Source: Chloracidobacterium sp. N
GTDB lineage: Bacteria; Acidobacteriota; Blastocatellia; Chloracidobacteriales; Chloracidobacteriaceae
Length of the DNA: 64,000 nt
Direction: 5' to 3'
NCBI RefSeq assembly: GCF_018304765.1
Contig: NZ_CP072642.1
Coordinates: forward strand, 2,385,819 to 2,449,818
The notes under the pieces were generated by a model. It was not told where the DNA came from. It searched no databases and was given only the letters and a program-made list of their open reading frames with translations. Made by a program: the position numbers and the translations under genes. The number at the start of each line of letters is the position of its first letter. Positions within the stretch are counted from its first letter, which is position 1. This document shows, in pieces, positions 1 through 64,000 of the stretch.

Positions 1-578
1 CGCTGGGCTGGCTGGGAGTGGGCGGACTCATGGCGTTTTTCATTGTCGGCACAGTCGCCTCGAAAATCGGCTATGAGAAGAAGCGCGCCAAGCGTACGGC
101 GCAGGAAATCCGTACCTGGCGCAATGCCGTCGCCAATGCCGGCGTTGCGGCCTTGTGTGCCCCCCTGGTTGTCCTGACACCTCATGCCGGACTCTTTACG
201 GTTGCCGTCCTGGGCTCATTTGCGGCGGCGGCTTCAGACACCGTGGCCGGAGAAATCGGCCGGGTCTATGGCGGCGTGCCCTACTCGATCACGACCTGGC
301 GGCGCGCCCGGATTGGTGACAACGGCGCGGTGTCCGTCATTGGTCTGCTGGCCGGGTTGCTCACGGCCATTGCCTTTGGCGCGCTGGCCTACGCTGCCGC
401 CGATGCCAATCTGCACCGGGCGGTCTGGTGCATTGCCATCGGGGGCATGGGCGGCAACCTGATGGACAGCCTGCTCGGCGCTACGGCTGAAAACGCCGGC
501 TACCTGGACAACGAAGCCGTCAACTTCGTCTGCACGCTGTGCGGCGCGCTGCTTGCCGTTTTGCTTTTCGCGTTGTAA
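1..578 (+). CDS. DUF92 family integral membrane protein, 5' truncated
   Basis: The frame is open to the left edge, so the N-terminus lies outside the window. The visible part (about 190 residues) is a string of hydrophobic segments broken by a basic loop (GYEKKRAKRTAQE). The motifs AASDTVAGEIG and GGNLMDSLLGATAE are typical of the DUF92/TIGR00297 family. That family includes plant VTE6 (phytyl-phosphate kinase) and animal TMEM19, so a polyprenyl-phosphate-related role in the cytoplasmic membrane is possible but not shown. The full family protein is usually 250 residues or longer, consistent with a missing N-terminal third. The next gene follows on the same strand after 58 bp. Family assignment is fairly sure; the substrate is unknown. 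Confidence 0.75.
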   Translation, partial: LGWLGVGGLMAFFIVGTVASKIGYEKKRAKRTAQEIRTWRNAVANAGVAALCAPLVVLTPHAGLFTVAVLGSFAAAASDTVAGEIGRVYGGVPYSITTWRRARIGDNGAVSVIGLLAGLLTAIAFGALAYAAADANLHRAVWCIAIGGMGGNLMDSLLGATAENAGYLDNEAVNFVCTLCGALLAVLLFAL

Positions 579-636
579 AAGCGAAGGCAAACCTGAGAGT
601 TGGCACAAGGCGCAACGTGCGGCGAGGTAGCGTGGC

Positions 637-2535
637 ATGACGCTTCTCCAAAACCGGTATCTTCTGGGTGAGGAACTCGGCCGGGGTGCGTTCGGGAAAA
701 CGTATCTGGCCACAGACACGCACTCGCCCTCGAACCGGAAGTGTGTTGTCAAGGAACTGATCTGGAGCGGCGACCCAGAGATGGCCGATCAGGTGCGCGA
801 GCGCTTCCGACGGGAAGCCATCCTGCTGGAAAGTCTGGGGCGCGACTCGCAGGGGGGCATTCCCGAACTGTATGCGTACTTCAGCGAGAACGAGCGCCAT
901 TACCTGGTTCAGGAATGGATTGACGGTGAGACCCTCACGCAAAAGCTGAAACGTGAAGGGCCCCAGACGGAAGCCGCCACGGTGCATCTGCTCCTGGGGG
1001 CGCTCCGGGTGCTGGACTACATCCACACGGGACTGACCCCGATCATTCACCGCGACATCAAGCCGGACAACATCATGCTGCGCCGTGCCACGGGGCAGGT
1101 CGTTCTCATTGACTTCGGTGTGGTCAAGGAAGTGACCCACACGGATGGTTACACCATGCAGACCGGGACGAGAGGGTATATGCCGCCGGAGCAGGTGGTC
1201 GGACGGCCCACCTTTGCCAGTGACCTCTATGCTCTGGCCATGACCGCCATTACCTATGCTACCGGTCGGCATCCACATTCCCTCGCAAACCAGGACCGCC
1301 TGGAACTCGACTGGCGCGGGATGGCCCCGGAGATTTCCCCGGCGCTGGCCGACCTTCTGGACCGGGCCATCCGATACGACCCGCAGGAACGGTTTTCATC
1401 GGCTCGGGCGTTTGCGCTGGCGATTATCCAAACACTTCGTCTGCCGGCATCGGAGGCAAACGACTGGCTGGCACCCAGCCGAAGCACGAATGCCAACGTC
1501 AGCCGGGCCACAGACCCCCTGCCTTTTACACAACTTTCGGCAACCCAACCGGCAGGTGGATTCCTGGACTCACCGACGATACCGCTGTTGTCCGTGCCGT
1601 CATCCCCTTCCAACAACCCCTCCATTCCACCGACCTACCGGGGACAACCATCCGCCCGCCAGCCGGAACAGTCCGGACCAATGCCGTCCCCGGTATCCAC
1701 CCGACTTGTTTTACCGCTGGTGAGTGTCAGCCTGGCCCTGGTTCTGTTCGTTGGCGCCGGACTGCTGATGTGGCGGATGTTTACCCCGGCATTGAATCAA
1801 TCCACGGCGTCATCCAAATCAACCAGGGACGAGTCAGAGGGGAAGACAGCACGCCCGTCCGTGGCCCCCCCCGACATGGTTCTGATTCCAGGTGGCGTCT
1901 TTCAGATGGGCAGCCCGAGCGCGGAAGACCCGGCCCACCAGGTCACTGTCAGTTCTTTCTTTATTGACAAATATGAAGTGACCAATGCCGCCTACGCTGC
2001 CTTTGTCAAAGCCACGGGACACCCGGCGCCACCGGGCTGGAAAAACGGCACGTATCCGAAGGGCAAGGATAACCACCCGGTAGGCAATGTTTCCTGGGAA
2101 GATGCCCGGGCCTATGCCGCCTGGGCTGGGAAACGCCTGCCGACAGAAGCTGAGTGGGAATTTGCCGCCCGTGGAACCGAAGGCCGCCGCTATCCTTGGG
2201 GGAACGAATTTGCCCGCTGGCGGCTCAACTCGGCTGAAGCCGAAGTGGGACACACCGAAACCGTCGGCAGTTTTCCGACCGGCGCCACACCGGAGGGTGT
2301 GTTTGATTTGGCGGGGAATGTCGCTGAGTGGACGGCCTCTGATGACGCACCCTATCCGGGAAGCGCCCGCAAGCCGGTGCCTGGAACCAAGATCGTGCGC
2401 GGCGGTGGGTTTTCGCTGCCAGGCAAGTATGCGTCGGCGACAAAACGTACCCAGGTCCCACCTGACACCCGCGACCCGGCGCTGGGTTTTCGCTGCGCGC
2501 GGGATGTCGAACTGCCACCGTCCAAAAACCAATAA
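637..2535 (+). CDS. Membrane Ser/Thr protein kinase fused to an FGE-sulfatase-type domain
   Basis: 632 residues. The N-terminal Hanks-type kinase (about 7-275) has an intact glycine loop (GRGAFGKTYLA), VVKEL lysine, HRDIKPDN catalytic loop near 137 and DFG near 159, so it should be active in the cytoplasm. A Pro/Ser-rich linker leads to one transmembrane helix (about 356-380), and an FGE-sulfatase/SUMF1-type domain (about 411-628, from PDMVLIPGGVFQMGS to GFRCARD) would lie outside the membrane. That domain lacks the paired active-site cysteines of true formylglycine-generating enzymes, so a sensing or binding role is more likely than sulfatase maturation. An AGG about 9 bases before the ATG supports the start. 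The next gene encodes a secreted protein of the same fold. Confidence 0.88.
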   Translation: MTLLQNRYLLGEELGRGAFGKTYLATDTHSPSNRKCVVKELIWSGDPEMADQVRERFRREAILLESLGRDSQGGIPELYAYFSENERHYLVQEWIDGETLTQKLKREGPQTEAATVHLLLGALRVLDYIHTGLTPIIHRDIKPDNIMLRRATGQVVLIDFGVVKEVTHTDGYTMQTGTRGYMPPEQVVGRPTFASDLYALAMTAITYATGRHPHSLANQDRLELDWRGMAPEISPALADLLDRAIRYDPQERFSSARAFALAIIQTLRLPASEANDWLAPSRSTNANVSRATDPLPFTQLSATQPAGGFLDSPTIPLLSVPSSPSNNPSIPPTYRGQPSARQPEQSGPMPSPVSTRLVLPLVSVSLALVLFVGAGLLMWRMFTPALNQSTASSKSTRDESEGKTARPSVAPPDMVLIPGGVFQMGSPSAEDPAHQVTVSSFFIDKYEVTNAAYAAFVKATGHPAPPGWKNGTYPKGKDNHPVGNVSWEDARAYAAWAGKRLPTEAEWEFAARGTEGRRYPWGNEFARWRLNSAEAEVGHTETVGSFPTGATPEGVFDLAGNVAEWTASDDAPYPGSARKPVPGTKIVRGGGFSLPGKYASATKRTQVPPDTRDPALGFRCARDVELPPSKNQ

Positions 2536-2559
2536 ACTGATGCCCCAGCCTCACAGCCC

Positions 2560-3402
2560 ATGCCTGCCCGACGTACCCATCCTGTGAACGGGATACTTGC
2601 CTGTGTACTCGGCATGAGTCTCTTCAACCTGGGTTTTATCAACCGGGCCTGGGGACAGGGCGACAACCCCTTCAGGAAAGAGCCGTCCAGGAAAGAGCCG
2701 GTCAGGCGCAAGACCGTCCGCAAACCACCCTCCGCTTCACGCCCAACCGCCCCGCCGACACCGGCAACTTCCACTACGCAGCCAGCCAACCCCACAACAC
2801 CAGCAAGTCCAGCCACGCAGCCGGCCAATGTGCCATTGCCGCCGGCCTCCCGTCCCCTGGTCAACACCCTGGGCATGGAAATGATTCCACTTCGCTTCAA
2901 CGGGCAGGTCCTGTACTTCAGCAAGTATGAAGTCACCCAGCAGCAGTGGTACGCCGTGATGGGCAACAACCCCAGTTACCAACGGGGCGACACCGTGCCG
3001 GTCAACCGCGTTTCGCTGGAGGATGTCTTGCAGTTTATCGAGACGCTCAACCAGTTGGAACGCAACAGCTCCTTCCGGTACCGCCTGCCAACCGTCGAGG
3101 AGTGGGAATTTGCCGCCCGGGGCAGTGGTTCACCTGGTCTCGACGCCGTGGCCTGGTACCAGCCCAATTCGGGCGGGCGGCCCCGTCCCGTCGGCGGCAA
3201 ACAGCCCAACGGGTTTGGCCTGCACGACATGTTTGGCAATGTCTGGGAGTGGTGTGCCGGCGGATTCATCCGCGGCGGCGCCTATGACAGCCCTGCCGAG
3301 CAGTGCAGTCCGAGGGGCGGGCGCATAGAATCGCCGCAGAGACGCGACAGCAACATCGGCTTTCGGTTGGTGGCGACACCGGTCGCGGAGTCACCCCCTT
3401 AG
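2560..3402 (+). CDS. Secreted FGE-sulfatase-fold protein
   Basis: 280 residues. An N-terminal hydrophobic stretch ending in AWGQ looks like a signal peptide. A linker rich in Pro, Thr and Ala (about 45-95) precedes one SUMF1/FGE-type domain (about 105-276) with GMEMIPLRF, YEVTQQQWYAVMGNNPS, RLPTVEEWEFAARG, GNVWEWCAGG and GFRLVA. The FGE catalytic cysteine pair is absent, so it probably uses the C-type-lectin-like fold for binding. It starts 24 bp after the kinase gene and its domain resembles the kinase's extracellular domain, which suggests co-transcription and perhaps a shared ligand or partner (inference). No clear Shine-Dalgarno sequence is visible before the ATG. Confidence 0.78.
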   Translation: MPARRTHPVNGILACVLGMSLFNLGFINRAWGQGDNPFRKEPSRKEPVRRKTVRKPPSASRPTAPPTPATSTTQPANPTTPASPATQPANVPLPPASRPLVNTLGMEMIPLRFNGQVLYFSKYEVTQQQWYAVMGNNPSYQRGDTVPVNRVSLEDVLQFIETLNQLERNSSFRYRLPTVEEWEFAARGSGSPGLDAVAWYQPNSGGRPRPVGGKQPNGFGLHDMFGNVWEWCAGGFIRGGAYDSPAEQCSPRGGRIESPQRRDSNIGFRLVATPVAESPP

Positions 3403-3442
3403 TGACGCCTGGCCCTCCGCCACACCGCCGGATTGGAACCCG

Positions 3443-4336
3443 TCAGGATTTCTTCGCTGTCCTGCGCCGCGCCGCCGACGGTTTGTGGTTGTCAGCCGCC
3501 GCTGCTCCGGTAATGCCTTTCAGCTTGCTGGCTTCGACTTCACTTAGCGACACGATAGCTTCGCGCCGACCTTCCAGATCGGCTTCAGCCGCAGCAACAC
3601 CGGCTTTGGAAGGCGGATTCAAAGCCGCCGGTATCTCTACAACCGGGGCGACCTTGGGCAGTACCCTCCGAATCTTGCGCTGCAACACGCTGAACACCTT
3701 GTTGACGGTCTGGGTCGCGTCCACCGTCTCAAAATCATACTGCCGCGCCAGTTGATCGAAGGTTGCCAGCAGCCGGGTCTGGTACTGCACGAAGCAGTCA
3801 TACATGTCATCGCCCGGCAGAAAATCCATCCCGGATTCCCAGTAATCAAAGCCGGTACTCGTCAGCACCCGCGGAATGAGATGCGCCAGGTCAATCTTCA
3901 GATAGAACACCGCATCCGGCTTGAGGGCAAAACCATAGACACTCTGAATCCAGTCCAGTGCCGCGCCGCGCACAATGGCACGCGCCATCAGTGAATACAC
4001 ATAGCGGTCGGTCAGGACGATGAACCCCGCCCGCAGTGCCGGAATCATCTGGTTTTCCAGACGGTCGGCCAGGTCAGTCGCATAAAACAGGTCCATGGTC
4101 CTGGCGCCAAGGGTGTGACCTTCCTTGGCTTTCTTGAGGCCGCGCCCGGCAAGCAGCGAGCGCGTCAGTCCGGTGTCCAGGACGGCAAACCCGGAGGATT
4201 CGAGCCAGGTTTTGAGCAGGGCAATCTGGGTCGAGCGCCCGACGCCATCCGTGCCTTCGAGAACGATCAGGCGGCCCGGCAGGTCTTTTTCCTGAAAGCC
4301 CGGAAGTCCGGCGCCAAAAAACTGAACCTTTGTCAT
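3443..4336 (-). CDS. Thymidylate-kinase-like protein with degenerate P-loop
   Basis: I start this gene at the ATG at 4336 because GGAG stands six bases before it; an in-frame GTG at 4384 touches the stop of the preceding gene and is less convincing. The 297-residue protein has the thymidylate kinase fold: P-loop region at 27-36 (EGTDGVGRST), DRYVYS, and a kinase-like C-terminal half. The P-loop lysine is replaced by Arg (R34), which normally cripples phosphate binding. The last 60 residues are a Lys/Ala-rich extension. It directly follows a paralogue with an intact P-loop in the same operon, suggesting a regulatory or partner subunit, or a kinase with altered nucleotide use (inference). Confidence 0.8.
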   Translation of the reverse strand: MTKVQFFGAGLPGFQEKDLPGRLIVLEGTDGVGRSTQIALLKTWLESSGFAVLDTGLTRSLLAGRGLKKAKEGHTLGARTMDLFYATDLADRLENQMIPALRAGFIVLTDRYVYSLMARAIVRGAALDWIQSVYGFALKPDAVFYLKIDLAHLIPRVLTSTGFDYWESGMDFLPGDDMYDCFVQYQTRLLATFDQLARQYDFETVDATQTVNKVFSVLQRKIRRVLPKVAPVVEIPAALNPPSKAGVAAAEADLEGRREAIVSLSEVEASKLKGITGAAAADNHKPSAARRRTAKKS

Positions 4337-4384
4337 AAGGTACTCCAACGTTGACCGTCGCAGGACGGCCGCCACGGCATCCAC

Positions 4385-5080
4385 TCACCGCCGGCGACGG
4401 CGAAACTGTGGATCGCGCAGAACATCCTTCAGGTGTGGCTTGACGAGACTGCGCACGATCCGCTGCTGTTCGGTAATGGGAAGCGTGGCGTCAATGACCG
4501 TCAGGTTATACTCCTCCACGAGTCGCTCGTATTCCTCCAGTATCTTGCCCTGAAAGATACGGAACGACTCATAAGGGTCCTCTGACCAGCCCATGTCGAG
4601 ACCGGCTTCGTAGTATTTCAGCTCCGGCCGCCCCACCAGAATGCGGTCCAGCGCCGTTTCCAGCGGTACACGAAAATAGAACCCGATGGTTGGTGGAACG
4701 GCAAAACCATAGACCTTGCGGACCCAGTTGCGGTCGTTACCCCGGACGGAATCCCGTGCAAAGGCCGTGTAAACGTAGCGGTCGGCTAGCACAATCGCCC
4801 CGGCTTTGAGCGGAGGAACAATCTCGCGCTCGGTACGGTCGGCAAAGTCCGTCGCATGAATCAAACTGAACGTGGTCGGAGAAAGGGAATGGGTTTCCTT
4901 GCCGAGCTTGGTTGTCTTTTTGACGAGCGGCGAGGAGTTCCACGCACTGAAAAAAACGCAGTACCCTTCGGCAATCAGCCACTTGTGCAACAGATCAAGT
5001 TGCGTGCTTTTGCCCGAACCATCAATCCCTTCAACGATAAACAGTTTCCCGGGAAATCCAGTTGTCAAACCAGCTTGCAT
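4385..5080 (-). CDS. Thymidylate kinase family protein
   Basis: 231 residues. The protein has an intact P-loop at 17-26 (EGIDGSGKST), the DRYVYT motif, and a length near that of bacterial dTMP kinases (about 210). The expected reaction is ATP-dependent phosphorylation of dTMP to dTDP, but the C-terminal half is divergent and ends in a poly-Arg tail (FRRRRR), so the substrate is not certain. GGAG seven bases upstream of the ATG at 5080 supports the start. It lies 57 bp downstream of cysE and just upstream of a second, P-loop-degenerate paralogue; the three probably form one minus-strand transcript. Confidence 0.82.
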   Translation of the reverse strand: MQAGLTTGFPGKLFIVEGIDGSGKSTQLDLLHKWLIAEGYCVFFSAWNSSPLVKKTTKLGKETHSLSPTTFSLIHATDFADRTEREIVPPLKAGAIVLADRYVYTAFARDSVRGNDRNWVRKVYGFAVPPTIGFYFRVPLETALDRILVGRPELKYYEAGLDMGWSEDPYESFRIFQGKILEEYERLVEEYNLTVIDATLPITEQQRIVRSLVKPHLKDVLRDPQFRRRRR

Positions 5081-5137
5081 GTTGTTGCTCCAGGCGGCCG
5101 GCCGCGCCCTGTGGCCACAGTGGCCGCGCCAGGCCGT

Positions 5138-6058
5138 TCAGGTCGTGCGCGCCGTTTCTGTACGGGTCACAATCCGTATGTGGGGTTCTTCGATGACGAC
5201 CTTGCTGTAGGGCGCGACGGAGTGCGTCAGCCACACATTACCGCCAATGACGCTGCCCCGTCCAATGACCGTCTCGCCGCCCAGAATGGTGGCCCCGGCA
5301 TAGATCACCACATCGTCCTCAATGGTCGGATGCCGCTTGATGTGGCGGACCAGCGAGCCGTTGGCATCCTTGGGAAACGACAGCGCACCCAGGGTCACGC
5401 CCTGGTACAGCTTGACGTTGTTGCCAATGACCGTCGTCTCCCCAATCACCACGCCTGTGCCATGGTCAATGAAGAACCGCCGGCCAATCTGTGCGCCGGG
5501 ATGAATGTCAATCCCCGTCCGCCCGTGAACATACTCGGACATGATGCGCGGAATGAGCGGCACGCCACGGGTGAACAGATCATGGGCGATGCGGTGGACA
5601 AAAATCGCCTGCACACAGGGATAGCTCAAAATCACTTCATCGTGGTCATGCGCGGCCGGGTCGCCCAGGTATGCCGCCTCCACATCTTCGGCCAGCATCT
5701 CCCGGAGCGCCGGCAGCCGGTCGAGCAGGTCCCACACAATGGCCTCGGCTTCCGCCTGGCAATCCGAACATTCCGCACAGTGTTCCCTGGGCAGCTTCCG
5801 GTCGTGGCACAGCGCCAGCGCAATCTGCTTTGGCAACTCAGCGGCAATGTCTTCCACCAGCCCCCTGACCCGTTCCCGTGTGGCCGCCTGCGCCACGATG
5901 CCGTAATACCCCGGAAGCAGTAGTTCCCGAAAGTCAAGCAGGGTTTTGATGATGGCGTCGCGTGACGGAAGTGACCCATGGTTGGTCTGCAACACGGACG
6001 GCGACGTATATGCCTGCATCAACGCCTGAACGGCGTGGGTCAATCGGGAGTGCGTCAT
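5138..6058 (-). CDS. cysE: Serine O-acetyltransferase
   Basis: 306 residues. Makes O-acetylserine from serine and acetyl-CoA, the first step of cysteine synthesis in the cytoplasm. The N-terminal helical domain is longer than in short EpsC-type enzymes. The C-terminal left-handed beta-helix carries the family's signature [11 protein letters not shown], then the acid/base residues in DIHP and [18 protein letters not shown] and GGNVWL. The C-terminus ends in an extension similar in position to the regulatory tail of CysE. It is the first gene of a minus-strand operon with two thymidylate-kinase-like genes and diverges from hpd across a 179 bp gap. The ribosome binding site is weak. Confidence 0.93.
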
Positions 6059-6237
6059 GGCAGAACACTTGTGGCGGGCCGGGTGATAACGGCCGCGACC
6101 ACAACTCTAAACGAGAACCGCCCGGACGTGAAACCATTCCGATGCCTTTGTGCCGTGGAACACCTTGCACATCGGGCCCGGCCGGATGACAATCAAATGT
6201 GCGTTTTCTTACCTGCTCTCCAGGGGGTTATCATTCT

Positions 6238-7356
6238 ATGTCCGCACCCAAAGAAGCAACCCGGCACGAGCGCGCGCCGCTGGCCGTGGCGGATTTCGAC
6301 CACGTTGAGTTTTACGTCGGCAATGCAAAGCAGGCGGCCCATTTCTACCGTACGGCGTTCGGCTTCGACATTGTGGCCTACCGCGGCCCCGAAACCGGCG
6401 TGCACGATTGCGTATCATACGCCCTCCAGCACGGGACGATTCGCCTGGTCGTCACCGGTGCGCTCACCCCGGACCACCCGGTTGCCGAACACGTCCGCCG
6501 GCACGGCGATGGTGTTCAGGCCGTAGCTTTTCGCACCCCGGATGTCGTCGGGGACTTCACCCGGGCCGTCGAACGTGGCGCGACGGCGCATCGCGCGCCG
6601 GAAACGCTGCGTGATGACCACGGCATCGCGCATATCGCCGAAATTGCCGCCTATGGCGACACGATCCACCGTTTCGTCGGCCGCGACGACTACACCGGCC
6701 CATTCCTGCCCGGCTTTGTGCCGCGCCTGGTCAAGGCCCCGCACACCGGCTTTCTCCACCGCATTGACCACGTGGTGGCCAACGTCGGCTGGCACCAGAT
6801 GGAAACGTGGGTGAAGTTCTACGAAGACATTTTCGGCTTCTTCCAGTTCCGGCACTTCGACGAGAAAGACATTTCGACGGAATACACGGCGCTGCGGTCA
6901 AAGGTGATGGCAAGCCCGAACCTGGCCATCAAACTGCCCATCAACGAGCCGGCCGAAGGCAAAAAGCGGTCTCAAATCGAGGAATACGTGGATTTTTACG
7001 GCTCGCCCGGCGTCCAGCACATCGCCATTGCCACGCCGGACATCATCGGGGCCGTGTCCCGGTTGCGGGACAACGGCGTGGAGTTGCAGAGCGTCCCGGC
7101 AACCTACTACGACACCATCACGGAACGGGTCGGCAACATCGAAGAAGACCTCGCCGTGCTGCGCGATCTCAACATCCTCATTGACCGGGATGACCAGGGC
7201 TACCTGCTTCAGATTTTCACCAAGCCGGTTCAGGACCGGCCGACGGTGTTTTTCGAGATCATCCAGCGCAGGGGCAGCGAAAGTTTCGGCAAGGGCAATT
7301 TCAAGGCACTGTTCGAGGCCATCGAACGCGACCAGGCCGCGCGCGGCACGCTCTGA
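6238..7356 (+). CDS. hpd: 4-hydroxyphenylpyruvate dioxygenase
   Basis: 372 residues. Converts 4-hydroxyphenylpyruvate to homogentisate, used in tyrosine breakdown and in tocopherol or plastoquinone-type synthesis. Two vicinal-oxygen-chelate halves are visible. The three Fe(II) ligands of the C-terminal half are H178 (RIDHVV), H261 (GVQHIA) and E340 (FFEIIQRRG). An upstream in-frame ATG at 6199 exists, but AGGGGG ten bases before the ATG at 6238 and the family's usual N-terminus favour 6238. It stands alone on the plus strand; homogentisate dioxygenase is not in the window, so the downstream fate of the product cannot be told. Confidence 0.95.
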   Translation: MSAPKEATRHERAPLAVADFDHVEFYVGNAKQAAHFYRTAFGFDIVAYRGPETGVHDCVSYALQHGTIRLVVTGALTPDHPVAEHVRRHGDGVQAVAFRTPDVVGDFTRAVERGATAHRAPETLRDDHGIAHIAEIAAYGDTIHRFVGRDDYTGPFLPGFVPRLVKAPHTGFLHRIDHVVANVGWHQMETWVKFYEDIFGFFQFRHFDEKDISTEYTALRSKVMASPNLAIKLPINEPAEGKKRSQIEEYVDFYGSPGVQHIAIATPDIIGAVSRLRDNGVELQSVPATYYDTITERVGNIEEDLAVLRDLNILIDRDDQGYLLQIFTKPVQDRPTVFFEIIQRRGSESFGKGNFKALFEAIERDQAARGTL

Positions 7357-7457
7357 ACCGGAAACACCCTGTCCGCCGGAGCCGGAAATTCCGGCGCGCG
7401 GAGTGCCGGGGATGTCCAGCCAGCGGTACCCCGGCATTCTGGCGGCGTTTTGACCGC

Positions 7458-8048
7458 TCACCCGCCAGTGGAGTCGTCAGATGTCTGGCGCGGGCCGACC
7501 AGCAGAAAGCGTTGCTGTTCGGTGTAGATGGGCCCTGCCGGCGTCAGGGTGCTCTGGTAGAGCACGAGTGCATCGGCCCGGAAACCGGTTCGGGCCGGGG
7601 CAATATCCAGTTTCGGGGAGACGGTCAGGGTCGGGCGCATACGTCCCAGGGTGATGTGCGCGCGGAAAGGTCTTTCTTCGGGGGTCAGTCCGGCATCGCG
7701 GGCGCTGACTTCGGCCAGCGCCGCCAGCGCCATCAGCGGCGGTGTTTCCGGCACAAGACAGGCCAGTGTCCGGGGCTGCCGCGCCGAGGGAAACCAGCGC
7801 GGCTCGGTCAGTTCCAGCTCCAGACGCCCCGGCGCGCCGGGTCGGGAAAGTGCCGCTTCCAACCGGCCGACCAGCTCCGCCTGCACCGCCGGCGTCACCT
7901 CGCCCAGAAAGCGAATCGTCAGGTGCAGGTTGGTTTCCGCCACCCATTTCACCTGGTGCGCCCATGAAGCCTGCGTCAGCCGCCGTTGGTAACGGCACAG
8001 CACGGTCTGGGCGGCAGGGTCAGGCGCAAGGGCCAGAAAGGCGCGCAT
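7458..8048 (-). CDS. thpR: RNA 2',3'-cyclic phosphodiesterase (2H family)
   Basis: 196 residues from the ATG at 8048, chosen because GGAG lies ten bases upstream and MRAFLALAP is the usual start of this family; the frame itself opens 14 codons earlier. The two HxT motifs of 2H phosphoesterases are present: HLTIRFLGEV and HITLGRM. The family hydrolyses 2',3'-cyclic phosphates on RNA ends and was described as a 2'-5' RNA ligase. It starts about 50 bp after the stop of the beta-propeller gene on the same strand, so the two may be co-transcribed. Confidence 0.9.
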   Translation of the reverse strand: MRAFLALAPDPAAQTVLCRYQRRLTQASWAHQVKWVAETNLHLTIRFLGEVTPAVQAELVGRLEAALSRPGAPGRLELELTEPRWFPSARQPRTLACLVPETPPLMALAALAEVSARDAGLTPEERPFRAHITLGRMRPTLTVSPKLDIAPARTGFRADALVLYQSTLTPAGPIYTEQQRFLLVGPRQTSDDSTGG

Positions 8049-8096
8049 CGGTCGTTTTCTCCATTCCGGTACAGGGCGGCTGCCACGCACAGCCGC

Positions 8097-10067
8097 CTAC
8101 TCAAAACGATACCTTTCAATGCGGGCCAGGCCGCCGGTCGTCCCCACAAACAGGGCGTCAGGACGAACCGCCAGCGCCGTGACGTTGGACGAGGGCAGTC
8201 CGCTCTGCCAGACACGCCATTGCCGCCGCCGAAGGTCATACACCAGCAGACCACGGTCGAGTGTTCCGACGTACAGCCGCTCGCCATCCGTCGCCATGGC
8301 GTTGAGGTTGACTTCGATGCCTTTCGTTTCAGGAAAGCGCACCATGTCGCCATTCGGATGCAGGGCGCAGACGCCGCCGCCGTAGGTCCCGACGTAGAGC
8401 AGGCCGTCCACACTCAGAAGGGCGCTAATCCAGTTGGCCGGCAGTTCCGCGTTGTCGGTGCGCCACGTCCGCACTACGCGCAGCCCGTCGAGTTCTGCCA
8501 GTCCAGCGAGCGTCCCAACGTAGAGCCGGCTGTCATGCACGGCGCAGCAGTACAGGTAGTTGCTTGGAAGCCCGTGAAAGGCCGTCAGACTGCGGCCGAT
8601 GCCATCCTGCCAGAGGGTCAGCCCCTTGGCTGTGGCCACGGCCAGCGCCGCCGGGCCGCTTCCGCTATTGACCGGACACAGATGTGAGACGGCATTGCCG
8701 ATCAGCATGGACGAGGCGGTATCGTAGCGCCGTACCACGCGGCCGTTGGACTCAAAAGCCACAATTCCCTGCGAGGTTGCCGCCAGCATCGGCGACAGAC
8801 GCGACGTGGCGCACAGGTAGTTGATTTCGCGTACGGTTTCATCCTGCACGTGGCGCAGCACGTCGCCGGTTTCGGGGTCCAGAATGTCCAGCCCCTGCTC
8901 GAACGTGCCGACCCAGAGCCGTCCGGTGGCATCAAAGGCCAGGCTGGTCACATGGCCGGACTTCAGACGTTGCCTCGGACTTCCCGGACGGTCAAACCGC
9001 TCCCATTCAAAACCGCCATTGGCTTTGGGAGACACCACCTGCACTCCGTCTGGCGTGAGCGCCAGCAGCCGCTCGCCGACAACGGCCAACCTGACCTGAC
9101 GGGGTGCCTTCGCCGACGCCTGGGCGGGAGACAGGCGCGCGGCGCGCAACATGGCTTCTGTCATCGGCTGGACTTCGACCACGCCGCCAACCACCAGCCC
9201 GGCGTAGAGTTTGCCCTGATGCACGGCCAGCGAGCAGACGTTGGCCTGGCGCGAAACCAGTTCGAGCTGTTCGTCGCGCGTCAGCCGCGCGATGCCGGCG
9301 TCGGTTGCCACGTACAGATGCCCGTCATGCCAGGCAAAGTCTGTCACGTGGGGGGAGGGCAGTCCGCTTGCCGGAGGCAGGTGTTGCAGACTGCCCTCCC
9401 GCCAGATGAACAGCCCCTGCGCCAGTGTGCCGACGTACAGGCGCGTCCCCTGGGCATGCAGCGCAGTGATGCCGGTCATGGGCGTCGCCTGCGGCGGCTG
9501 AAAGCGTTGGGCGAACACGCTGCCGTCGAAGTCATAGAGGCCGCCGTCGAGCAGCCCGATGATCAGGTAGTCTGGCGTAGCCAGCAGACAACTGACGTGG
9601 ACGGCCGGCGGACGGCGAAACTCGTGCCGGATGAGTTTGGTGCCGTCGTATTCGAGCAGGCCCGCCGTGCGCGTCCCGATAAAGAGCCGGTCACGAAAGA
9701 CGGCCAGCGCTGTCAGGGCGTGGTCGGGCAGGCCGTCAGCCGGTGTAAGCTGGCGGACTACCCTGCCATCGGCGGACAGAACCAGCAGCCCACCGTTGGT
9801 TGCGGCGTAGAGCTGTCCGCGAAACTCAACCAGCGCCTGGATGTCGGAAGTATCGAGCCAGAGCACAACGCCGCTGGTATCCGGCGCAGAGAGCGGCATT
9901 GAACGGATGTCCGGCTGGCCGGCCGCGGCCGCTGCCAGCCGTACTTCCTGAGCGGCCCGCCGGGCCGACCACCAGAACCACACCCCGGCCGCGGCCACGA
10001 GCAGGGCGGCCGGCCCCAGCGACAGCCGCAACGTACGTGACGACAGGGAGCGTATCACTACAGACAC
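8097..10067 (-). CDS. Membrane-anchored beta-propeller protein
   Basis: 656 residues. One N-terminal hydrophobic segment (about 15-33, LGPAALLVAAAGVWFWW) could be a signal anchor. The rest is built of about a dozen beta-propeller blades of the form LYVGTxxxGLxxxDG (LFIGTRTAGLLEYDG, LYVGTYGGGVCALHPNG, LFVGTTGGLARIERY). These resemble the ligand-binding propellers of hybrid two-component sensors, but no kinase or output domain follows. Probably a periplasmic binding or scaffold domain facing away from the cytoplasm. Function is unknown; thpR follows on the same strand. Confidence 0.82.
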   Translation of the reverse strand: MSVVIRSLSSRTLRLSLGPAALLVAAAGVWFWWSARRAAQEVRLAAAAAGQPDIRSMPLSAPDTSGVVLWLDTSDIQALVEFRGQLYAATNGGLLVLSADGRVVRQLTPADGLPDHALTALAVFRDRLFIGTRTAGLLEYDGTKLIRHEFRRPPAVHVSCLLATPDYLIIGLLDGGLYDFDGSVFAQRFQPPQATPMTGITALHAQGTRLYVGTLAQGLFIWREGSLQHLPPASGLPSPHVTDFAWHDGHLYVATDAGIARLTRDEQLELVSRQANVCSLAVHQGKLYAGLVVGGVVEVQPMTEAMLRAARLSPAQASAKAPRQVRLAVVGERLLALTPDGVQVVSPKANGGFEWERFDRPGSPRQRLKSGHVTSLAFDATGRLWVGTFEQGLDILDPETGDVLRHVQDETVREINYLCATSRLSPMLAATSQGIVAFESNGRVVRRYDTASSMLIGNAVSHLCPVNSGSGPAALAVATAKGLTLWQDGIGRSLTAFHGLPSNYLYCCAVHDSRLYVGTLAGLAELDGLRVVRTWRTDNAELPANWISALLSVDGLLYVGTYGGGVCALHPNGDMVRFPETKGIEVNLNAMATDGERLYVGTLDRGLLVYDLRRRQWRVWQSGLPSSNVTALAVRPDALFVGTTGGLARIERYRFE

Positions 10068-10215
10068 TCACTTGCGTTTGAAAACGCCGCGTAATACATT
10101 TGAAACCTCACCGCTTCACGAAACCTTCGCTTGTCCCTCACTGGTTTGCACCCTGTCCCGGTTTCGATGACCACCGCGCTCGTCCTATGCAGTTCTCACC
10201 AAGGAGAATACACCC

Positions 10216-10452
10216 ATGAGTCTTGCCACGTTGGAGTCGCTCAAACAACACCTGTTCCAAACCCATGCGGAGTATCGCAGCCTCGTCCGTGAACACCAGC
10301 GCGCCGATGCCCGCTTGCAGGAAATTCTGGCGCTGCCCCACCCCCGCCCCGATGAACTGGAAGAATCCGCCCTGCTCAAACGTCGTAAGCTATACCTGAA
10401 AGACCGGATGGAAGAAATTGTACGCCAGCAGCAAGCTGGAGTGGCTGTGTAA
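10216..10452 (+). CDS. YdcH/DUF465-type small helical protein
   Basis: 78 residues, almost entirely helical, with heptad-like charged residues (YRSLVREHQRADARLQEIL, RRKLYLKDRMEEIVRQ). The spacing and the C-terminal KRRKLxLKDxMEEI segment match the DUF465/YdcH family of small soluble proteins of unknown role. AAGGAG sits nine bases before the ATG. A strong intrinsic terminator follows at 10499, so it is probably a single-gene transcript. Confidence 0.78.
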   Translation: MSLATLESLKQHLFQTHAEYRSLVREHQRADARLQEILALPHPRPDELEESALLKRRKLYLKDRMEEIVRQQQAGVAV

Positions 10453-10498
10453 GTTCCCCCTGACCGCCTTTTCCCGGTGAGGGACACACGCTTTGCGC

Positions 10499-10538
10499 AC
10501 GAAGCGCCGCCTGTCACAGGTGGCGCTTCGTCGTTTTT
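10499..10538 (+). terminator. Rho-independent terminator after the DUF465 gene
   Basis: A 15-base arm (10499-10513) and its complement (10517-10531) enclose a three-base TCA loop with one G-T pair. The stem is followed by CGTTTTT. It lies 46 bp after the stop codon at 10452 and before the next gene. Confidence 0.85.
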
Positions 10539-10626
10539 GGCGCGGCCTGTGCTATAGGTTACGCGCCCCCGGCGCTTCGCCGGGCAGCCTGCCCGACGGG
10601 CAAGCCATTTCACAGCGAGGCACACC

Positions 10627-11775
10627 ATGACAGCGCCACGACGGGAACGCATCCGTTTGCCCAGGCTGCGGGCAGCCGACTTTCAGCACCCACTGGACGT
10701 GGCGGCCCTGGATGCTGTCAAGCAGGCGCGCGGGCTGGACTTCATCATTCGCAAACTGAACGAGTACGGCTGGGAACGCTGGTTCCGGGTGACGAACACT
10801 GCCGACAACGTGCGCGTCACGCCCCGGCAGTGCAAGCGCATTCACGACCTGCTCCGTGAAGCCTGCGCCATTCTGGCCCTGCCGGAGCCGGAGCTGTATC
10901 TCGACCAGGACCCGATTCTCAACGCCTACACGTTTGGGACGGAACAGCCCTTCATCGTACTTCAGTCCGGGCTGGTGGATTTCCTGTCGGAGGATGAGCT
11001 GCTGGGTGTCATTGCTCATGAACTGGGTCATATCAAGTGCGGCCACGTGCTGTACAAGATGATGGCCAACTTCCTCTCGATCATCATCGAGCGGATTGGG
11101 GAAGCGACCTTTGGGCTTGGCTCGCTGGTGGGGACGGGCCTGCTGCTGGCACTGTACGAATGGGACCGCAAGGCCGAACTTTCCTGTGACCGGGCGGGGC
11201 TGCTGGTGGTCCAGGACCTGGACACCTATCTGACGTTGCTGCTGAAGCTGGCCGGGGGGAGTCGGGCGGTTTTTGACCAGCTCAACGTCGAGGAATTCCT
11301 GCGTCAGGCCGACGCCTACGAAGAACTCGACCGCGACCTGCTCAGCCGGGTGTACAAGTTCCTGCAGGTGTACCGGCGCACGCATGCTTTCCCGGCCGTC
11401 CGCGCCAAGGAAATCAAGCAGTGGGCGGAAACCGGTGCCTATGCGTCCCTGCTGGATGGGAGTTACTGGATGCGTCCGACGCCGCCCGATGACGTGCCGG
11501 GCCGGGCGTGGTCTCCGGCGGACAGCCCTAGTCCGCCGCCGACGGGCGGCGCGGTGGTGCTGCCGGTCTGTCCGGCCTGTGGTGCCGGACAGGTCGATCC
11601 CCAGGCGCGGTTCTGTTACCAGTGTGGGCATCCGATGGACCGGCCGGCGGCCAGGTCAGCCCTGCCGCCACCGTTGCCGGCAGAAACGGGGCTTCGTTGC
11701 CCCAACTGCGATGCGGTCATCTCGAAAAGCGACGTGTTCTGCCCGGTCTGCGGCTTGAACACACAACTTGGATGA
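10627..11775 (+). CDS. M48-family metalloprotease with two C-terminal zinc ribbons
   Basis: 382 residues. The peptidase domain has IAHELGHIKCGH (zinc ligands of HExxH near 131-135) and the third-ligand motif AELSCDRAGL. The family cleaves membrane or misfolded proteins (HtpX, Ste24) or acts in the cytoplasm. The C-terminus carries two treble-clef-like ribbons, CPAC...CYQC and CPNC...CPVC (about 314-335 and 357-379), after a Pro-rich linker. A moderately hydrophobic stretch follows HExxH but no clear multi-span membrane region is seen, unlike HtpX. GAGG is positioned upstream of the ATG. Fold is sure; substrate is unknown. Confidence 0.88.
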   Translation: MTAPRRERIRLPRLRAADFQHPLDVAALDAVKQARGLDFIIRKLNEYGWERWFRVTNTADNVRVTPRQCKRIHDLLREACAILALPEPELYLDQDPILNAYTFGTEQPFIVLQSGLVDFLSEDELLGVIAHELGHIKCGHVLYKMMANFLSIIIERIGEATFGLGSLVGTGLLLALYEWDRKAELSCDRAGLLVVQDLDTYLTLLLKLAGGSRAVFDQLNVEEFLRQADAYEELDRDLLSRVYKFLQVYRRTHAFPAVRAKEIKQWAETGAYASLLDGSYWMRPTPPDDVPGRAWSPADSPSPPPTGGAVVLPVCPACGAGQVDPQARFCYQCGHPMDRPAARSALPPPLPAETGLRCPNCDAVISKSDVFCPVCGLNTQLG

Positions 11776-11804
11776 GTCCAAAGCCAAGGACCTGAAACAT
11801 CACG

Positions 11805-12575
11805 ATGCTGGCCAAGCGCATCATTCCCTGCCTCGATGTCAACGCCGGGCGGGTCGTCAAAGGCGTCCGATTCCTTGATCTCGTGGATGCCGGCGACCCC
11901 GTTGCCCAGGCGCGGCGCTACGATGCCGAAGGCGCGGACGAACTCGTTTTTCTCGACATCACCGCCTCATCCGACCGCCGGGCGATTGTCACCCAGATGG
12001 TACGCGCCGTGGCCGACGCCGTGTTCATTCCCTTCACGGTCGGCGGCGGCATCCGTACCGTGGACGACATGCGCGCCATTCTCCTCGCCGGCGCCGACAA
12101 AATTTCCGTCAACACGGCCGCCGTCCAGCAACCGCAGCTCATTGCCGAAGGCGCGCTGAAATTTGGCAGCCAGTGCATCGTCGTCGCCATTGATGCCCGG
12201 CGCATCCCGGAGACGAACCCGCCACGCTGGGAAGTCTTTCTGCACGGCGGACGTACTCCGACGGGCAAAGACGCCATGGCCTGGGCCGTCGAAGCCGAAC
12301 GGCTGGGCGCTGGCGAAATCCTGCTGACCAGTATGGACCGCGACGGCACACAGGACGGCTACGATCTCGAACTCACCGCGCAGGTAGCCGCCGCCGTGTC
12401 CATTCCAGTCATTGCTTCCGGCGGCGTGGGGACGCTTGAACACCTGCATGCCGGTTTGACCGTCGGCGGGGCCAGCGCCGCGCTGGCCGCTTCCATTTTT
12501 CACTTCGGGCAGCACACCATCGCCGAGGCCAAAGCCTACCTGCACGCGCGCGGGGTGTGCGTCCGGCAGGTCTGA
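11805..12575 (+). CDS. hisF: Imidazole glycerol phosphate synthase, cyclase subunit
   Basis: 256 residues, the usual HisF length. With HisH it converts PRFAR and glutamine-derived ammonia to IGP and AICAR in histidine synthesis. The (beta/alpha)8 barrel has the catalytic aspartates in [12 protein letters not shown] (D11) and VVAIDARRI (near D130), and the phosphate sites TVGGGIR and ASGGVG. No other his gene is in the window. Its last 40 bp overlap the 3' end of cofG on the opposite strand. Confidence 0.97.
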
Positions 12576-13762
12576 CCGCCGGGCGCATCAACCGCCGGAA
12601 CCTCAACCGCCGGAACCGGCACAATCGCACCCAGGGCGTCCAGTTCCGCCTGCCTGGAGCGCACGAGGTCATAAACAGCCGTATCCAGCCAGGCACGGGT
12701 TTGAAACCGGGGATACACCGCCAGACGCGGACGCAGTACAAAACCCCACGCCGCCAGTTCGGCTGCATAGCGCGCCGGAGCCAGCCAAGGGGCATCCGGG
12801 TTGATCTGGTCCGGTTCCGGCGAAATACCGCCCAGGTCACGCGCTCCGGCCAGCACCAGTTCCCGCCGGTCGGCAGCGTCCGGCACGAGGTTGGGCGGAA
12901 TCTGGATCACCACGTCCGACGGCAGTATGGCGCGCGCCAACCGTACGACGGCGGCCAGCGTTGGAACGTCCGGCCCCGTCCAATCCGCCATGGCCGTTCC
13001 CGGATGGGGAACGAACGGCTGAAGGATGACCTCCTGAATGTGTCCGTACTGGTGATGCAGTTCGGCAATCGCCTCCAGCGAGGCTTCGCGGTCGGCCGGT
13101 GTTTCACCGATGCCGATGAGCAGACCCGTCGTAAACGGCACCTGCGCCCGCCCGGCGGCGGCCAGGGTTGCCAGCCGCAGGTGGGGTGCCTTTCCTGGCG
13201 CATGCTGATGGGCCGGCTGCCGGAGCAGCTCCCGGCTGGTTGTTTCCAGCATCATGCCCATCGAAACACAAACCGGGCGCAGACGGCGGAATTCTTCCTC
13301 TGTCTGATTGCCGATGTTGATGTGCGGCAGCAAACCCTGTTCGAGCGCCAGCCGGCACACGGCGGACAGATAGTCGTGGTAGTCCCGGAAACCCCAGGCA
13401 ACCAGCGTCGCCCGCAGGCGCGGAAAGGCCATGACGCCTTCGCCGCTCATGATGAGTGCCTCATGACAACCAGCCTGTTTTCCGCGAACAAAACAGCTTG
13501 CCGCTGCTTCCAGGGAAGCCAGCGGTGTCGGGCGCGCGAACGCACAGTAGCCACAGGCAAAAAGACAACTGTAGGTGGGAATGAACGTCAGGCTGTGCGA
13601 GCAGGTGACAACTTCCAGCCGGTGCGGTTCCGAACCGGATACTTCCCAGCCTGCGCCGGTGCCTTCCGGGACTGTGGGCTGGGAACCGCCCCGTTGCATC
13701 TTTTCCGGGCGTGCGTATGCTGAAACCAAGTCAACCATCCTGCCGTTGGCGTGCCGGACCAT
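12536..13762 (-). CDS. cofG: 7,8-didemethyl-8-hydroxy-5-deazariboflavin synthase, CofG subunit
   Basis: 408 residues. A radical-SAM enzyme: C66, C70 and C73 (CLFACGYC) bind the 4Fe-4S cluster. With CofH it makes the deazaflavin Fo, precursor of coenzyme F420 and of photolyase Fo. The motifs [31 protein letters not shown] and [12 protein letters not shown] match CofG rather than CofH. The partner gene is not in the window. The gene is convergent with hisF, overlapping it by 40 bp, and its start is 31 bp from hflX on the other strand. The start is uncertain; a second ATG at 13738 follows GGCAGG. Confidence 0.9.
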
Positions 13763-13793
13763 AGCGGGTCACGCAATGGCTGAAATGTGAGGG

Positions 13794-15515
13794 ATGCCTA
13801 TTTCCAAGGTCGAAGGTAACACACAAGGTCTCAAATCCAGTCAGGTCAGGCGGCTCGAACGTCTGCTTGCGCGCCGGGTTCCGCCACGGGACATCATCAC
13901 CCCGGAGTTGGCACGGCAGATGACGGAACTTTCGGCTGAAATCCGGCGGCAGGTCGGTGTGCTCATCAGCCGGCACGGACAGGTCGAATGTGTCATGGTC
14001 GGTGACGCCGGTGGCATCGTCATTCCCGACCTCAAGCGGGTGCGCGTCGGACAGGGGCGTTTTCGCGGGTTGCGGTGTCTGCACACGCAGCTTTCCGGGC
14101 CGGGGCTGACCCGCGACGACCTCAACGACCTGGCGTTGCTGCGTCTCGATCTCATGGGCGTCATCAGCGTCAGCGACACCGGACTGCCAAACTGGATTCA
14201 CGCCGCCCATCTTCTCCCGGCCACCGATGCCGTCACGGACGACACGGCAGAACCTTGGGCCTATCTGGACAAAGTGCACCCCGGTCAGCTCCAGGTGGAT
14301 TTCCTCGACCTCATCGAACATCTCGAAGCCGAGTTTGCCCGCACCCGGCGGCTGCGGGACGCGCGTGACCTGCGGGACCGCGCCATGCTGGTCGTGGTCA
14401 CGACCGGGGCGCTGGCAGACGCCGAAGCCTCCATGGAAGAACTCGTCGAACTGGCGGAATCGTGCGATCTGGTCGTGGTGGACAAGCTCATCCAGCGGCG
14501 ACGCGAACTCGACCCCAAAACCCTGCTCGGCAAAGGCAAGCTGCAGGAAGTCATCATCCGCAGCCTCCAGCATGCGGCCGATGTCCTGCTCTTTGACCAA
14601 GACCTGTCTCCAGCGCAGGTACGGACCATCGAAGCGGCAACCGACCTGAAAATTCTCGACCGCACCCAGCTCATTCTGGACATCTTCGCCCAGCGCGCCC
14701 GCAGCCGCGAAGGGAAAGTCCAGGTTGAGCTGGCGCAGCTCAAATACCTGTTGCCGCGGCTGGCCGGACACGGGGCGGATATGTCCCGGCTGGCCGGCGG
14801 CATCGGTGCCCGTGGGCCCGGCGAGACGAAACTCGAAGTGGACCGCCGCCGGGCCCGCGACCGGATTGCCGATCTGGAAAAACTCATCACCGGGCTGCGC
14901 AGCCAACGCCAGACGCGCCGCGCCCAGCGCGACCGGCAGCAGTTGCCGGTGGTCTCCATCGTGGGCTACACCAACGCCGGAAAATCCACGCTCCTCAACA
15001 CGCTGACCTCCAGTGAAGTCGTGGCGGAGCGCCGCATGTTTGCCACCCTCGACCCCACGAGCCGCCGGCTTCGCCTGCCACGCGACCGCGACATCATCAT
15101 CAACGATACCGTCGGGTTCATCCGGGACCTGCCGCCCACGCTGATGGCCGCCTTCAAGGCGACGCTCGAAGAAATCGAAACTTCCGATTTGCTCCTGCAC
15201 CTGGTGGACATTGCCGCTCCCGACTACGAACGGCGCATCGCCGCCGTGGAGGACATCCTGGCGCAACTGGAGCTTTCCCACCTGCCACGCCAGCTCGTCT
15301 TCAACAAGGCCGACCTGCTCCCGGCAGAGGAGGTCGCGGCGCTCTGCGCCCGCCATCAGGCGCTGGCCGTCGTGGCGCACGACCGGGCAACGCTGCCGCC
15401 GCTGTTGCAATCCATAGACGCCTGGCTTTCTTCACCGCGCAACCGGGAGGCAGGTCCCGGCGTTGGATACGCCCCATGGGAACCGGTCGGCAACCCCGGC
15501 GCGGTCGTTTCCTGA
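13794..15515 (+). CDS. hflX: GTPase HflX
   Basis: 573 residues, longer than E. coli HflX because of an N-terminal extension of about 200 residues. It contains the HflX glycine-rich motif GGIGARGPGETKLE, a coiled region, and a GTPase domain with G1 GYTNAGKST (about 390-398), G3 DTVGFI and G4 NKAD. The family binds the 50S ribosome and rescues stalled or heat-damaged ribosomes. The stop codon lies inside the first of three CCTGAAGCACG repeats. Confidence 0.94.
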   Translation: MPISKVEGNTQGLKSSQVRRLERLLARRVPPRDIITPELARQMTELSAEIRRQVGVLISRHGQVECVMVGDAGGIVIPDLKRVRVGQGRFRGLRCLHTQLSGPGLTRDDLNDLALLRLDLMGVISVSDTGLPNWIHAAHLLPATDAVTDDTAEPWAYLDKVHPGQLQVDFLDLIEHLEAEFARTRRLRDARDLRDRAMLVVVTTGALADAEASMEELVELAESCDLVVVDKLIQRRRELDPKTLLGKGKLQEVIIRSLQHAADVLLFDQDLSPAQVRTIEAATDLKILDRTQLILDIFAQRARSREGKVQVELAQLKYLLPRLAGHGADMSRLAGGIGARGPGETKLEVDRRRARDRIADLEKLITGLRSQRQTRRAQRDRQQLPVVSIVGYTNAGKSTLLNTLTSSEVVAERRMFATLDPTSRRLRLPRDRDIIINDTVGFIRDLPPTLMAAFKATLEEIETSDLLLHLVDIAAPDYERRIAAVEDILAQLELSHLPRQLVFNKADLLPAEEVAALCARHQALAVVAHDRATLPPLLQSIDAWLSSPRNREAGPGVGYAPWEPVGNPGAVVS

Positions 15516-15549
15516 AGCACGGGCCCTGAAGCACGTTTCCTGAAGCACG
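15511..15549 (+). repeat. Three tandem copies of an 11-mer
   Basis: CCTGAAGCACG occurs at 15511, 15525 and 15539, with an exact 14 bp period. The first copy contains the hflX stop codon. This is a local micro-repeat without hairpin potential; role unknown. Confidence 0.8.
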
Positions 15550-15634
15550 GTCCCGACGCACACTCCTGTTCCCGAACCGGCGTCCGCCCGCCGCCCCGGC
15601 CTGAACGTCGTCGTGCGCCACGAAATGACTTTTC

Positions 15635-15662
15635 TTGATTGCGAACACGATTCGGCTATGAT
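15635..15662 (+). promoter_or_regulatory. Candidate sigma-70 promoter of bamA
   Basis: TTGATT (15635-15640) and TATGAT (15657-15662) are separated by 16 bases, 67 bases before the bamA ATG at 15730, in a 200 bp gap after hflX. Sequence match only. Confidence 0.5.
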
Positions 15663-15729
15663 GCGCGCCTTGTTGCGCGATTCCTACCTTTGCTGGGCGA
15701 TGTGACTTTCTTTTATCGTGTTACGTTTC

Positions 15730-18717
15730 ATGTTCCGGTCTTTTCCATCATCCGTTTTTCCTCTTCACGCCGCCTGGGCCGTCCTGACCCTGGCGGCCTG
15801 GCTGTTCTGTGGGGTGGTGATGACCACGCCGGTCATGGCCCAGGGAGGACTCCAGGCCGATGCCATGCAGGACCCCCTCCAGCCGCAACTCATCGAAGAT
15901 GTGCAGTTCCGGGGCAACCGCCGGATTCCAACCGACACCCTGCGCCTGTACGTCACCATGAAACCGGGCGACCTCTACAGCGCCGAGCAGGCCCAGCGCG
16001 ACTACCAGGCCGTTCTCGCCCAGGGCTTTTTTGACCCCCTGCGCAGCAATGTCACCCTCGAACCGGGCAATACAGGCGGCGTCATCGTCGTCTTCAACCT
16101 GACCGAATATCCGGTCATCCGGGACATTCAGTACGAAGGATTGAAGTCCATTCAGCTCAGCGATGTGCTGACCCGCTACAAGGAAAAGCGCATCTCGCTT
16201 ACCAAGGACTCCCCCTACGATCCTGTCCAGGTCAAGCGGGCGGAAACCGAACTCAAGACCATGCTCAGCGAACGCGGCCGCCCCAATGCCATCGTGACGG
16301 CCGAAATCGAGGACGTATCGAAGACCTCCATCATCGTCATCTTCAATGTGGACGAAGGCGCGCGCGTCCGGGTCGCCAAAATTGACTTCGAGGGCAATCA
16401 GGTCTTTTCGAGCCGCACGCTCCGCAAGCAGATGAAATACACCAAACCGTCCGGCTTTCTCACCCGCTTCACCTCCAAGGATGTCTATTCACCGGAGAAG
16501 TTCGAGACGGACATGCAGTTGGTGGCGCAGTTCCTGCGGGAAAAGGGCTACCTGCGCCCCACGATTGGAACGCCCCGCATCGAGAACATCGGCAAGGTTG
16601 GCGGCGGTATCCCCCTCATCAGCAAAAAGTCCGACGGTCTGCGGATTGTCGTCCCGATTGACGAGGGCATCCGCTACCGGTTTGGGGAGATCACCACGGA
16701 AGGTTCAACCATTTTCACCCCCGAACAGGTGCTGCTCATTTCAGGGATGCGCAAGGGCGACATCGCCAGCGCCAAAACCATCCGGGAGGGCGTCTATGAG
16801 CGCCTCAAAAAAGCCTATGGCAGCCGGGGCTACATTCAGGCGGATGTCAACGTCCAGCCCACCTTCAAGCCGCCCGCCGCCGGAGAGTCGGAAGGCGTCG
16901 CCGATTTCACCATCTTCATCGAGGAAGGTTCGGTCTATACCATCGAGCAGATCGAGTTTTCCGGCAACAACACAACCCGCGACAAGGTGCTGCGGCGCGA
17001 ACTGCTCGTCAGCGAAGGTGAACCGTACAACCAGGAACTGATGGAGTATTCCATCCTGCTGCTCAACCAGCTCGGCTACTTCGACGAAATCAAAAAGGAA
17101 GACATCCAGACGACGACCGACGAACGCCGCAAGACGGTCAACGTCGTCATCAAGGTCAAGGAACGTGGACGCCAGCAGATTCAGTTTTCCGGCGGCGTTT
17201 CCGGCATCGGCGGCTCATTCATCGGACTGACCTACACGACGAACAACCTGTTTGGCTACGGACAGAGCGTTTCGGTGGACATCCAGGCCGGAAACCTCTT
17301 TCGCAACATCGCCCTGTCGTACAGCGATCCCTACTTCCTTGACCGCCGGATTGGGTTTGGCGTTTCGGTCTTCAGTCAGCGTTTCCGTTATGCCAGCGGC
17401 ATCAGCGGCGCGGCCATTGCCAGCGGCTTTTTCAACAGCTTCACCGGACTGGACGAGCGAAACCTCTTTACTCAGGACACCACCGGGGCTTCGCTATCGC
17501 TTTCCGCTCCGCTGGCCGTACTCACCAACCGGTTTCCCAAGTTCAGCCGCGTCTCGCGGATTGGCGTCAGCTACAGCTACAGCCGCTCACGCATTACCGA
17601 TCCGCCGGTCAACCGTGACAACAACCCCGACAACGACATCATCGTGACCTTCGCGCAGCCGGGCATTACGATCAGTTCCCTGACGCCCTCGTTCGTCTAT
17701 AACACGGTCAACAATCCCATCAACCCGACGAGCGGGCGTAACTTCACCCTCAGTTTCACCTGGTCGGGACTGGGCGGACGGGTCAAGAACCTGTCCCCGG
17801 TGCTCGAATACCGTGAATTCCGCCCCTTCCGTTTTCTGGGGCAGGGCATCGAAAAACCGGCCGTGCTGGGCATGCGCTTCCGGGCGGCCCACGTGAGCGC
17901 CTACGGCACGCCCTTTGACAGCAACTCGCTGGCCTTCATTGGCGGCGTTCCCCAGTTCAACCGCTTCTACACGGGCGGCGAGTTCGAGATTCGCGGCTAC
18001 GGGATTCGTACGATTTCACCGGTGGCCCCCATCGAGGACCGCCGGACGACAACCGACGTCCGGGTGGTGGACGGACTGACCGGGCAGGTGCTGCAACCGG
18101 GACTGCAGGTCAGCCCGACAGTCATTCAGGAATACACCTACACGGACAAGCTCTTTCCGCTCCCGATCGGGTCCTTCCAGTTCATTCCGGTCGGCGGGGA
18201 CTCCCAGTTGTTGCTGAACGTCGAGTATCGCGTTCCCATCGTCGGGCCGCTTTCCCTGGCGCTGTTTGCCGATGGCGGCTCGGTGTTCAACCTGCGCTCG
18301 CTGAGTGACCAGAGCATCCGCGCGCGGGCGCTGCCGGCCACGCTGGGTTCGACGCCCGATTCACCCGTGCCGGGCCCCATCGTTCTGCGCCCGGACGGCA
18401 CCCGCCTTGACGGCACCCGGCCCAACGATCCCAATCCCGGCGGCCCCCTGCCGGACGGCTTTCGGGTCGCGTTCGTGCAGGCCCAGCAGGCTTCCCGGAC
18501 GCAGGTCAACCTGAGCCAGACGCTGGGCGGCATCGGGCGCAACTTCCGCGCCTCGATTGGGGCCGAGTTGCAGGTCAACCTGCCGGTGTTACAGGTTCCG
18601 TTCCGCCTGATCTTTGCCTACAACCCCGGCGCGAAAACCAACGTCTTTGACCCCCGCCAACTGGGTATCATTGAAGAACGTGGCGTCATCCGCTTTACTG
18701 TCGGGCGAACGTTCTAG
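15730..18717 (+). CDS. bamA: Outer-membrane protein assembly factor BamA/Omp85
   Basis: 995 residues from the ATG at 15730 (a GTG four codons earlier is possible). A signal peptide ends near VVMTTPVMAQ. Several POTRA repeats follow (for example VQFRGNRRIPTDTL, IQYEGLKSI, IDFEGNQVFSSRTLR, IEFSGNNTTRDKVLRREL), then a 16-strand barrel domain from about 480 onward (QIQFSGGVSGIGGSF, YSDPYFLDRRIGFGVS) ending in an aromatic residue (VGRTF), as outer-membrane barrels do. Inserts the beta-barrel proteins of the outer membrane. It is longer than the usual 800 residues, with extra loop sequence in the barrel. An OmpH/Skp-like chaperone gene follows, the usual pairing. Confidence 0.95.
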   Translation: MFRSFPSSVFPLHAAWAVLTLAAWLFCGVVMTTPVMAQGGLQADAMQDPLQPQLIEDVQFRGNRRIPTDTLRLYVTMKPGDLYSAEQAQRDYQAVLAQGFFDPLRSNVTLEPGNTGGVIVVFNLTEYPVIRDIQYEGLKSIQLSDVLTRYKEKRISLTKDSPYDPVQVKRAETELKTMLSERGRPNAIVTAEIEDVSKTSIIVIFNVDEGARVRVAKIDFEGNQVFSSRTLRKQMKYTKPSGFLTRFTSKDVYSPEKFETDMQLVAQFLREKGYLRPTIGTPRIENIGKVGGGIPLISKKSDGLRIVVPIDEGIRYRFGEITTEGSTIFTPEQVLLISGMRKGDIASAKTIREGVYERLKKAYGSRGYIQADVNVQPTFKPPAAGESEGVADFTIFIEEGSVYTIEQIEFSGNNTTRDKVLRRELLVSEGEPYNQELMEYSILLLNQLGYFDEIKKEDIQTTTDERRKTVNVVIKVKERGRQQIQFSGGVSGIGGSFIGLTYTTNNLFGYGQSVSVDIQAGNLFRNIALSYSDPYFLDRRIGFGVSVFSQRFRYASGISGAAIASGFFNSFTGLDERNLFTQDTTGASLSLSAPLAVLTNRFPKFSRVSRIGVSYSYSRSRITDPPVNRDNNPDNDIIVTFAQPGITISSLTPSFVYNTVNNPINPTSGRNFTLSFTWSGLGGRVKNLSPVLEYREFRPFRFLGQGIEKPAVLGMRFRAAHVSAYGTPFDSNSLAFIGGVPQFNRFYTGGEFEIRGYGIRTISPVAPIEDRRTTTDVRVVDGLTGQVLQPGLQVSPTVIQEYTYTDKLFPLPIGSFQFIPVGGDSQLLLNVEYRVPIVGPLSLALFADGGSVFNLRSLSDQSIRARALPATLGSTPDSPVPGPIVLRPDGTRLDGTRPNDPNPGGPLPDGFRVAFVQAQQASRTQVNLSQTLGGIGRNFRASIGAELQVNLPVLQVPFRLIFAYNPGAKTNVFDPRQLGIIEERGVIRFTVGRTF

Positions 18718-18823
18718 GGTGGCGTGGTGCGTTTTGCGGCCTGCTTCCGGGCGGACGTTTGCGGATACGGCTTTGTGGAAACTGCTTTGTGTTGTGGAAA
18801 CTGCTTTGTGAAGGATACAGCTT

Positions 18824-19420
18824 ATGCCCCTGTTTGCATGTCTTGCGTTGAGCCTCCTGCCTCCGGTTGGCGGAAGCCTGCCCGTGTCCCCCGCCATCAC
18901 GACTGAACCCCCTGTACCGCAGTCGTCCCCGGCTGCCCCCCGCATTGCGGTCGTCAACACCCAGGCGTTTGGTGAACTCATCAATGAATACCGCCAGCAG
19001 GTGGTGACGCTCCAGACCGAGTTTCGCCCGACACTGGACACCCTGCAGCGGCTGGGGGCTGAGATTCAGGCCGAAGAAGACGCGCTCCAGCGTCTGGCCG
19101 ACCAGCTTACGCCCGATGTGCGCCTCAAACGCACCGATGACCTCGAACGCAAGAAAAAGGATTTCAAACGCCGCCAGGAAGACCTCAACGAAGCCGCCGA
19201 AAAGCGGGCCGCGATTTTGCTCAATCCCGTCCGCGAAAAAATTTTCAAGGCGCTGGAAGCCTATGCCAAGGAGCGCGGCATTCACATCCTGCTCGATGTT
19301 GCCACGGCGGCCGAAGCCGGGGGACTCGTCTATCTCGCGCCCGGCATGGACATTACCGAAGACTTTGCCGCCCGCTATAATCAGGCCAATCCGGCTACGA
19401 AGCCGGCGGCGTCCCGCTGA
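18824..19420 (+). CDS. OmpH/Skp-like periplasmic chaperone
   Basis: 198 residues. A short N-terminal hydrophobic segment and Pro-rich stretch, then IAVVNTQAF, the usual first strand of OmpH proteins, and a long Lys/Glu/Arg-rich coiled coil (about 70-150). The C-terminal ILLDVATAAEAGGLVYLAPGMDIT segment closes the body domain. The family holds unfolded outer-membrane proteins in the periplasm for BamA, whose gene lies 106 bp upstream. AAGGA stands before the ATG. A doubled GTGGAAACTGCTTTGTG-type repeat occurs just upstream. Confidence 0.87.
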   Translation: MPLFACLALSLLPPVGGSLPVSPAITTEPPVPQSSPAAPRIAVVNTQAFGELINEYRQQVVTLQTEFRPTLDTLQRLGAEIQAEEDALQRLADQLTPDVRLKRTDDLERKKKDFKRRQEDLNEAAEKRAAILLNPVREKIFKALEAYAKERGIHILLDVATAAEAGGLVYLAPGMDITEDFAARYNQANPATKPAASR

Positions 19421-19434
19421 CGAGTTGTTGTTGT

Positions 19435-19508
<74 letters not shown>

Positions 19509-19646
19509 CTGTTTCCCCCGCAACCGGCTCCGGCTGACACCGAAGCCCCCCGCCAGCCCGACCGGAGCAGGCTGCCCGGCGGATTTCCCGGCCCGGTCGG
19601 CGTATGGGACTGGCCGCAACCTCACGCTCACAGCCAACCACCGCCC

Positions 19647-21032
19647 ATGTCACGCCTGCTCGCTGCTTTTCTGCTTGGCTTCTGGTTGTTTGGCGCGTGG
19701 CCGCTTCCCCAGGCGGCCCTCCTTCCCACGGACCCTCCCAAGTCCGTGCCGATGCTGGCCGAGCAACCGCTGGCCGACTTCCAGGCGCGGCGGGCGCGAC
19801 TGCGGGCGCAGTTGAAGGATGGGCTCGTGCTTGTTCCCGGACGGGTCGAAACCTCGCTGGGCGTGAGTGAGAAATTTTTTCAGGACGAAAACTTCTTCTA
19901 CCTCACCGGTGTGGAAGCGCCGGGTGCAACGCTGCTGCTCACTCCGGTTCCCTACCAGGGCGCGCAGGAAATCCTGTTTCTTCCGCGCCGCGACCCGCAG
20001 ATGGAACGCTGGACGGGCCCCCAGCCGGGACCGGGTCAGGAAGCCGAGCAACGCTTTGGCATGGAAAAAGCCCTGCCGACCGATACGCTCTCCCAGGTGT
20101 TGCGGGAAATTGGGGCCGCACTCCCGGACGGCGGCAAAATTCACCTCATCGCCAACCCGCAGGAGGCGCAGGAACGGGCAGCGCGCACACTTCTGGAGTT
20201 ACTGCGGCAAACCGTCCCGGCACTCCCTGTCACCGACGCCCGCTCGGCCGTCAGTCTCATGCGCATGTGCAAGACACCGGCCGAGGTGGACCTGCTGAGG
20301 AAAGCCGTTCGCATCACCGGCGCGGCCTTCCGCGACATTCCCAGACACCTGACGGTCGGATGCTACGAGTATGAAATCGAGGCCGTCGTTCTGGCAGCCT
20401 TCTATCGTAACGGCGCGGAGCGGCCGGGCTACCCATGCATCATCGGGGGCGGGCAGAATGCCACCATCCTGCACTACAACCGCAACCGGGACCAGATTCG
20501 GGATGGTGATCTCGTGGTCGTGGATGTCGGTGCACAGTACCGGGGCTATACGGCTGACATCACACGTACCTTTCCGGCCAACGGCAGGTTCAGCCGGCGG
20601 CAGCGCGAACTCTACGAACTCGTCCTGGCAGCGCAGGAAGCTGCCGTCAAAGCCTTTGTGCCCGGCAAAAGCCGGATGAGTGACCTGACCCTGGCCGCTC
20701 GTGAGGCGATGCGGTCCAGCCCGCTGCGCGCCGGCAACGACCTGACCCTGGACAACTTTTTCATCCACGGGCTGGGGCACTTCATCGGCCTCAATGTTCA
20801 CGACGTAGGTGACTATGGGCAGCCACTCCCGCCGGGAAGCGTCATCACCATTGAGCCGGGGGTTTACATTCCGGCCGAACGCATCGGCATCCGCATCGAA
20901 GACGACTACCTGGTGACGGAGACCGGACTGGTCAAGCTTTCCGGCGACATTCCTTCGCGCCCGGAAGCCATCGAGCAGGCTATGCGCCAGGCGCGCCGGC
21001 TGCCGCGTCAGCGGGATTCAGTCAAGGATTGA
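19647..21032 (+). CDS. Secreted Xaa-Pro aminopeptidase (M24B)
   Basis: 461 residues. A signal peptide (LLAAFLLGFWLFGAWPLPQA) precedes a PepP-type protein: an N-terminal creatinase-like domain (FFYLTGVEAPGATLLL) and a pita-bread domain with the dinuclear metal ligands in VVVDVGAQYRGYTADITR, HGLGHFIGLNVHD, IEPGVYI and GIRIEDDYLV. Removes N-terminal residues preceding proline. Export is unusual for PepP, which is often cytoplasmic, and suggests peptide turnover in the periplasm. Confidence 0.92.
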   Translation: MSRLLAAFLLGFWLFGAWPLPQAALLPTDPPKSVPMLAEQPLADFQARRARLRAQLKDGLVLVPGRVETSLGVSEKFFQDENFFYLTGVEAPGATLLLTPVPYQGAQEILFLPRRDPQMERWTGPQPGPGQEAEQRFGMEKALPTDTLSQVLREIGAALPDGGKIHLIANPQEAQERAARTLLELLRQTVPALPVTDARSAVSLMRMCKTPAEVDLLRKAVRITGAAFRDIPRHLTVGCYEYEIEAVVLAAFYRNGAERPGYPCIIGGGQNATILHYNRNRDQIRDGDLVVVDVGAQYRGYTADITRTFPANGRFSRRQRELYELVLAAQEAAVKAFVPGKSRMSDLTLAAREAMRSSPLRAGNDLTLDNFFIHGLGHFIGLNVHDVGDYGQPLPPGSVITIEPGVYIPAERIGIRIEDDYLVTETGLVKLSGDIPSRPEAIEQAMRQARRLPRQRDSVKD

Positions 21033-21332
21033 GTTCGATGGGCGGCGGCGGTCATACCGGACGCTGACGCGCTGCCCCGGCCAGTAGCGGTTTTCCCGCC
21101 CGGCCGTATCCACCACGTCGAAGGACTCGTACTCGACGCTGGCCACTTCATACCGGTAGCGCACCAACGCGCCCTGCCCGGCCGGGCGGATGTCGAGCAC
21201 CTCACCTTCGATGATGCGGCCGGACTGGCGTAACCAGCGTCGCCGGGCGGCCTCCGGGTCTTCCCGGCCCAACAGACGCTGCCACCAGCTCCGCCAGCGG
21301 CTCAGCGTGCCTTGGGAACGTACTTCCGCCAT
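21018..21332 (-). CDS. DUF3592-like small protein
   Basis: 104 residues from the ATG at 21332, which lies 20 bp after the stop of the preceding gene and follows a GGATGG-like sequence; the frame is open further upstream but overlaps that gene. The C-terminal VRYRYEVASVEYESFDVV and YWPGQRVSVRYDRRRPSNSIL match the DUF3592 pattern, a small beta domain of unknown role. It has no clear membrane helix, unlike many DUF3592 proteins. Its 3' end overlaps the pepP-like gene by 15 bp. Confidence 0.65.
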   Translation of the reverse strand: MAEVRSQGTLSRWRSWWQRLLGREDPEAARRRWLRQSGRIIEGEVLDIRPAGQGALVRYRYEVASVEYESFDVVDTAGRENRYWPGQRVSVRYDRRRPSNSILD

Positions 21333-21351
21333 GGCCAACCATCCGGTGCGG

Positions 21352-22044
21352 CTACTTCTCAGCGTCCGGGGTTGCCGGGACGAAGACTCCGTCCCGAAGC
21401 ACCAGGTCATCCGCCGTGCCAAACTCGCCATCCGCCCCCGCCGAGACAATGCTGTACTGGGTCAGCAGCGGTGTGGTCAGCGGACTGGTCGCCGCCAACG
21501 CACCTGTGGGCTGGTAGCGCAGCTTCTTGCCCCACGCATCCGTCACCAGGTTGGGTGCCAACCCTGCCGTCCGCAGTTCCTGAAGCCGAGGCGAGGGCAG
21601 TGCCCCCTGCTGCTTCTGGTAGGCCTGAATCGCCAGGGCAAGTTCGAGCATCCGCGCCCGGCTGGCCGCGCGGGCGCGTTCCTGCTCGTCGGCATACCAA
21701 CGCTCGGCCCGGTAGCCGCCAAACAGCAGCAGACCCGGCAGCACCAGGCTGGACAGCACGACTCCAACCTGCGCCAGACGCAGACCACCGAAGTGCGCCG
21801 GTTCGCGCCGCGCCCGGCGGTAGGCTCTCACACTCGCATAGGCGCCAAGCAGCGCCGGGACAATGAGCCAGGGGATGAAGAAACTTCCCAGCCCCAGAAT
21901 GGCACAGGTGAGACCGCACACGGCCTGTCCCACCCGTGGCAGGGCGACAATTTCATCCGTCTGTGGCGCGGCGATGGCGCGGGCACCGCAGACGCAGCCA
22001 GCTTGCAAGTCTTGATGTTTCCGACCACAGCAAGGACATACCAT
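21352..22044 (-). CDS. Zinc-ribbon membrane protein with pseudopilin-type C-terminus
   Basis: 230 residues. An N-terminal CPCC...CVCG ribbon (3-20) is followed by two hydrophobic segments (about 45-70 and 92-110, a DUF4190-like pair), then a helical stretch and a C-terminal GspG-like domain (DAWGKKLRYQ, YSIVSAGADGEFGTADDL) containing the family's calcium-binding loop. It therefore looks like a major-pseudopilin head placed on a two-span anchor rather than on an N-methylated helix. GGAGG lies 12 bases before the start. Function unknown. Confidence 0.72.
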   Translation of the reverse strand: MVCPCCGRKHQDLQAGCVCGARAIAAPQTDEIVALPRVGQAVCGLTCAILGLGSFFIPWLIVPALLGAYASVRAYRRARREPAHFGGLRLAQVGVVLSSLVLPGLLLFGGYRAERWYADEQERARAASRARMLELALAIQAYQKQQGALPSPRLQELRTAGLAPNLVTDAWGKKLRYQPTGALAATSPLTTPLLTQYSIVSAGADGEFGTADDLVLRDGVFVPATPDAEK

Positions 22045-22140
22045 CGCTGCCGGTTTCCTCCTTCGTTACCTCCGGGCCAAGCGTGCAGTTGCGTTTCCTC
22101 TGGCATTCATGATCATCTTTTGCCTTCCGTACGGTTTGCG

Positions 22141-22875
22141 CTAGGTAGCCCGGTACCAGGAAGGTGCCTGCTTTTTGGGAAGCGCCGGTTCCCATACCTC
22201 ATCCTGGTCCGGCGCGGCCGGTGTGGTCGGCTCAGCGGGCGTGTCGCCAAGCATGTCCAGTCGCTGGGCTTCCAGATAGGTGTGATACATCCGGTGCACG
22301 ACGGTCCAGTGGGACAACACGGCCAGCACCCACAGCACCGCCCGCATTTTGTGCAGGAACGGGTTGTCTTCCGGGCCGATTTCAGTCAGCGAGCCGATGA
22401 TGATGAGCACCACCCGTTCCGGGCGCTCCAGAAAGCCCACCTTGCACTGCTGGATGAGATTTTCCGCCCGTGCGCGGGTGTAGCTGACCAGCACCGAACC
22501 CAGCAGCGCAATGCCCGCGAGTGTGACGTAGAGCGTGCTGTGCTGGGGCGTATTCCGCGCATAGAACACCATGATGCCAATCAGAACGATGACATCCGAA
22601 TAGCGGTCGAGCACCGAATCAAAGAAGCCGCCAAACCGTGTCACCCGTCCGGTGAGCCGCGCCACCCGTCCATCGAGCATGTCGAACAGATTGGCCACAA
22701 TCATCACCAGTCCGGCAATGAAAAAGTGACCCCACCCATAAAGGAAAGCACAGCCGATGTTGATGAGCAGCCCGATGAAAGTCAGCGTATTCGGGTTGGG
22801 AAAGATTCGGGCAAGGTAGCGAACCAGCGTGTCCAGAACCTTTGTGCCAGCACTGCCAATGCGTTCACTAAGCAT
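22141..22875 (-). CDS. CDP-alcohol phosphatidyltransferase
   Basis: 244 residues from the ATG at 22875; a TTG start at 22944 is possible but less likely. The catalytic motif is intact: DGRVARLTGRVTRFGGFFDSVLD, matching DG-x2-AR-x8-G-x3-D-x3-D. About five membrane helices follow. The family joins a CDP-diacylglycerol (or similar) to an alcohol such as glycerol-3-phosphate or inositol phosphate. The sequence does not show which alcohol. It lies downstream of recD2 on the same strand. Confidence 0.85.
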   Translation of the reverse strand: MLSERIGSAGTKVLDTLVRYLARIFPNPNTLTFIGLLINIGCAFLYGWGHFFIAGLVMIVANLFDMLDGRVARLTGRVTRFGGFFDSVLDRYSDVIVLIGIMVFYARNTPQHSTLYVTLAGIALLGSVLVSYTRARAENLIQQCKVGFLERPERVVLIIIGSLTEIGPEDNPFLHKMRAVLWVLAVLSHWTVVHRMYHTYLEAQRLDMLGDTPAEPTTPAAPDQDEVWEPALPKKQAPSWYRAT

Positions 22876-23003
22876 GAAGCCGCTGGAAACCTTTCTCCGC
22901 CAGGATGACCGTCCGTCTGACCCGTAAACGATTGAAAATGACAATCCAGCCTATGTTGCCCCCAAGCTGGCTGTCAAGGAACGGTCTGACCACCTCACGG
23001 CCC

Positions 23004-25208
23004 CTACCGGATGGGTTCACGCAGTGCCTCCACCAGCCAGGTGTAGCGCCGGGCGGCTTCCACCTGCCGCACAGCCAGGCCGATGGCACGGGTCGTCCCC
23101 AGCAGCACCGCCGTCCGTTTGGCGCGCGTCAGCGCCGTGTAGAGCAGGTTGCGGCTCAGCACCGGAAACGCCTGCGTATGCAGCACAATCACCACCGCCG
23201 GATACTCCGACCCCTGGCTTTTGTGGACGGAAAGGGCAAAGCCGTGGCTGAGTTCGTTGACATCCGCCCAGTCATAGGTGACGCACCGCCCATCGTAATC
23301 CACGGTCATGGTCTGGTCCTCAAGCTGGATGTCCACGATGCGCCCGATGTCGCCGTTGAAGACTTCGCGGGTGTAGTTGTTGACACGCTGCACGACCTTA
23401 TCCCCGACCCGGAAGCGGCGTCCCAGACGCTCGATTTCAGGCTGCCCCGGACGCAGCGGATTGAGCGCCTGCTGTAAGCGCCGGTTGAGTTCGACGGCGC
23501 CAATCTCTCCCCGGTTCATGGGCGTCAACACCTGGATGTCGTTCACCGGGTCGTACCCAAAACGCCGGGACAGACTCGCCACGACATGTTCGAGTCGCGT
23601 CTGGATGTCCGCCGGGGTGTCGGCCGCCACGAAATAGCAGTCGGTGGTTGTCCGGCCATCCGGTCGGATGAGCCGGGGAAACTGCCCTGCCCGAATCCGG
23701 TGGGCATTCTGGATGATGGCGCTCCCCTCGGCCTGGCGAAACACCTGGGTCAGACGGCAGACCGGCACGACTCCGGCGGCAATGATGTCCCCCAGCACCC
23801 GGCCCGGGCCGACGGAAGGCAACTGGTCCACATCCCCCACGAGCAGCAGCCGTCCCCGCGCCGGCATGGCCTTGAGCAGCGCCGCGGCCAGCGGGGCATC
23901 GAGCATCGAGGCTTCGTCCACGATGACGGCATCCGTGTCGAGTGGGTAATCGCTGTCGTGGGTGAAGCGTCCCCGGGCCGGATCGTAGGCCAGCAGCCGA
24001 TGCAGGGTACGCGCCTCGACGCCGGTCACTTCGGAAAGCCGCTGGGCGGCGCGTCCGGTCGGTGTCGCCAGCTCGACCCGCAGCCCAAGCCAGCGGAACA
24101 AACCGACGATGGCCCGCAACGTCGTTGTCTTGCCACAGCCGGGGCCGCCCGTGACCACCGCCACGCGCTGCGTTGCCGCCGTCAGCACGGCCTGCTGCTG
24201 CTCCGGCGACAGTTGCAGCGACTCCCTGGCCGCGTAGGCGTCCAGCCACTGCCGCGCCGGTGCTTCCAGTTGGGTCAGGGGACGCAGGGTGAGACCGCGC
24301 AGCAGCCGTGCAATATGCTGCTCGGCATAAAACAGGTACGGCAGGTGGTAGCTCGTTTCCGGCGCGTCGGGCGGCGTCGGCGGACGGGCAACGAGTTCGG
24401 CCTCGTCCGTCAGAGTTGCCAAGACAGCGTGCAGGCGCCCGGTATCAGTCACGCCCAGAAGCGTTTGCAGGGAGGCGAGCAGCCGGCTTTCCGGCAGAAA
24501 ACAGTGCCCTTGGTCGGCGGCTTCCTGAAGCACGTGGAGGCAGGCCGCCCGCAGACGCATTTCCGCATCCGGCGCAATGCCCAGATTGACCGCAATCCCG
24601 TCGGCCGTTTTGAAACCCACCCCGTAGATGTCCCGCGCAAGCTGGTAGGGATTTTCGATGACGGTCTGAATCGCACGCGCGCCATACTGCCTGTATATCT
24701 TGGCGGCATAGTGGGTCGAGACGCCGTGCGACTGTAAAAACAGCATCACGTCTTTGATAGCGCGCTGCGCCTCCCAGGCCTGTGCAATCAGCTCAACGCG
24801 CTTGCGGCCGATGCCGGGCACTTCGCCCAGACGGTGGATGTCGGTCTCGATGACCTGCAATGTGGCTTCCCGGAAGTGGGCAACGATGCGCCGGGCCGTG
24901 ACGGGGCCGATTCCTCTGATGAGACCGGAACCCAGGTATTTCTCGATGCCGGCCAGCGTTGCCGGCTGGGTGACTTCATGCTGGGTCGCTTTGAATTGCG
25001 GGCCGTGCGTGGGATGGGTCGTCCAGAACCCGGACAAACGGAGCGTCGCCCCTGGCGACAGTGCCGGGAAGTACCCGACCACCGTCACGGCCTCGCGCTC
25101 ACTGTTCACCCGGAGGCGCAGCACCGTGTAGCCCGTTTCCGGGTTGGCGTAGGTCACACGCTCGACGGCGCCAACGAGAGCCGAAGGCGGCCGGGAGTTG
25201 TTCATCAT
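23004..25208 (-). CDS. recD2: RecD2-type 5'-3' DNA helicase
   Basis: 734 residues. The long N-terminal region (absent from RecBCD-type RecD) has an OB-like part and helix-hairpin-helix segments (GIGPVTARRIVAHF, PGIGRKRVELIAQAW). The helicase core has Walker A GGPGCGKTT near 350, DEASMLD, the Q-like and GDVDQLPSVGPG motifs, and the C-terminal VHKSQGSEYPAVV and LLYTALTRAK. Acts in DNA repair without RecBC. The ATG overlaps the TGA of the Rieske gene by 3-4 bp, so translation may be coupled. Confidence 0.93.
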   Translation of the reverse strand: MMNNSRPPSALVGAVERVTYANPETGYTVLRLRVNSEREAVTVVGYFPALSPGATLRLSGFWTTHPTHGPQFKATQHEVTQPATLAGIEKYLGSGLIRGIGPVTARRIVAHFREATLQVIETDIHRLGEVPGIGRKRVELIAQAWEAQRAIKDVMLFLQSHGVSTHYAAKIYRQYGARAIQTVIENPYQLARDIYGVGFKTADGIAVNLGIAPDAEMRLRAACLHVLQEAADQGHCFLPESRLLASLQTLLGVTDTGRLHAVLATLTDEAELVARPPTPPDAPETSYHLPYLFYAEQHIARLLRGLTLRPLTQLEAPARQWLDAYAARESLQLSPEQQQAVLTAATQRVAVVTGGPGCGKTTTLRAIVGLFRWLGLRVELATPTGRAAQRLSEVTGVEARTLHRLLAYDPARGRFTHDSDYPLDTDAVIVDEASMLDAPLAAALLKAMPARGRLLLVGDVDQLPSVGPGRVLGDIIAAGVVPVCRLTQVFRQAEGSAIIQNAHRIRAGQFPRLIRPDGRTTTDCYFVAADTPADIQTRLEHVVASLSRRFGYDPVNDIQVLTPMNRGEIGAVELNRRLQQALNPLRPGQPEIERLGRRFRVGDKVVQRVNNYTREVFNGDIGRIVDIQLEDQTMTVDYDGRCVTYDWADVNELSHGFALSVHKSQGSEYPAVVIVLHTQAFPVLSRNLLYTALTRAKRTAVLLGTTRAIGLAVRQVEAARRYTWLVEALREPIR

Positions 25209-25516
25209 GGGAGGTCAACCCAGATGTCGCCCTGTTCAACGGTCGCGGGAAAGGTCGCCAGCCCCTTGGGCGCCAACGGGTTGCTGGTACATTCGCCCGT
25301 CGCCACATCGAATGACCAGTGGTGCCACGGACAGGTCACTTCCGTCCCGATCAGCACCCCTTCATGCAACGACGCCCCCATGTGCGGACACCCTGCCTCG
25401 CTGGCATGAATGCTGCCATGGCAGTTGTAGATGACCACCTTGTGCGACGCCAACGCAAACAGACGCATCTGCCCCGGACGAACTTCCGTCAGTGCAGCAA
25501 CTTTGATACGTGGCAT
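25205..25516 (-). CDS. Rieske [2Fe-2S] ferredoxin-like protein
   Basis: 103 residues from the ATG at 25516, preceded by GGGAG at seven bases; the upstream frame extension is not needed. Cluster ligands are C43 and H45 (GCPHMG) and C62 and H65 (CPWHHW). No signal peptide or membrane helix, so it is a soluble electron carrier of the type used with oxygenases or nitrite-reductase small subunits. No oxygenase gene is nearby. The stop overlaps the start of recD2. Confidence 0.9.
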   Translation of the reverse strand: MPRIKVAALTEVRPGQMRLFALASHKVVIYNCHGSIHASEAGCPHMGASLHEGVLIGTEVTCPWHHWSFDVATGECTSNPLAPKGLATFPATVEQGDIWVDLP

Positions 25517-25637
25517 GGATGAACTCCCGGAAAAAACCCCAAAAACGACAACGCCCCGGTTGCCCGAGACGTTGTTGAACAGATGTTTCCCAAAACAGGA
25601 CAAGTCGTGTCGCCTTCCATCACCAGTTGACCACCAA

Positions 25638-26213
25638 CTAGTTACAGGCAGAATCGGGGCAGATGCGGTCAGCCGGAACGCCGGGATGAAAGATGAAAAT
25701 CAGACGCTTGTCGCCGGGAATTTCCTGCCCCTGACCATAGTCATTCCAGAGCGAAGCATTGTTGGTAATGTTGCCGTCCGCCGGCGCATTGCGCAACCCG
25801 GAGTAGCACAACCCAATGTAACGCGCGCCTGGCGCAATGGGGCTGTTGTGAACCTGGTAGTCAATGTTCCAGGTCGGCTGCTGCGAAGGATTGGAAAAGC
25901 CAAACCATGGCATGCCCGAATCGTTCTCCCACTTGACGGCATTCCCGCCGGGCGCTTCGTAGAACATGCCATCCTTTGGGTAGCGCCCCCGGTTGGTCTG
26001 GGCAAATATCTCCAGCGATGACCCAATGGCGCGGGCCGTGGACTGAAACCAGCCACGACGGGCGGCGTCCCGTGCCACGATGAGGTTGGGCACCGCAATG
26101 GCCGTGATAATCCCCAAAATGGCGACGACGATGATGAGCTCAATCATTGTGAAACCACGCTGCGCACGGTAAGGCATCCGACGACGGAACCCCAGCGAAA
26201 AGGTACTCGACAT
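25638..26213 (-). CDS. Type IV prepilin / pseudopilin-like protein
   Basis: 191 residues from the ATG at 26213, supported by GGGAG five bases upstream. A 20-residue leader ends in QRG, followed by FTMIELIIVVAILGIITAIAVPNLI. The prepilin peptidase site G20/F21 and Glu at mature position 5 are present. The C-terminal head contains a cysteine in CYSGL and a final CPDSAC pair that could close a D-region loop. Probable secreted pilin or pseudopilin; the assembly genes are not in the window. Confidence 0.88.
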   Translation of the reverse strand: MSSTFSLGFRRRMPYRAQRGFTMIELIIVVAILGIITAIAVPNLIVARDAARRGWFQSTARAIGSSLEIFAQTNRGRYPKDGMFYEAPGGNAVKWENDSGMPWFGFSNPSQQPTWNIDYQVHNSPIAPGARYIGLCYSGLRNAPADGNITNNASLWNDYGQGQEIPGDKRLIFIFHPGVPADRICPDSACN

Positions 26214-26605
26214 AACTTCTCCCCTTCCCTTTGACGAAAACCAGAGGTGGCAGTGGGCGCTCCCGACCGGGTCATGGGAGCAGAGTTGCCTTAAGTGATG
26301 AACATTGGCACGATGTGCTTTCTGCAAACCTGGATCCAAAATAACGGAAGCCTCCTGCTCCGGCAGTCCGGCGCATCTGCGACGAAAGACTCTAACTCTT
26401 TGGTCAAGAGAAGCTTATGCCAGAGGTGGCACATCGTGGACGGAAAGTGGGAGCACCAGAAAAAGCCCGGCACGTGGTTTTCCGGTGACGGATTTTTGTT
26501 ACCACATTGTGGAAAGCTGACACGTTTTGTCAGCTTTCCCGGTCATGCTTCAGGGAAGGAAGGCACGCCGGTGGAGGGCTTGCCCTCTCCCGCCAGGATA
26601 CTGCT
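26214..26605. other. Intergenic control region between prepilin and zinc-ribbon genes
   Basis: No gene is seen in these 392 bp between divergent genes. Direct copies of CCAGAGGTGGCA occur at 26241-26252 and 26420-26431. GGCACGATGTGC (26307-26318) and GGCACATCGTGG (26428-26439) form a spaced inverted pair. A perfect hairpin lies at 26511-26539. These could be operators or leader structures. Confidence 0.5.
26511..26539 (+). promoter_or_regulatory. Perfect hairpin in the leader of the zinc-ribbon gene
   Basis: GGAAAGCTGACA (26511-26522) and TGTCAGCTTTCC (26528-26539) enclose CGTTT. There is no T-run after it, so it is not a standard terminator. It lies 66 bp before the ATG at 26606. Confidence 0.55.
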
Positions 26606-27217
26606 ATGAGATGTCCGCGCTGTTTTTATGAAGTACCGGTGGATGCCGAGCAGTGCCCGAAGTGCAAGCTGGCGACGCCCAAAGTACAGCAGGCCGGCGT
26701 CAGCACTGGCCTTGCCGGCAAATACGCCGCGCCCCAAGTCAAGGCAAAAACAGCCGCCGGCAAGACCGCCAAGCTCACCAAGGGCAAGACCGGCGCTCTG
26801 GCACAGGCTGAAGCCAAACCGGAACTCCCCCTCCCACAATGGCAGATCATCGCCCTGGTCAGCGGGGTGCTGCTCATTTCCGCCCTGCTTGGCTATGGAG
26901 TGGGTGAATACCGCTTCTGGCACACGCCCGCCCCAACGGAACAGCTCGGTGCGCTTCACCTCGTCGAGCGGGCGCCGGCCAGCGGAGGCGGAAACATCGG
27001 CGAAGCCATCACCGCCCACCTGACCCGCCTCGTCGAAGAGAAAAAACTTGAGCAGGTGGAAGGGTGGGAGGTCGAGTGCCAGGGCGCGAAGTGCCGGGTG
27101 ACGTACACCATCAAACTCGTCAACCAGAAGGAGCCACAGGTGGCGGTCTGGGAAGTTGATCTCGAAAACCGGAAAATATCGCCTCAAAATGGCTGGGCCA
27201 TTGATTTGACCAGGTAA
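26606..27217 (+). CDS. Zinc-ribbon single-pass membrane protein, unknown function
   Basis: 203 residues; I use the ATG at 26606, with AGGAT six bases upstream. An N-terminal ribbon (C3, C6, C17, C20) is followed by a Lys/Ala/Gly-rich linker, one membrane helix (about 80-100) and a C-terminal alpha/beta domain of about 100 residues (VEGWEVECQGAKCRVTYTIKLV). The cytoplasmic ribbon with an outer domain suggests a small sensor or scaffold. I do not recognise the C-terminal domain. Confidence 0.7.
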   Translation: MRCPRCFYEVPVDAEQCPKCKLATPKVQQAGVSTGLAGKYAAPQVKAKTAAGKTAKLTKGKTGALAQAEAKPELPLPQWQIIALVSGVLLISALLGYGVGEYRFWHTPAPTEQLGALHLVERAPASGGGNIGEAITAHLTRLVEEKKLEQVEGWEVECQGAKCRVTYTIKLVNQKEPQVAVWEVDLENRKISPQNGWAIDLTR

Positions 27218-27249
27218 GTCCACCACTGATTTCACTTCACACCCAAACG

Positions 27250-27699
27250 ATGCCATCCATGCCAACCTCCTGCCCCGCCAAACCCCGCCAGGTCCTGCTC
27301 TACGACGGACTGTGCGGCTTCTGTAACTGGGCCGTCAGGTTCGTCATCACCCACGACACCCAAGGCACGATGTACTTTGCCGCCCTCCAGAGTGAATATG
27401 GCAACCAGGTCATCGCTCGCCACCCGTGGCTGGCCACGGTGGACTCGGTGGTGCTCGTCGAAACCATGGATGACGGGGCTGAACAGGTTTTCGTCCGCTC
27501 GACGGCCGCACTGCGGATTGCCGCCTACCTTGGCGGATGGTGGCGCTGGCTGACGCTGGGCTACGTCCTGCCCGGATTTCTTCGGGACTGGCTCTACGAT
27601 GCCTTTGCCCGTGTGCGCTACCGGCTGTTCGGGCAGTATGAGACCTGCCTCGTTCCTTCGCCGGACATCCGCGCGCGTTTTCTCGAAGTGTCACCGTAA
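27250..27699 (+). CDS. DCC-family thiol-disulfide oxidoreductase-like protein (DUF393)
   Basis: 149 residues. LLYDGLCGFCNWAVRFV carries the family's DxLCGFC motif (D19, C22, C25), and the C-terminal half has the usual WRWLTLGYVLPGFLRDWLYDAFARVRYRLFG block. These proteins are predicted thioredoxin-fold redox proteins; the role is not established. aroDE starts 8 bp after the stop. Confidence 0.85.
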   Translation: MPSMPTSCPAKPRQVLLYDGLCGFCNWAVRFVITHDTQGTMYFAALQSEYGNQVIARHPWLATVDSVVLVETMDDGAEQVFVRSTAALRIAAYLGGWWRWLTLGYVLPGFLRDWLYDAFARVRYRLFGQYETCLVPSPDIRARFLEVSP

Positions 27700-27707
27700 G
27701 TTCTCCC

Positions 27708-29255
27708 GTGATTTGCACTCCACTTGCCGCCCCAACCCCGGATGACCTGCTGGCGGCCCTGCCGGTGGCAGCCGCTGCGGCGGACTGGCTGGAACTGCGC
27801 CTCGATGCCCTGCACGACCTTCCGGTCGAGGCGGTGCTCCGGGCGCTCCACCACGTCCTGCCCCGTCGCCCCCGGCCGGTCGTGGTCACCTTTCGCCCCC
27901 GCGAACAGGGCGGCTTCCGGGACCTCTCCCCCGCCGACCGCCTGCGGTTCTGGCACACCGCCCTGACGACACCAGCCGAAGCCTTCGACCTTGAAACCGA
28001 TCTCATCGCGCAGCTTCTGCCGACTTATCCGCCCAACCATCCGGTGTGGGCGCGGGTCGTGGTTTCCCACCACGACTTTCAGGCGACCCCGGCTGACATC
28101 CACGCCTTCGCCAAGGCACATTTCCCTCCCTTTGCCGGCACGGTCAAACTGGCGGTCAACGTCAACCAACCGGATGACGTATGTCGCCTGTTTGACTGGC
28201 TGACCGGGACGCCTTCCACCTGGCAGAAAATCCCGGTCGGCATGGGCGGGCTGGGTGTTTTGACGCGCATTCTCGGCCCGGCCTACGGCGCGCGCTGGAC
28301 CTACAGCACGGGCCACGACGGCCGGGCCGTGGCTCCGGGACAACTCACCGCCACCGAACTCCGCGAAACCTTCCGTCTGCCCTCCCTCGACCGCCACACC
28401 ACCGTGGCCGGGCTTCTGGGTTGCCCCGTCGCACATTCCCTTTCCAAAGACCTGCACAACGCCGCCTTTGCCCACCTTGGACTCAATTGGGTCTATGTCC
28501 CCGTTGAAGTCTCCCCGGACAACCTCGCGCCGTTTTTACGCGACGCCATCCACCCCCGCACCCGGCGTCTTCCCTGGACGGTTGGGGGCTACAGCGTCAC
28601 CCTGCCCCACAAGATCGCCATCCTTCCCTACCTTGACCGGCTCACGGCAACCGCAGCGCGTGTCGGTGCGGTCAACACCATCCTGGTTTCCGGGCAGGAA
28701 CTCATCGGCGACAATACGGATGTGGCTGGGGCAATGCGTCCGTTGCAGCAGCGGTTTGCTCTGGCCGGAGAGCCGGTTGCCGTTCTGGGCGCCGGTGGTG
28801 CGGCCCAGGCGGTCGTCAGTGGACTCGTCGGGGCTGGCGCCCAAGTCACCGTGTTTGCCCGCCATCCCGACCGCGCGTGTGACCTTGGCAACCGCTTTGC
28901 CGTCCCCATCGCGCCGCTGGACGATTTCCACGGACGGCGGTTTGTGGGACTCGTCAACACCACCCCGGTCGGCATGGCCGGCTATGCCGAAGGTGCCTGT
29001 CCGGTACCCCCAGAGCGGCTGGCAGGGCTGGCCTGGGTCTATGACCTCATCTACCGCCCACGACAGACCCCTCTTTTGCAGGCCGCCAGCCAGCAGGGCC
29101 TGGCCACGCTCGACGGGCTTCCCATGCTCGTGGCGCAGGCAGCGGAACAACTTGCCTGCTGGACCGGCCAGGACATTCCCGAAAGCGTACTCTTTGCCGC
29201 CGCCGAACGGGCGCTCGCCGACTTCAAGGCAGCAGGCTTCAAGTCAGCGCCTTGA
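27708..29255 (+). CDS. aroDE: Bifunctional 3-dehydroquinate dehydratase / shikimate dehydrogenase
   Basis: 515 residues from a GTG. Residues 1-225 are a type I dehydroquinase: catalytic His in VVSHHDFQATP and Schiff-base Lys in TVKLAVNVNQPDD. Residues 232-510 are shikimate dehydrogenase: GCPVAHSLSKDLHNAAF, SVTLPHK, GAVNTI, GDNTD, the NADPH loop VLGAGGAAQAV and VNTTPVGM. The fusion carries out steps 3 and 4 of the shikimate pathway; such fusions are known in plants and some bacteria. It probably shares a transcript with the DCC gene. Its last 17 bp overlap the convergent GNAT gene. Confidence 0.95.
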   Translation: MICTPLAAPTPDDLLAALPVAAAAADWLELRLDALHDLPVEAVLRALHHVLPRRPRPVVVTFRPREQGGFRDLSPADRLRFWHTALTTPAEAFDLETDLIAQLLPTYPPNHPVWARVVVSHHDFQATPADIHAFAKAHFPPFAGTVKLAVNVNQPDDVCRLFDWLTGTPSTWQKIPVGMGGLGVLTRILGPAYGARWTYSTGHDGRAVAPGQLTATELRETFRLPSLDRHTTVAGLLGCPVAHSLSKDLHNAAFAHLGLNWVYVPVEVSPDNLAPFLRDAIHPRTRRLPWTVGGYSVTLPHKIAILPYLDRLTATAARVGAVNTILVSGQELIGDNTDVAGAMRPLQQRFALAGEPVAVLGAGGAAQAVVSGLVGAGAQVTVFARHPDRACDLGNRFAVPIAPLDDFHGRRFVGLVNTTPVGMAGYAEGACPVPPERLAGLAWVYDLIYRPRQTPLLQAASQQGLATLDGLPMLVAQAAEQLACWTGQDIPESVLFAAAERALADFKAAGFKSAP

Positions 29256-29727
29256 CCATCTTGAGGGCATCGTCGCCATCGGCGTAATAGCGTGTCAGGC
29301 GCTGGGTCACGCTGTATCCGGCGGTGGTGTAGAGCTGGCAGGCCGCAGCATTCGTGGCGTGGACTTCAAGGTGGACAATCATTATGCCACGGCGCCGGAA
29401 CCCATGCTCGGCGGCTTCCAGCAGGCGGCGCGCATGTCCCTGGCGACGTGCTTCCGGTGCGACGCCAACGGCAATGATGTGTCCGCTGCCCAGCAGTTGC
29501 CCCCGTCCACGCCCCAGCGAAGCGTCACGGTCCACCAGTCCGACGAGAAAGCCCACCAGGCGACGCTGTGCATCCAGCGCCTTGTAGGACACTGAATCCG
29601 GTGAATCGAGCAGAACGCGGAAGGTCGCCAGGTCGTAGGTCTCGCGTTCAGGAAAACACCGCCGGTTGAGTTCCCAGCAGGCATAGGCGTCCAGCAGGTT
29701 CAGGGGCAGGACATCCACCGGTTCCAT
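29239..29727 (-). CDS. GNAT-family N-acetyltransferase (RimI-like)
   Basis: 162 residues. The acetyl-CoA binding motif VAPEARRQGHARRLLEAAE and LEVHATNAAACQLYTTAGY are typical of RimI-type acetyltransferases that modify protein N-termini, although substrates vary across the family. It is the last gene of a minus-strand run and follows the pterin enzyme gene after 6 bp. Confidence 0.85.
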   Translation of the reverse strand: MEPVDVLPLNLLDAYACWELNRRCFPERETYDLATFRVLLDSPDSVSYKALDAQRRLVGFLVGLVDRDASLGRGRGQLLGSGHIIAVGVAPEARRQGHARRLLEAAEHGFRRRGIMIVHLEVHATNAAACQLYTTAGYSVTQRLTRYYADGDDALKMVKALT

Positions 29728-29733
29728 AGCCCA

Positions 29734-30120
29734 TCAAGCCAGCCCATAGGCAGCCATGGTGGTGGGCGTTTCCCAGGCACGCACGAGCGTCACCTGATAG
29801 TGCGGCGTGTTGATGCGATTGGCGACCTGGTGAAACACGAAGGCGGCAATGTTTTCCGTCGAAGGGTTGAGTTCCTGGTCAAAGGGCGGCAGTTCGTTGA
29901 GGTGCTTGTGGTCAAGATAGCGCATCACTTCCTCGGTCGCTTCCCGCACGGCCCGAAAGTCAACGAGGATATGGTTCTCGTCGAGTTTTTCCCCCCGGAC
30001 AAACACCTGAATCCGCCAGTTGTGTCCGTGTACGGATTCGCCCTGTCCCCGGTAGTGGCGCAGGGCATGGGCGGCCGAGAATTGGGTTTCGACCATCACC
30101 TCGTAAACATGCTTGCTCAT
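29734..30120 (-). CDS. 6-pyruvoyl-tetrahydropterin synthase family, PTPS-III type
   Basis: 128 residues from the ATG at 30120. The zinc ligands are H18 (FSAAHAL), H31 and H33 (VHGHNW). QueD and eukaryotic PTPS have a catalytic Cys in CxxxHGH; here that position is Gly (G27) and Glu follows (E28), giving ExxHGH. ExxHGH defines PTPS-III, which makes 6-hydroxymethyl-dihydropterin for folate and replaces FolB in some bacteria. A folate role is therefore more likely than queuosine synthesis. It lies between the GNAT gene and the deoxyhypusine-synthase-like gene on the same strand. The ribosome binding site is weak. Confidence 0.85.
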   Translation of the reverse strand: MSKHVYEVMVETQFSAAHALRHYRGQGESVHGHNWRIQVFVRGEKLDENHILVDFRAVREATEEVMRYLDHKHLNELPPFDQELNPSTENIAAFVFHQVANRINTPHYQVTLVRAWETPTTMAAYGLA

Positions 30121-30190
30121 AGCCAGTTCCGAAGCGGACAGCGCTCCGTGTGCGCCTGGTTTCCGTCGGGCGCCACGCCCCCCAGTGATG

Positions 30191-31228
30191 CTAAGTGGCA
30201 CTCATCACCAGGTCGCGCCCCAGCGTGAAGGTGGGCTTGCGCCGGGCCTTGATCTGGCGGGCGGCGCTCTGCGTCAGTGCCGTCACCAGCATCGGGAGGG
30301 CAATGGTGGGATCGCAGTAAGTCGTTACGCTCCGTAGTTCCTTGGCGGCCCGGCTCCAGTTGTCAGCATCCTCGACCGGATGCCACATGGCGCCGCTCTC
30401 CAGCGTCACCTGCACGACGTACTTCAGCGGTCGCAGACGGGCATTGACGACCGTCCCGGTGGCCTGGGCCTGGCGCACGAAATCACTGCAGAGGCTGGAG
30501 CCAAAGTACAGCCCGCCGACATTGGTTGACCCCACCAGAATGTGGGCCATTTCCACCACGTCCTGAATGACATCGAACAGAAACGGCGACTTGCGGTCAA
30601 TCCGTCCGGCGGCGATGCCGCGCACCAGCGGCGAGGTCGTCACGCCGGGACAAAACACCGGGACGCGCGCCTTGTACGCCGCCGTCAAAATGCCATCTTC
30701 GCTGGCAATCTCGGCCAGTTCGTGGCCGAGAAGGTTCAAAAACTCGCGGGTGGCGTATGGGCGCGTCATGTCCTGCATGTTGACGAAGCTGCGCAGCCAC
30801 TCATCGGCTTCCCGCACCTCTTCTTCACTCAACAGCGTGTCGTACAGCCGGGCGATGCCATGCGACTGAAGCTCGCTTGGCGCCGTCAGCGGTGAGCCCT
30901 GGTAGTGCTGGCGTCCGAGCGATTCATGCACGTCGTGAAAGGCGGTCAGACCGTCAGTGATGACCACATCCACGTACCGGTTGCGAATCAGCCAGGCAAT
31001 GAGCCGCCGCATCCCGGCCGGAATCAGCGGGCCACTCAGCCCCAGCACGATGGTGCAGGTGTCATCGAGCATGTTGAGCCAGATATTGTGGGCAATGGCC
31101 AGATTGCGGGCCTGAAAAGAAGTCGCCTCAAACTTGGCCAACAGCCCGGCAACGCTTCGGTCACGATCAATTTCGATGGGGTCGGTGGGGCGCTTCAAGT
31201 AAGGCGATGCTTTCGCTTTTTTGCTCAT
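30191..31228 (-). CDS. Deoxyhypusine-synthase-like protein (bacterial polyamine enzyme)
   Basis: 345 residues. It has the deoxyhypusine synthase fold with NAD-binding segments (VDVVITDGLTAFHDV, PVFCPGVTTSP, FLFDVIQDVVEMA) and a candidate catalytic lysine at 296 (SRAAKEL) in the region of the family's active-site Lys. Bacteria lack eIF5A, and bacterial members are known or proposed to make homospermidine or related polyamines. The gene lies directly downstream of arginine decarboxylase, which supports a polyamine role. GAGAG lies just before the ATG. The exact substrates cannot be read from the sequence. Confidence 0.86.
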   Translation of the reverse strand: MSKKAKASPYLKRPTDPIEIDRDRSVAGLLAKFEATSFQARNLAIAHNIWLNMLDDTCTIVLGLSGPLIPAGMRRLIAWLIRNRYVDVVITDGLTAFHDVHESLGRQHYQGSPLTAPSELQSHGIARLYDTLLSEEEVREADEWLRSFVNMQDMTRPYATREFLNLLGHELAEIASEDGILTAAYKARVPVFCPGVTTSPLVRGIAAGRIDRKSPFLFDVIQDVVEMAHILVGSTNVGGLYFGSSLCSDFVRQAQATGTVVNARLRPLKYVVQVTLESGAMWHPVEDADNWSRAAKELRSVTTYCDPTIALPMLVTALTQSAARQIKARRKPTFTLGRDLVMSAT

Positions 31229-31348
31229 GATCTCTCGTTTCGTACGCCAGAGCGTGAGTTCGGCGCGCCGGCTTTCTCAACGTCAATACAGGCCACATCA
31301 TCACCACCGCCGGAGTCCGCTCAGAAAAGCCGACGCGCGCGTTTCGGT

Positions 31349-33238
31349 TCAGCTCAGATAGGTATAGCAGGACACATAGCTTTCATACTGCCGGCACAAC
31401 TCGTTGGCGCGTTCAGCCGAGAGTCGCCCACGCTTGACCTGCTCGGCCGCCAGTTCGCCAAAACCTTCCTGGAGCGCCGACCGCTCGTAACGCGCCGTCT
31501 CAACCGCCTCGCCCAGGGTTCCGCCCGGCACAACCTTCGTAATGAGGTAGCCTTCATCTTCAATCACGATGTGCGCCTCATTGAGTGCCCCGAACAGGTT
31601 GTGTCCACTCCCCATGACCTCCTGATAGGCCCCGACGAGAAACACGCCCAGAAAATACGGTTCTCCTTTGAAGGGATGGAGTTCGAGTGTTTCCTTGATG
31701 TCTTTCAGGTCCACGAACTTGTCAATCACCCCATCCGAATCGCAGGTAATGTCCACCAGTGTCGCCAATTCGGTCGGAGTCTTGTCCAGTTTGTGGAGTG
31801 GCATAATCGGAAACAGTTGATTGATGGCCCAGCTATCGGGCAGCGAACGGAAGATGGAAAAGTTGCACAGATACTTTGCGGCCAGCATCTGCCGCAGTTC
31901 CTCGTATTCCTCCATCATGCTTTTGTCGTTCTGGGCATACTTGGCCGTCCGTTCACAAACCTCCCAGAAAAGAATTTCTCCTTTGGCCCGGTCTTCCAGG
32001 GAAATCAGCCCCAGGTTGAACAGTGTGTAAAGTTCATCCTTGTGCTCGATGGCGTCGTGGTAGTACTCGGAATAATTTTTCGAGTTGATGCCCATGCACA
32101 GGTCCTTGAGTTCCACGATAACCTGGGGATCGTTGTCATCCACTTTGACAGCTTCGTACTCTCCCACCACCGTTTCGATTTCCGCCCGGATGTTGGCCAC
32201 GAGCACGGCATGGTAGGAGGTCAGCATTCGTCCCGATTCCGTAATGATGTTCGGTTCCGGTACGTCTTCGTCCTCGCACACGCTCTTGATGGTATAGACG
32301 ACATCGTTGGCAAATTCCTGCACGGTGTAGTTGGCCGAGGATTCCGAACTCGTCCGGCTGCCGTCATAGTCCACACCAAGTCCGCCGCCGACATCCATGT
32401 ACTCAATGTTGATTTTCATGGCCCGAATCTTGGCATAGACCCGCGCGGCTTCCTTGATGGCGTTCTTGACCCGCTTGATGCTCGTGATCTGGGAACCGAT
32501 GTGGAAGTGGAGCAGACGCAGCGAATCCACCATTTCGTGTTCGCGCAGCACGCGAATGACTTCCAGAATTTCGCTCGTCGTCAAACCGAACTTGGCTGAT
32601 TCACCGCCGGATTTTTCCCACCGGCCGCTCCCTTTCGAATAGAGCTTGACGCGAATGCCAAGCAGCGGCGAAACACCGATTTCCTGCGCCAACTGGATGA
32701 CGGTTTCCAGCTCACCGATTTTCTCGATGACGATGACGACATTTTTCCCCAGTTCCGTCCCCAGCAACGCCAGACGGATGTAACTTTCGTCCTTGAAGCC
32801 GTTGCAAATCATCAGGGAATCGGCCGATTGCTCATTGGCCAGCGCCGCATAGAGTTCCGGCTTGCTGCCGACTTCAATCCCGAAGTCGTAGCGCCGGCCG
32901 GCGCGCAGAAACTCCTCGACAACTTCCCGCCGGGGGTTGACCTTCATCGGAAACACGCCATAGTACCGCCCCTTGTAGTCGAACTCGCGGATGGCGCTCC
33001 GAAAGGCCCCGGTCAGTTTTTTCATCTGGTTGACGAGAATCTGGGGAAAACGCAGGAGCAGGGGGGCATGAATGCGGCGGCGCTGGAGGTCTTCCAGGAT
33101 CTCCATGAGGTCGGCCCCACGGCGGTCATACTCGCTGGGATGCACGACCAGATGGCCTTTTTTGTTGATGCTGAAATATCCGGCGCCCCAGTTTTCAATG
33201 CCATAGGTCTGTGCGACCTCCTCGAGCTTTGCTTTCAT
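31349..33238 (-). CDS. speA: Biosynthetic arginine decarboxylase
   Basis: 629 residues from the ATG at 33238, matching the usual SpeA start (KLEEVAQTYGIENWGAGYFSINKKGHL). Decarboxylates arginine to agmatine with PLP. The PLP lysine lies in VFPMKVN near 100; the C-terminal barrel has CDSDGVIDKF and GAYQEVMGSGHNLFG. The gene product would feed agmatine to polyamine synthesis; the next gene encodes a deoxyhypusine-synthase-like enzyme. No agmatinase or agmatine deiminase gene is in the window. Confidence 0.95.
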   Translation of the reverse strand: MKAKLEEVAQTYGIENWGAGYFSINKKGHLVVHPSEYDRRGADLMEILEDLQRRRIHAPLLLRFPQILVNQMKKLTGAFRSAIREFDYKGRYYGVFPMKVNPRREVVEEFLRAGRRYDFGIEVGSKPELYAALANEQSADSLMICNGFKDESYIRLALLGTELGKNVVIVIEKIGELETVIQLAQEIGVSPLLGIRVKLYSKGSGRWEKSGGESAKFGLTTSEILEVIRVLREHEMVDSLRLLHFHIGSQITSIKRVKNAIKEAARVYAKIRAMKINIEYMDVGGGLGVDYDGSRTSSESSANYTVQEFANDVVYTIKSVCEDEDVPEPNIITESGRMLTSYHAVLVANIRAEIETVVGEYEAVKVDDNDPQVIVELKDLCMGINSKNYSEYYHDAIEHKDELYTLFNLGLISLEDRAKGEILFWEVCERTAKYAQNDKSMMEEYEELRQMLAAKYLCNFSIFRSLPDSWAINQLFPIMPLHKLDKTPTELATLVDITCDSDGVIDKFVDLKDIKETLELHPFKGEPYFLGVFLVGAYQEVMGSGHNLFGALNEAHIVIEDEGYLITKVVPGGTLGEAVETARYERSALQEGFGELAAEQVKRGRLSAERANELCRQYESYVSCYTYLS

Positions 33239-33433
33239 TACCTGCCCTCGTGGCCTGGAATCACGTCTTTGGACAACGACGCAAACAAGCCCGTGAATGT
33301 AGCAAACACGACGTGCAGCGTCAAAAAAAAGTCCATCCCGGTCAATCGCACCCAAAGCCAGTCATTTCAAGGACATGGCCGTTGTTTTCAGGGTCTCTGC
33401 CGCCGCTGCCGTGCGCGTGCGTCCCGGGGTGTC

Positions 33434-33463
33434 TTTACATTCCACAGACTGGCTGACTATACT
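33434..33463 (+). promoter_or_regulatory. Candidate promoter of tRNA-Leu
   Basis: TTTACA (33434-33439) and TATACT (33458-33463) are 18 bases apart. The -10 ends 21 bases before the tRNA at 33485. The 246 bp gap after speA holds nothing else I can name. Confidence 0.55.
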
Positions 33464-33484
33464 TCCGGGCTGCTTTTTCCGGCT

Positions 33485-33567
33485 GCCGGAGTGGTGGAAT
33501 GGTAGACGCGCCGGACTCAAAATCCGGTGGGGGCAACCCCGTGAGAGTTCGAGTCTCTCCTCCGGCA
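33485..33567 (+). tRNA. tRNA-Leu (anticodon CAA)
   Basis: Acceptor arms GCCGGAG and CTCCGGC pair. The anticodon stem CCGGA/TCCGG carries loop CTCAAAA. A class II variable arm (GTGGGGGCAACCCC region) and a T arm with GTTCGAGTC are present. CCA is not encoded. Confidence 0.96.
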
Positions 33568-33605
33568 CTGTTTTCCCGCCACAGCCTGCTCACTGGGTCC
33601 CCCGG

Positions 33606-35126
33606 TCATGCACTCCGGGGCGCGTGGGCAGCCGTTCCGTTGCTCACTGGCAACGAACCCGGCCCGCTCTCCGCTGGACCGGCCTCCGGTGTCGCCACGC
33701 TGTCGAGGCGCTCGGCTACCGGCGACAGCCACGCCTGCACACTCTGGAACAGCCGCCGCACGGGGCTTTCCGCCGGACGCAGACGCGCGCCATTGACCAC
33801 TGACCGCCCCGGAGCCTGTGCTGAAGCACCTGCCGGGCGTTTTTCTGCACGCCGGGAGGCGACACCACTCACCAGGTCTTCGAGCGCCGCCTGTATCCCG
33901 GCCCCGCCGTCGGCAATGACATTCCAGCCCGGCTGATAGTAGGACGCCACGCCTTCAAGCATCTGAATCAGGCGAAAGGCATAAGCCAGGTCTTCCGGCA
34001 GCAGAAACCGCACCCGGCTGCGCTCGACGGCCTCGCCGACGGCAGCAATGCGGTTTTTGGTATTCGATTGCAGGACGTTGATCTGGCCAATCTCGGCAAT
34101 GGCAGCCCGGGCCTGGTCACGCGGCGTGTCGGGGGAGACAAGTCCCAGCCGGTAAAACCCTTCCACCACTTCGTCAGTGCGGCCGCGCAGGGCGGCACGC
34201 ACCAGATCGGCCAGCGCCTGCCGGGTTTCCGCGCGGAGCGTCTGCACCATGCCAAAGTCGAGCAGCGCCAGGCGTCCGTCCGGCAGCACCAGAAAGTTCC
34301 CCGGATGCGGATCGGCATGGTAGTAGCCCTCACACAGAATCATGTAGGCATACATGTGCACCAGACGGTCGAGCAGACGCCGGGGCTGGCGGACAATCCG
34401 CCGCACGGCCTCCACATCGGCAATCCGGCAGCCATCCACAAACTCCAGCGCCAGCACCCGCGGCGTACACAGTTCGTCAATTGTCTCCGGCACGACGACA
34501 TCGGGAAACGGCGCCAGTATCTCCCGCAAACGGATGGCATGCCGGCGCTCGGCGGCAAAGTCAGCCTCTTCCCGAAACCCGGCTTCAAAGCGTCCCACAA
34601 CGGTCAAGATGTCTTCCCAGATGGGCGTTCCCGACACCCGGCGCAATGCGCCCGCCATCCGCCGGATCAGCTCGAAATCGGTTTCCAGCAACTGGAGCGT
34701 GTCCGGTTTGAGAAACTTGACGACGATTTCACGCCCACGCCACTGCGCCCGGTGAACCTGCCCGATGCTGGCCGTTGCCAGCGGTTCCGGGTCAAAACGC
34801 TCGAACAGTTCCGACAGCACGCGCCCGTACTCACGTTCGAGAAAGGGTTTCACCAGGTGGATGGGCACCGGGCGGACAGCATCCTGAAGCCGGGCCAGTT
34901 CAGCGGCGTACGGCGGCGGCAGGGTGTCCGTACGGACGCCGACGACCTGCCCTACCTTGATGAACACAATGCCCAACTGCTCCAGCGCCTCACGTAACCG
35001 GCGCGCCGCGCGGGCTTGGCGTGCCGCGCGGGACCCAAGGGGCAGGAAACTCACCAGCCAGGCGAGAAAAAAGGGCAGCAGAACCCGGAAAATGGTGACG
35101 AAACGACGAAACAGGTGTGTTGACAT
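33606..35126 (-). CDS. ABC1/UbiB family kinase-like protein
   Basis: 506 residues from the ATG at 35126. The family motifs are KVGQVVGVRTDTLP (the KxGQ motif), ATASIGQVHRA (in place of the nucleotide loop), VVKFLKP, and the catalytic HADPHPGNFLV and LLDFGM. An N-terminal hydrophobic segment (VLLPFFLAWLVSFLPL) may anchor it. Members support ubiquinone or other isoprenoid-lipid synthesis; the sequence does not name the lipid. The Ala/Pro/Arg-rich C-terminal 90 residues look disordered. Confidence 0.9.
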   Translation of the reverse strand: MSTHLFRRFVTIFRVLLPFFLAWLVSFLPLGSRAARQARAARRLREALEQLGIVFIKVGQVVGVRTDTLPPPYAAELARLQDAVRPVPIHLVKPFLEREYGRVLSELFERFDPEPLATASIGQVHRAQWRGREIVVKFLKPDTLQLLETDFELIRRMAGALRRVSGTPIWEDILTVVGRFEAGFREEADFAAERRHAIRLREILAPFPDVVVPETIDELCTPRVLALEFVDGCRIADVEAVRRIVRQPRRLLDRLVHMYAYMILCEGYYHADPHPGNFLVLPDGRLALLDFGMVQTLRAETRQALADLVRAALRGRTDEVVEGFYRLGLVSPDTPRDQARAAIAEIGQINVLQSNTKNRIAAVGEAVERSRVRFLLPEDLAYAFRLIQMLEGVASYYQPGWNVIADGGAGIQAALEDLVSGVASRRAEKRPAGASAQAPGRSVVNGARLRPAESPVRRLFQSVQAWLSPVAERLDSVATPEAGPAESGPGSLPVSNGTAAHAPRSA

Positions 35127-35340
35127 ACCACGGATGCACTCCGGCGCGACGCAGCCCAGGAGCCTCATCGGCAAGCTTCAGCCGGGGGATAGACCAACTA
35201 CTGATCACAGCCTAGCCCATGACGCCGGAAATTGACGCTGCCGGAAGCCGTCCGGCCAAAAAACGAATGAAATTCGTCACCAGCCCGGTGTAAAAACCTG
35301 TTTACGGTGTCACTTCCCACTTCACCAAGGACTTACGTTT

Positions 35341-36648
35341 ATGAGCAACCCCCTCCTGTCCCTCTCCTCGCATTCACTTCCTGATCTTGACTCGCAACCG
35401 GACGGGAAATCGCGCATGACGCGCGTCGTGAGCATGTATTTCAACCGGGCGGCCGACATCCTGAACCTGGACCCCAACTACCGGCTCATTTTGGGTCTGC
35501 CCGGCCGGGAACTGGCCGTCAACCTGCCGGTCGAGATGGATTCGGGAGAAATCCAGATTTTCCCCGGCTACCGCGTGCAGCATCACGTCGCCATGGGGCC
35601 GATGCACGGCGGATTGCGCTACCGTCCTGACCTGACCCTCGATGACCTGCGCGCTCTGGCGCTCTGGGCCACCCTCACCTCCGCCGTTGCTGATGTGCCC
35701 TTTGGCGGCTCGATGGGGGGCATCATTTGTGATCCCAACCAACTCTCCATTCACGAACTCGAACGTCTGACCCGCCGGTATGTCGTTGAAATTCTCGACA
35801 TCATCGGCACCGAGCGGGACATTCTGGCGCCGGATTTCAGTACCGATCAGCAGGTCATGGCGTGGATCATGGACACCTATTCGATGCATGCGCGCCAGAC
35901 CGTCACGGCCATCGTTACCGGCAAACCACTCGAACTGGGCGGCTCCCACGGCTCGCACGAATCCGTCGGCTACGGCGTCTGGTGTCTGCTTGATGCCACA
36001 TTCAAGCACCTGGGCAACAAACCGGTCCCACCACGGGTTGCCATCCAGGGGGCCGGACGCCGTGGCGGTTCAGCCGCCAAGCTGCTTCACCAGGCCGGCT
36101 ACAAGGTCATTGCAATTACTGATTCCGGCGGCGGTGTCTATCATCCCGACGGCCTCGATGTCCCGGATGTGCTGGAATACTTCGCCCACAACGGCTCACT
36201 GGCCGGTTACACCGAAGCCGACACCCTCACCGACGAAGAACTGCTCACCATCGACTGCGATGTGCTCGTCCCGGCTTACCTGCAAAACCAGATCACGGCC
36301 AAAAACGCCTACAAACTCCGCTGCCGTATCCTGTGTGAAGCCGCGTACGGGGCCAGCACGGTCGAGGCCAGCCAAATCCTTGACGACTCGGACATTTACG
36401 TTATCCCGGCGATTATGGGCGAATCCGGCGGCACCATCGTGCGGTACTTCGAGTGGGTGCAGAACCGGATTGGCTTCCGCTGGCGGCGGCACGTCGTCCT
36501 GGAGCGTCTCCGCGACAAAGTCACGGCGATGTACCACAATGTCGTCAAGGCGGCCGAGACCTACGGCGTGAACCTGCGGGATGCCAGCTATCTCGTGGGC
36601 GTCCAGCACATGGGGCGCGACCTGGCGCTGCGCGGCATCTATGCCTGA
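35341..36648 (+). CDS. Glutamate dehydrogenase family protein without catalytic lysines
   Basis: 435 residues with the two-domain Glu/Leu/Phe/Val dehydrogenase layout: an N-terminal substrate domain and a Rossmann domain (VAIQGAGRRGGSAAKLL). At positions that match Clostridium symbiosum GDH numbering, the three conserved lysines are gone: K89 is His (GPMHGGLR), K113 is Thr, and K125 is Met (FGGSMGG). D165 (APDFSTD) is kept. Normal oxidative deamination of glutamate therefore seems unlikely. A regulatory role or a different reaction is possible. AAGGA lies nine bases before the ATG. The stop overlaps the next gene by 8 bp. Confidence 0.88.
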   Translation: MSNPLLSLSSHSLPDLDSQPDGKSRMTRVVSMYFNRAADILNLDPNYRLILGLPGRELAVNLPVEMDSGEIQIFPGYRVQHHVAMGPMHGGLRYRPDLTLDDLRALALWATLTSAVADVPFGGSMGGIICDPNQLSIHELERLTRRYVVEILDIIGTERDILAPDFSTDQQVMAWIMDTYSMHARQTVTAIVTGKPLELGGSHGSHESVGYGVWCLLDATFKHLGNKPVPPRVAIQGAGRRGGSAAKLLHQAGYKVIAITDSGGGVYHPDGLDVPDVLEYFAHNGSLAGYTEADTLTDEELLTIDCDVLVPAYLQNQITAKNAYKLRCRILCEAAYGASTVEASQILDDSDIYVIPAIMGESGGTIVRYFEWVQNRIGFRWRRHVVLERLRDKVTAMYHNVVKAAETYGVNLRDASYLVGVQHMGRDLALRGIYA

Positions 36649-37252
36649 TGTCCTCGCCCAGTGGATGGCGCGGCTGGCGGGCCAGCGCGTCCTGGACATC
36701 GGCTGTGGACGCAACAAAACCCCCGGCGCGCTGGGGATGGATGCCAACCCCCACGCGGACGCCGATCTGGTTCACAACCTCGATGACGTGCCCTACCCCT
36801 TTCCCGCGCACGCCTTCGATGCCGTCATCGGGCGGCACGTCATCGAGCACGTTCAATCACCGCTGGCGGTCATCATTGAACTGCACCGCATCGTGCGTCC
36901 CGGCGGCTGGGTTCTGCTCGTGGCCCCCCACTGGACGAATCCCGACTTTGCCACCGATCTGACCCACCGCAACCATCTCAACAGTTATTCCTTTCGCAAC
37001 CTGACCGTCGGGCAGGAAGTGTTTGACTTCTACGCCCCGGTGCGCTTTCGTCAGCGCCCGCCCTACGTTACGCTTCTGAACCTGTGGCGCGCCTGTGGAC
37101 TGGAATGGCTCGTCAATCTGGATCGTCGCCATCCCCGCTGGCGCTTCCTGCGGCGTTTCTGGGAACAGTATCTGAATGCCCTCGTCCGGGGGAAAGAAGT
37201 CTATTTTGAACTCGAAGTCGTCAAACCGGACGGCGCTCCACCTGCACCATGA
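36641..37252 (+). CDS. SAM-dependent methyltransferase
   Basis: 203 residues from the ATG at 36641, which overlaps the preceding stop by 8 bp. A class I fold: motif [14 protein letters not shown], acidic residue in LGMDANP, then [15 protein letters not shown] and [17 protein letters not shown]. It resembles small-molecule or glycan methyltransferases; the target is unknown. Its stop overlaps lpxD by 4 bp (ATGA), so co-translation with lpxD hints at a cell-envelope substrate (inference). Confidence 0.86.
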
Positions 37253-38334
37253 ACCACCTTCCATCCGCGCCCACTCTTCGTGACCTTGCGGCTGCCTTTG
37301 GCTACACGGTGGAGGGCGCAGCCGACGCGGCCGGGACCGTCATCACGGGCGTGGCCGGCCTCGACGAAGCCGGGCCCACAGAGCTTACCTTTCTGTCGAA
37401 CCCACGCTACGCGGCCAAAGCCCGGACAACACGCGCCGCCGCGATCATCGTCAGTCAGGGTGTTGCCACGGAAGGGCTGCCCTGCCCGGTCGTCCGTGCA
37501 CCGGACGCCTACCTGGCCTTTGCCCGGATGGCTGGCTGGTTTTACCGGCCGCCGCGGCCTTCGTCGGGCATTCATCCCACGGCGATCATCGCGCCTTCGG
37601 CGCAGTTGGGAGCGGAAGTGTCTGTTGGCCCCTACGTGGTTGTCGGTGAAAACGTCGTCCTGGGCGACCGGGTCCGGCTTTTCGCCCACACGGTCATTTA
37701 TGACGGCGCCCGCATCGGCGACGACTCGGTGCTTCATGCCCACGTCGTCATCCGGGAACAGGTCGAACTCGGCTGCCGGGTTATCGTCCACAACCACGTC
37801 ACCATCGGCTGTGATGGTTTCGGTTACGCGAAGCGCCCGGATGGAAGCTGGGAAAAAATCCCGCAGGCCGGGCGCGTCATCGTTGAAGACGACGTGGAAA
37901 TCGGCGCCGGTACACAGATTGACCGTCCCAGCGTGGGGGAAACCCGCATCCGGCGCGGCGCCAAGCTCGACAACCTCGTGCAGATTGGTCACGCCGTCGA
38001 AGTTGGGGAAGACACCCTGCTGTGCGCCCAGGTTGGGATTGCCGGCAGCGCCACGATTGGCTCACGGGTCATCCTCGCCGGGCAGGTTGGCGTCGCCGGC
38101 CACCTGACAATTGGCGACGGCGTTACGGCACTGGCCCAGAGCGGCATTCCGAACGATGTCCCGGCCGGGCAACAGGTCGCCGGCTACCCGGCGGTGGACC
38201 GCCGGCAGTGGCTGCGCGTCTCGGCGGCTCAGGCGCGACTTCCCGACCTGCTCAAACAGGTCCAGCATCTCGAAGCCCGCCTGAAGGCACTCGAACTGGC
38301 AGCGCGCGAAAATGAAACTTCCCGGAAAGGATAG
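37249..38334 (+). CDS. lpxD: UDP-3-O-(3-hydroxyacyl)glucosamine N-acyltransferase
   Basis: 361 residues. Adds the N-linked hydroxyacyl chain in lipid A synthesis. The N-terminal uridine-binding domain ([20 protein letters not shown]) is followed by a hexapeptide-repeat beta-helix with the catalytic His (H248 in DNLVQIGH) and the family's [21 protein letters not shown] corresponds to the usual TTIDRATLGDT. A C-terminal coiled coil (about 325-360) closes the trimer. It shows that the host makes lipid A. Translationally coupled to the methyltransferase. Confidence 0.95.
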
Positions 38335-38337
38335 CCC

Positions 38338-38925
38338 ATGATGACACCCCATCGTTTCCACTTCCAAAAATATGGCATCGCGTTGTTGGCGGCGCTTGTG
38401 CTGCTTGTAACGACACTGCCCGGCCGCGCTGCCGCACCGGTGGCCTTTACCAGCGCCTACACCGACCTCAATCTGCGCTGCCGTTACGACAACACAGGGG
38501 CTTCAGAAGGCAGTGACGCGCCGATGTACTGCACCGGTTATGGCAACTATCGCCTCAAGGTGAGTTTCAGCGCCTTCGCAGCCGATATTTTTGTCGAATC
38601 GCGCAACCGGAGCTTTTCGCGTCTGCTTGCCGAGGGGCAGGCCCCCGGCTACACCCGCGAAAAAGGGCGCAAAGCCGAGTGGCGACTGGCCGATGGCAAA
38701 CCCTTTGCCGTGATTTTGCGGGCCTTCACGTACCGCACCGGCCCCGATGATGCGCCGGATTTTTCCCGCAAGGTTGGCGAACGGCTGGCTATCAAGGGGC
38801 TGGCGGGCTTCGAGCACATTGATTTCACCGTGGACGCCCGTACAACACCCAACGCCAACGTCCGCGCCCGGCAGCTTGCCGATGACGGCTATTCTGCTGT
38901 TGGGAGAGCAGGTGTGTCGTGGTGA
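38338..38925 (+). CDS. Secreted protein of unknown function
   Basis: 195 residues. A clear signal peptide (YGIALLAALVLLVTTLPGRAAA) precedes about 160 residues with two Cys (LRCRYD, MYCTGYG) that could form a disulfide. No family recognised. It begins 3 bp after lpxD and is probably the last gene of that operon. The C-terminus (SAVGRAGVSW) lies 9 bp before the first repeat of the 38935 cluster, so the original end may have been altered. Confidence 0.7.
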   Translation: MMTPHRFHFQKYGIALLAALVLLVTTLPGRAAAPVAFTSAYTDLNLRCRYDNTGASEGSDAPMYCTGYGNYRLKVSFSAFAADIFVESRNRSFSRLLAEGQAPGYTREKGRKAEWRLADGKPFAVILRAFTYRTGPDDAPDFSRKVGERLAIKGLAGFEHIDFTVDARTTPNANVRARQLADDGYSAVGRAGVSW

Positions 38926-38934
38926 AACGAGCTT

Positions 38935-39002
38935 GGGAGCGCGGGCGTCCCGCCCGCGGGGATCTGTGAGCCGTTTCACGCGGGCGGGACGCCCGCGCTC
39001 CC
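38935..39002. repeat. Inverted pair of REP-like elements (REPIN-like)
   Basis: A 23-base element (38935-38957) with GGAG at its left side and the hairpin GCGGGCG-TCC-CGCCCGC is followed, after 22 bases, by its exact reverse complement (38980-39002). This is the layout of a REPIN. It lies 9 bp after the stop of the secreted-protein gene. Confidence 0.8.
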
Positions 39003-39540
39003 AGGTGGCCCGTCGCGGCGCGATAATGGGGATGTCAACCCAGCGGTGTGGGGTTGGGGACGCGGGATGATTCAATTCAACCGTCGCTACGCGACGGGGG
39101 CGCTCGGGGGCGACGTGATCCGTGGGTTGAAAACCCACGGCTAAATTCATCCGTCGCTACGCGACGGGGGGATGTCAACCTGGTGGTGTGGTGGTTGCCC
39201 GTACGCGACGATGGGGGATGTGTGGGATGCCCGTGCCGTGGTGCAGAAACCCACGGCCGTGGAGGCCATTGGTCATTCGTTGGTCGTTACAACCGCATTT
39301 TTGCCGCTACGCGGCAAAAATTCCGTGGGTTGAAACCCATCGTGGGTGAACCCACGATCCGTGGGTTAAAACCCACGGCTAAATTCAGTTGCCGCTACGC
39401 GGCAGAAATGCGTTGCAGCCCACGACCAACGGCCCACGTCCACGGGTTTCCGTCCTACGGCGTAGGTATCCCAAAATCCACATCGTTATGTGCGGGCAAT
39501 CACGACACCGCCGGGTTGAAATCCTCCCGCGTCGCGTCAG

Positions 39541-39780
39541 CGACGGTTGAATTTAGCCCGGCGTTTCAACGCCGGGGTACGGGTTTCAACCCACGGATCA
39601 CGGTTGCCCACACACCCCCATGCGGGCGGGACGCCCGCGCTCCCAGCCTCGTCGCGTCAGCGACGGTTGAATTTAGCCCGGCGTTTCAACGCCGGGGTAC
39701 GGGTTTCAACCCACGGATCACGGTTGCCCACACACCCCCATGCGGGCGGGACGCCCGCGCTCCCAGCCTCGTCGCGTCAG
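39541..39780. repeat. Exact 120 bp tandem duplication
   Basis: Bases 39541-39660 and 39661-39780 are identical. Each unit holds part of a CGTCGC hairpin, a CCCGGCG hairpin, a TTTCAACCCACGG half-site and one REP-like hairpin. Identity suggests a recent event. Confidence 0.95.
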
Positions 39781-39878
39781 CGACGATTGAATACCATTCG
39801 TTAGAGTTCAGGCAGACAAAATGCCCACACCCCTGCCAAGGTGCAGGCGGGACGCCCGCGCTCCCTGGGGAAGCACCC

Positions 39879-40892
39879 ATGCGTAAGGATCGCCGTTCAT
39901 CATCTGCGCGCCGTGGATGGCAGGGTTGCCTGCTGGTTGTTGGCCTGCTCGGTCTGGCTGCGGCCTCACTCTGGCTGCTGTGGCATTTCCGTGACCGGCT
40001 CATTCCCGGACCGCCGCCGCTGGCCGGAAAACTGCTGCACATCCACGCCATTGACGTTGGCCAGGGCGACAGCTACCTCATCGTCACGCCGGAGAAGAAA
40101 ACCATCCTCATTGACGCCGGGCCAGCCGAAGCCGGGTCAAAGGTGGTGGCATTTTTACGACAGCAGGGTATCGCCGAACTCGACCTCGTCATCGCCACCC
40201 ACCCCCACGCCGACCACATCGGCGGCATGGGCTACGTTCTGGAAAGCGTCAAGGTCAAGAACTTCCTCGACAGCGGACAGGAACACACCACGCTGACCTA
40301 CCGCCGCATGCTCGAAGCCGTCAAAAAGCACGTCGGGCGGCTCACGGTGGCGCAAGCCGGGCAGAAGTTCAACCTCGACAACGGCATCACCCTCTCCGTG
40401 CTCGGGCCACGGCAACCCTGGCTGCAAAATGTTTCCGGCAGCGACCTCAATGCCAACTCCGTCGTCGTACGGCTCGACTACGGACAGTTTTCCATGCTCC
40501 TGACTGGCGACGCCGAAGACGAAACCGAAGACCGGCTCATTGCCGACGGTGCACCGCTCCAGGTCACGGCGCTCAAGGTAGCCCACCACGGCTCCCGGCA
40601 TTCGACCAGGGAGCGCTTCCTGCGCGCCGCCAAACCCTCCGTAGCCATCATTTCCTGTGGCGCGACGAACCGCTACGGCCACCCCACCCAGGCGACACTC
40701 GACCGCCTGCGCCGCCTCGATGTCGCGCTCTATCGTACCGACCTGCACGGTGACATCACCCTGACTACCAACGGGCAGGAACATCGCGTGACAACCACCC
40801 GTCAGGTGGCGGCAAATGAACTCTGGCGCGGACGCCAGCCCGATACCGCCAACGATTCCGGCGACGAAATGCCCCGCCGCCGCGCCGGGTAA
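39879..40892 (+). CDS. ComEC-type metallo-beta-lactamase-fold hydrolase, membrane anchored
   Basis: 337 residues from the ATG at 39879; the frame is open through the upstream repeats but that part is repeat-derived. A single N-terminal hydrophobic helix (about 16-36) precedes an MBL domain: AIDVGQGDSYLIVTP, metal site THPHADHIGG, LTGDAEDETED and KVAHHGSRHST. This is the soluble C-terminal domain of ComEC/Rec2 without its channel, so a secreted or periplasmic nuclease or phosphodiesterase is likely. It begins just after a REP-like element. Confidence 0.88.
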   Translation: MRKDRRSSSARRGWQGCLLVVGLLGLAAASLWLLWHFRDRLIPGPPPLAGKLLHIHAIDVGQGDSYLIVTPEKKTILIDAGPAEAGSKVVAFLRQQGIAELDLVIATHPHADHIGGMGYVLESVKVKNFLDSGQEHTTLTYRRMLEAVKKHVGRLTVAQAGQKFNLDNGITLSVLGPRQPWLQNVSGSDLNANSVVVRLDYGQFSMLLTGDAEDETEDRLIADGAPLQVTALKVAHHGSRHSTRERFLRAAKPSVAIISCGATNRYGHPTQATLDRLRRLDVALYRTDLHGDITLTTNGQEHRVTTTRQVAANELWRGRQPDTANDSGDEMPRRRAG

Positions 40893-40912
40893 CAAACCCG
40901 GCCCCTGTGTTG

Positions 40913-42802
40913 CTACGGCGTATCTGCCGGACGGAGCCTGTCAAGGGCCAGGCGCGCCGGAGCAAAGTCCGGGTCCAGGCGCAGTGCGGCCTCAAAATGG
41001 CGCTCCGCTTCGTCCGTCCGGCCCTGCCGGAGCAGCACTGCCCCCAGGTTGAACCGAATCGTCGGCGTATCCACACCCAAATCCAGCGCCTCGCGCAGGA
41101 GGCTTTCGGCTTCGGCCGGCTGACCAAGGTTTACATAGGCGATGGCGCAGCTCGTCAGCGTCGGGGCATCCCGCGGCCCGTAGCGCCGCGCCTCGGCAAT
41201 CTGTTCCAGGGCGTGGGCGGTGTCACCCTGCAGGGCAAGCGTCCGGGCATAAAGGGCGTGTACCAGCCCCCAGTCGGCGTCAGTCGGCACGACTTCCGGC
41301 GGTTTGGCAGCAACCATCTGACCCAACCTTGCATGGGCAGCTTCGATGCGTCCTTCACGCAGGTCGAGTTGTGCCAACCCCAGCAGCGCCAGAAAGAAGT
41401 TCGGCACGCGCGCCAGTGCCTGTTCATAGTAAGCACGCGCCTGTGCCGGGTCAGTCGTCTGCCAGGCGTGGGCCAGCGACGTGTAGGGCAATGGATGCTG
41501 CGGATCGGTTTCCAGAAAACGTGTGAACAGCCGCCAGTCGCTTTGCCAGTCGAGGTTGCGCCGACTCGTCCCGTAGGCATAACCGATGAACAACACCAGC
41601 GCCATGCCCACACTGACGCCGACCCGCCAGGCGGCTGCCGGCTGCTGGCTGGTCATTCCACCCAGTCTGACCAGCACCCAAGCGACGGCAATCGCATAAG
41701 CCACAGACGGCACATACAGCCAGCGTTCTCCAAGGGGCGTCCACAGTGGCGCAATGATGTTGCTCACCAGTGCCAGCGTGATGAACCAGAAGCCCACCGC
41801 AAAGGTCAGCAGCGGAAAACGTCGCACGGCCGCCACCGCCCCCACGACCAGACCAAGCGTGACCAATCCGCCAAGCCCTGTGCGCCAGCTCCAGACCGGT
41901 GTCAGCGCCAGATTGTGCGCGTCGTACCAGGGCTTGAGGGGAAACCCCAGAAACACCAGCCGATACCATTCCAGGGAAACGCCTGCCATGGTGACGAGCC
42001 GTTCCCAAAGCGTTTGGGCATACATGGGATTGCCCGACAGCGCCCCGGTTGGCTGAAACCCCTGCTGGCTCACGAGGCGCAACCCGGCATAAGGCAACCA
42101 CGGAATCACCAGCCAGAAGAAAGGGCGCGTCGTGGCCCACCATGCCGGCCAGCCTGCGCGCCAGAGACGATGCCGCGCGCGCAATACCTCTGCCAGCCAC
42201 AGCGCCGCCGGCAGCACGACCATGTTTTCCTTCGACAGCATCGCCGCCAGATAGCCCGCCGCCGCCAGGGCGCGCCACCATCCGGCACGCTCCGTATCCC
42301 AGCGCGCCTGCACCCAGCCCCACCACATCAGCCCGCCAAAGCACATCCCCAGCAACTCAGCCCGCCCGACGACATTCGCCACGGCCTCGGTGTGTACGGG
42401 ATGCACGGCAAACACCAGCGCCGCCAGCAGCGCCAGCCAGGGCGCTGCGTGGTAGCACCGCAGCAGCCACCACACCCAGACCGTGTTGGCGGCGTGGAGG
42501 ATAAGGTTGGTCAGGTGATAGCCGACCGGACGCAGCCCCCACAGGGCATAGTCCACCGCCAGAGTAGTTACCAACAGGGGACGGTAATTGTTGCCGCCGT
42601 CCTGCTGGTGATCCCAGTAGCCGGCCAAAAACAGGCGTGGCACATCGGCCAGCGACCGGATGGTAGGGTTGTTGACGATGATGGGCGTGTCGTCATACGT
42701 AAACCCATTGCCCAGGGTGTTGGCATAGACCAGCCCGGCCAGCCCAACGGCCAGCAGCCACGGCCAGTGCCGATATGCGGCAAACTTCTGGATGTTCACC
42801 AT
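40913..42802 (-). CDS. TMTC-like multi-pass membrane protein with TPR repeats
   Basis: 629 residues. About ten membrane helices in the first 410 residues, with GFTYDDTPIIVNNP, NYRPLLVTTLAVDYALWGL, HAANTVWVWWLL and VFAVHPVHTEAVANVVGRAELL, match the TMTC family (GT-C fold, O-mannosyltransferases in animals). The C-terminal 200 residues are TPR repeats (for example NLGQPAEAESLLREALDLG, LRQGRTDEAERHFEAALRLDP). A periplasmic protein glycosyltransferase is a reasonable guess; the bacterial role is not established. Convergent with the ComEC-type gene, 20 bp apart. Confidence 0.83.
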   Translation of the reverse strand: MVNIQKFAAYRHWPWLLAVGLAGLVYANTLGNGFTYDDTPIIVNNPTIRSLADVPRLFLAGYWDHQQDGGNNYRPLLVTTLAVDYALWGLRPVGYHLTNLILHAANTVWVWWLLRCYHAAPWLALLAALVFAVHPVHTEAVANVVGRAELLGMCFGGLMWWGWVQARWDTERAGWWRALAAAGYLAAMLSKENMVVLPAALWLAEVLRARHRLWRAGWPAWWATTRPFFWLVIPWLPYAGLRLVSQQGFQPTGALSGNPMYAQTLWERLVTMAGVSLEWYRLVFLGFPLKPWYDAHNLALTPVWSWRTGLGGLVTLGLVVGAVAAVRRFPLLTFAVGFWFITLALVSNIIAPLWTPLGERWLYVPSVAYAIAVAWVLVRLGGMTSQQPAAAWRVGVSVGMALVLFIGYAYGTSRRNLDWQSDWRLFTRFLETDPQHPLPYTSLAHAWQTTDPAQARAYYEQALARVPNFFLALLGLAQLDLREGRIEAAHARLGQMVAAKPPEVVPTDADWGLVHALYARTLALQGDTAHALEQIAEARRYGPRDAPTLTSCAIAYVNLGQPAEAESLLREALDLGVDTPTIRFNLGAVLLRQGRTDEAERHFEAALRLDPDFAPARLALDRLRPADTP

Positions 42803-42934
42803 GAAAACTGTCGGACGAAGCCGCGCCGAATGAATGCGCCGATACGGATTGCTGTCCGCCCCTGGCGCAAACTAGGCTTCACTTTTGTTCTCCGCTTTGA
42901 AACAAGTGGCTCCGTCGAAGAAAACGAAGAAACC

Positions 42935-43180
42935 ATGAAGCCTGTCATCTGCACCTTCTGCAACTCTGAAATCTACACCTACGTCGGCCCCGAACCGGTC
43001 GAACTCAAGGCCGCCCACTTCAAGCCGACCCGTCCGGGCTGGGCCGCACCCAAGCCGGGCGATCCGATGTACTGCCCGGTCTGCGGCAGCCGGTTCGTCG
43101 GCGTTTCCGTACAGAACAAGCAGCTTCGCATGGTGGTCAGCTCCGAGTATGCCGGTTCAGGCAACGTCGGCAAGCTGTAG
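42935..43180 (+). CDS. Small two-CxxC zinc-ribbon protein
   Basis: 81 residues. C6/C9 (CTFC) and C47/C50 (CPVC) are likely to bind one zinc. No membrane segment. The frame is long because the neighbouring gene's antisense is open, but the Cys pairs, typical composition and fit in the gap between two genes support a real gene from the ATG at 42935. Its last 24 bp overlap the convergent Nudix-MBL gene. The ribosome binding site is weak. Confidence 0.68.
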   Translation: MKPVICTFCNSEIYTYVGPEPVELKAAHFKPTRPGWAAPKPGDPMYCPVCGSRFVGVSVQNKQLRMVVSSEYAGSGNVGKL

Positions 43181-44722
43181 GCGGCCCCCGGACTGCTGCA
43201 CTTTCCCTTCGCGCGTCAGCTTCACGAGATGTGCCTGTACCGACCGTGCGGCCAGCGGGTGCAGCGCCGCCGGCGTGTCGGCATACACCACGGCCACCAG
43301 ATCGGCGACCGTCGTCGCCCCGGAACGCAGTGCAGCCAGAATGGACTCTTCCCGCTGCTGGCGATGGGTCAGGTAAGCCGCCAGAACTGCCTGCGGCTCG
43401 CCCAGCGCCGGCCCGTGACCGCCCGCAATGAGCTGCACCGGCAACGACTGAAGCCGCCGCAGCGAAGCGAGGTATGCCGCCATATCGCCCTCATCAGGAT
43501 CAATGAGCACGCTGCCCAGCCCCACCACCATGTCGCCGCTGAGCAGTGTGCCGGTCGTTTCCTCGAAAAAGCACAGATGGCCCGGCGCATGACCCGGCGT
43601 AAACACTGCGCGCAGCCGCCAGCCGGGCCAGCCCGGCGGCGTGGTGCTCCACCTTCCCATGGCCGGCGACGCCGGGATGAACTGCCCGTCGCCGTCGGCC
43701 AGCCACTGTGAAACCTGTACCTTGCCTTCCAGCAGCCGGGCAGTGATGGGATGGGCGGCAACCGGCACATTCCAGCGCCGGCTCAAGTGGGCGGCTCCTC
43801 CAACGTGATCGGGATGGTGATGGGTCAGCCAGATGGCCGTCACCCGCGCACCACATTGTTCGGCCAACCACGTCAGATGGGCATCGAGGCGTGCCTGCTC
43901 TTCGGGGTAGGGTGAAGCCGGATCAATGACGACCAGTTCCCGGTCGCCCACCAGGTAGCAGTTCGTATGCGTGGCCGGCGGCAGGGTCGGCGTACGAACC
44001 GGAAAGGTGACGATCCCCGGCGCCAGTTCGATAAAAGCTGGCGGCTCGCCATGAGCGGCAGGATGATCATGTAGCAACTCGCGCAGACGCTGGAAATCCT
44101 CCCGCCCGGCAAAACCTTCGGTCGTCCAGCGCAGCAGGCTGCGGACGCTGTGCAGGGTTGGCGGCACAAGCCGCACCGCGCCCTGCGCCCAGGCGGCCAT
44201 GGCTTCCGCTGGCGTCACCCACTGTCCGTCCACCATTTCATCGGGCCAGAGTTCGGGTTCGTCCGCGCCGTCGAGCCGGCTGACGAAAAACGTGGTGTCG
44301 TAGCGGCGCGGGACACCCACCGGCGTCACCCATCGCCCGCCCGGGATGAGGCGGCGCGCGTCAATTTCGACGGCAAAACGCGCACACACTTCGGCAAAGG
44401 TCAGGCGGCCGGCCATCAGGTCGGCGCGTACGGCCAGCCGCGTTTCGGGCGCAGTCAACCGGCTTTCGGCCAGCAGGATGCCCGCTTCCTCGAAGACCTC
44501 GCGCACCGCACATGCACACTGGGCGGCGTGTTCCGGGTCGGTGGCGTGGCGTACGGGTACCTGTTCGTCTTCCGGGTCGCGGCGACCACCCAGAAAGGCG
44601 TGGTAGCCGCCGAGAAAGGGCGCAGCCTGGGCGCGCCGGGCCCAGAAAAAGCGCCAGTCGCCGGCTTCATTCCGGCGCAGTAGGATCACAGCCGATGCGT
44701 ACTTGGGAACAACAGAAGTCAT
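43157..44722 (-). CDS. Nudix hydrolase fused to an MBL-fold hydrolase
   Basis: 521 residues. Residues 1-220 are a Nudix domain with box residues GG...REVFEEAGILL, resembling the acyl-CoA diphosphatase-like branch. Residues 235-450 are an MBL-fold domain with WLTHHHPDHVGG, TPGHAPGHLCF and SGDMVVG, similar to LACTB2-type hydrolases, followed by a winged-helix-like C-terminus (VQAHLVKLTREGKVQQ). Linking the two domains suggests sequential hydrolysis of one metabolite (inference). The ATG overlaps the divergent ATG of the TonB-domain gene at a shared CATG. Confidence 0.88.
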   Translation of the reverse strand: MTSVVPKYASAVILLRRNEAGDWRFFWARRAQAAPFLGGYHAFLGGRRDPEDEQVPVRHATDPEHAAQCACAVREVFEEAGILLAESRLTAPETRLAVRADLMAGRLTFAEVCARFAVEIDARRLIPGGRWVTPVGVPRRYDTTFFVSRLDGADEPELWPDEMVDGQWVTPAEAMAAWAQGAVRLVPPTLHSVRSLLRWTTEGFAGREDFQRLRELLHDHPAAHGEPPAFIELAPGIVTFPVRTPTLPPATHTNCYLVGDRELVVIDPASPYPEEQARLDAHLTWLAEQCGARVTAIWLTHHHPDHVGGAAHLSRRWNVPVAAHPITARLLEGKVQVSQWLADGDGQFIPASPAMGRWSTTPPGWPGWRLRAVFTPGHAPGHLCFFEETTGTLLSGDMVVGLGSVLIDPDEGDMAAYLASLRRLQSLPVQLIAGGHGPALGEPQAVLAAYLTHRQQREESILAALRSGATTVADLVAVVYADTPAALHPLAARSVQAHLVKLTREGKVQQSGGRLQLADVA

Positions 44723-45707
44723 GGTGAATCAGAGGGCGCCGGTGTGGCCGCAACGTTCACAATACACGCTTGGGGCGCACCACGTCACGTATTGTTGGTT
44801 GTGGTTGTTGCTGGTTGGGCTGTGGGGAGGCTGCCTGTGGGCGCTGCCGGCCGGTGCCAGGCCGCTTCCGGCCGGGCTGTTTGTGTCGGATGAGCCGCTG
44901 ACGGTGGCTGTTCTGCCGCCCGACATCGCCGACGACGTGGGCGGTGTTACGTCGGAAGGGCTGCTGGCGGCGCTGGAGCAGGCTTTGGCACGGGAAGGGC
45001 TGGAAGTAGTGCCACGCGCACAGGTGTTTGCGGCAGTCCCAGCCGGCAGGCCGCTGGATTTCAACCCGACCTGTACGGCGGCGCAGGCGCTTGGGGCGCG
45101 GGTGGGCAGCGAAGGCTACGTGCTTGTGCGGCTGCGGCGGGGCGAACGCAGCCTTTCCGACCGGCAAACCATAGTGGGCGGGACGCTGCATCTGTTCGCG
45201 GTGGAAACCCGTACGGGGCAGCTTGTCGCCAGCGAGCATGTGGATTTCATCGAGGGAAAAGAAGGGTTTTTGCCGGCGGTGGCAGCAGGCATCGAAGCGG
45301 CGGCGCAGCGTTTTGCAGCGGACTGGCGGCGGGTGCGGGGACAGACGCCGGGGATGGGGTGTGCGGCGGGCGGGGATGGTGCCGACGAGGTGCTTGACTT
45401 GCGGGACGGGGTGTTGCCGCCCGGCGTGACCGCGCCGGTGCCACTGGTGCGGGCGCGCCCGGAGCCGACCGGACTGGCGCGGGCGGCGGGTGTCACGGCG
45501 ACGGTAATGGTTGAAGTGTGTGTTGGCCGGGACGGGCAGGTGCGGGAGGTGGCAGTGGTGCGTTGGGCAGGGTACGGGCTGGAAGCGGCGGTGGAGAAGG
45601 CGTTGCGGGCGGTGCGCTTCCGGCCGGCCTTGCGGCAGGGGAAACCTGTCGCGGCGTGGTTTGTGGCCGCGTTCAACTTTCGGTCATCGCCTGCGGATGA
45701 CCGGTAG
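44721..45707 (+). CDS. TonB C-terminal-domain protein
   Basis: 328 residues from the ATG at 44721 (a start at 44703 is possible). A hydrophobic N-terminal segment (YCWLWLLLVGLWGGCLWA) is followed by an alpha/beta region of about 180 residues that resembles CsgG/FlgO-like lipoproteins in pattern (LAVLPPD..., LEQALAREGLEVV), then a TonB C-terminal domain (VMVEVCVGRDGQVREVAVVRWAGYGLEAAVEKALRAVRFRPA). The usual Pro-rich spacer of TonB is missing, so it is unlikely to be a standard energy transducer. The transposase gene follows 13 bp downstream. Confidence 0.78.
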   Translation: MVNQRAPVWPQRSQYTLGAHHVTYCWLWLLLVGLWGGCLWALPAGARPLPAGLFVSDEPLTVAVLPPDIADDVGGVTSEGLLAALEQALAREGLEVVPRAQVFAAVPAGRPLDFNPTCTAAQALGARVGSEGYVLVRLRRGERSLSDRQTIVGGTLHLFAVETRTGQLVASEHVDFIEGKEGFLPAVAAGIEAAAQRFAADWRRVRGQTPGMGCAAGGDGADEVLDLRDGVLPPGVTAPVPLVRARPEPTGLARAAGVTATVMVEVCVGRDGQVREVAVVRWAGYGLEAAVEKALRAVRFRPALRQGKPVAAWFVAAFNFRSSPADDR

Positions 45708-45720
45708 TGTGGAGGGGGTT

Positions 45721-46173
45721 ATGGCCAACACATACAGTTCGTTGTTCTACCACGTTGTTTTCAGCACAAAGCAGCGGACGAAGTTCATTCGGCCGGAAAT
45801 TGAGCAGCGTGTTTGGGCTTACTTGGGGGGTGTGGCGTCCCGGCAGGGGGCAAAGGCAGTACAGATTGGGGGTGTGGAGGATCATGTTCACGTGCTGCTG
45901 ATGGCGCCGCCGACAGTTTCGCCGGCGGAGCTTGTCAGGCGGATCAAGGGGGATTCGTCGCGCTGGATACACGAGGTGTTTCCGGAGTTGCGGAACTTTG
46001 GTTGGCAGGACGGGTATGGGGTGTTTTCGGTGAGCAGGTCGAATGTGCCGCAGGTGGTGAAATACATTCAGAACCAGCGTGAGCATCACCGGGTGCAGAC
46101 GTTTCAGGAGGAATATCTGTTGTTTTTGAAGAAGCACCAGGTGGCGTACGACGAGCGGTATCTGTGGGGGTGA
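45721..46173 (+). CDS. IS200/IS605-like HUH transposase, RAYT-type
   Basis: 150 residues, the size of Y1 transposases. The HUH motif is H55-V-H57 in GGVEDHVHVLL and the catalytic Tyr is Y115 (VVKYIQNQ). The start at 45721 has a strong GGAGGGGG ribosome binding site. No tnpB accompanies it. Ten bases after the stop come two REP-like hairpins in direct orientation, and cluster 2 continues for 2.2 kb. A REP-associated tyrosine transposase that acts on single-stranded hairpins is therefore likely (inference). All catalytic residues are present, so it may be active or domesticated. Confidence 0.88.
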   Translation: MANTYSSLFYHVVFSTKQRTKFIRPEIEQRVWAYLGGVASRQGAKAVQIGGVEDHVHVLLMAPPTVSPAELVRRIKGDSSRWIHEVFPELRNFGWQDGYGVFSVSRSNVPQVVKYIQNQREHHRVQTFQEEYLLFLKKHQVAYDERYLWG

Positions 46174-46183
46174 GGAACAACCT

Positions 46184-46234
46184 GGGAGCGCGGGCGTCCC
46201 GCCCGCATCCTGGGAGCGCGGGCGTCCCGCCCGC
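46184..46234 (+). repeat. Two direct REP-like elements after the transposase gene
   Basis: Identical 23-base elements at 46184-46206 and 46212-46234, each with GGAG on the left followed by GCGGGCG-TCC-CGCCCGC. The first starts 10 bp after the stop codon at 46173. Confidence 0.9.
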
Positions 46235-48415
46235 ATGAATCCAATGGATGGCATTTCAACCGTCGCTGACGCGACGGGGGGGGTTGGGGGGCGTCTGCGA
46301 TCCGTGGGTTGAAACCCACGGCTAAATTCAATCGTCGCTACGCGACGATGGGGATTCCACCAGCGATGGGTGGTTGCCCGGATGCAATGATGCGGATTTT
46401 GGGATACCTACGCCGTGGGGCGGAAACCCATTGGGACGTGGGACGAAAACCCGTGGACGTGGAACGGAAACCCGTGGGACATGGGACGGAAACCCATGGG
46501 CCGTGGGTCGTTGGTTGTGGGTTGCAACCGCATTTTTGCCGCGTAGCGGCAACGGAATTTTGCCGTGGGTTTCAACCCACGGATCACGGTCGCCCCCAAT
46601 CATTTTCCGTCGCGTCAGCGACGGTTGAATTCCACTGTGAATGCTAATCCGTTGTGTATCCGTACGGTGACGCCCACATTCCTGTGTGTGGGGGATGCCC
46701 GTGTTGTTTGGTGATATTCAACCGCGATCCGTGGGTTGAACCCATACCCCGGCGTTGAAACGCCGGGCTAAATTCAACCGTCGCTGACGCGACGGGGGGG
46801 GTTGGGGGGCGTCTGCGATCCGTGGGTTGAAACCCACGGCTAAATTCAATCGTCGCTACGCGACGATGGGGATTCCACCAGCGATGGGTGGTTGCCCGGA
46901 TGCAATGATGCGGATTTTGGGATACCTACGCCGTGGGGCGGAAACCCATTGGGACGTGGGACGAAAACCCGTGGACGTGGAACGGAAACCCGTGGGACAT
47001 GGGACGGAAACCCACGGGCCGTGGGTCGTTGGTTGTAGGTTACAACCGCATTTTTGCCGCGTAGCGGCAACGGAATTTAGCCGTGGGTTCAACCCACGGA
47101 TCGTGGGTTCACCCACGATAGGTTTCAACCCACGGAATTTTTGCCGCGTAGCGGCAAATGAATTTTGCCGTGGGTTTCAACCCACGGATCACGGTCGCCC
47201 ACCAATCATTTTCCGTCGCGTCAGCGACGGTTGAATACAACCCTTGTGATGTGAACGGAATGGCCACCGGAAACACCCCTTGGGTTGATTCCACCCGCAC
47301 GAATCCCCGACGGACGGCATTCATCCGTCGCTGACGCGACGGGAACCAATTGGGGCGACGTGATCCGTGGGTTGAAACCCACGGCAAAAATCAACCGTCG
47401 CTGACGCGACGGGGGCATTGGGGGCATCGCGATCCGTGGGTTGAAACCCACGGCTAAATTCAATCGTCGCTACGCGACGATGGGGATTCCACCAGCGATG
47501 GGTGGTTGCCCGGATGCAATGATGCGGATTTTGGGATACCTACGCCGTGGGGCGGAAACCCATTGGGACGTGGGACGAAAACCCGTGGACGTGGAACGGA
47601 AACCCGTGGGACGTGGGACGGAAACCCATGGGCCGTGGGTCGTTGGTTGTGGGTTGCAACCGCATTTTTGCCGCGTAGCGGCAACGGAATTTAGCCGTGG
47701 GTTCAACCCACGGATCGTGGGTTCACCCGCGATGGGTTTCAACCCACGGCAAAAATCAACCGTCGCTGACGCGACGGGGGCATTGGGGGCATCGCGATCC
47801 GTGGGTTGAAACCCACGGCTAAATTCAATCGTCGCTACGCGACGATGGGGATTCCACCAACGATGGGGGGTTGCCCGGATGCAATGATGCGGATTTTGGG
47901 ATACCTACGCCGTGGGGCGGAAACCCATTGGGACGTGGGACGAAAACCCGTGGCCGTGGGCCGTTGGTTGTAGGTTGCAACCGCATTTTTGCCGCGTAGC
48001 GGCAAATGAATTTTGCCGTGGGTTTCAACCCACGGATCACGGTCGCCCCCAATCATTTTCCGTCGCGTCAGCGACGGTTGAATTCCACCGTGAATGCTAA
48101 TCCGTTGTGTATCCGTACGGTGGCGCCCACATTCCTGTGTGTGGGGGAGATGCCCGTGTTGTTTGGTGATATTCAACCGCGATCCGTGGGTTCACCCACG
48201 ATGGGTTTCAACCCACGGAATTTTTGCCGCGTAGCGGCAACGGAATTTCGCCGTGGGTTTCAACCCACGGATCACGGTCGCCCCCAATCATTTTCCGTCG
48301 CGTCAGCGACGGATGAATCATCACGTGACAAACCCACCACATCGCCGGGTTGGAATCCCCCCTCGTCGCGTAGCGACGGAACTGGAACGCGGGCAAGATG
48401 CCCGCGCTCCCAGGG
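46184..48415. repeat. Hairpin-repeat cluster 2
   Basis: 2.2 kb without a supported gene between the transposase and the delta-60 genes. About 14 CGTCGC/GCGACG hairpins alternate with GTGGGTTGAAACCCAC-type hairpins. Four copies of the composite element run in reverse orientation (46332-46582, 46850-47135, 47464-47749, 47829-48035; the last lacks an internal part). Non-hairpin pieces of about 105 bp are repeated at 46628-46735 and 48086-48190. Short open frames here are repeat translations. Confidence 0.92.
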
Positions 48416-48449
48416 GAAAAAAGAGGGGCGGGTTGAAAACCCGCCCCTC
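48416..48449 (-). terminator. Rho-independent terminator of the delta-60 locus
   Basis: On the minus strand a 12-base GC-rich stem (GAGGGGCGGGTT/AACCCGCCCCTC) with a short loop is followed by six T. It lies about 60 bp after the stop at 48507. Confidence 0.85.
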
Positions 48450-48467
48450 CATCATTTCACCCGTTAC

Positions 48468-48497
48468 GTACGGGCGGGATGATCACCCCGCCCGTAC
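48468..48497 (-). terminator. Second perfect hairpin after the delta-60 locus
   Basis: GTACGGGCGGG and CCCGCCCGTAC form an 11 bp perfect stem with an eight-base loop, 9 bp after the stop codon. No T-run follows, so it may protect the mRNA 3' end or pair with the terminator at 48416. Confidence 0.55.
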
Positions 48498-48506
48498 TGA
48501 GTGTGG

Positions 48507-51500
48507 TTACGGTACCCACTTGCCGATGACCGGTCGGTCAGTCGGCACACCGTAGTTCACCGTCAGGTTCGCCGGACCAGCCGAGTTGCTGTTCCGCAGG
48601 AAGAACGTCCCCGTACGGAACACCCCGATGGTCGTCACACCATCGCCATCCCAGTCGCCAGCCACCGCCACATCGTTCGGGTTGCCGAAGAAGAACTGGA
48701 GGTCAGGCGCACCGGACGAGTTCGTGTTGCGCAGCGCGAAGAACCCAACGCTCGCCCGGTACAGACCAATGGTCGTCACACCATCACCGTCCCAGTCGCC
48801 TACGATGGGCGTATCGGTCGGCAGCGCGTAGTTGATGATGATGTCCGCCGGGCCGGATATGTTGCTGTTGCGCAGCAGGAAGACCCCTGCCCGGAACAGA
48901 CCCACGGTCGTCGAGCCATTGCCATCCCAGTCGCCCGCAATCGGAATGTCTCCCGGCTGCGTGCCGTCAATCGCAAAGGCTGGCACCGTCGCAAAGCCCG
49001 CCGAGTTGCTGTTGCGCAGGAAGAACTGACCGTTCCGGAAGATGCCGATGGTCGTGACGCCGTCCGCATCCCAGTCGCCCGAAAGCGGCACGTCATTCGC
49101 CGTACCATAGAAGAAGTCGGTATCGGCATTGCCGGAGGTGTTCGAGAAGCGCAGGTAGAAGAAGCCGTTCGACGGACGGAACATACCCACCGTGTCCGGA
49201 CCGCTGTCCGGCGCCTGCGAGACCGTCACCGTCTGCGACGGCGCACCCTGCGTCGTCACCGTGATGGTGGCCTGCCGCGCCGCACCGCTGTTGCGGCCGA
49301 CCGAGAAGGCAACCGTACCCGTCGGGCCACCCGACGCGCCACCCGTGATGACCAGCCACGGCGCACTGCTCGTCGCCGTGTAGGTGCATCCCGAAGAGGT
49401 CGTCACCGTGAACTGACCCGTGCCGCCCGTCACCGGAAGCGAAGTGCCTGTCGCCGTGCCGAGCGTCAGCGTGCAGGTACCCGCCTGCGTGATGGTGATG
49501 TTCTGCCCGGCTACCGTGACCGTCGCCGAGCGTGGCGAACCCGTGTTTGCCGCCACCGTGAAGTTCACCGTGCTCGAACCGGAACCGCTCAACGGACTGG
49601 CCGAAATCCAGGTCGGGAGACTCGTAGTCGGGATCGTCCAGGAGCAACCAGAACCGGTCGTAATCTGGAACTGACCCGTGCCGCCAGCCACAGGGAAGCT
49701 CGCCGGCACGGCCGTCGCCGTGTACGTGCAGCCCGAATCCGGACCCTGGGTGAATTCGAAGATGATGGTCCTCAATTCTGGCGGCGTGACGGTTTCACTC
49801 GGCAGCGTCACCGTCACCGAACCCGGCCGGTTCGCCCCTGTGTTGTTGGGGGAGAGATTCACCACGATGTCCACAAAGCCCGGATTCGTGCTGCGCGGCA
49901 CCGCCCCCACGATGGTGACAAACGGCGAGTTCGTCGTGATCGTCGGGGTGAGGTTGCACAGCGAAACCGCGCTGCGGGTCATCGTGGCAATGACCATCTG
50001 GCCACCGGCCGGGTTCATTGCACCCAGGGGGATGGGGGGAGGCGGCGGGCCGGGCGGCGGAACCGGCGGGCCGGGCGGCGGAATCTGCGGGAAGGGAATC
50101 GGCTGGGAGGGCGGGAAGCTCGGCTGGACCAGCCCGTAGGAGCAGCCCGAACCGTTCTGCAACGCCGCGACACCGGGCCACCGGATGTCGAGGTTCAGCC
50201 CGTTGGGAGTGCCGGCACCGTCATTCTGGAAGTCGGCGCGCACCGACTCGAAGGTGTTGAACAGACCGCCAATGTAGGCCCGCCGCCGATCCGGATCGAG
50301 CGTGATGGTGTTCACCGTCATTCTCGTATCGGTGTAACGGAGACCGAAGGGTGGTGTCTGGTTGAAGGGCAGGTTGGGATAGTAGCTGATTTCTGAAGTA
50401 GCTCCTGGTGGTAGTGGTGGCGGTGGTGGCGTCAGGCCGCTACCAACTCCCGGGAAGGCACTGCCCGGGGCAAAAATGGAAGCCAGCGATCCCAGAGGAA
50501 GCACAGGCGGCGGGAACCCGCCAAACCCGGCCGCCAGGGCCACAGCATAGGGGCCAGGCTGGAAGACCAATGGCGCATTGGGGTTCTGCCCAACGCCCGG
50601 CGGCACCGCCAGCCATGTGGACAGAAAGGTTGCCTGTGGGACAGACGGGTTGTAAGGCGGCGCCGGGGGTGGCGGCAGGAAGGGGTTCAGGGCATCACCA
50701 AACTCCCCGTTGACACCCGTCCGGTGGACGCGCGCCCGCGTCCGGTTGTTGATGTAACCGATACCATCGGTTCCGGCAAGGTTCCGCGGCCCGATAAGGA
50801 ACGGCCCGCCAATGATGGGCCTGTCATCTGACTTGACAACAATCGTCCGCACTGTTGCAAGAGGATCAAGGTTGACACCAAACGGAAACCGCAAACCGAA
50901 AATATCATATTCTGGTTGCTGACCTGGTGGCTGACTGCGGCGCCCCCCTAGGAAAGTGTTATCCAGTCGCCCGTTGTCTCCAAGCAATCGGGTAAAGGCC
51001 ACACACACGGTGGGGGTTCCACTGCTGCCACCAGGATTGACAATGCTCCGGAACTGTCCGCCGATGAGAATCTTCCCAGCGTTGCTGCCAAGGGACTGCC
51101 GCGCCAAGGCAAAAACTTCACCGCCACGGCCGTTGGAGGTAGCACCTTGGTTTGGCCCCGTGGGTGGATCTGTCGGCTGAGGGGGAAGGAAAGCGTTTGG
51201 CGGCACAAAGCCGGAAGTACCCGTAGCGAAGTTTGCTCCAGCTTGGGCAAAGCTCGTATCCAGCGTACCATCACTATTGAAGCGGGCAATGTTGTAGCGG
51301 TCAACGTTATTGGCACGTGCAAACAATCCGCCAACCACAACCTTGCCATCCGGTTGCAGCAGAATGGCATTGACCCGCGCCCGGTTGTAAGCCACGAGTG
51401 GAATACCTTGGAAGGTAGCATTGCGCGCAATGCCTGTAACTACTGCCCCACCCGGATTGCCACAGAGCAGGTAGTCACCTACGCCGGGAATCGAGAAAGA

Positions 51501-51857
51501 TGAATCGCCAAAGGTCGGGTCCAGCGAACCGGTTGACGTGAGACGGGCAATCCCACCGCGCGGCACTTCGTTGTAGCACTTGAACTCCCCGCCGATGAGC
51601 ACCTTGCCGTCCGGCTGGAGTACAATGGCATTCACGCGGCCTTCGTTGGGGTTGTACTTCTCACCAGTGCCAGGGACGGGACTGGGGTTACTAGTACCGG
51701 GGTAAACCGGCGGGGCACCACAAGTACCGACCGGCAACGGCTGGATGCGCTCGGGGTCAACTGTAGTGAAACCAACGCCGGGTGCGCCAAAGCCGGTCGG
51801 ACCGCCCTTGCGGATGGATGTGTAGCCCGGCGGCGGGTTGGGATCATCCTGCCCCAC
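48507..51857 (-). CDS. Delta-60/BACON/FG-GAP repeat protein, 3' part of a split frame
   Basis: 1116 codons starting at a GTG that directly follows, in the same frame, the TAG ending the upstream gene. No signal peptide. Order: delta-60 repeats (VNAIVLQPDGKVLIGGEF..., INAILLQPDGKVVVGGLF), a Pro/Gly-rich region, two BACON-type domains (CSWTIPTTSLPTWISASPLSG, CTYTATSSAPWLVITGG), then FG-GAP-like repeats (GDWDGDGVTTIGLYR, FFLRNSNSAGPA). Such proteins are secreted adhesins or carbohydrate-binding surface proteins. Without its own signal sequence it could be exported only as a fusion with the upstream part. Two hairpins and a terminator follow the stop. Confidence 0.8.
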   Translation of the reverse strand: MGQDDPNPPPGYTSIRKGGPTGFGAPGVGFTTVDPERIQPLPVGTCGAPPVYPGTSNPSPVPGTGEKYNPNEGRVNAIVLQPDGKVLIGGEFKCYNEVPRGGIARLTSTGSLDPTFGDSSFSIPGVGDYLLCGNPGGAVVTGIARNATFQGIPLVAYNRARVNAILLQPDGKVVVGGLFARANNVDRYNIARFNSDGTLDTSFAQAGANFATGTSGFVPPNAFLPPQPTDPPTGPNQGATSNGRGGEVFALARQSLGSNAGKILIGGQFRSIVNPGGSSGTPTVCVAFTRLLGDNGRLDNTFLGGRRSQPPGQQPEYDIFGLRFPFGVNLDPLATVRTIVVKSDDRPIIGGPFLIGPRNLAGTDGIGYINNRTRARVHRTGVNGEFGDALNPFLPPPPAPPYNPSVPQATFLSTWLAVPPGVGQNPNAPLVFQPGPYAVALAAGFGGFPPPVLPLGSLASIFAPGSAFPGVGSGLTPPPPPLPPGATSEISYYPNLPFNQTPPFGLRYTDTRMTVNTITLDPDRRRAYIGGLFNTFESVRADFQNDGAGTPNGLNLDIRWPGVAALQNGSGCSYGLVQPSFPPSQPIPFPQIPPPGPPVPPPGPPPPPIPLGAMNPAGGQMVIATMTRSAVSLCNLTPTITTNSPFVTIVGAVPRSTNPGFVDIVVNLSPNNTGANRPGSVTVTLPSETVTPPELRTIIFEFTQGPDSGCTYTATAVPASFPVAGGTGQFQITTGSGCSWTIPTTSLPTWISASPLSGSGSSTVNFTVAANTGSPRSATVTVAGQNITITQAGTCTLTLGTATGTSLPVTGGTGQFTVTTSSGCTYTATSSAPWLVITGGASGGPTGTVAFSVGRNSGAARQATITVTTQGAPSQTVTVSQAPDSGPDTVGMFRPSNGFFYLRFSNTSGNADTDFFYGTANDVPLSGDWDADGVTTIGIFRNGQFFLRNSNSAGFATVPAFAIDGTQPGDIPIAGDWDGNGSTTVGLFRAGVFLLRNSNISGPADIIINYALPTDTPIVGDWDGDGVTTIGLYRASVGFFALRNTNSSGAPDLQFFFGNPNDVAVAGDWDGDGVTTIGVFRTGTFFLRNSNSAGPANLTVNYGVPTDRPVIGKWVP

Positions 51858-53858
51858 CTAGAAGAGCGGATCGATATTTCCGTTACTCATCAACCGCACC
51901 AGATTGTTCCACGGCACAAAGCCCGGACCGTCGGAAACCTGGTTGAACTGCCCGCCGACGTAAATCCGGCCCTGTGGGTCAATGGCAATGGCACGGATAG
52001 AGGCTGGGTCAGTCCGATCCACGCGCCGGAAGCCCATGTTAGGGGTACGGTTGATATCTTCCGACGGGTCAACAAAGGCACCATTGTCAATATCGTTACG
52101 GACAAGATAGCCCGCAACATTCCTGAACCGTGCGACAACTTGTACGTCACCACAGGGTGAGATGCGGTACAGCTCGGCTATATTTCCTAGTCCCGGGTCA
52201 GCATCAGTACCAGGATCGGGTCCAACATCTCCACCGATGTACAGGTTACCATTACCATCAATGGCTGAGGCATAGAACTGAGTGGGACCCAGTTGCAGCG
52301 TAAGATTCGCCAAGAGATCCAAAGATGGCAAACCTGTTGGGGTTGGTGGGTTGTAGTTGGAGTTGAAAGTCGCTACCAACTTCTCGCCATTGGAGTTGAG
52401 CAAATCCCCGCCAAACAGCGCCCCGTTGGTACTGTTGGCGGCCATGGCCCGCACCACCGCCGGGTTCGGCGGGAAGAAGGGCGAGGCCGTGCCAAGAGTG
52501 CCTAGATAAGCACCCGTCGTCACACTCAGGGCGGCATCACCAAAAGCGGTGGCGGTTTCCTGCCCGCCAGCGTGCAGCAAGGCTGTCCCGGTCACAAAGT
52601 TCGGCGGTCCAGCCGTCAGCACCAGCGCCCGCACCGGGTTGGGAATGAGCCCCCCTGATACGGACCCCACCGGCCCGGTCACGCCAAGGAAACCATCAAA
52701 CCCGGCCACCCGGGCGCGCGGAACCGGTGCGCCGCCAAAGCCAAAAGCATTGCTGAACTCCCCGCCTGCATAAATAAGACTCGGAGCCAGTGTGTTGTTC
52801 ACCGCCAAGGCATTGACCGGAGCATCAAAACCAGAGAAGAAGTTGCCAAAAAACAGTCCTGCGGGATCAGCTGCCCCAGTCAGATCAAAAAGGGTTACAT
52901 TTCGGGTGTTGTTGAGATTCACAAGCCCACCCGAACTCTGGGTAAAGGCCCCCCCGACAACCACTCCCGGATTCCCAAACCCGGTGTCGTTGACATACTT
53001 GATAGCCCGGACAGGACCGCCGACACTGGCCTGAAAGAATGGAGCAGTCTGCGGCCCCCAGAAGAAAGTGTTGTCAAGAGTGCCCGTCGGGTTGAGGCGG
53101 GTGAAGAAGGGACGGGTGTCCAGCGGCGGTGCCGGTGGCGGTGGCTGGATGAAAGCGCCACTCCCCAATCCGACGTAAATGCGGTTAGCGGGATCTGTTT
53201 CCACCGCCAGTACCGGACCGGTAATGGCCATCGTCGTGTTGATGTTGTTGTTGAAGGCACCGTCAGCCATACCGGACGGCATTAACCGGAACAGCCGGGG
53301 CGCTGTCTCACGGCCGACCACGATGCGGTCCAGCGAATCCACGGCCAGGGCATTGATGGGGCCGGGGTCAGGATTGCCACCCGTCGTAGGTCCTTGAAAT
53401 GCGGGTGGGGGCACAAAAGTCGTGTCTATCGTGCCGTTCGGATTCAACCGCATGATGTGGCGGTACACCGTCGTCGTATTCGGCACCCGGTACTCGAAAT
53501 TGCCGGCAACGATGAACTTATTGGCGTTGATGCCTAGATTCTGCACCGCAATGGCGCGGATTTCACCTTTCCTGGCAACAATTCTTTGGAGTGTCCGCTG
53601 GATGCCGATCTTGTTAATCAAGGCAGTCGGATCAGTCAACAAGGTTGGCCTTGGATCGTTGTAGCCGGAGGCTGGATTGCCATACCCAAAACTCCGGTCG
53701 GTGCTACCCGGCCCGGCACCCAGACCTAAGATTGCAGGGGGATTGTTACCTGGTGGGCATTGCCCATACGCGGTTCCGCCGGCGCCAAAGACCAGCAGCA
53801 CCGCCCACGCAAGCAGCCATCGGAAGGATGGCGCTCTAAGATGCTGATGAGAGATCAT
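51858..53858 (-). CDS. Secreted delta-60 repeat protein, 5' part of a split frame
   Basis: 666 residues from the ATG at 53858, with a perfect AGGAGG five bases upstream. A signal peptide (RWLLAWAVLLVFGAGGTAYGQ) precedes many delta-60 repeats (IRAIAIDPQGRIYVGGQF, LVRLMSNGNIDPLF). The stop is a TAG placed where the next delta-60 repeat would continue, and the same frame goes on for 1116 codons. So this is either the N-terminal part of one gene of about 1,780 codons broken by a nonsense change, or a true short form. Secreted or outer-surface location. Confidence 0.8.
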   Translation of the reverse strand: MISHQHLRAPSFRWLLAWAVLLVFGAGGTAYGQCPPGNNPPAILGLGAGPGSTDRSFGYGNPASGYNDPRPTLLTDPTALINKIGIQRTLQRIVARKGEIRAIAVQNLGINANKFIVAGNFEYRVPNTTTVYRHIMRLNPNGTIDTTFVPPPAFQGPTTGGNPDPGPINALAVDSLDRIVVGRETAPRLFRLMPSGMADGAFNNNINTTMAITGPVLAVETDPANRIYVGLGSGAFIQPPPPAPPLDTRPFFTRLNPTGTLDNTFFWGPQTAPFFQASVGGPVRAIKYVNDTGFGNPGVVVGGAFTQSSGGLVNLNNTRNVTLFDLTGAADPAGLFFGNFFSGFDAPVNALAVNNTLAPSLIYAGGEFSNAFGFGGAPVPRARVAGFDGFLGVTGPVGSVSGGLIPNPVRALVLTAGPPNFVTGTALLHAGGQETATAFGDAALSVTTGAYLGTLGTASPFFPPNPAVVRAMAANSTNGALFGGDLLNSNGEKLVATFNSNYNPPTPTGLPSLDLLANLTLQLGPTQFYASAIDGNGNLYIGGDVGPDPGTDADPGLGNIAELYRISPCGDVQVVARFRNVAGYLVRNDIDNGAFVDPSEDINRTPNMGFRRVDRTDPASIRAIAIDPQGRIYVGGQFNQVSDGPGFVPWNNLVRLMSNGNIDPLF

Positions 53859-53908
53859 TGTGTCCTCCTCATAGAAACTTCTGCTGGTTGACTGAAGTAC
53901 GGCTGCGC

Positions 53909-53937
53909 ACGATACGCACACCGCGAAGCGATGTCAA
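53909..53937 (-). promoter_or_regulatory. Candidate sigma-70 promoter of the delta-60 locus
   Basis: On the minus strand TTGACA (53937-53932) and TATCGT (53914-53909) are 17 bases apart, about 50 bases before the ATG at 53858. Confidence 0.55.
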
Positions 53938-54615
53938 CCGAATGGTTTACTCGAATACCAGTCTTCATGTGCACGACTACGAACTGGTAGCCCCAAAAAA
54001 TTTCCGCCAACGCTAGCCCTTCTGACATGTGCGCGTCAAGCCAGGCGTTGTGCCGGTCACGTTTGCTCCGAAGCGTTATGCCTTTGCCGGAACCATAAGG
54101 CCACTCACCTCCTCGAAGATTTCTACCCCGTGATCAGCGGTCACGTGGCGACCGCCCTCCGGTGCGGTTGAGTACCGGAGGGGCACAACGCCGCCAACTG
54201 GCCGGTTGTATCCCTGTCCACACGACACCCCCGGCGCGACGCCGGAAAGGAAGAGGGGCGCCGACGGACAGACCGGACGCGCTCCTAGCCAGCCGCGCGC
54301 TGCGGTTCGGCTGGAGAGCCAGTTCCACCTTGTGCCGGTATTGAATAGGTGGGACTGCCTGAAAAAGCAAAGGCAGCCAAAAAGCTTCACAGGACAATGT
54401 TATAGAAAGCACAACACGAGACTCCAGAAACAGCGCTGGACGGCAAAGCGGGTTTGCAATCCGAAGCTGACGACCTGGCCAACCTGGCGCCGCCCATCAG
54501 GATGCGGAGACGTTGTTGCATAGTTTCAAGATGACTCTGGGCGGCACTCTATTACAGCGTTTGCGGGCGTGTCAAAGGTTTTCTTGGCGGGTGTTACCGT
54601 GGGGTAACGCTGCGT
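53938..54615. other. Long region upstream of the delta-60 locus, no recognised gene
   Basis: On the minus strand CCTCCGGT/ACCGGAGG and GCGGTC/GACCGC form two neighbouring hairpins (54130-54180 region). A GAGGAGGT ribosome-binding-like sequence and a six-codon frame MVPAKA follow (about 54076-54115). Frames of about 100 codons here show no family features. It could be a leader or decayed mobile DNA. Confidence 0.4.
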
Positions 54616-55790
54616 GGGAGCGCGGGCATCCTGCCCGCGTGGGCGTTGGGCATCGCACGATCCGGGGGTTGGAATCCGTTACGGGTTTGAACCTACGTTA
54701 TGTTCAGGCGTCGCTACGCGACGCGGGACGATTGGGGGGAACATCCTCCCCCGGCGTTGAAACGCCGGGCTAAATTCAACCGTCGCTACGCGACGGGCCT
54801 GGGAGCGCGGGCGTCCCGCCCGCACAAATCCCCAACGGATGGCATTCAACCGTCGCTGACGCGACGGGGGATGGCGGGGGCGCTGCGACCCGTGGGTTAA
54901 AACCCATCGTGGGTGAACCCACGATCCGTGGGTTGAAACCCACGGCTAAATTCATTTGCCGCTACGCGGCAAAAATTAGGTATCCTAAAATCCGCATTGT
55001 TGTGTGCGGGCAATCACGACACCGCCGGGTTGAAATCCTCCCTCGTCGCGTAGCGACGGCTGATTTTAGCCGTGGGTTTCAACCCACGGATCACGTCGCC
55101 CCAATTGGTTCCCGTCGCGTAGCGACGGATGAATGCCATCCGTTGGGGATTTGTGCGGGCGGGACGCCCGCGCTCCCAGGGGTTCCGGTGGCCATTCCGT
55201 TCACATCACAAGGGTTGTATTCAACCGTCGCTGACGCGACGGGGGGATGGGGATCGCCCATGATCCGTGGGTTGAAACCCACGGCTAAAATCAATCGTCG
55301 CTACGCGACGAGGCGGGTTTCAATTCGGCGATGTGGGTTGGGGTCACGGGATGATTCAACCGTCGCTACGCGACGGGCCTGGGAGCGCGGGCGTCCCGCC
55401 CGCATAAATCCAACGGATGGCATTTCAACCGTCGCTGACGCGACGGGGGGGGTTGGGGGGCGTCTGCGATCCGTGGGTTAAAACCCATCGTGGGTGAACC
55501 CACGATCCGTGGGTTGAAACCCACGGCTAAATTCATTTGCCGCTACGCGGCAAAAATTAGGTATCCTAAAATCCGCATTGTTGTGTGCGGGCAATCACGA
55601 CACCGCCGGGTTGAAATCCTCCCTCGTCGCGTAGCGACGGCTGATTTTAGCCGTGGGTTTCAACCCACGGATCACGTCGCCCCAATTGGTTCCCGTCGCG
55701 TAGCGACGGATGAATGCCATCCGTCGGGGATTCATGCGGGCGGGACGCCCGTACTACCAAGCTTGCGGGCGGGACGCCCGCGCTCCCAGG
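54616..55790. repeat. Hairpin-repeat cluster 3
   Basis: No supported gene. REP-like elements lie at 54616, 54801 and 55765, the last in sense with the WD40 gene that ends at 55814. Two nearly identical composite elements of about 270 bp are placed 581 bp apart (54890-55160 and 55471-55741). CGTCGC, TTGCCGC and GTGGGTT hairpins alternate between them. Confidence 0.92.
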
Positions 55791-55813
55791 GAAGGTGCCC
55801 GCGTTCCCTGGTG

Positions 55814-56887
55814 CTACGTGGCAACAACGGCCACCAACACCTCCCCCTGCGCGCCGCCTACCGCCAAACGCACACCGTCGCTGCGCCACGCCAGATATGC
55901 CACGCCGCCAGCCACGTCATACCGCCCCACCGGCGACACCGTCCGGCCGGGCTTCTCCGGCGGACGCCACACCAACACCCCATCCTCCGCCCCCGACGCC
56001 AACACTCCCCCATCAGGACAGTACGCCAGCGCCGTCACCAGCCCGCTGTGCCCTTCCAACACAATTGGCGTCGAACCCGCCGGCCCGTCTCCGGCAAAAT
56101 CCCACAGCGTGACCGCCGCCCCACCACCCGTCGCCAGAAACCGCCCCGCCGGATGCCACGCCAACTCCCGCACCTTCACCATGTAGCCCGACATCACCAG
56201 GTCCTCTCCGGTCGTCACATCCCAGACGTGCACCGTGGCGTCCTGATCGCCCGCCACCAGATACCGCCCCTGCGGCTGCCACCGTACCGCCAGATGCGAA
56301 CGCTTCCAGGCAAAGACTTCCGCCGGCAGGTCAGCGCCCGGCGTCCAGACCGTCAGCAGCCCATAACACGCCGTCACCAGACACCGGCGCTGCGGATGCC
56401 AGTGCAGGTCGGCAATCGTACTCGTGTGGCGCAGATGCTCACTGATGAGGTCGCCCGTGGGCGTCCAGAAACGCAGGACCTTGCCGGCCGCCGAAGCGAG
56501 CATCGCCGGCGCGCCATCCTGGTAAGGTGGACTCCACGCCACCCGCTCCACCCACGCCGCACCCGCCGGCAGGCTCGCCCGCTGGTCGCCGGTCGTTGGC
56601 TCCCACAGGCACACCTGCCGGTCCTGCCCGCCGGTGGCGAGTACCGTGCCGTCCGCTGACCAGCTTAGCGTCATGCCGCCCGTCCGGTGCGCCGCGCATG
56701 ACCAGCGCTGCTCCCCGGTTGCGCCGTCCCAGACCGTCAGCGTCCCGGCCGCCGACAGGGCCGCCAGATGCCCGCCATCCGGCGCCCATTCCAGCGCCAC
56801 GACGCCATCATCCAGCACCGCCTGCCAGTCCACTTCAAGCTGGCGGGTCGCCCCTTTCAGAAACGCGGCAATCGAAGGCAAACGCAC
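55814..56887 (-). CDS. WD40 repeat protein
   Basis: 357 residues from a GTG at 56887 with GGGGGAGG about ten bases upstream. At least seven WD-like blades (LTVWDGATGEQRW, VCLWEPTTGDQR, VHVWDVTTGEDL, VTLWDFAGDG, VLVWRPPEKPG) would close one propeller. No signal peptide. It begins 27 bp after the stop of the COG0523 GTPase gene and probably shares its transcript, so a part in metal delivery is possible (inference). It ends just before REP-like elements. Confidence 0.88.
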   Translation of the reverse strand: MRLPSIAAFLKGATRQLEVDWQAVLDDGVVALEWAPDGGHLAALSAAGTLTVWDGATGEQRWSCAAHRTGGMTLSWSADGTVLATGGQDRQVCLWEPTTGDQRASLPAGAAWVERVAWSPPYQDGAPAMLASAAGKVLRFWTPTGDLISEHLRHTSTIADLHWHPQRRCLVTACYGLLTVWTPGADLPAEVFAWKRSHLAVRWQPQGRYLVAGDQDATVHVWDVTTGEDLVMSGYMVKVRELAWHPAGRFLATGGGAAVTLWDFAGDGPAGSTPIVLEGHSGLVTALAYCPDGGVLASGAEDGVLVWRPPEKPGRTVSPVGRYDVAGGVAYLAWRSDGVRLAVGGAQGEVLVAVVAT

Positions 56888-56914
56888 GGCAGCCGCCTCC
56901 CCCCTGCAACGAAA

Positions 56915-58282
56915 CTACGACGAAACCAGACACGACCGGAAGCCGGCTTCCAGCGCGGCGCGGTCAAGATGCCGCCCGATGAACACCAGCGCGTTGTGGC
57001 GCGGCTCGGCGCCCCACGGGCGGTCGGGGCGTCCGTCAAACACCATGTGGACGCCCTGAAAGACAAACCGGCGCGGGTCGCCGGCAAGGCTGAGGATGCC
57101 CTTCATGCGGAAGATGTCCGGGCCCTGCGTCTGAAGCAGCTCCCCAATCCAGGCATTCAGCCGCTTGGGGTCAAGGTCGCCCGGCAGATTGATGCCGACG
57201 GAAGTCACCTCGGCGTCGTGTTCGTGGTCGGGCTTGTAGGCGCGGCTGTGGAGCGGAGCGACTTCCCTGCCTCCCTGCCGCAGCACGGCTGCAAACTCTT
57301 CAGGATGATGCTGGGTCAACAGTACGTAATGCCCGGTCTGGGGTACGTCCAGCGTCAGGCGCGTCGGGCCGTCGGCAGCCAGGCGAAGCTGCCGCAGCCG
57401 GGGTTCGGGCGTCAGGCGGTGGCCGGTCGTCACCGGCTCCGGTTCTTCGGAAAACAGGACGATGGCCCGGTCGGTCAGCGCCGCCAGCGGGTCGTCCGCA
57501 CCTTCCGGGGCCGGCAGAAACAGCAGGTCAAGCGTCGGGTCGGGGCCGGGCTGTAACTCCAGCGTCGCCTCGCCGGCCGTAAGCGCGTAGAGGCCGCCGT
57601 ACTCGAAGGGATACTCCGGCTCCAGAAACTGCGGGTCCACGGCCAGCGCGCGGTCGAGGTCAAACGCGCCGATGTCCAGCAGGGCTTCGACGGGGGCGTT
57701 TGCCTGCTGTGTACGCCGGATGTTCGCCGTGGCGTTCATGGCGCGGATGCGCTGTTCGAGGCGCTCCAGCGTGGCGGCGTCCACGAGGTCGGTCTTGTTG
57801 ATGAGGATGACATCGGCAAAGGCAATCTGTTCCTGGACTTCGCTGGTGTCAAAGTGTTCCCAGACGTGTTTGGCATCCACGAGCGTCACAATGCCGTCAA
57901 GACGGGTCTGACGCTGGATTTCCTCATCCACGAAGAAGGTCTGCGCCACGGGGCCCGGATCGGCCAGTCCCGTCGTTTCCACGAGGATGTAGTCAAACTT
58001 GTGGCGGCGCTTCATCAGGCTGCCCAGAATCCGAATCAGATCGCCCCGGACGGTGCAGCAGATGCAGCCATTGTTCATCTCGAAGATTTCCTCTTCGGCT
58101 TCGATGACCAGCTCGTGGTCCACCCCGATTTCCCCGAACTCATTTTCGATGACGGCAATGCGCTTGCCGTGCTGTTCGGAGAGCAGCCGGTTGAGCAGGG
58201 TCGTTTTCCCGGCGCCCAGAAAACCGGTCAGCACCGTGACCGGGACGCGCTGCGGCGCGGCAGGTGTGCCAGCCGACGACAT
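56915..58282 (-). CDS. CobW/COG0523-family GTPase (metallochaperone type)
   Basis: 455 residues from the ATG at 58282, with GGAGG nine bases upstream. P-loop GFLGAGKT (20-27), the metal motif CxCC (C73, C75, C76 in NNGCICC), ETTGLADP and the NKTD guanine motif are intact. The C-terminal CobW domain includes a His-containing segment (YKPDHEHDAE). Members deliver zinc or cobalt to client enzymes; ZNG1 is the best-studied zinc form. Neighbouring genes encode a WD40 protein and an ABC transporter with a His-rich loop. Confidence 0.92.
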   Translation of the reverse strand: MSSAGTPAAPQRVPVTVLTGFLGAGKTTLLNRLLSEQHGKRIAVIENEFGEIGVDHELVIEAEEEIFEMNNGCICCTVRGDLIRILGSLMKRRHKFDYILVETTGLADPGPVAQTFFVDEEIQRQTRLDGIVTLVDAKHVWEHFDTSEVQEQIAFADVILINKTDLVDAATLERLEQRIRAMNATANIRRTQQANAPVEALLDIGAFDLDRALAVDPQFLEPEYPFEYGGLYALTAGEATLELQPGPDPTLDLLFLPAPEGADDPLAALTDRAIVLFSEEPEPVTTGHRLTPEPRLRQLRLAADGPTRLTLDVPQTGHYVLLTQHHPEEFAAVLRQGGREVAPLHSRAYKPDHEHDAEVTSVGINLPGDLDPKRLNAWIGELLQTQGPDIFRMKGILSLAGDPRRFVFQGVHMVFDGRPDRPWGAEPRHNALVFIGRHLDRAALEAGFRSCLVSS

Positions 58283-58466
58283 ACGTGAGTTCCTCCCTGG
58301 ATGGATTTCCGGCACAGCCGGAGTGCAATCGCGTGAATTTCTGGAACGGCCGGCTTTGCCAGCCGTCCCAAAGTTGGGTAAAGTGCGGCACAGCCTGACT
58401 GTAGTTAGGAATAATCCTGGTCGCAACCTGGCGCGGTGCAGCCTGATGTTGAACGGCAACCCAGCC
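58283..58466. promoter_or_regulatory. Divergent control region of the metal-handling locus
   Basis: Contains the short palindrome-like AGGAATAATCCT (58407-58418) and an imperfect hairpin CGGCCGGC-TTT-GCCAGCCG (58348 region). A Zur- or Fur-type operator is possible but the match is weak. Confidence 0.35.
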
Positions 58467-59138
58467 ATGTCTCTGCTTCAGATACGTCAACTGCGTGTGC
58501 AGTATCCGGGTCCTGATGGCGAGCCGCCGACGCCGGTGCTGGACATCCCCGACTGGGGCGTAGCCGCCGGCGAACAGGTCGCGCTGGTGGGCGCCAGCGG
58601 TTCGGGCAAGACGACGCTGCTCCACGTCGTGGCGGGCATTGTCCTGCCGGACAGCGGCGAAGTACGGCTGGGCGATACGGACATCACGCGCCTCAACGAA
58701 GCCAGCCGTGACCGTTTCCGCGCCGCCAACATCGGGTACATCTTCCAGCAGGTGCACCTGCTGCCGGCCTTTACGGCGCTGGAAAACGTCCTGCTGGGGA
58801 TGACGTTTGCCGACAACCGCGCCGGTACAGCCGAAGCGCTGGCGTTGCTCGAAAGCGTCGGGCTGCGGGAGCGGGCGCGGTACTTTCCCCGGCAACTCTC
58901 GGCCGGGCAGCAGCAGCGCGTCGGGATTGCGCGGGCGCTGGCGAACCGGCCCCGGCTGGTGCTGGCCGATGAGCCGACCAGTGCGCTTGATGCGCGCCAC
59001 CGCGATGCCGTCATTGACCTGATGCAGCGCCTGTGCCAGGACATCGGCGCGGCGCTCATCGTGGTCACGCACGACGAAGCCGTGGCGCGCCGGTTCCCAA
59101 CGACAATCCGCCTGGCCGACATCAATCACGTCCACTGA
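58467..59138 (+). CDS. ABC transporter ATP-binding protein (LolD/MacB type)
   Basis: 223 residues; the ATG at 58467 is preferred, one at 58446 is possible. Walker A GASGSGKTT, Q-loop in IFQQVHLLP, signature LSAGQQQR and Walker B LVLADEP are intact, and the sequence follows the short LolD/MacB/FtsE pattern. It energises the permease encoded 9 bp downstream. Confidence 0.93.
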   Translation: MSLLQIRQLRVQYPGPDGEPPTPVLDIPDWGVAAGEQVALVGASGSGKTTLLHVVAGIVLPDSGEVRLGDTDITRLNEASRDRFRAANIGYIFQQVHLLPAFTALENVLLGMTFADNRAGTAEALALLESVGLRERARYFPRQLSAGQQQRVGIARALANRPRLVLADEPTSALDARHRDAVIDLMQRLCQDIGAALIVVTHDEAVARRFPTTIRLADINHVH

Positions 59139-59147
59139 GGCGCACCA

Positions 59148-60611
59148 ATGCACACTCTGACGGTCATCTACCGCAACCTGCGCCAACGCTGGCTTTCCAC
59201 GGGTCTGACCGCCCTTTCCATCGGGCTGGGGGTGGCGCTGGTCACGGCCATTACGGCGCTGCGCCAGCAGGCGCAGGCGAATTTTGACAATGTGGCGGCG
59301 TCGTACGAACTCGTCGTCGGAGCCAAGGGGTCGCCGTTGCAGCTTGTGCTCAACACGGTGTTCCACCTGGATGTGCCGGTGGGCAACCTGCCATACAGCT
59401 ACTACCGCAAGCTCAAGGCCGATGACCGCGTGGCCTACGCCATACCGCTGGCGCTGGGGGATAACTACCGGGGCTTCCGGCTGGTCGGCACGGAACCGGA
59501 ATACTTCAATCTCGTGCGGCTCAAGGACGGGCAACCGGTTGCGGTGGCGCAGGGGCGTCCGTTTGCGGCTGACTACGAGGCGGTGATTGGCAGCGTGGTC
59601 GTGCGGGAAACCGGGCTGGGGCTGGGGCAGACCTTTGTGGCGCGGCATGGCGTCGAAGACACGGCGGCCGCTGAGGAACACGAAGACGCGCCGTTTACCG
59701 TCGTGGGCATCCTGCGCGAAACCGGTACGCCGCTGGACCGGGTGATTTTCATTTCGCTGGGCAGCGTGGATGAAATTCACCAGGAAAGCCGCGACAAGGG
59801 CGGGAAAAGCCTGCTCGAACAGCTCGAAGCCCTGCCGGCGGAACCGTCCGGCAGCCCGCCGGAAGACAGGCCAGAAGACAGGAACGATCACGATCACCAT
59901 CATCACCACCGCAAGAAGCCGGCCGCGCCGCCGGTTGGCGATACACCGGGCGGCGACAAACCTGCCCTGCCGGGCCAGACAGCGCCAAACCAGACCGTGG
60001 CGAACCCAGCCGGCACGTCAGCGCCGGACATAGATGAAGTGACGGCGATCATCGTCAAGCTGCGCTCGCCGGGTTATCTGTTTCTGATGCACCGTGAAAT
60101 CAACAAGGGCAAGGACGCTCAGGCGGCGCTGCCGGGCGTCGAGGTGCAGAAGCTGTTTACCATCGTAGGGACGGTTGACCGGGCGTTGCTTTTGATGTCG
60201 GTGCTGGTTGTGGTCGTGGCGGCGGTTTCGGTACTTGTGGCGATTTACAACTCACTGGCCGAGAGGCGGCGGGAAGTGGCCGTGCTGCGGGCGCTGGGGG
60301 CGCACCGGCGGACGGTTTTCGGCTGGCTGGTCTGGGAAGCGGCCATGACGGCGGCGCTGGGCGGCGTGGTGGGCGTGCTCATGGGGCACGCCCTGCTGGC
60401 GGTGGCGGGCAGCAGTTTGAAGTTCCTGAGCGGGCTGCCGCTTGATCCGTGGCGCTGGACGCGGCTGGAAGTCGGGCCGGCGTGGCTGACGGCTTACGTG
60501 CCATTTGAGGTGGCGGTCATTGCCGGGACGTTGGTGTTGGGAGCGGTGATGGGGCTGCTGCCGGCGGCGCTGGCGTACCGGACGAATGTGGCGCGGCATT
60601 TGAGCGAGTGA
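59148..60611 (+). CDS. FtsX/MacB-type ABC permease with His-rich loop
   Basis: 487 residues. One N-terminal membrane helix (about 17-38), a large periplasmic domain, and three C-terminal helices with ALLLMSVLVVVVAAVSVLVAIYNSLAERRREVAVLRALGAHRRTVFGWLVWEA, the FtsX-family signature. Within the periplasmic domain about 245-253 reads DHDHHHHHRKK, followed by a Pro-rich stretch; this could bind zinc or nickel. With the ATPase it should work as a mechanotransmission-type or lipoprotein-export-like complex. REP-like elements begin 15 bp after the stop. Confidence 0.88.
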   Translation: MHTLTVIYRNLRQRWLSTGLTALSIGLGVALVTAITALRQQAQANFDNVAASYELVVGAKGSPLQLVLNTVFHLDVPVGNLPYSYYRKLKADDRVAYAIPLALGDNYRGFRLVGTEPEYFNLVRLKDGQPVAVAQGRPFAADYEAVIGSVVVRETGLGLGQTFVARHGVEDTAAAEEHEDAPFTVVGILRETGTPLDRVIFISLGSVDEIHQESRDKGGKSLLEQLEALPAEPSGSPPEDRPEDRNDHDHHHHHRKKPAAPPVGDTPGGDKPALPGQTAPNQTVANPAGTSAPDIDEVTAIIVKLRSPGYLFLMHREINKGKDAQAALPGVEVQKLFTIVGTVDRALLLMSVLVVVVAAVSVLVAIYNSLAERRREVAVLRALGAHRRTVFGWLVWEAAMTAALGGVVGVLMGHALLAVAGSSLKFLSGLPLDPWRWTRLEVGPAWLTAYVPFEVAVIAGTLVLGAVMGLLPAALAYRTNVARHLSE

Positions 60612-60626
60612 AGGTGGGCATCACCT

Positions 60627-62180
60627 GGGAGCGCGGGCATCTTGCCCGCAAGCCTGGGAGCGCGGGCGTCCCGCCCGCATGAATCCCCGACGGATGGCAT
60701 TCATCCGTCGCTGACGCGACGGGAACCAATTGGGGGGCGACACGATCCGTGGGTTGAAACCCATCGTGGGTGAACCCACGATCCGTGGGTTGAAACCCAC
60801 GGCTAAATTCCGTTGCCGCTACGCGGCAAAAATGCGGTTGCAACCCACAATCAACGACCCACGGGTCTCCGATGGCCCACGGCCACGGGTCTCCGCCCCA
60901 TGGCACGGGTATCCGACGCCTCCCGTCGTCGCGTAGCGACGGATGAATTTTGCCGTGGGTTTCAACCCACGGATTGGGGCAACCCCATCCACCCGTCGCG
61001 TCAGCGACGGTTGAATCATTGCGTGACCAACCCACCACGTCGCCGGGTTGTCCCCATCGCGTAGGGAAACGCACCGCATCGGCCCGCGTCGCGTAGCGAC
61101 GATTGAATTTTGCCGTGGGTTCAACCCACGGATTGTGTGATGCCCAATGTCCACGTGGGCGGGACGCCCACGCCTTACATTCACCCGTCGCTACGCGACG
61201 GAAACCAAATTGGGGGGCGCGGCGGTCCGTGGGTTGAAACCCATCGTGGGTGAACCCACGATCCGTGGGTTAAGACCCACGGCTAAATTCAGTTGCCGCT
61301 ATGCGGCAGAAATGCGGTTGCAGCCCACGACCAACGGCCCACGTCCACGGGTTTCCGTCCCACGGCGTAGGTATCCCAAAATCCACATCGTTATGTGCGG
61401 GCAATCACGACACCGCCGGGTTGAAATCCTCCCCCGTCGCGTAGCGACGATTGAATTTAGCCCGGCGTTTCAACGCCGGGGTACAGGTTTCAACCCACGG
61501 ATCACGGACGCCCCAATGCCCCCCCGTCGCGTAGCGACGGTTGAATATCACCAAACCACACGGGCATCTCCCACACACGGGAATGCGAATGCCACCTTAC
61601 GGATACACAACGGATCAACATCCACGGTGGAATTCAACCGTCGCTGACGCGACGGAAAATGATTGGGGGGCGACCTTGATCCGTGGGTTAAAACCCACGG
61701 CTAAATTCAGTTCCCGCTACGCGACAGAAATGCGGTTGCAGCCCACGACCAACGGCCCACGTCCACGGGTTTCCGTCCCACGGCGTAGGTATCCCAAAAT
61801 CCACATCGTTATGTGCGGGCAATCACGACACCGCCGGGTTGAAATCCTCCCGCGTCGCGTCAGCGACGGTTGAATTTAGCCCGGCGTTTCAACGCCGGGG
61901 TACGGGTTTCAACCCACGGATCACGGACGCCCCCATGCCCCCCCGTCGCGTAGCGACGATTGAATTTAGCCCGGCGTTTCAACGCCGGGGTACGGGTTTC
62001 AACCCACGGATCACGGACGCCCCAATGCCCCCCCGTCGCGTAGCGACGATTGAATTTAGCCGTGGGTTTCAACCCACGGATCGCGAGGACCCCATATCGG
62101 TTCCCGTCGCGTCAGCGACGGTTGAAATTAGGATGCGGGCGGGACGCCCGCGCTCCCAGGCTTGCGGGCGGGACGCCCGC
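60627..62180. repeat. Hairpin-repeat cluster 4
   Basis: No separate gene is supported between the permease gene and the CrtI-family gene. Two REP-like elements (60627-60649 with a TCT loop, and 60656-60678) open it, and two more (62135-62157, 62164-62180) close it inside the convergent gene's 3' end. Composite elements lie at 60747-60942 (shortened), 61227-61450 and 61681-61869. From 61853 to about 62125 units of about 90 bp are tandem. Confidence 0.92.
61853..62125. repeat. Tandem array of about 90 bp hairpin units
   Basis: CGTCGC hairpins begin at 61853, 61944 and 62034 (periods 91 and 90; the extra base comes from the TCA against TA loop). The first two units each carry a CCCGGCG hairpin and a TTTCAACCCACGGATC segment. 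The 62034 unit has only the latter. Confidence 0.85.
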
Positions 62181-63682
62181 ATTCCAATGTCGCGCCAGGC
62201 ATTGATGCCGGAAAGCGCACAGGCCGGTGTTCCCTGCCCTGGAAACACCGTGTCGCCCACCAGCCAGAAGTCGGGCAGGCCCACATCACGCGAACCAATC
62301 CCGAACAGGTTGCTGTTCCACAGGGTCGTCCGCAAACCGCCCACCATGCCCTGCGCGCGGCCCGTATAGCGCGCAAACGTGCGCGGCGTCCCCGGCAACG
62401 CACACTCGATGCCTTCCCGAAGATTCGGAAACACCCGCTCCGCTGCCGTCAGCAGCCGCTCCACCACGGCCGCCCGCCGCGCTGCATAGTCTTCCGGCGA
62501 CAACTCCCACCACGGGGATACTTCCGTGTGGGTGGAAAGATTCAGTGTCCGGCGACCTGGCGGGGCGCTGGCGCGATCATCCACTTCGCTCAAACTGAGA
62601 AAGGCGCTGTTGCCGTCGTCAAAGGGCGCGCCGTATTCCAAAAGCACCTGGTGGTTGAGCGGCGTATCGTTGGGAATGACCTCCGCCCGGACGCCCAGAT
62701 AGAGCGTAAATGCCCCCCAGCCCACGCCAGCCTTGTTCAGAGGACGCTTCAGCCGGCGCGACACATCCGCCGCCACCAGCGAGGACACGTTCCAGATGGG
62801 CAGGTTGGCCACCACCCGCGGCGCATGCACGGTCAGCCCCCGGTCAGTCTCCACCGTGTAGCCGCCACCCGCAGCCGGAGTGATGCGTGTCACCCGCTGG
62901 CGCAGCCGAAGTACGCCGCCCAGCTCACGGAACGCTGCCACATGCGCCTTGATAAAGCTCTTCATGCCGCCGCGCGCGCGCCGGATGCCGTGGCGGTAAA
63001 TGTCCAGCCCGGCCGCGCCGTTCAGAAAAGGCGCCCGCGCCGCTGTTTCCTGCACCGTGATGAGCAGCAGCCCGTCAAGAAAAGCCCGCAGCGGGGCATG
63101 GTCAGCCAGCCGGTAGCGCCGCAGCACGTCTTCCACGGTCGAAAACAGGTAGGGCGCTGCGCGGAGAAAATCCGGCGAAACCAGACGCAGGTTGGCGACG
63201 ACATCACGCCAGTGGCGCAGCGGCAGCACCGGCCGTTTGGCCGTCGCCGTCCAGAGCGTGTCGGCCGTCCGGTCCACAAGCTGCCAGAAGGCGCGCAGCC
63301 GCTCCGCCTCTTCGGGCGTCCGGGCAAAGCGCACCACGCGCTCATGCGCCCAAATTTCAGGATTGTGCGCGATGTGAACACAGCGGTCGGGCAGGTGCAC
63401 ATCCACCTGTTCGATGAGGGTGCTTTCGGGCAGCGGCCGTCCAAGCCGGTTGAACACCTGCGTGTGGAGGCCAACCGGGTCAAGGCCCATCAGCACCGTT
63501 GCGCCCACATCGAAGTTGTAGCCCTTGTGGAAAAAGTACCCGGCGCAGCCGCCGGCCTTGTCGTGGGCTTCAAGCAGCAGTGTCCGGTAGCCGTCGTGCT
63601 GGAGCAACAGGGCAGCCGTCAAACCAGCCACGCCAGCACCAATGACCACCACATCGAAGGTTGTTTCGGCTAAGGGACGCAT
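62069..63682 (-). CDS. CrtI-family FAD oxidoreductase (carotenoid desaturase/isomerase-like)
   Basis: 537 residues from the ATG at 63682. FAD-binding VVVIGAGVAGLTAALLL near the N-terminus, YFFHKGYNFDVGATVL, GGMKSFIKA, and the C-terminal FAD motif LVGDTVFPGQGTPACALSGINAWRDI fit phytoene desaturase, CrtD and carotenoid isomerase (CrtH) relatives; the reaction cannot be fixed. After WRDI the last 38 residues are translated REP and CGTCGC repeats (ASRPQAWERGRPAR, STVADATG), and the stop codon lies inside a GTGGGTTGA repeat. The native end has therefore been replaced. miaA is 9 bp upstream on the same strand. Confidence 0.87.
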   Translation of the reverse strand: MRPLAETTFDVVVIGAGVAGLTAALLLQHDGYRTLLLEAHDKAGGCAGYFFHKGYNFDVGATVLMGLDPVGLHTQVFNRLGRPLPESTLIEQVDVHLPDRCVHIAHNPEIWAHERVVRFARTPEEAERLRAFWQLVDRTADTLWTATAKRPVLPLRHWRDVVANLRLVSPDFLRAAPYLFSTVEDVLRRYRLADHAPLRAFLDGLLLITVQETAARAPFLNGAAGLDIYRHGIRRARGGMKSFIKAHVAAFRELGGVLRLRQRVTRITPAAGGGYTVETDRGLTVHAPRVVANLPIWNVSSLVAADVSRRLKRPLNKAGVGWGAFTLYLGVRAEVIPNDTPLNHQVLLEYGAPFDDGNSAFLSLSEVDDRASAPPGRRTLNLSTHTEVSPWWELSPEDYAARRAAVVERLLTAAERVFPNLREGIECALPGTPRTFARYTGRAQGMVGGLRTTLWNSNLFGIGSRDVGLPDFWLVGDTVFPGQGTPACALSGINAWRDIGMRASRPQAWERGRPARILISTVADATGTDMGSSRSVG

Positions 63683-63691
63683 CACCAGGCA

Positions 63692-64000
63692 TCATAGGGA
63701 GGGCGATGCACTCGTGGGAAGCTCACCTGCCAGTTGAGTCCCCGGACGCACTGGCGCCGGCGCACGTAACAGCTCCAGCGCCTGCCGCTGCACTTCCGGG
63801 TCGCTGCCAAAGCCGGCCAGCCAGTGGGCCTCCGGCTCGCGTCGCCACCAGGAAAGCTGGCGTTTGGCGTAGTGGCGGGTGTCGGTTTTCATCTGCTCGA
63901 CGGCCGAGACGTACGTACGCTCACCCCGCAGGTACTCGATGAACCGCCGGTAGCCATGCGCCTGGAAAGCTTCGGCGGCGGGCGGGACGCCGGCCGCCAG
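63692..64000 (-). CDS. miaA: tRNA dimethylallyltransferase, C-terminal part
   Basis: 102 residues are visible; the start lies beyond the right edge. YRRFIEYLRGE, then TDTRHYAKRQLSWWRREPEAHWL, is the highly conserved C-terminal block of MiaA, which adds a dimethylallyl group to A37 of tRNAs reading UNN codons. The last 45 residues are a variable tail. It is upstream of, and close to, the CrtI-family gene, both using isoprenoid chemistry, though this may be coincidence. Confidence 0.9.
   Translation of the reverse strand: MAAGVPPAAEAFQAHGYRRFIEYLRGERTYVSAVEQMKTDTRHYAKRQLSWWRREPEAHWLAGFGSDPEVQRQALELLRAPAPVRPGTQLAGELPTSASPSL

Follow-up and report, generated by a model that had tools for sequence, protein, structure and literature searches.

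The gene T1 of Chloracidobacterium sp. N appears to encode a single-copy nuclease of TnpA-Y1 subclass 1.2 whose cognate DNA is a double-hairpin REP element of the form B-linker-nTAG-A, while the GGGAG hairpins next to it are those of a second nuclease, T2; we assign this reading a probability of about 0.8. The window, that is the whole stretch of DNA analysed (64,000 nucleotides), contains T1 with four repeat clusters. The features of the T1 locus, in window coordinates, are listed below.

45721 to 46173, plus strand: T1, a Y1 (HUH) transposase-like nuclease gene of 150 aa, its stop codon ending at 46173
46180 to 46207, plus strand: G element (GGGAG hairpin), copy 1, assigned to T2
46208 to 46235, plus strand: G element (GGGAG hairpin), copy 2
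46260 to 46277, minus strand: an additional inner hairpin B beside the T1 gene
46302 to 46321, minus strand: hairpin A with a TTAG foot, the downstream end of the T1 unit (minus-strand CCGTGGGTTTCAACCCACGG)
46322 to 46330, minus strand: the linker between B and A, bearing the TAG tag (minus-strand TGAATTTAG)
46331 to 46349, minus strand: outer hairpin B, which completes the B-linker-TAG-A double hairpin

The T1 ORF starts 14 nt past the end of a TonB-domain gene, carries GGAGGGGG upstream of its ATG, and matches Pfam Y1_Tnp (E 2.5e-31). The catalytic residues named in the original prediction, H55-V-H57 and Y115, are both present. H57 and Y115 are invariant among 22 T1 homologs, as are Q119, H122, H123, W95, and Q96, and H55 is kept in at least 90%. 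The motifs DHVH, WQ, and YIQNQREHH (Y115-IQN-Q119-RE-H122-H123) in a protein of this length agree with the signature of subclass 1.2 (Y---Q--HH, DHVH, WQ, ~150 aa; PMC6006769), and T1 fits this subclass by sequence. A search of NCBIfam matched T1 to the IS200 model NF033573 alone, leaving the RAYT model NF047646 unmatched, and in place of the class-2 RAYT motif YI..NP the protein has Y115-I-Q-N-Q119. Since its motifs are those published for subclass 1.2, T1 is not a class-2 RAYT; the earlier identification of T1 as a RAYT was rejected on the HMM matches, the YIQNQ motif, and this signature. The PDB sequence relatives of T1 are the TnpA proteins of ISDra2 and IS608, which are also the best fold matches to its AlphaFold2 model (pLDDT 89.7), the E. 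coli TnpA-REP ranking 30th among the fold matches.

The published survey of subclass 1.2 (Quentin et al. 2018; PMC6006769) described proteins that share with T1 the ~150-aa length, DHVH, WQ, Y---Q--HH, a C-terminal extension, and a low copy number. The surveyed hosts were mostly Cyanobacteria and Bacteroidetes, and the members were without IS properties and had no REP listed, whereas T1 has a defined double-hairpin element and its type extends to further phyla. T1-type genes occur in Acidobacteriota, Verrucomicrobiota, Planctomycetota, and others.

An HUH/Y1 nuclease gene adjoining REP-like hairpins had been correctly recognized, for the 150-aa Y1_Tnp ORF is followed directly by the two G elements. 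These had been called identical and given a GGAG foot; they agree to 96% over 28 nt and share the core CTGGGAGCGCGGGCGTCCCGCCCGC. The double-hairpin element of T1 lies past both of them, at 46302 to 46349, and reads B-TGAATTTAG-A on the minus strand. Four clusters within 24 kb were likewise found as described (~38.9-39.9, 46.2-48.4, 54.6-55.8, and 60.6-62.2 kb), with the following composition, in which G is the GGGAG hairpin and no strand is assigned to a cluster as a whole.

38931 to 39878: repeat cluster 1, with G (plus) at the left, A/B units, and G (minus) at the right
46180 to 48424: repeat cluster 2, after T1, with two G (plus), A/B units on both strands, and G (minus) at 48388 to 48406
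54612 to 55800: repeat cluster 3, with G (plus) and G (minus) around A/B units
60623 to 62181: repeat cluster 4, with two G (plus), A/B units, and two G (minus)

Two features of the clusters had gone unremarked. They consist mainly of hairpin types A and B, and every cluster starts with a forward GGGAG hairpin and ends with a reverse one, with A and B in both orientations in between. The window holds about 30 double-hairpin units with a TAG, TTG, or TCG foot, every one of them inside the four clusters; shuffled windows gave none. In cluster 3 a stretch of about 300 nt is duplicated (54866 to 55165 and 55447 to 55746, 97%). Across the genome, the GGGAG hairpin occurs in 65 copies at two mismatches or fewer (a reversed control pattern gave 0, so the count exceeds chance) and hairpin A in 48, and four of the nine hairpin-A clusters fall within the 1.7% of the genome that surrounds T1. 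Two REP systems are therefore mixed in the arrays of the window. None of the papers searched mentions these hairpin sequences.

The DNA paired with T1 was sought in the flanks of its homologs, drawn from 396 genomes within the phylum and, in addition, from named contigs of other genome records; the count set comprised 74 homologs, spread over several phyla, whose flanks were complete. TAG-tagged hairpins stood on both sides of 25 of the 74, in inverted orientation, and on at least one side of 39. Under the strict criterion the other 35 lacked a TAG hairpin, their tags being diverged or their stems imperfect, and many of them are from Bacteroidota; an inverted-repeat search run with no tag criterion gave a score of at least 14 at 66 of 78 T1 loci. 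The end is built of a small hairpin B, a linker of 10-13 nt ending in nTAG, and hairpin A, which has an 8-bp stem and usually a 4-nt loop. Of 71 ends, 65 had hairpin B on the outer side of A, and the linker measured 10-13 nt in 64 of 65 ends, against 11% in shuffled sequence. The left and right A stems of the same locus agreed at 6.55 of 7 positions and were identical in 34 of 44 cases, whereas stems from different loci agreed at 4.52 of 7, and none of 10,000 permutations reached the within-locus value. GA at -8/-7 and a TTnA loop recur across loci, neither having been selected for. Covariation in the A stem was excluded as evidence, since the sequence set had been chosen for perfect stems. 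Many homologs have both ends, with a fixed spacing to the gene.

The GGGAG hairpins have a different partner. T2 is a second Y1 gene, located about 1 Mb from T1.

C1:1399053-1399607: T2, second Y1 gene

T2 matches the REP-associated tyrosine transposase model NF047646 above its cut-off, has the Y motif YIGNNP, and finds TnpA-REP 4ER8 as its sole PDB match. GGGAG hairpins flank it on both sides, and hairpins with a GG[AT]nC foot and variable stems stood on both sides of 19 of 27 T2 homologs and on at least one side of 26. TAG-footed hairpins were found at none of these 27, and two-sided GG[AT]nC-footed (GGAG-type) hairpins at none of the 74 T1 homologs. Shuffled flanks of either set gave no two-sided match in any case. 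On these sequence grounds we assign the GGGAG hairpins beside T1 to T2, the true RAYT, and the predicted role of GGAG hairpins as the substrate of T1 gives way to the TAG double hairpin. It is accordingly very unlikely that T1 is a RAYT for the GGGAG hairpins directly 3' of it, from which they spread. Their direct adjacency in two sister species and their abundance in only the two T1-bearing species of the genus would suit such a role, but the homolog flanks rule against this pairing, and it is T2, not T1, that has the RAYT model and TnpA-REP matches and GGGAG flanks of its own.

The distribution across genomes bears on the same question. Within the genus, GGGAG hairpins number 65 and 80 in the two species with T1 and 0-1 in the five species without it, and hairpin A numbers 48 and 43 against 0. 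The expectation that the repeats would be numerous only in relatives with the gene was thus borne out, but not as a sign of pairing: both T1-bearing species also carry T2, so presence or absence in the genus alone cannot assign the pairing and was discarded as proof of it. In the phylum sample, hairpin A was found in 18 of 79 T1-positive and 1 of 317 T1-negative genomes (p 7e-13, uncorrected for phylogeny), which associates T1 with the double hairpins at the genome level. A GGGAG count of at least 3 followed T2 given T1 (p 2e-4) and was more weakly linked to T1 given T2 (p 0.016), both values again uncorrected for phylogeny; the co-occurrence of T1 and T2 partly confounds these genome-level tests. 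Where T1 occurs without T2, for instance in G069 and G044, the genome has hairpin A and no GGGAG hairpins, which also speaks against T1 as the GGGAG enzyme. In two others, G057 and G255, T1 is accompanied by GGGAG hairpins, with T2 absent at the cut-off used.

The hairpins might instead terminate transcription or govern RNA stability and owe their spread to recombination, their adjacency to a transposase being incidental. They are mostly intergenic palindromes, and the array after T1 is ~2.2 kb here and ~0.8 kb in the sister species, a length difference of the kind expected from recombination. We regard this explanation as most improbable, for the hairpins are placed in inverted orientation with a conserved TAG tag and a fixed linker, the left and right stems are identical within loci, and hairpin A is nearly exclusive to T1-bearing genomes. 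Array length was the only difference between the sister species seen at G and array sites. Comparison of the two gave no clean empty site, the isolated G elements being either present in both and decayed or changed by recombination; since the isolated GGGAG sites are common to both, recent transposition is not demonstrated by them.

Whether T1 is simply a mobile element needs closer weighing. It could be an ordinary minimal IS200-group IS with double-hairpin ends, the arrays being decayed copies or MITEs and no domestication having occurred. Its nearest folds and HMMs are those of IS200/IS605 TnpA (ISDra2, IS608), many homologs keep both ends at a fixed gene distance, and several genomes have multiple T1 homologs. 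However, T1 has one full copy in the genome (3.7 Mb, two contigs) rather than multiple near-identical ones, and where other genomes have multiple homologs, these mostly share 40-65% identity with T1. Nor do two ends bracket the gene here: the downstream A/B end alone is present, and an upstream double-hairpin end was not found at the T1 locus. T1-type ends are moreover inverted, with tags outward as in REPINs, in contrast to the one-strand LE/RE of IS605, and published subclass 1.2 is of low copy and without IS properties (PMC6006769). We thus consider an ordinary IS unlikely, though a good deal less so than the preceding alternatives. In the five other species of the genus no T1 adjoins the conserved MBL-TonB pair, and the 3' neighbours of the pair differ, so the exact boundary of T1 is not defined by an empty site. 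Between the two sister species T1 shows 3 synonymous and 2 nonsynonymous changes, too few for dN/dS.

The preferred reading, a subclass 1.2 nuclease with its own double-hairpin REP, likens T1 in its mode of action to the class-2 RAYT/TnpA-REP systems (PMC2817692, PMC3116915, PMC3733652), in which an HUH-Y1 enzyme also lies between inverted tagged hairpins and one gene serves many elements, among them gene-less inverted dimers. T1 is flanked by tagged REP hairpins that are repeated in the genome (A/B downstream here, on both sides in many homologs), and gene-less TAG-A...A-CTA inverted pairs resembling REPINs were found at the following sites.

G069, C151:35881 (plus) and 35932 (minus): gene-less TAG-A/A-CTA pair
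G161, C25:8690 (plus) and 8820 (minus): gene-less TAG-A/A-CTA pair
G044, C18:37239 (plus) and 37386 (minus): gene-less TAG-A/A-CTA pair

These flanks support the view that T1 works like a class-2 RAYT, not that it belongs to that class: T1 has neither the NP motif nor a RAYT HMM match, its homologs carry nTAG where class-2 RAYT REPs and REPINs carry GTAG, and its element has two hairpins and a tagged linker of 10-13 nt, unlike the RAYT REP. TIRYT/TIRtrons (PMC3733652) and class 3 TnpA-Y1 (PMC6006769), both reported in Acidobacteria, resemble T1 in having a Y1 gene between inverted, partly self-complementary repeats. The protein subclasses differ, however, as does the class 3 foot, CnGA (PMC6006769), from the nTAG of T1 homologs; the TIRs have been described as unrelated to GTAG REPs (PMC3733652).

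By analogy with IS200/IS605 and TnpA-REP, T1 would bind, cleave, and mobilize the double hairpins. It may recognize hairpin A in its folded, single-stranded form, cleave close to the TAG tag by means of Y115, and then rejoin the DNA. The arrangement in many homologs, a gene between two inverted copies with TAG on the outer side of A, can be compared to a REPtron or a gene-containing REPIN, and the gene-less inverted pairs and the arrays could have arisen through the action of T1 in trans. Because the downstream end alone is kept, T1 is probably immobile as a unit in this lineage, though it may still act on A/B elements.

A wider possibility, which we put forward only tentatively, is that subclass 1.2 is a widespread and unrecognized family of REP-processing enzymes acting on TAG double hairpins, coupled here to a second REP system through GGGAG dimers that enclose T1-type units. 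If this were true, one nuclease might mobilize the elements of the other as cargo, giving rise to nested arrays. The flanks of the T1 homologs in any case provide the orphan subclass 1.2, in several phyla, with a specific and testable DNA substrate of clear grammar. They also illustrate how REPs can be mis-assigned by adjacency alone, as the hairpins nearest to T1 are those of another enzyme. With two nuclease-element pairs that can be told apart, this small genome offers a natural setting for studying the evolution of hairpin and tag specificity and the origin of mosaic repeat arrays.

Several minor observations were made. At Bacteroidota T1 homologs L159, L160, L172, and L176, a flanking hairpin, AGCCCTGAAAGGGC, resembles B, and a clear TAG-tagged A is often absent. 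The sister species has at L040 (G005:C1:2294845-2295204) an additional IS200/IS605-type TnpA adjoining a TnpB-like ORF and unmatched in the genome studied here (G000). Within the window, positions 48507 to 51857 (minus strand) encode a large DUF5122/BACON protein whose C-terminal repeat units are spaced at about 140 nt. A stop-free ORF of 1206 aa for an HmaB/DUF1156 DNA-adenine methylase encloses T2 in frame, together with its GGGAG REPs.

L057:1638-5258, equal to G000:C1:~1397637-1401257: methylase ORF containing T2

In several genomes T2-type RAYTs are also in frame within other large enzymes (L067, L221, L222, L224, L225, L229, L232), their hosts being a DUF1156 methylase, there at a different site, methylases of the N6_N4 and Eco57I types, and an AMP-binding synthetase, in which two positions are occupied; judged from domain calls, the habit resembles that of inteins. 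G006, a complete congener without T1, carries on C2 (L043/L067) a methylase ORF with a RAYT-like match, along with many in-frame copies of another repeat, VEQTFLSVSSPEQTQAEMPAPHS.

Follow-up and report, generated by a model that had tools for sequence, protein, structure and literature searches.

In-frame stop codons in bacterial genes have been considered as functional elements: stops under purifying selection are described as widespread in bacteria, from cases that rest on stops common to two or more genomes (PMC7918605), and readthrough at the present locus could draw support from them. Known bacterial pseudogenes with one nonsense mutation present a simpler picture: a single stop in one genome, relatives in which the gene is unbroken, and a remnant frame that is still intact. 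The locus considered here, in strain N of Chloracidobacterium, is a gene for a long exported protein of the delta-60 (DUF5122) repeat type, interrupted by one in-frame TAG. A recent nonsense substitution in the strain N gene, truncating the protein after 666 codons, probably accounts for it.

The window, that is, the whole stretch of DNA that was analysed, is 64 kb long and covers positions 2,385,819-2,449,818 of contig 1, in a genome of two contigs and 3,715,176 bp. The interrupted gene occupies 48507-53858 of the window on the minus strand, as do all the parts of it described below. Translated from the ATG at 53858 to the terminal TAA at 48507-48509, it comprises 1783 codons plus the terminator, with a sole internal stop, the TAG at 51858-51860 (residue 667). 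The upstream half (51858-53858), contained in an ORF at 51858-53921, runs for 666 codons counted from that ATG and ends at the TAG. It has a Shine-Dalgarno sequence, GAGGAGG (53864-53870), ahead of the ATG, and begins with a hydrophobic leader, MISHQHLRAPSFRWLLAWAVLLVFGAGGTAYGQ (53760-53858), judged by inspection to be a putative Sec signal peptide and nearly conserved in the alignment of orthologues; the first delta-60 repeats follow. A GTG at 51857 abuts the TAG, and the same frame is then open for 1116 codons (the downstream half, 48507-51857), as the initial annotation had said and translation confirms. Its statement that this half lacks a signal peptide, and has the GTG directly after the stop, is also accurate: no signal peptide was seen on the downstream product.

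The composition of the two halves, from translation, domain matches and a profile derived from the repeats of the protein itself, is that of one array of beta-propeller-type delta-60 repeats cut in two. DUF5122 (Pfam PF17164) scores above its gathering cut-off of 27 bits in both (48.2 and 95.7 bits), as in recognized delta-60 proteins. The locus differs from these in that the array runs on across a stop and in that NCBIfam TIGR02608 falls below its curated whole-protein cut-off of 76.5 bits, with 41.4 and 72.6 bits for the separate halves; the orthologue in strain CP2_5A, at 47.7 bits, is below it as well. The repeat profile bears out the earlier placing of the TAG inside a delta-60 repeat: residue 667 is near the end of a strong unit at residues 619-672 (51843-52004), in the motif DPLF*, close to the unit boundary. 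Past the TAG the array resumes, with repeats at residues 740-788, 827-877, 913-972 and 1001-1060. The stop thus cuts off the last part of one unit in an array that goes on beyond it, and does not separate two complete proteins, which favours a nonsense mutation. Beyond the repeats, the downstream half carries BACON and BACON_2 domain matches (49212-49628) and, from homology search, a C-terminal repeat domain of about 230 aa (48516-49199) that is common to several other proteins of the genome. A phmmer search of PDB sequences gave no match, and an AlphaFold2 model of the repeat region in the CP2_5A orthologue (1079 aa, from a two-sequence alignment), meant to show whether a propeller is cut by the stop, was set aside at a mean pLDDT of 30.

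Orthologues were found in three of six congeners: strain B (1733 codons), CP2_5A (1669 codons) and a third genome, G006 (1642 codons). Each is one uninterrupted frame across its full length and across the site of the stop. The other three congeners have no full-length counterpart; the gene is absent from them or unrecognizable. Because both halves of the strain N gene align end to end with a single uninterrupted frame in each of the three orthologues, the split-gene pattern is not a matter of chance. The homologue comparison proposed in the initial annotation gives a sense codon at the site in every case: GCT, CAG and CAA, inside the motif IDPLF-x-(V/P)G; none of the three genomes has two separate genes, each with its own signal peptide. 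The stop is therefore private to strain N among the genomes compared. Wider scans added little: the upstream protein matched nothing in a scan of genome contigs, the four-way alignment matched CP2_5A alone, and a pattern scan of viral contigs for the sequence around the stop gave no match. Proline-rich insertions are also seen in the strain N gene that are missing from all three orthologues, with 109 unique inserted residues downstream of the stop and 39 upstream.

With the same gene unbroken in three related genomes, the change is most likely strain- or species-specific, an ordinary inactivating point mutation with no recoding trick. TAG is one transition away from CAG, and CAG to TAG would be the simplest substitution. 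Translation from 53858 would then end after 666 codons, and the remaining repeats would be lost together with the BACON domains and the C-terminal domain; the 1116 codons downstream would be an unexpressed or barely expressed remnant, whose frame would still be open because the mutation is young. The chance that a random substitution in the downstream half makes a stop, 0.0187, bears on its age. Under neutrality, a further stop there becomes as likely as not at a divergence of about 1.1% and nearly certain at 4.8%, so the open frame fits a young mutation. The intact frame is, however, equally expected if the stop is an assembly error or is read through. We infer, then, that the cell really carries this base, that the truncated product does not function and that the mutation arose recently. 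Among the options that the initial annotation had listed, nonsense mutation is favoured, since all three orthologues are uninterrupted and have a sense codon at the site; programmed readthrough and phase variation lose ground, and sequencing error persists as a rival.

That last is the main one: a single wrong base in the assembly consensus of strain N, the gene being truly uninterrupted. We consider it unlikely. Errors that remain in a long-read consensus are for the most part insertions or deletions; the change here is a substitution, with the frame intact throughout. The perfectly open downstream frame is nevertheless what an error would leave. Strain N, a hot-spring bacterium from Mushroom Spring, was sequenced with PacBio Sequel and assembled with Canu, a single platform, and the methods mention no short-read polishing; strains 2, A, E and S are reported at 99.6-99.9% ANI to it (PMC8245765). 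Against an error-prone assembly, 2541 bp of neighbouring sequence align with strain B with zero net length difference. Interrupted frames elsewhere bear on the same point. Over about 0.8 Mb of chromosome 1, orthologous frames of strains N and B were set against each other, each strain serving in turn as the reference; many raw interruptions proved to be antisense frames and were discarded, and coding-like frames, with differences mainly at third codon positions, were kept. In N, five to six of these have in-frame stops relative to B, and in B a similar number have them relative to N, so that interrupted frames are not clearly commoner in N. The interruptions use TAG, TGA and TAA, in counts that are small and with some frames doubtful. 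As far as these sequences go, the survey shows neither an excess of TAG nor an error-laden N assembly. A second in-frame TAG of strain N is at G000:C1:2585661 (L125), in a frame of 746 codons whose strain B counterpart is unbroken, 98% identical and has TGG at this position; it is another candidate nonsense mutation or error.

Functional readthrough, in which a near-cognate tRNA reads the UAG at a basal or programmed level and yields short and long exported forms, is quite improbable. The positive evidence for it at the locus is the frame that stays intact for 1116 codons past the TAG, and nothing else. The stop is in no other genome compared, unlike the published cases. Genes for tRNAs were found with the Rfam tRNA model and checked with ARAGORN: among 44 with assigned sense anticodons (the published count is 47), none has the CUA anticodon that would read UAG, and one weak tRNA-like match without an assigned anticodon stands beside them. 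Programmed readthrough loses support on three counts: the other genomes compared lack the stop, the search turned up no suppressor tRNA, and TAG interruptions are not in excess in the 0.8 Mb surveyed. More broadly, interrupted frames are about equally few in N and B and all three stops are used, so nothing in the sequences examined points to TAG recoding in strain N. Nor does the locus look like two genes. The GTG abuts the TAG, and the downstream half could in principle be made as a second protein by termination and reinitiation at 51857; no Shine-Dalgarno sequence was seen ahead of this GTG or of the next in-frame starts, the downstream half has no signal of its own for export, and the orthologues are one gene. 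Reinitiation is accordingly very improbable indeed.

The stop lies within a more unusual feature: the array itself is hypervariable. The segment at 49883-53680, with the TAG inside it, differs strongly between the two strains, yet its flanks are nearly identical in N and B: 99.2% identity at 43668-46208, 95-97% at 54257-56759 (the gene's start side, partly repetitive), and 99% for a neighbouring CobW-type protein. Over all frames the median identity of N and B is about 96%; for this protein it is 58.5%, and only two of the 348 syntenic frames of 300 aa or more score lower. Third-position identity at conserved residues reaches 0.82 at the 5' end of the gene and 0.85 over its final quarter; in the repeat array the value drops to 0.54, close to the range of 0.44-0.48 found with distant congeners. 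Silent sites of the array are almost saturated even in the comparison with strain B. To judge from these figures, the array looks to have undergone either replacement or rapid diversification in the lineage of N or of B; divergence of this kind between flanks that are mostly 95-99% identical suggests allelic replacement or diversifying selection. Hypervariability is a property of some surface proteins, and might recommend the stop as an on/off switch of this one. The stop is, however, a plain substitution; the sequence at 51840-51880 is non-repetitive, with no simple-sequence repeat at the TAG, and no invertible or slippage-prone element was seen at the site, which leaves a phase-variable switch scarcely credible. 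A long shot would be that the UAG serves as a low-level readthrough switch at a locus under diversifying exchange: the cell would export mostly the short repeat protein and, rarely, the full-length form with its BACON and C-terminal domains.

The neighbourhood contains further repeated DNA. Acido-Lenti-1 (RF01687, listed as an sRNA in Rfam) is present in about 50 copies in the genome, in a few clusters; the largest adjoins the only full-length Y1 (IS200-like) transposase gene of the genome, at window positions 45718-46173 on the plus strand. Rfam matches to Acido-Lenti-1 lie at 46302-47844 and 54750-55670, and further ones within the window are at G000:C1:2424938-2425514 and 2446601-2447897. 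Among 20 relatives, all 12 genomes with Acido-Lenti-1 have a homologue of the transposase, a count taken over related genomes and so not of independent cases; six without the homologue, five of them congeners, have no Acido-Lenti-1. In one contig (G018:C37) the two are at most 300 bp apart. A possible alternative to the sRNA label is that Acido-Lenti-1 is the REP-type hairpin of a RAYT transposase.

As mechanism, the interrupted gene carries little weight: one candidate for bacterial recoding is removed, and the two annotated halves are better treated as a single gene with an interruption. Of more use is what emerged about the locus itself, which encodes a large exported repeat protein that is hypervariable between two genomes of nearly identical background. 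That it varies in this way between N and B, and is lost or unrecognizable in half of the congeners examined, suggests diversifying selection or allelic exchange acting on a surface feature. With the conserved in-frame stops of the Belinky type (PMC7918605) the strain N gene has in common an in-frame TAG with downstream homology kept, and CAG, the alternative codon in one such example, is the codon in one orthologue here; the difference is that no second genome among those compared shares the strain N stop. From the known pseudogenes with one nonsense mutation nothing essential separates it: the single stop in one genome, the unbroken relatives and the intact remnant frame are all present, in a gene that happens to be hypervariable and whose product has putatively lost its function.
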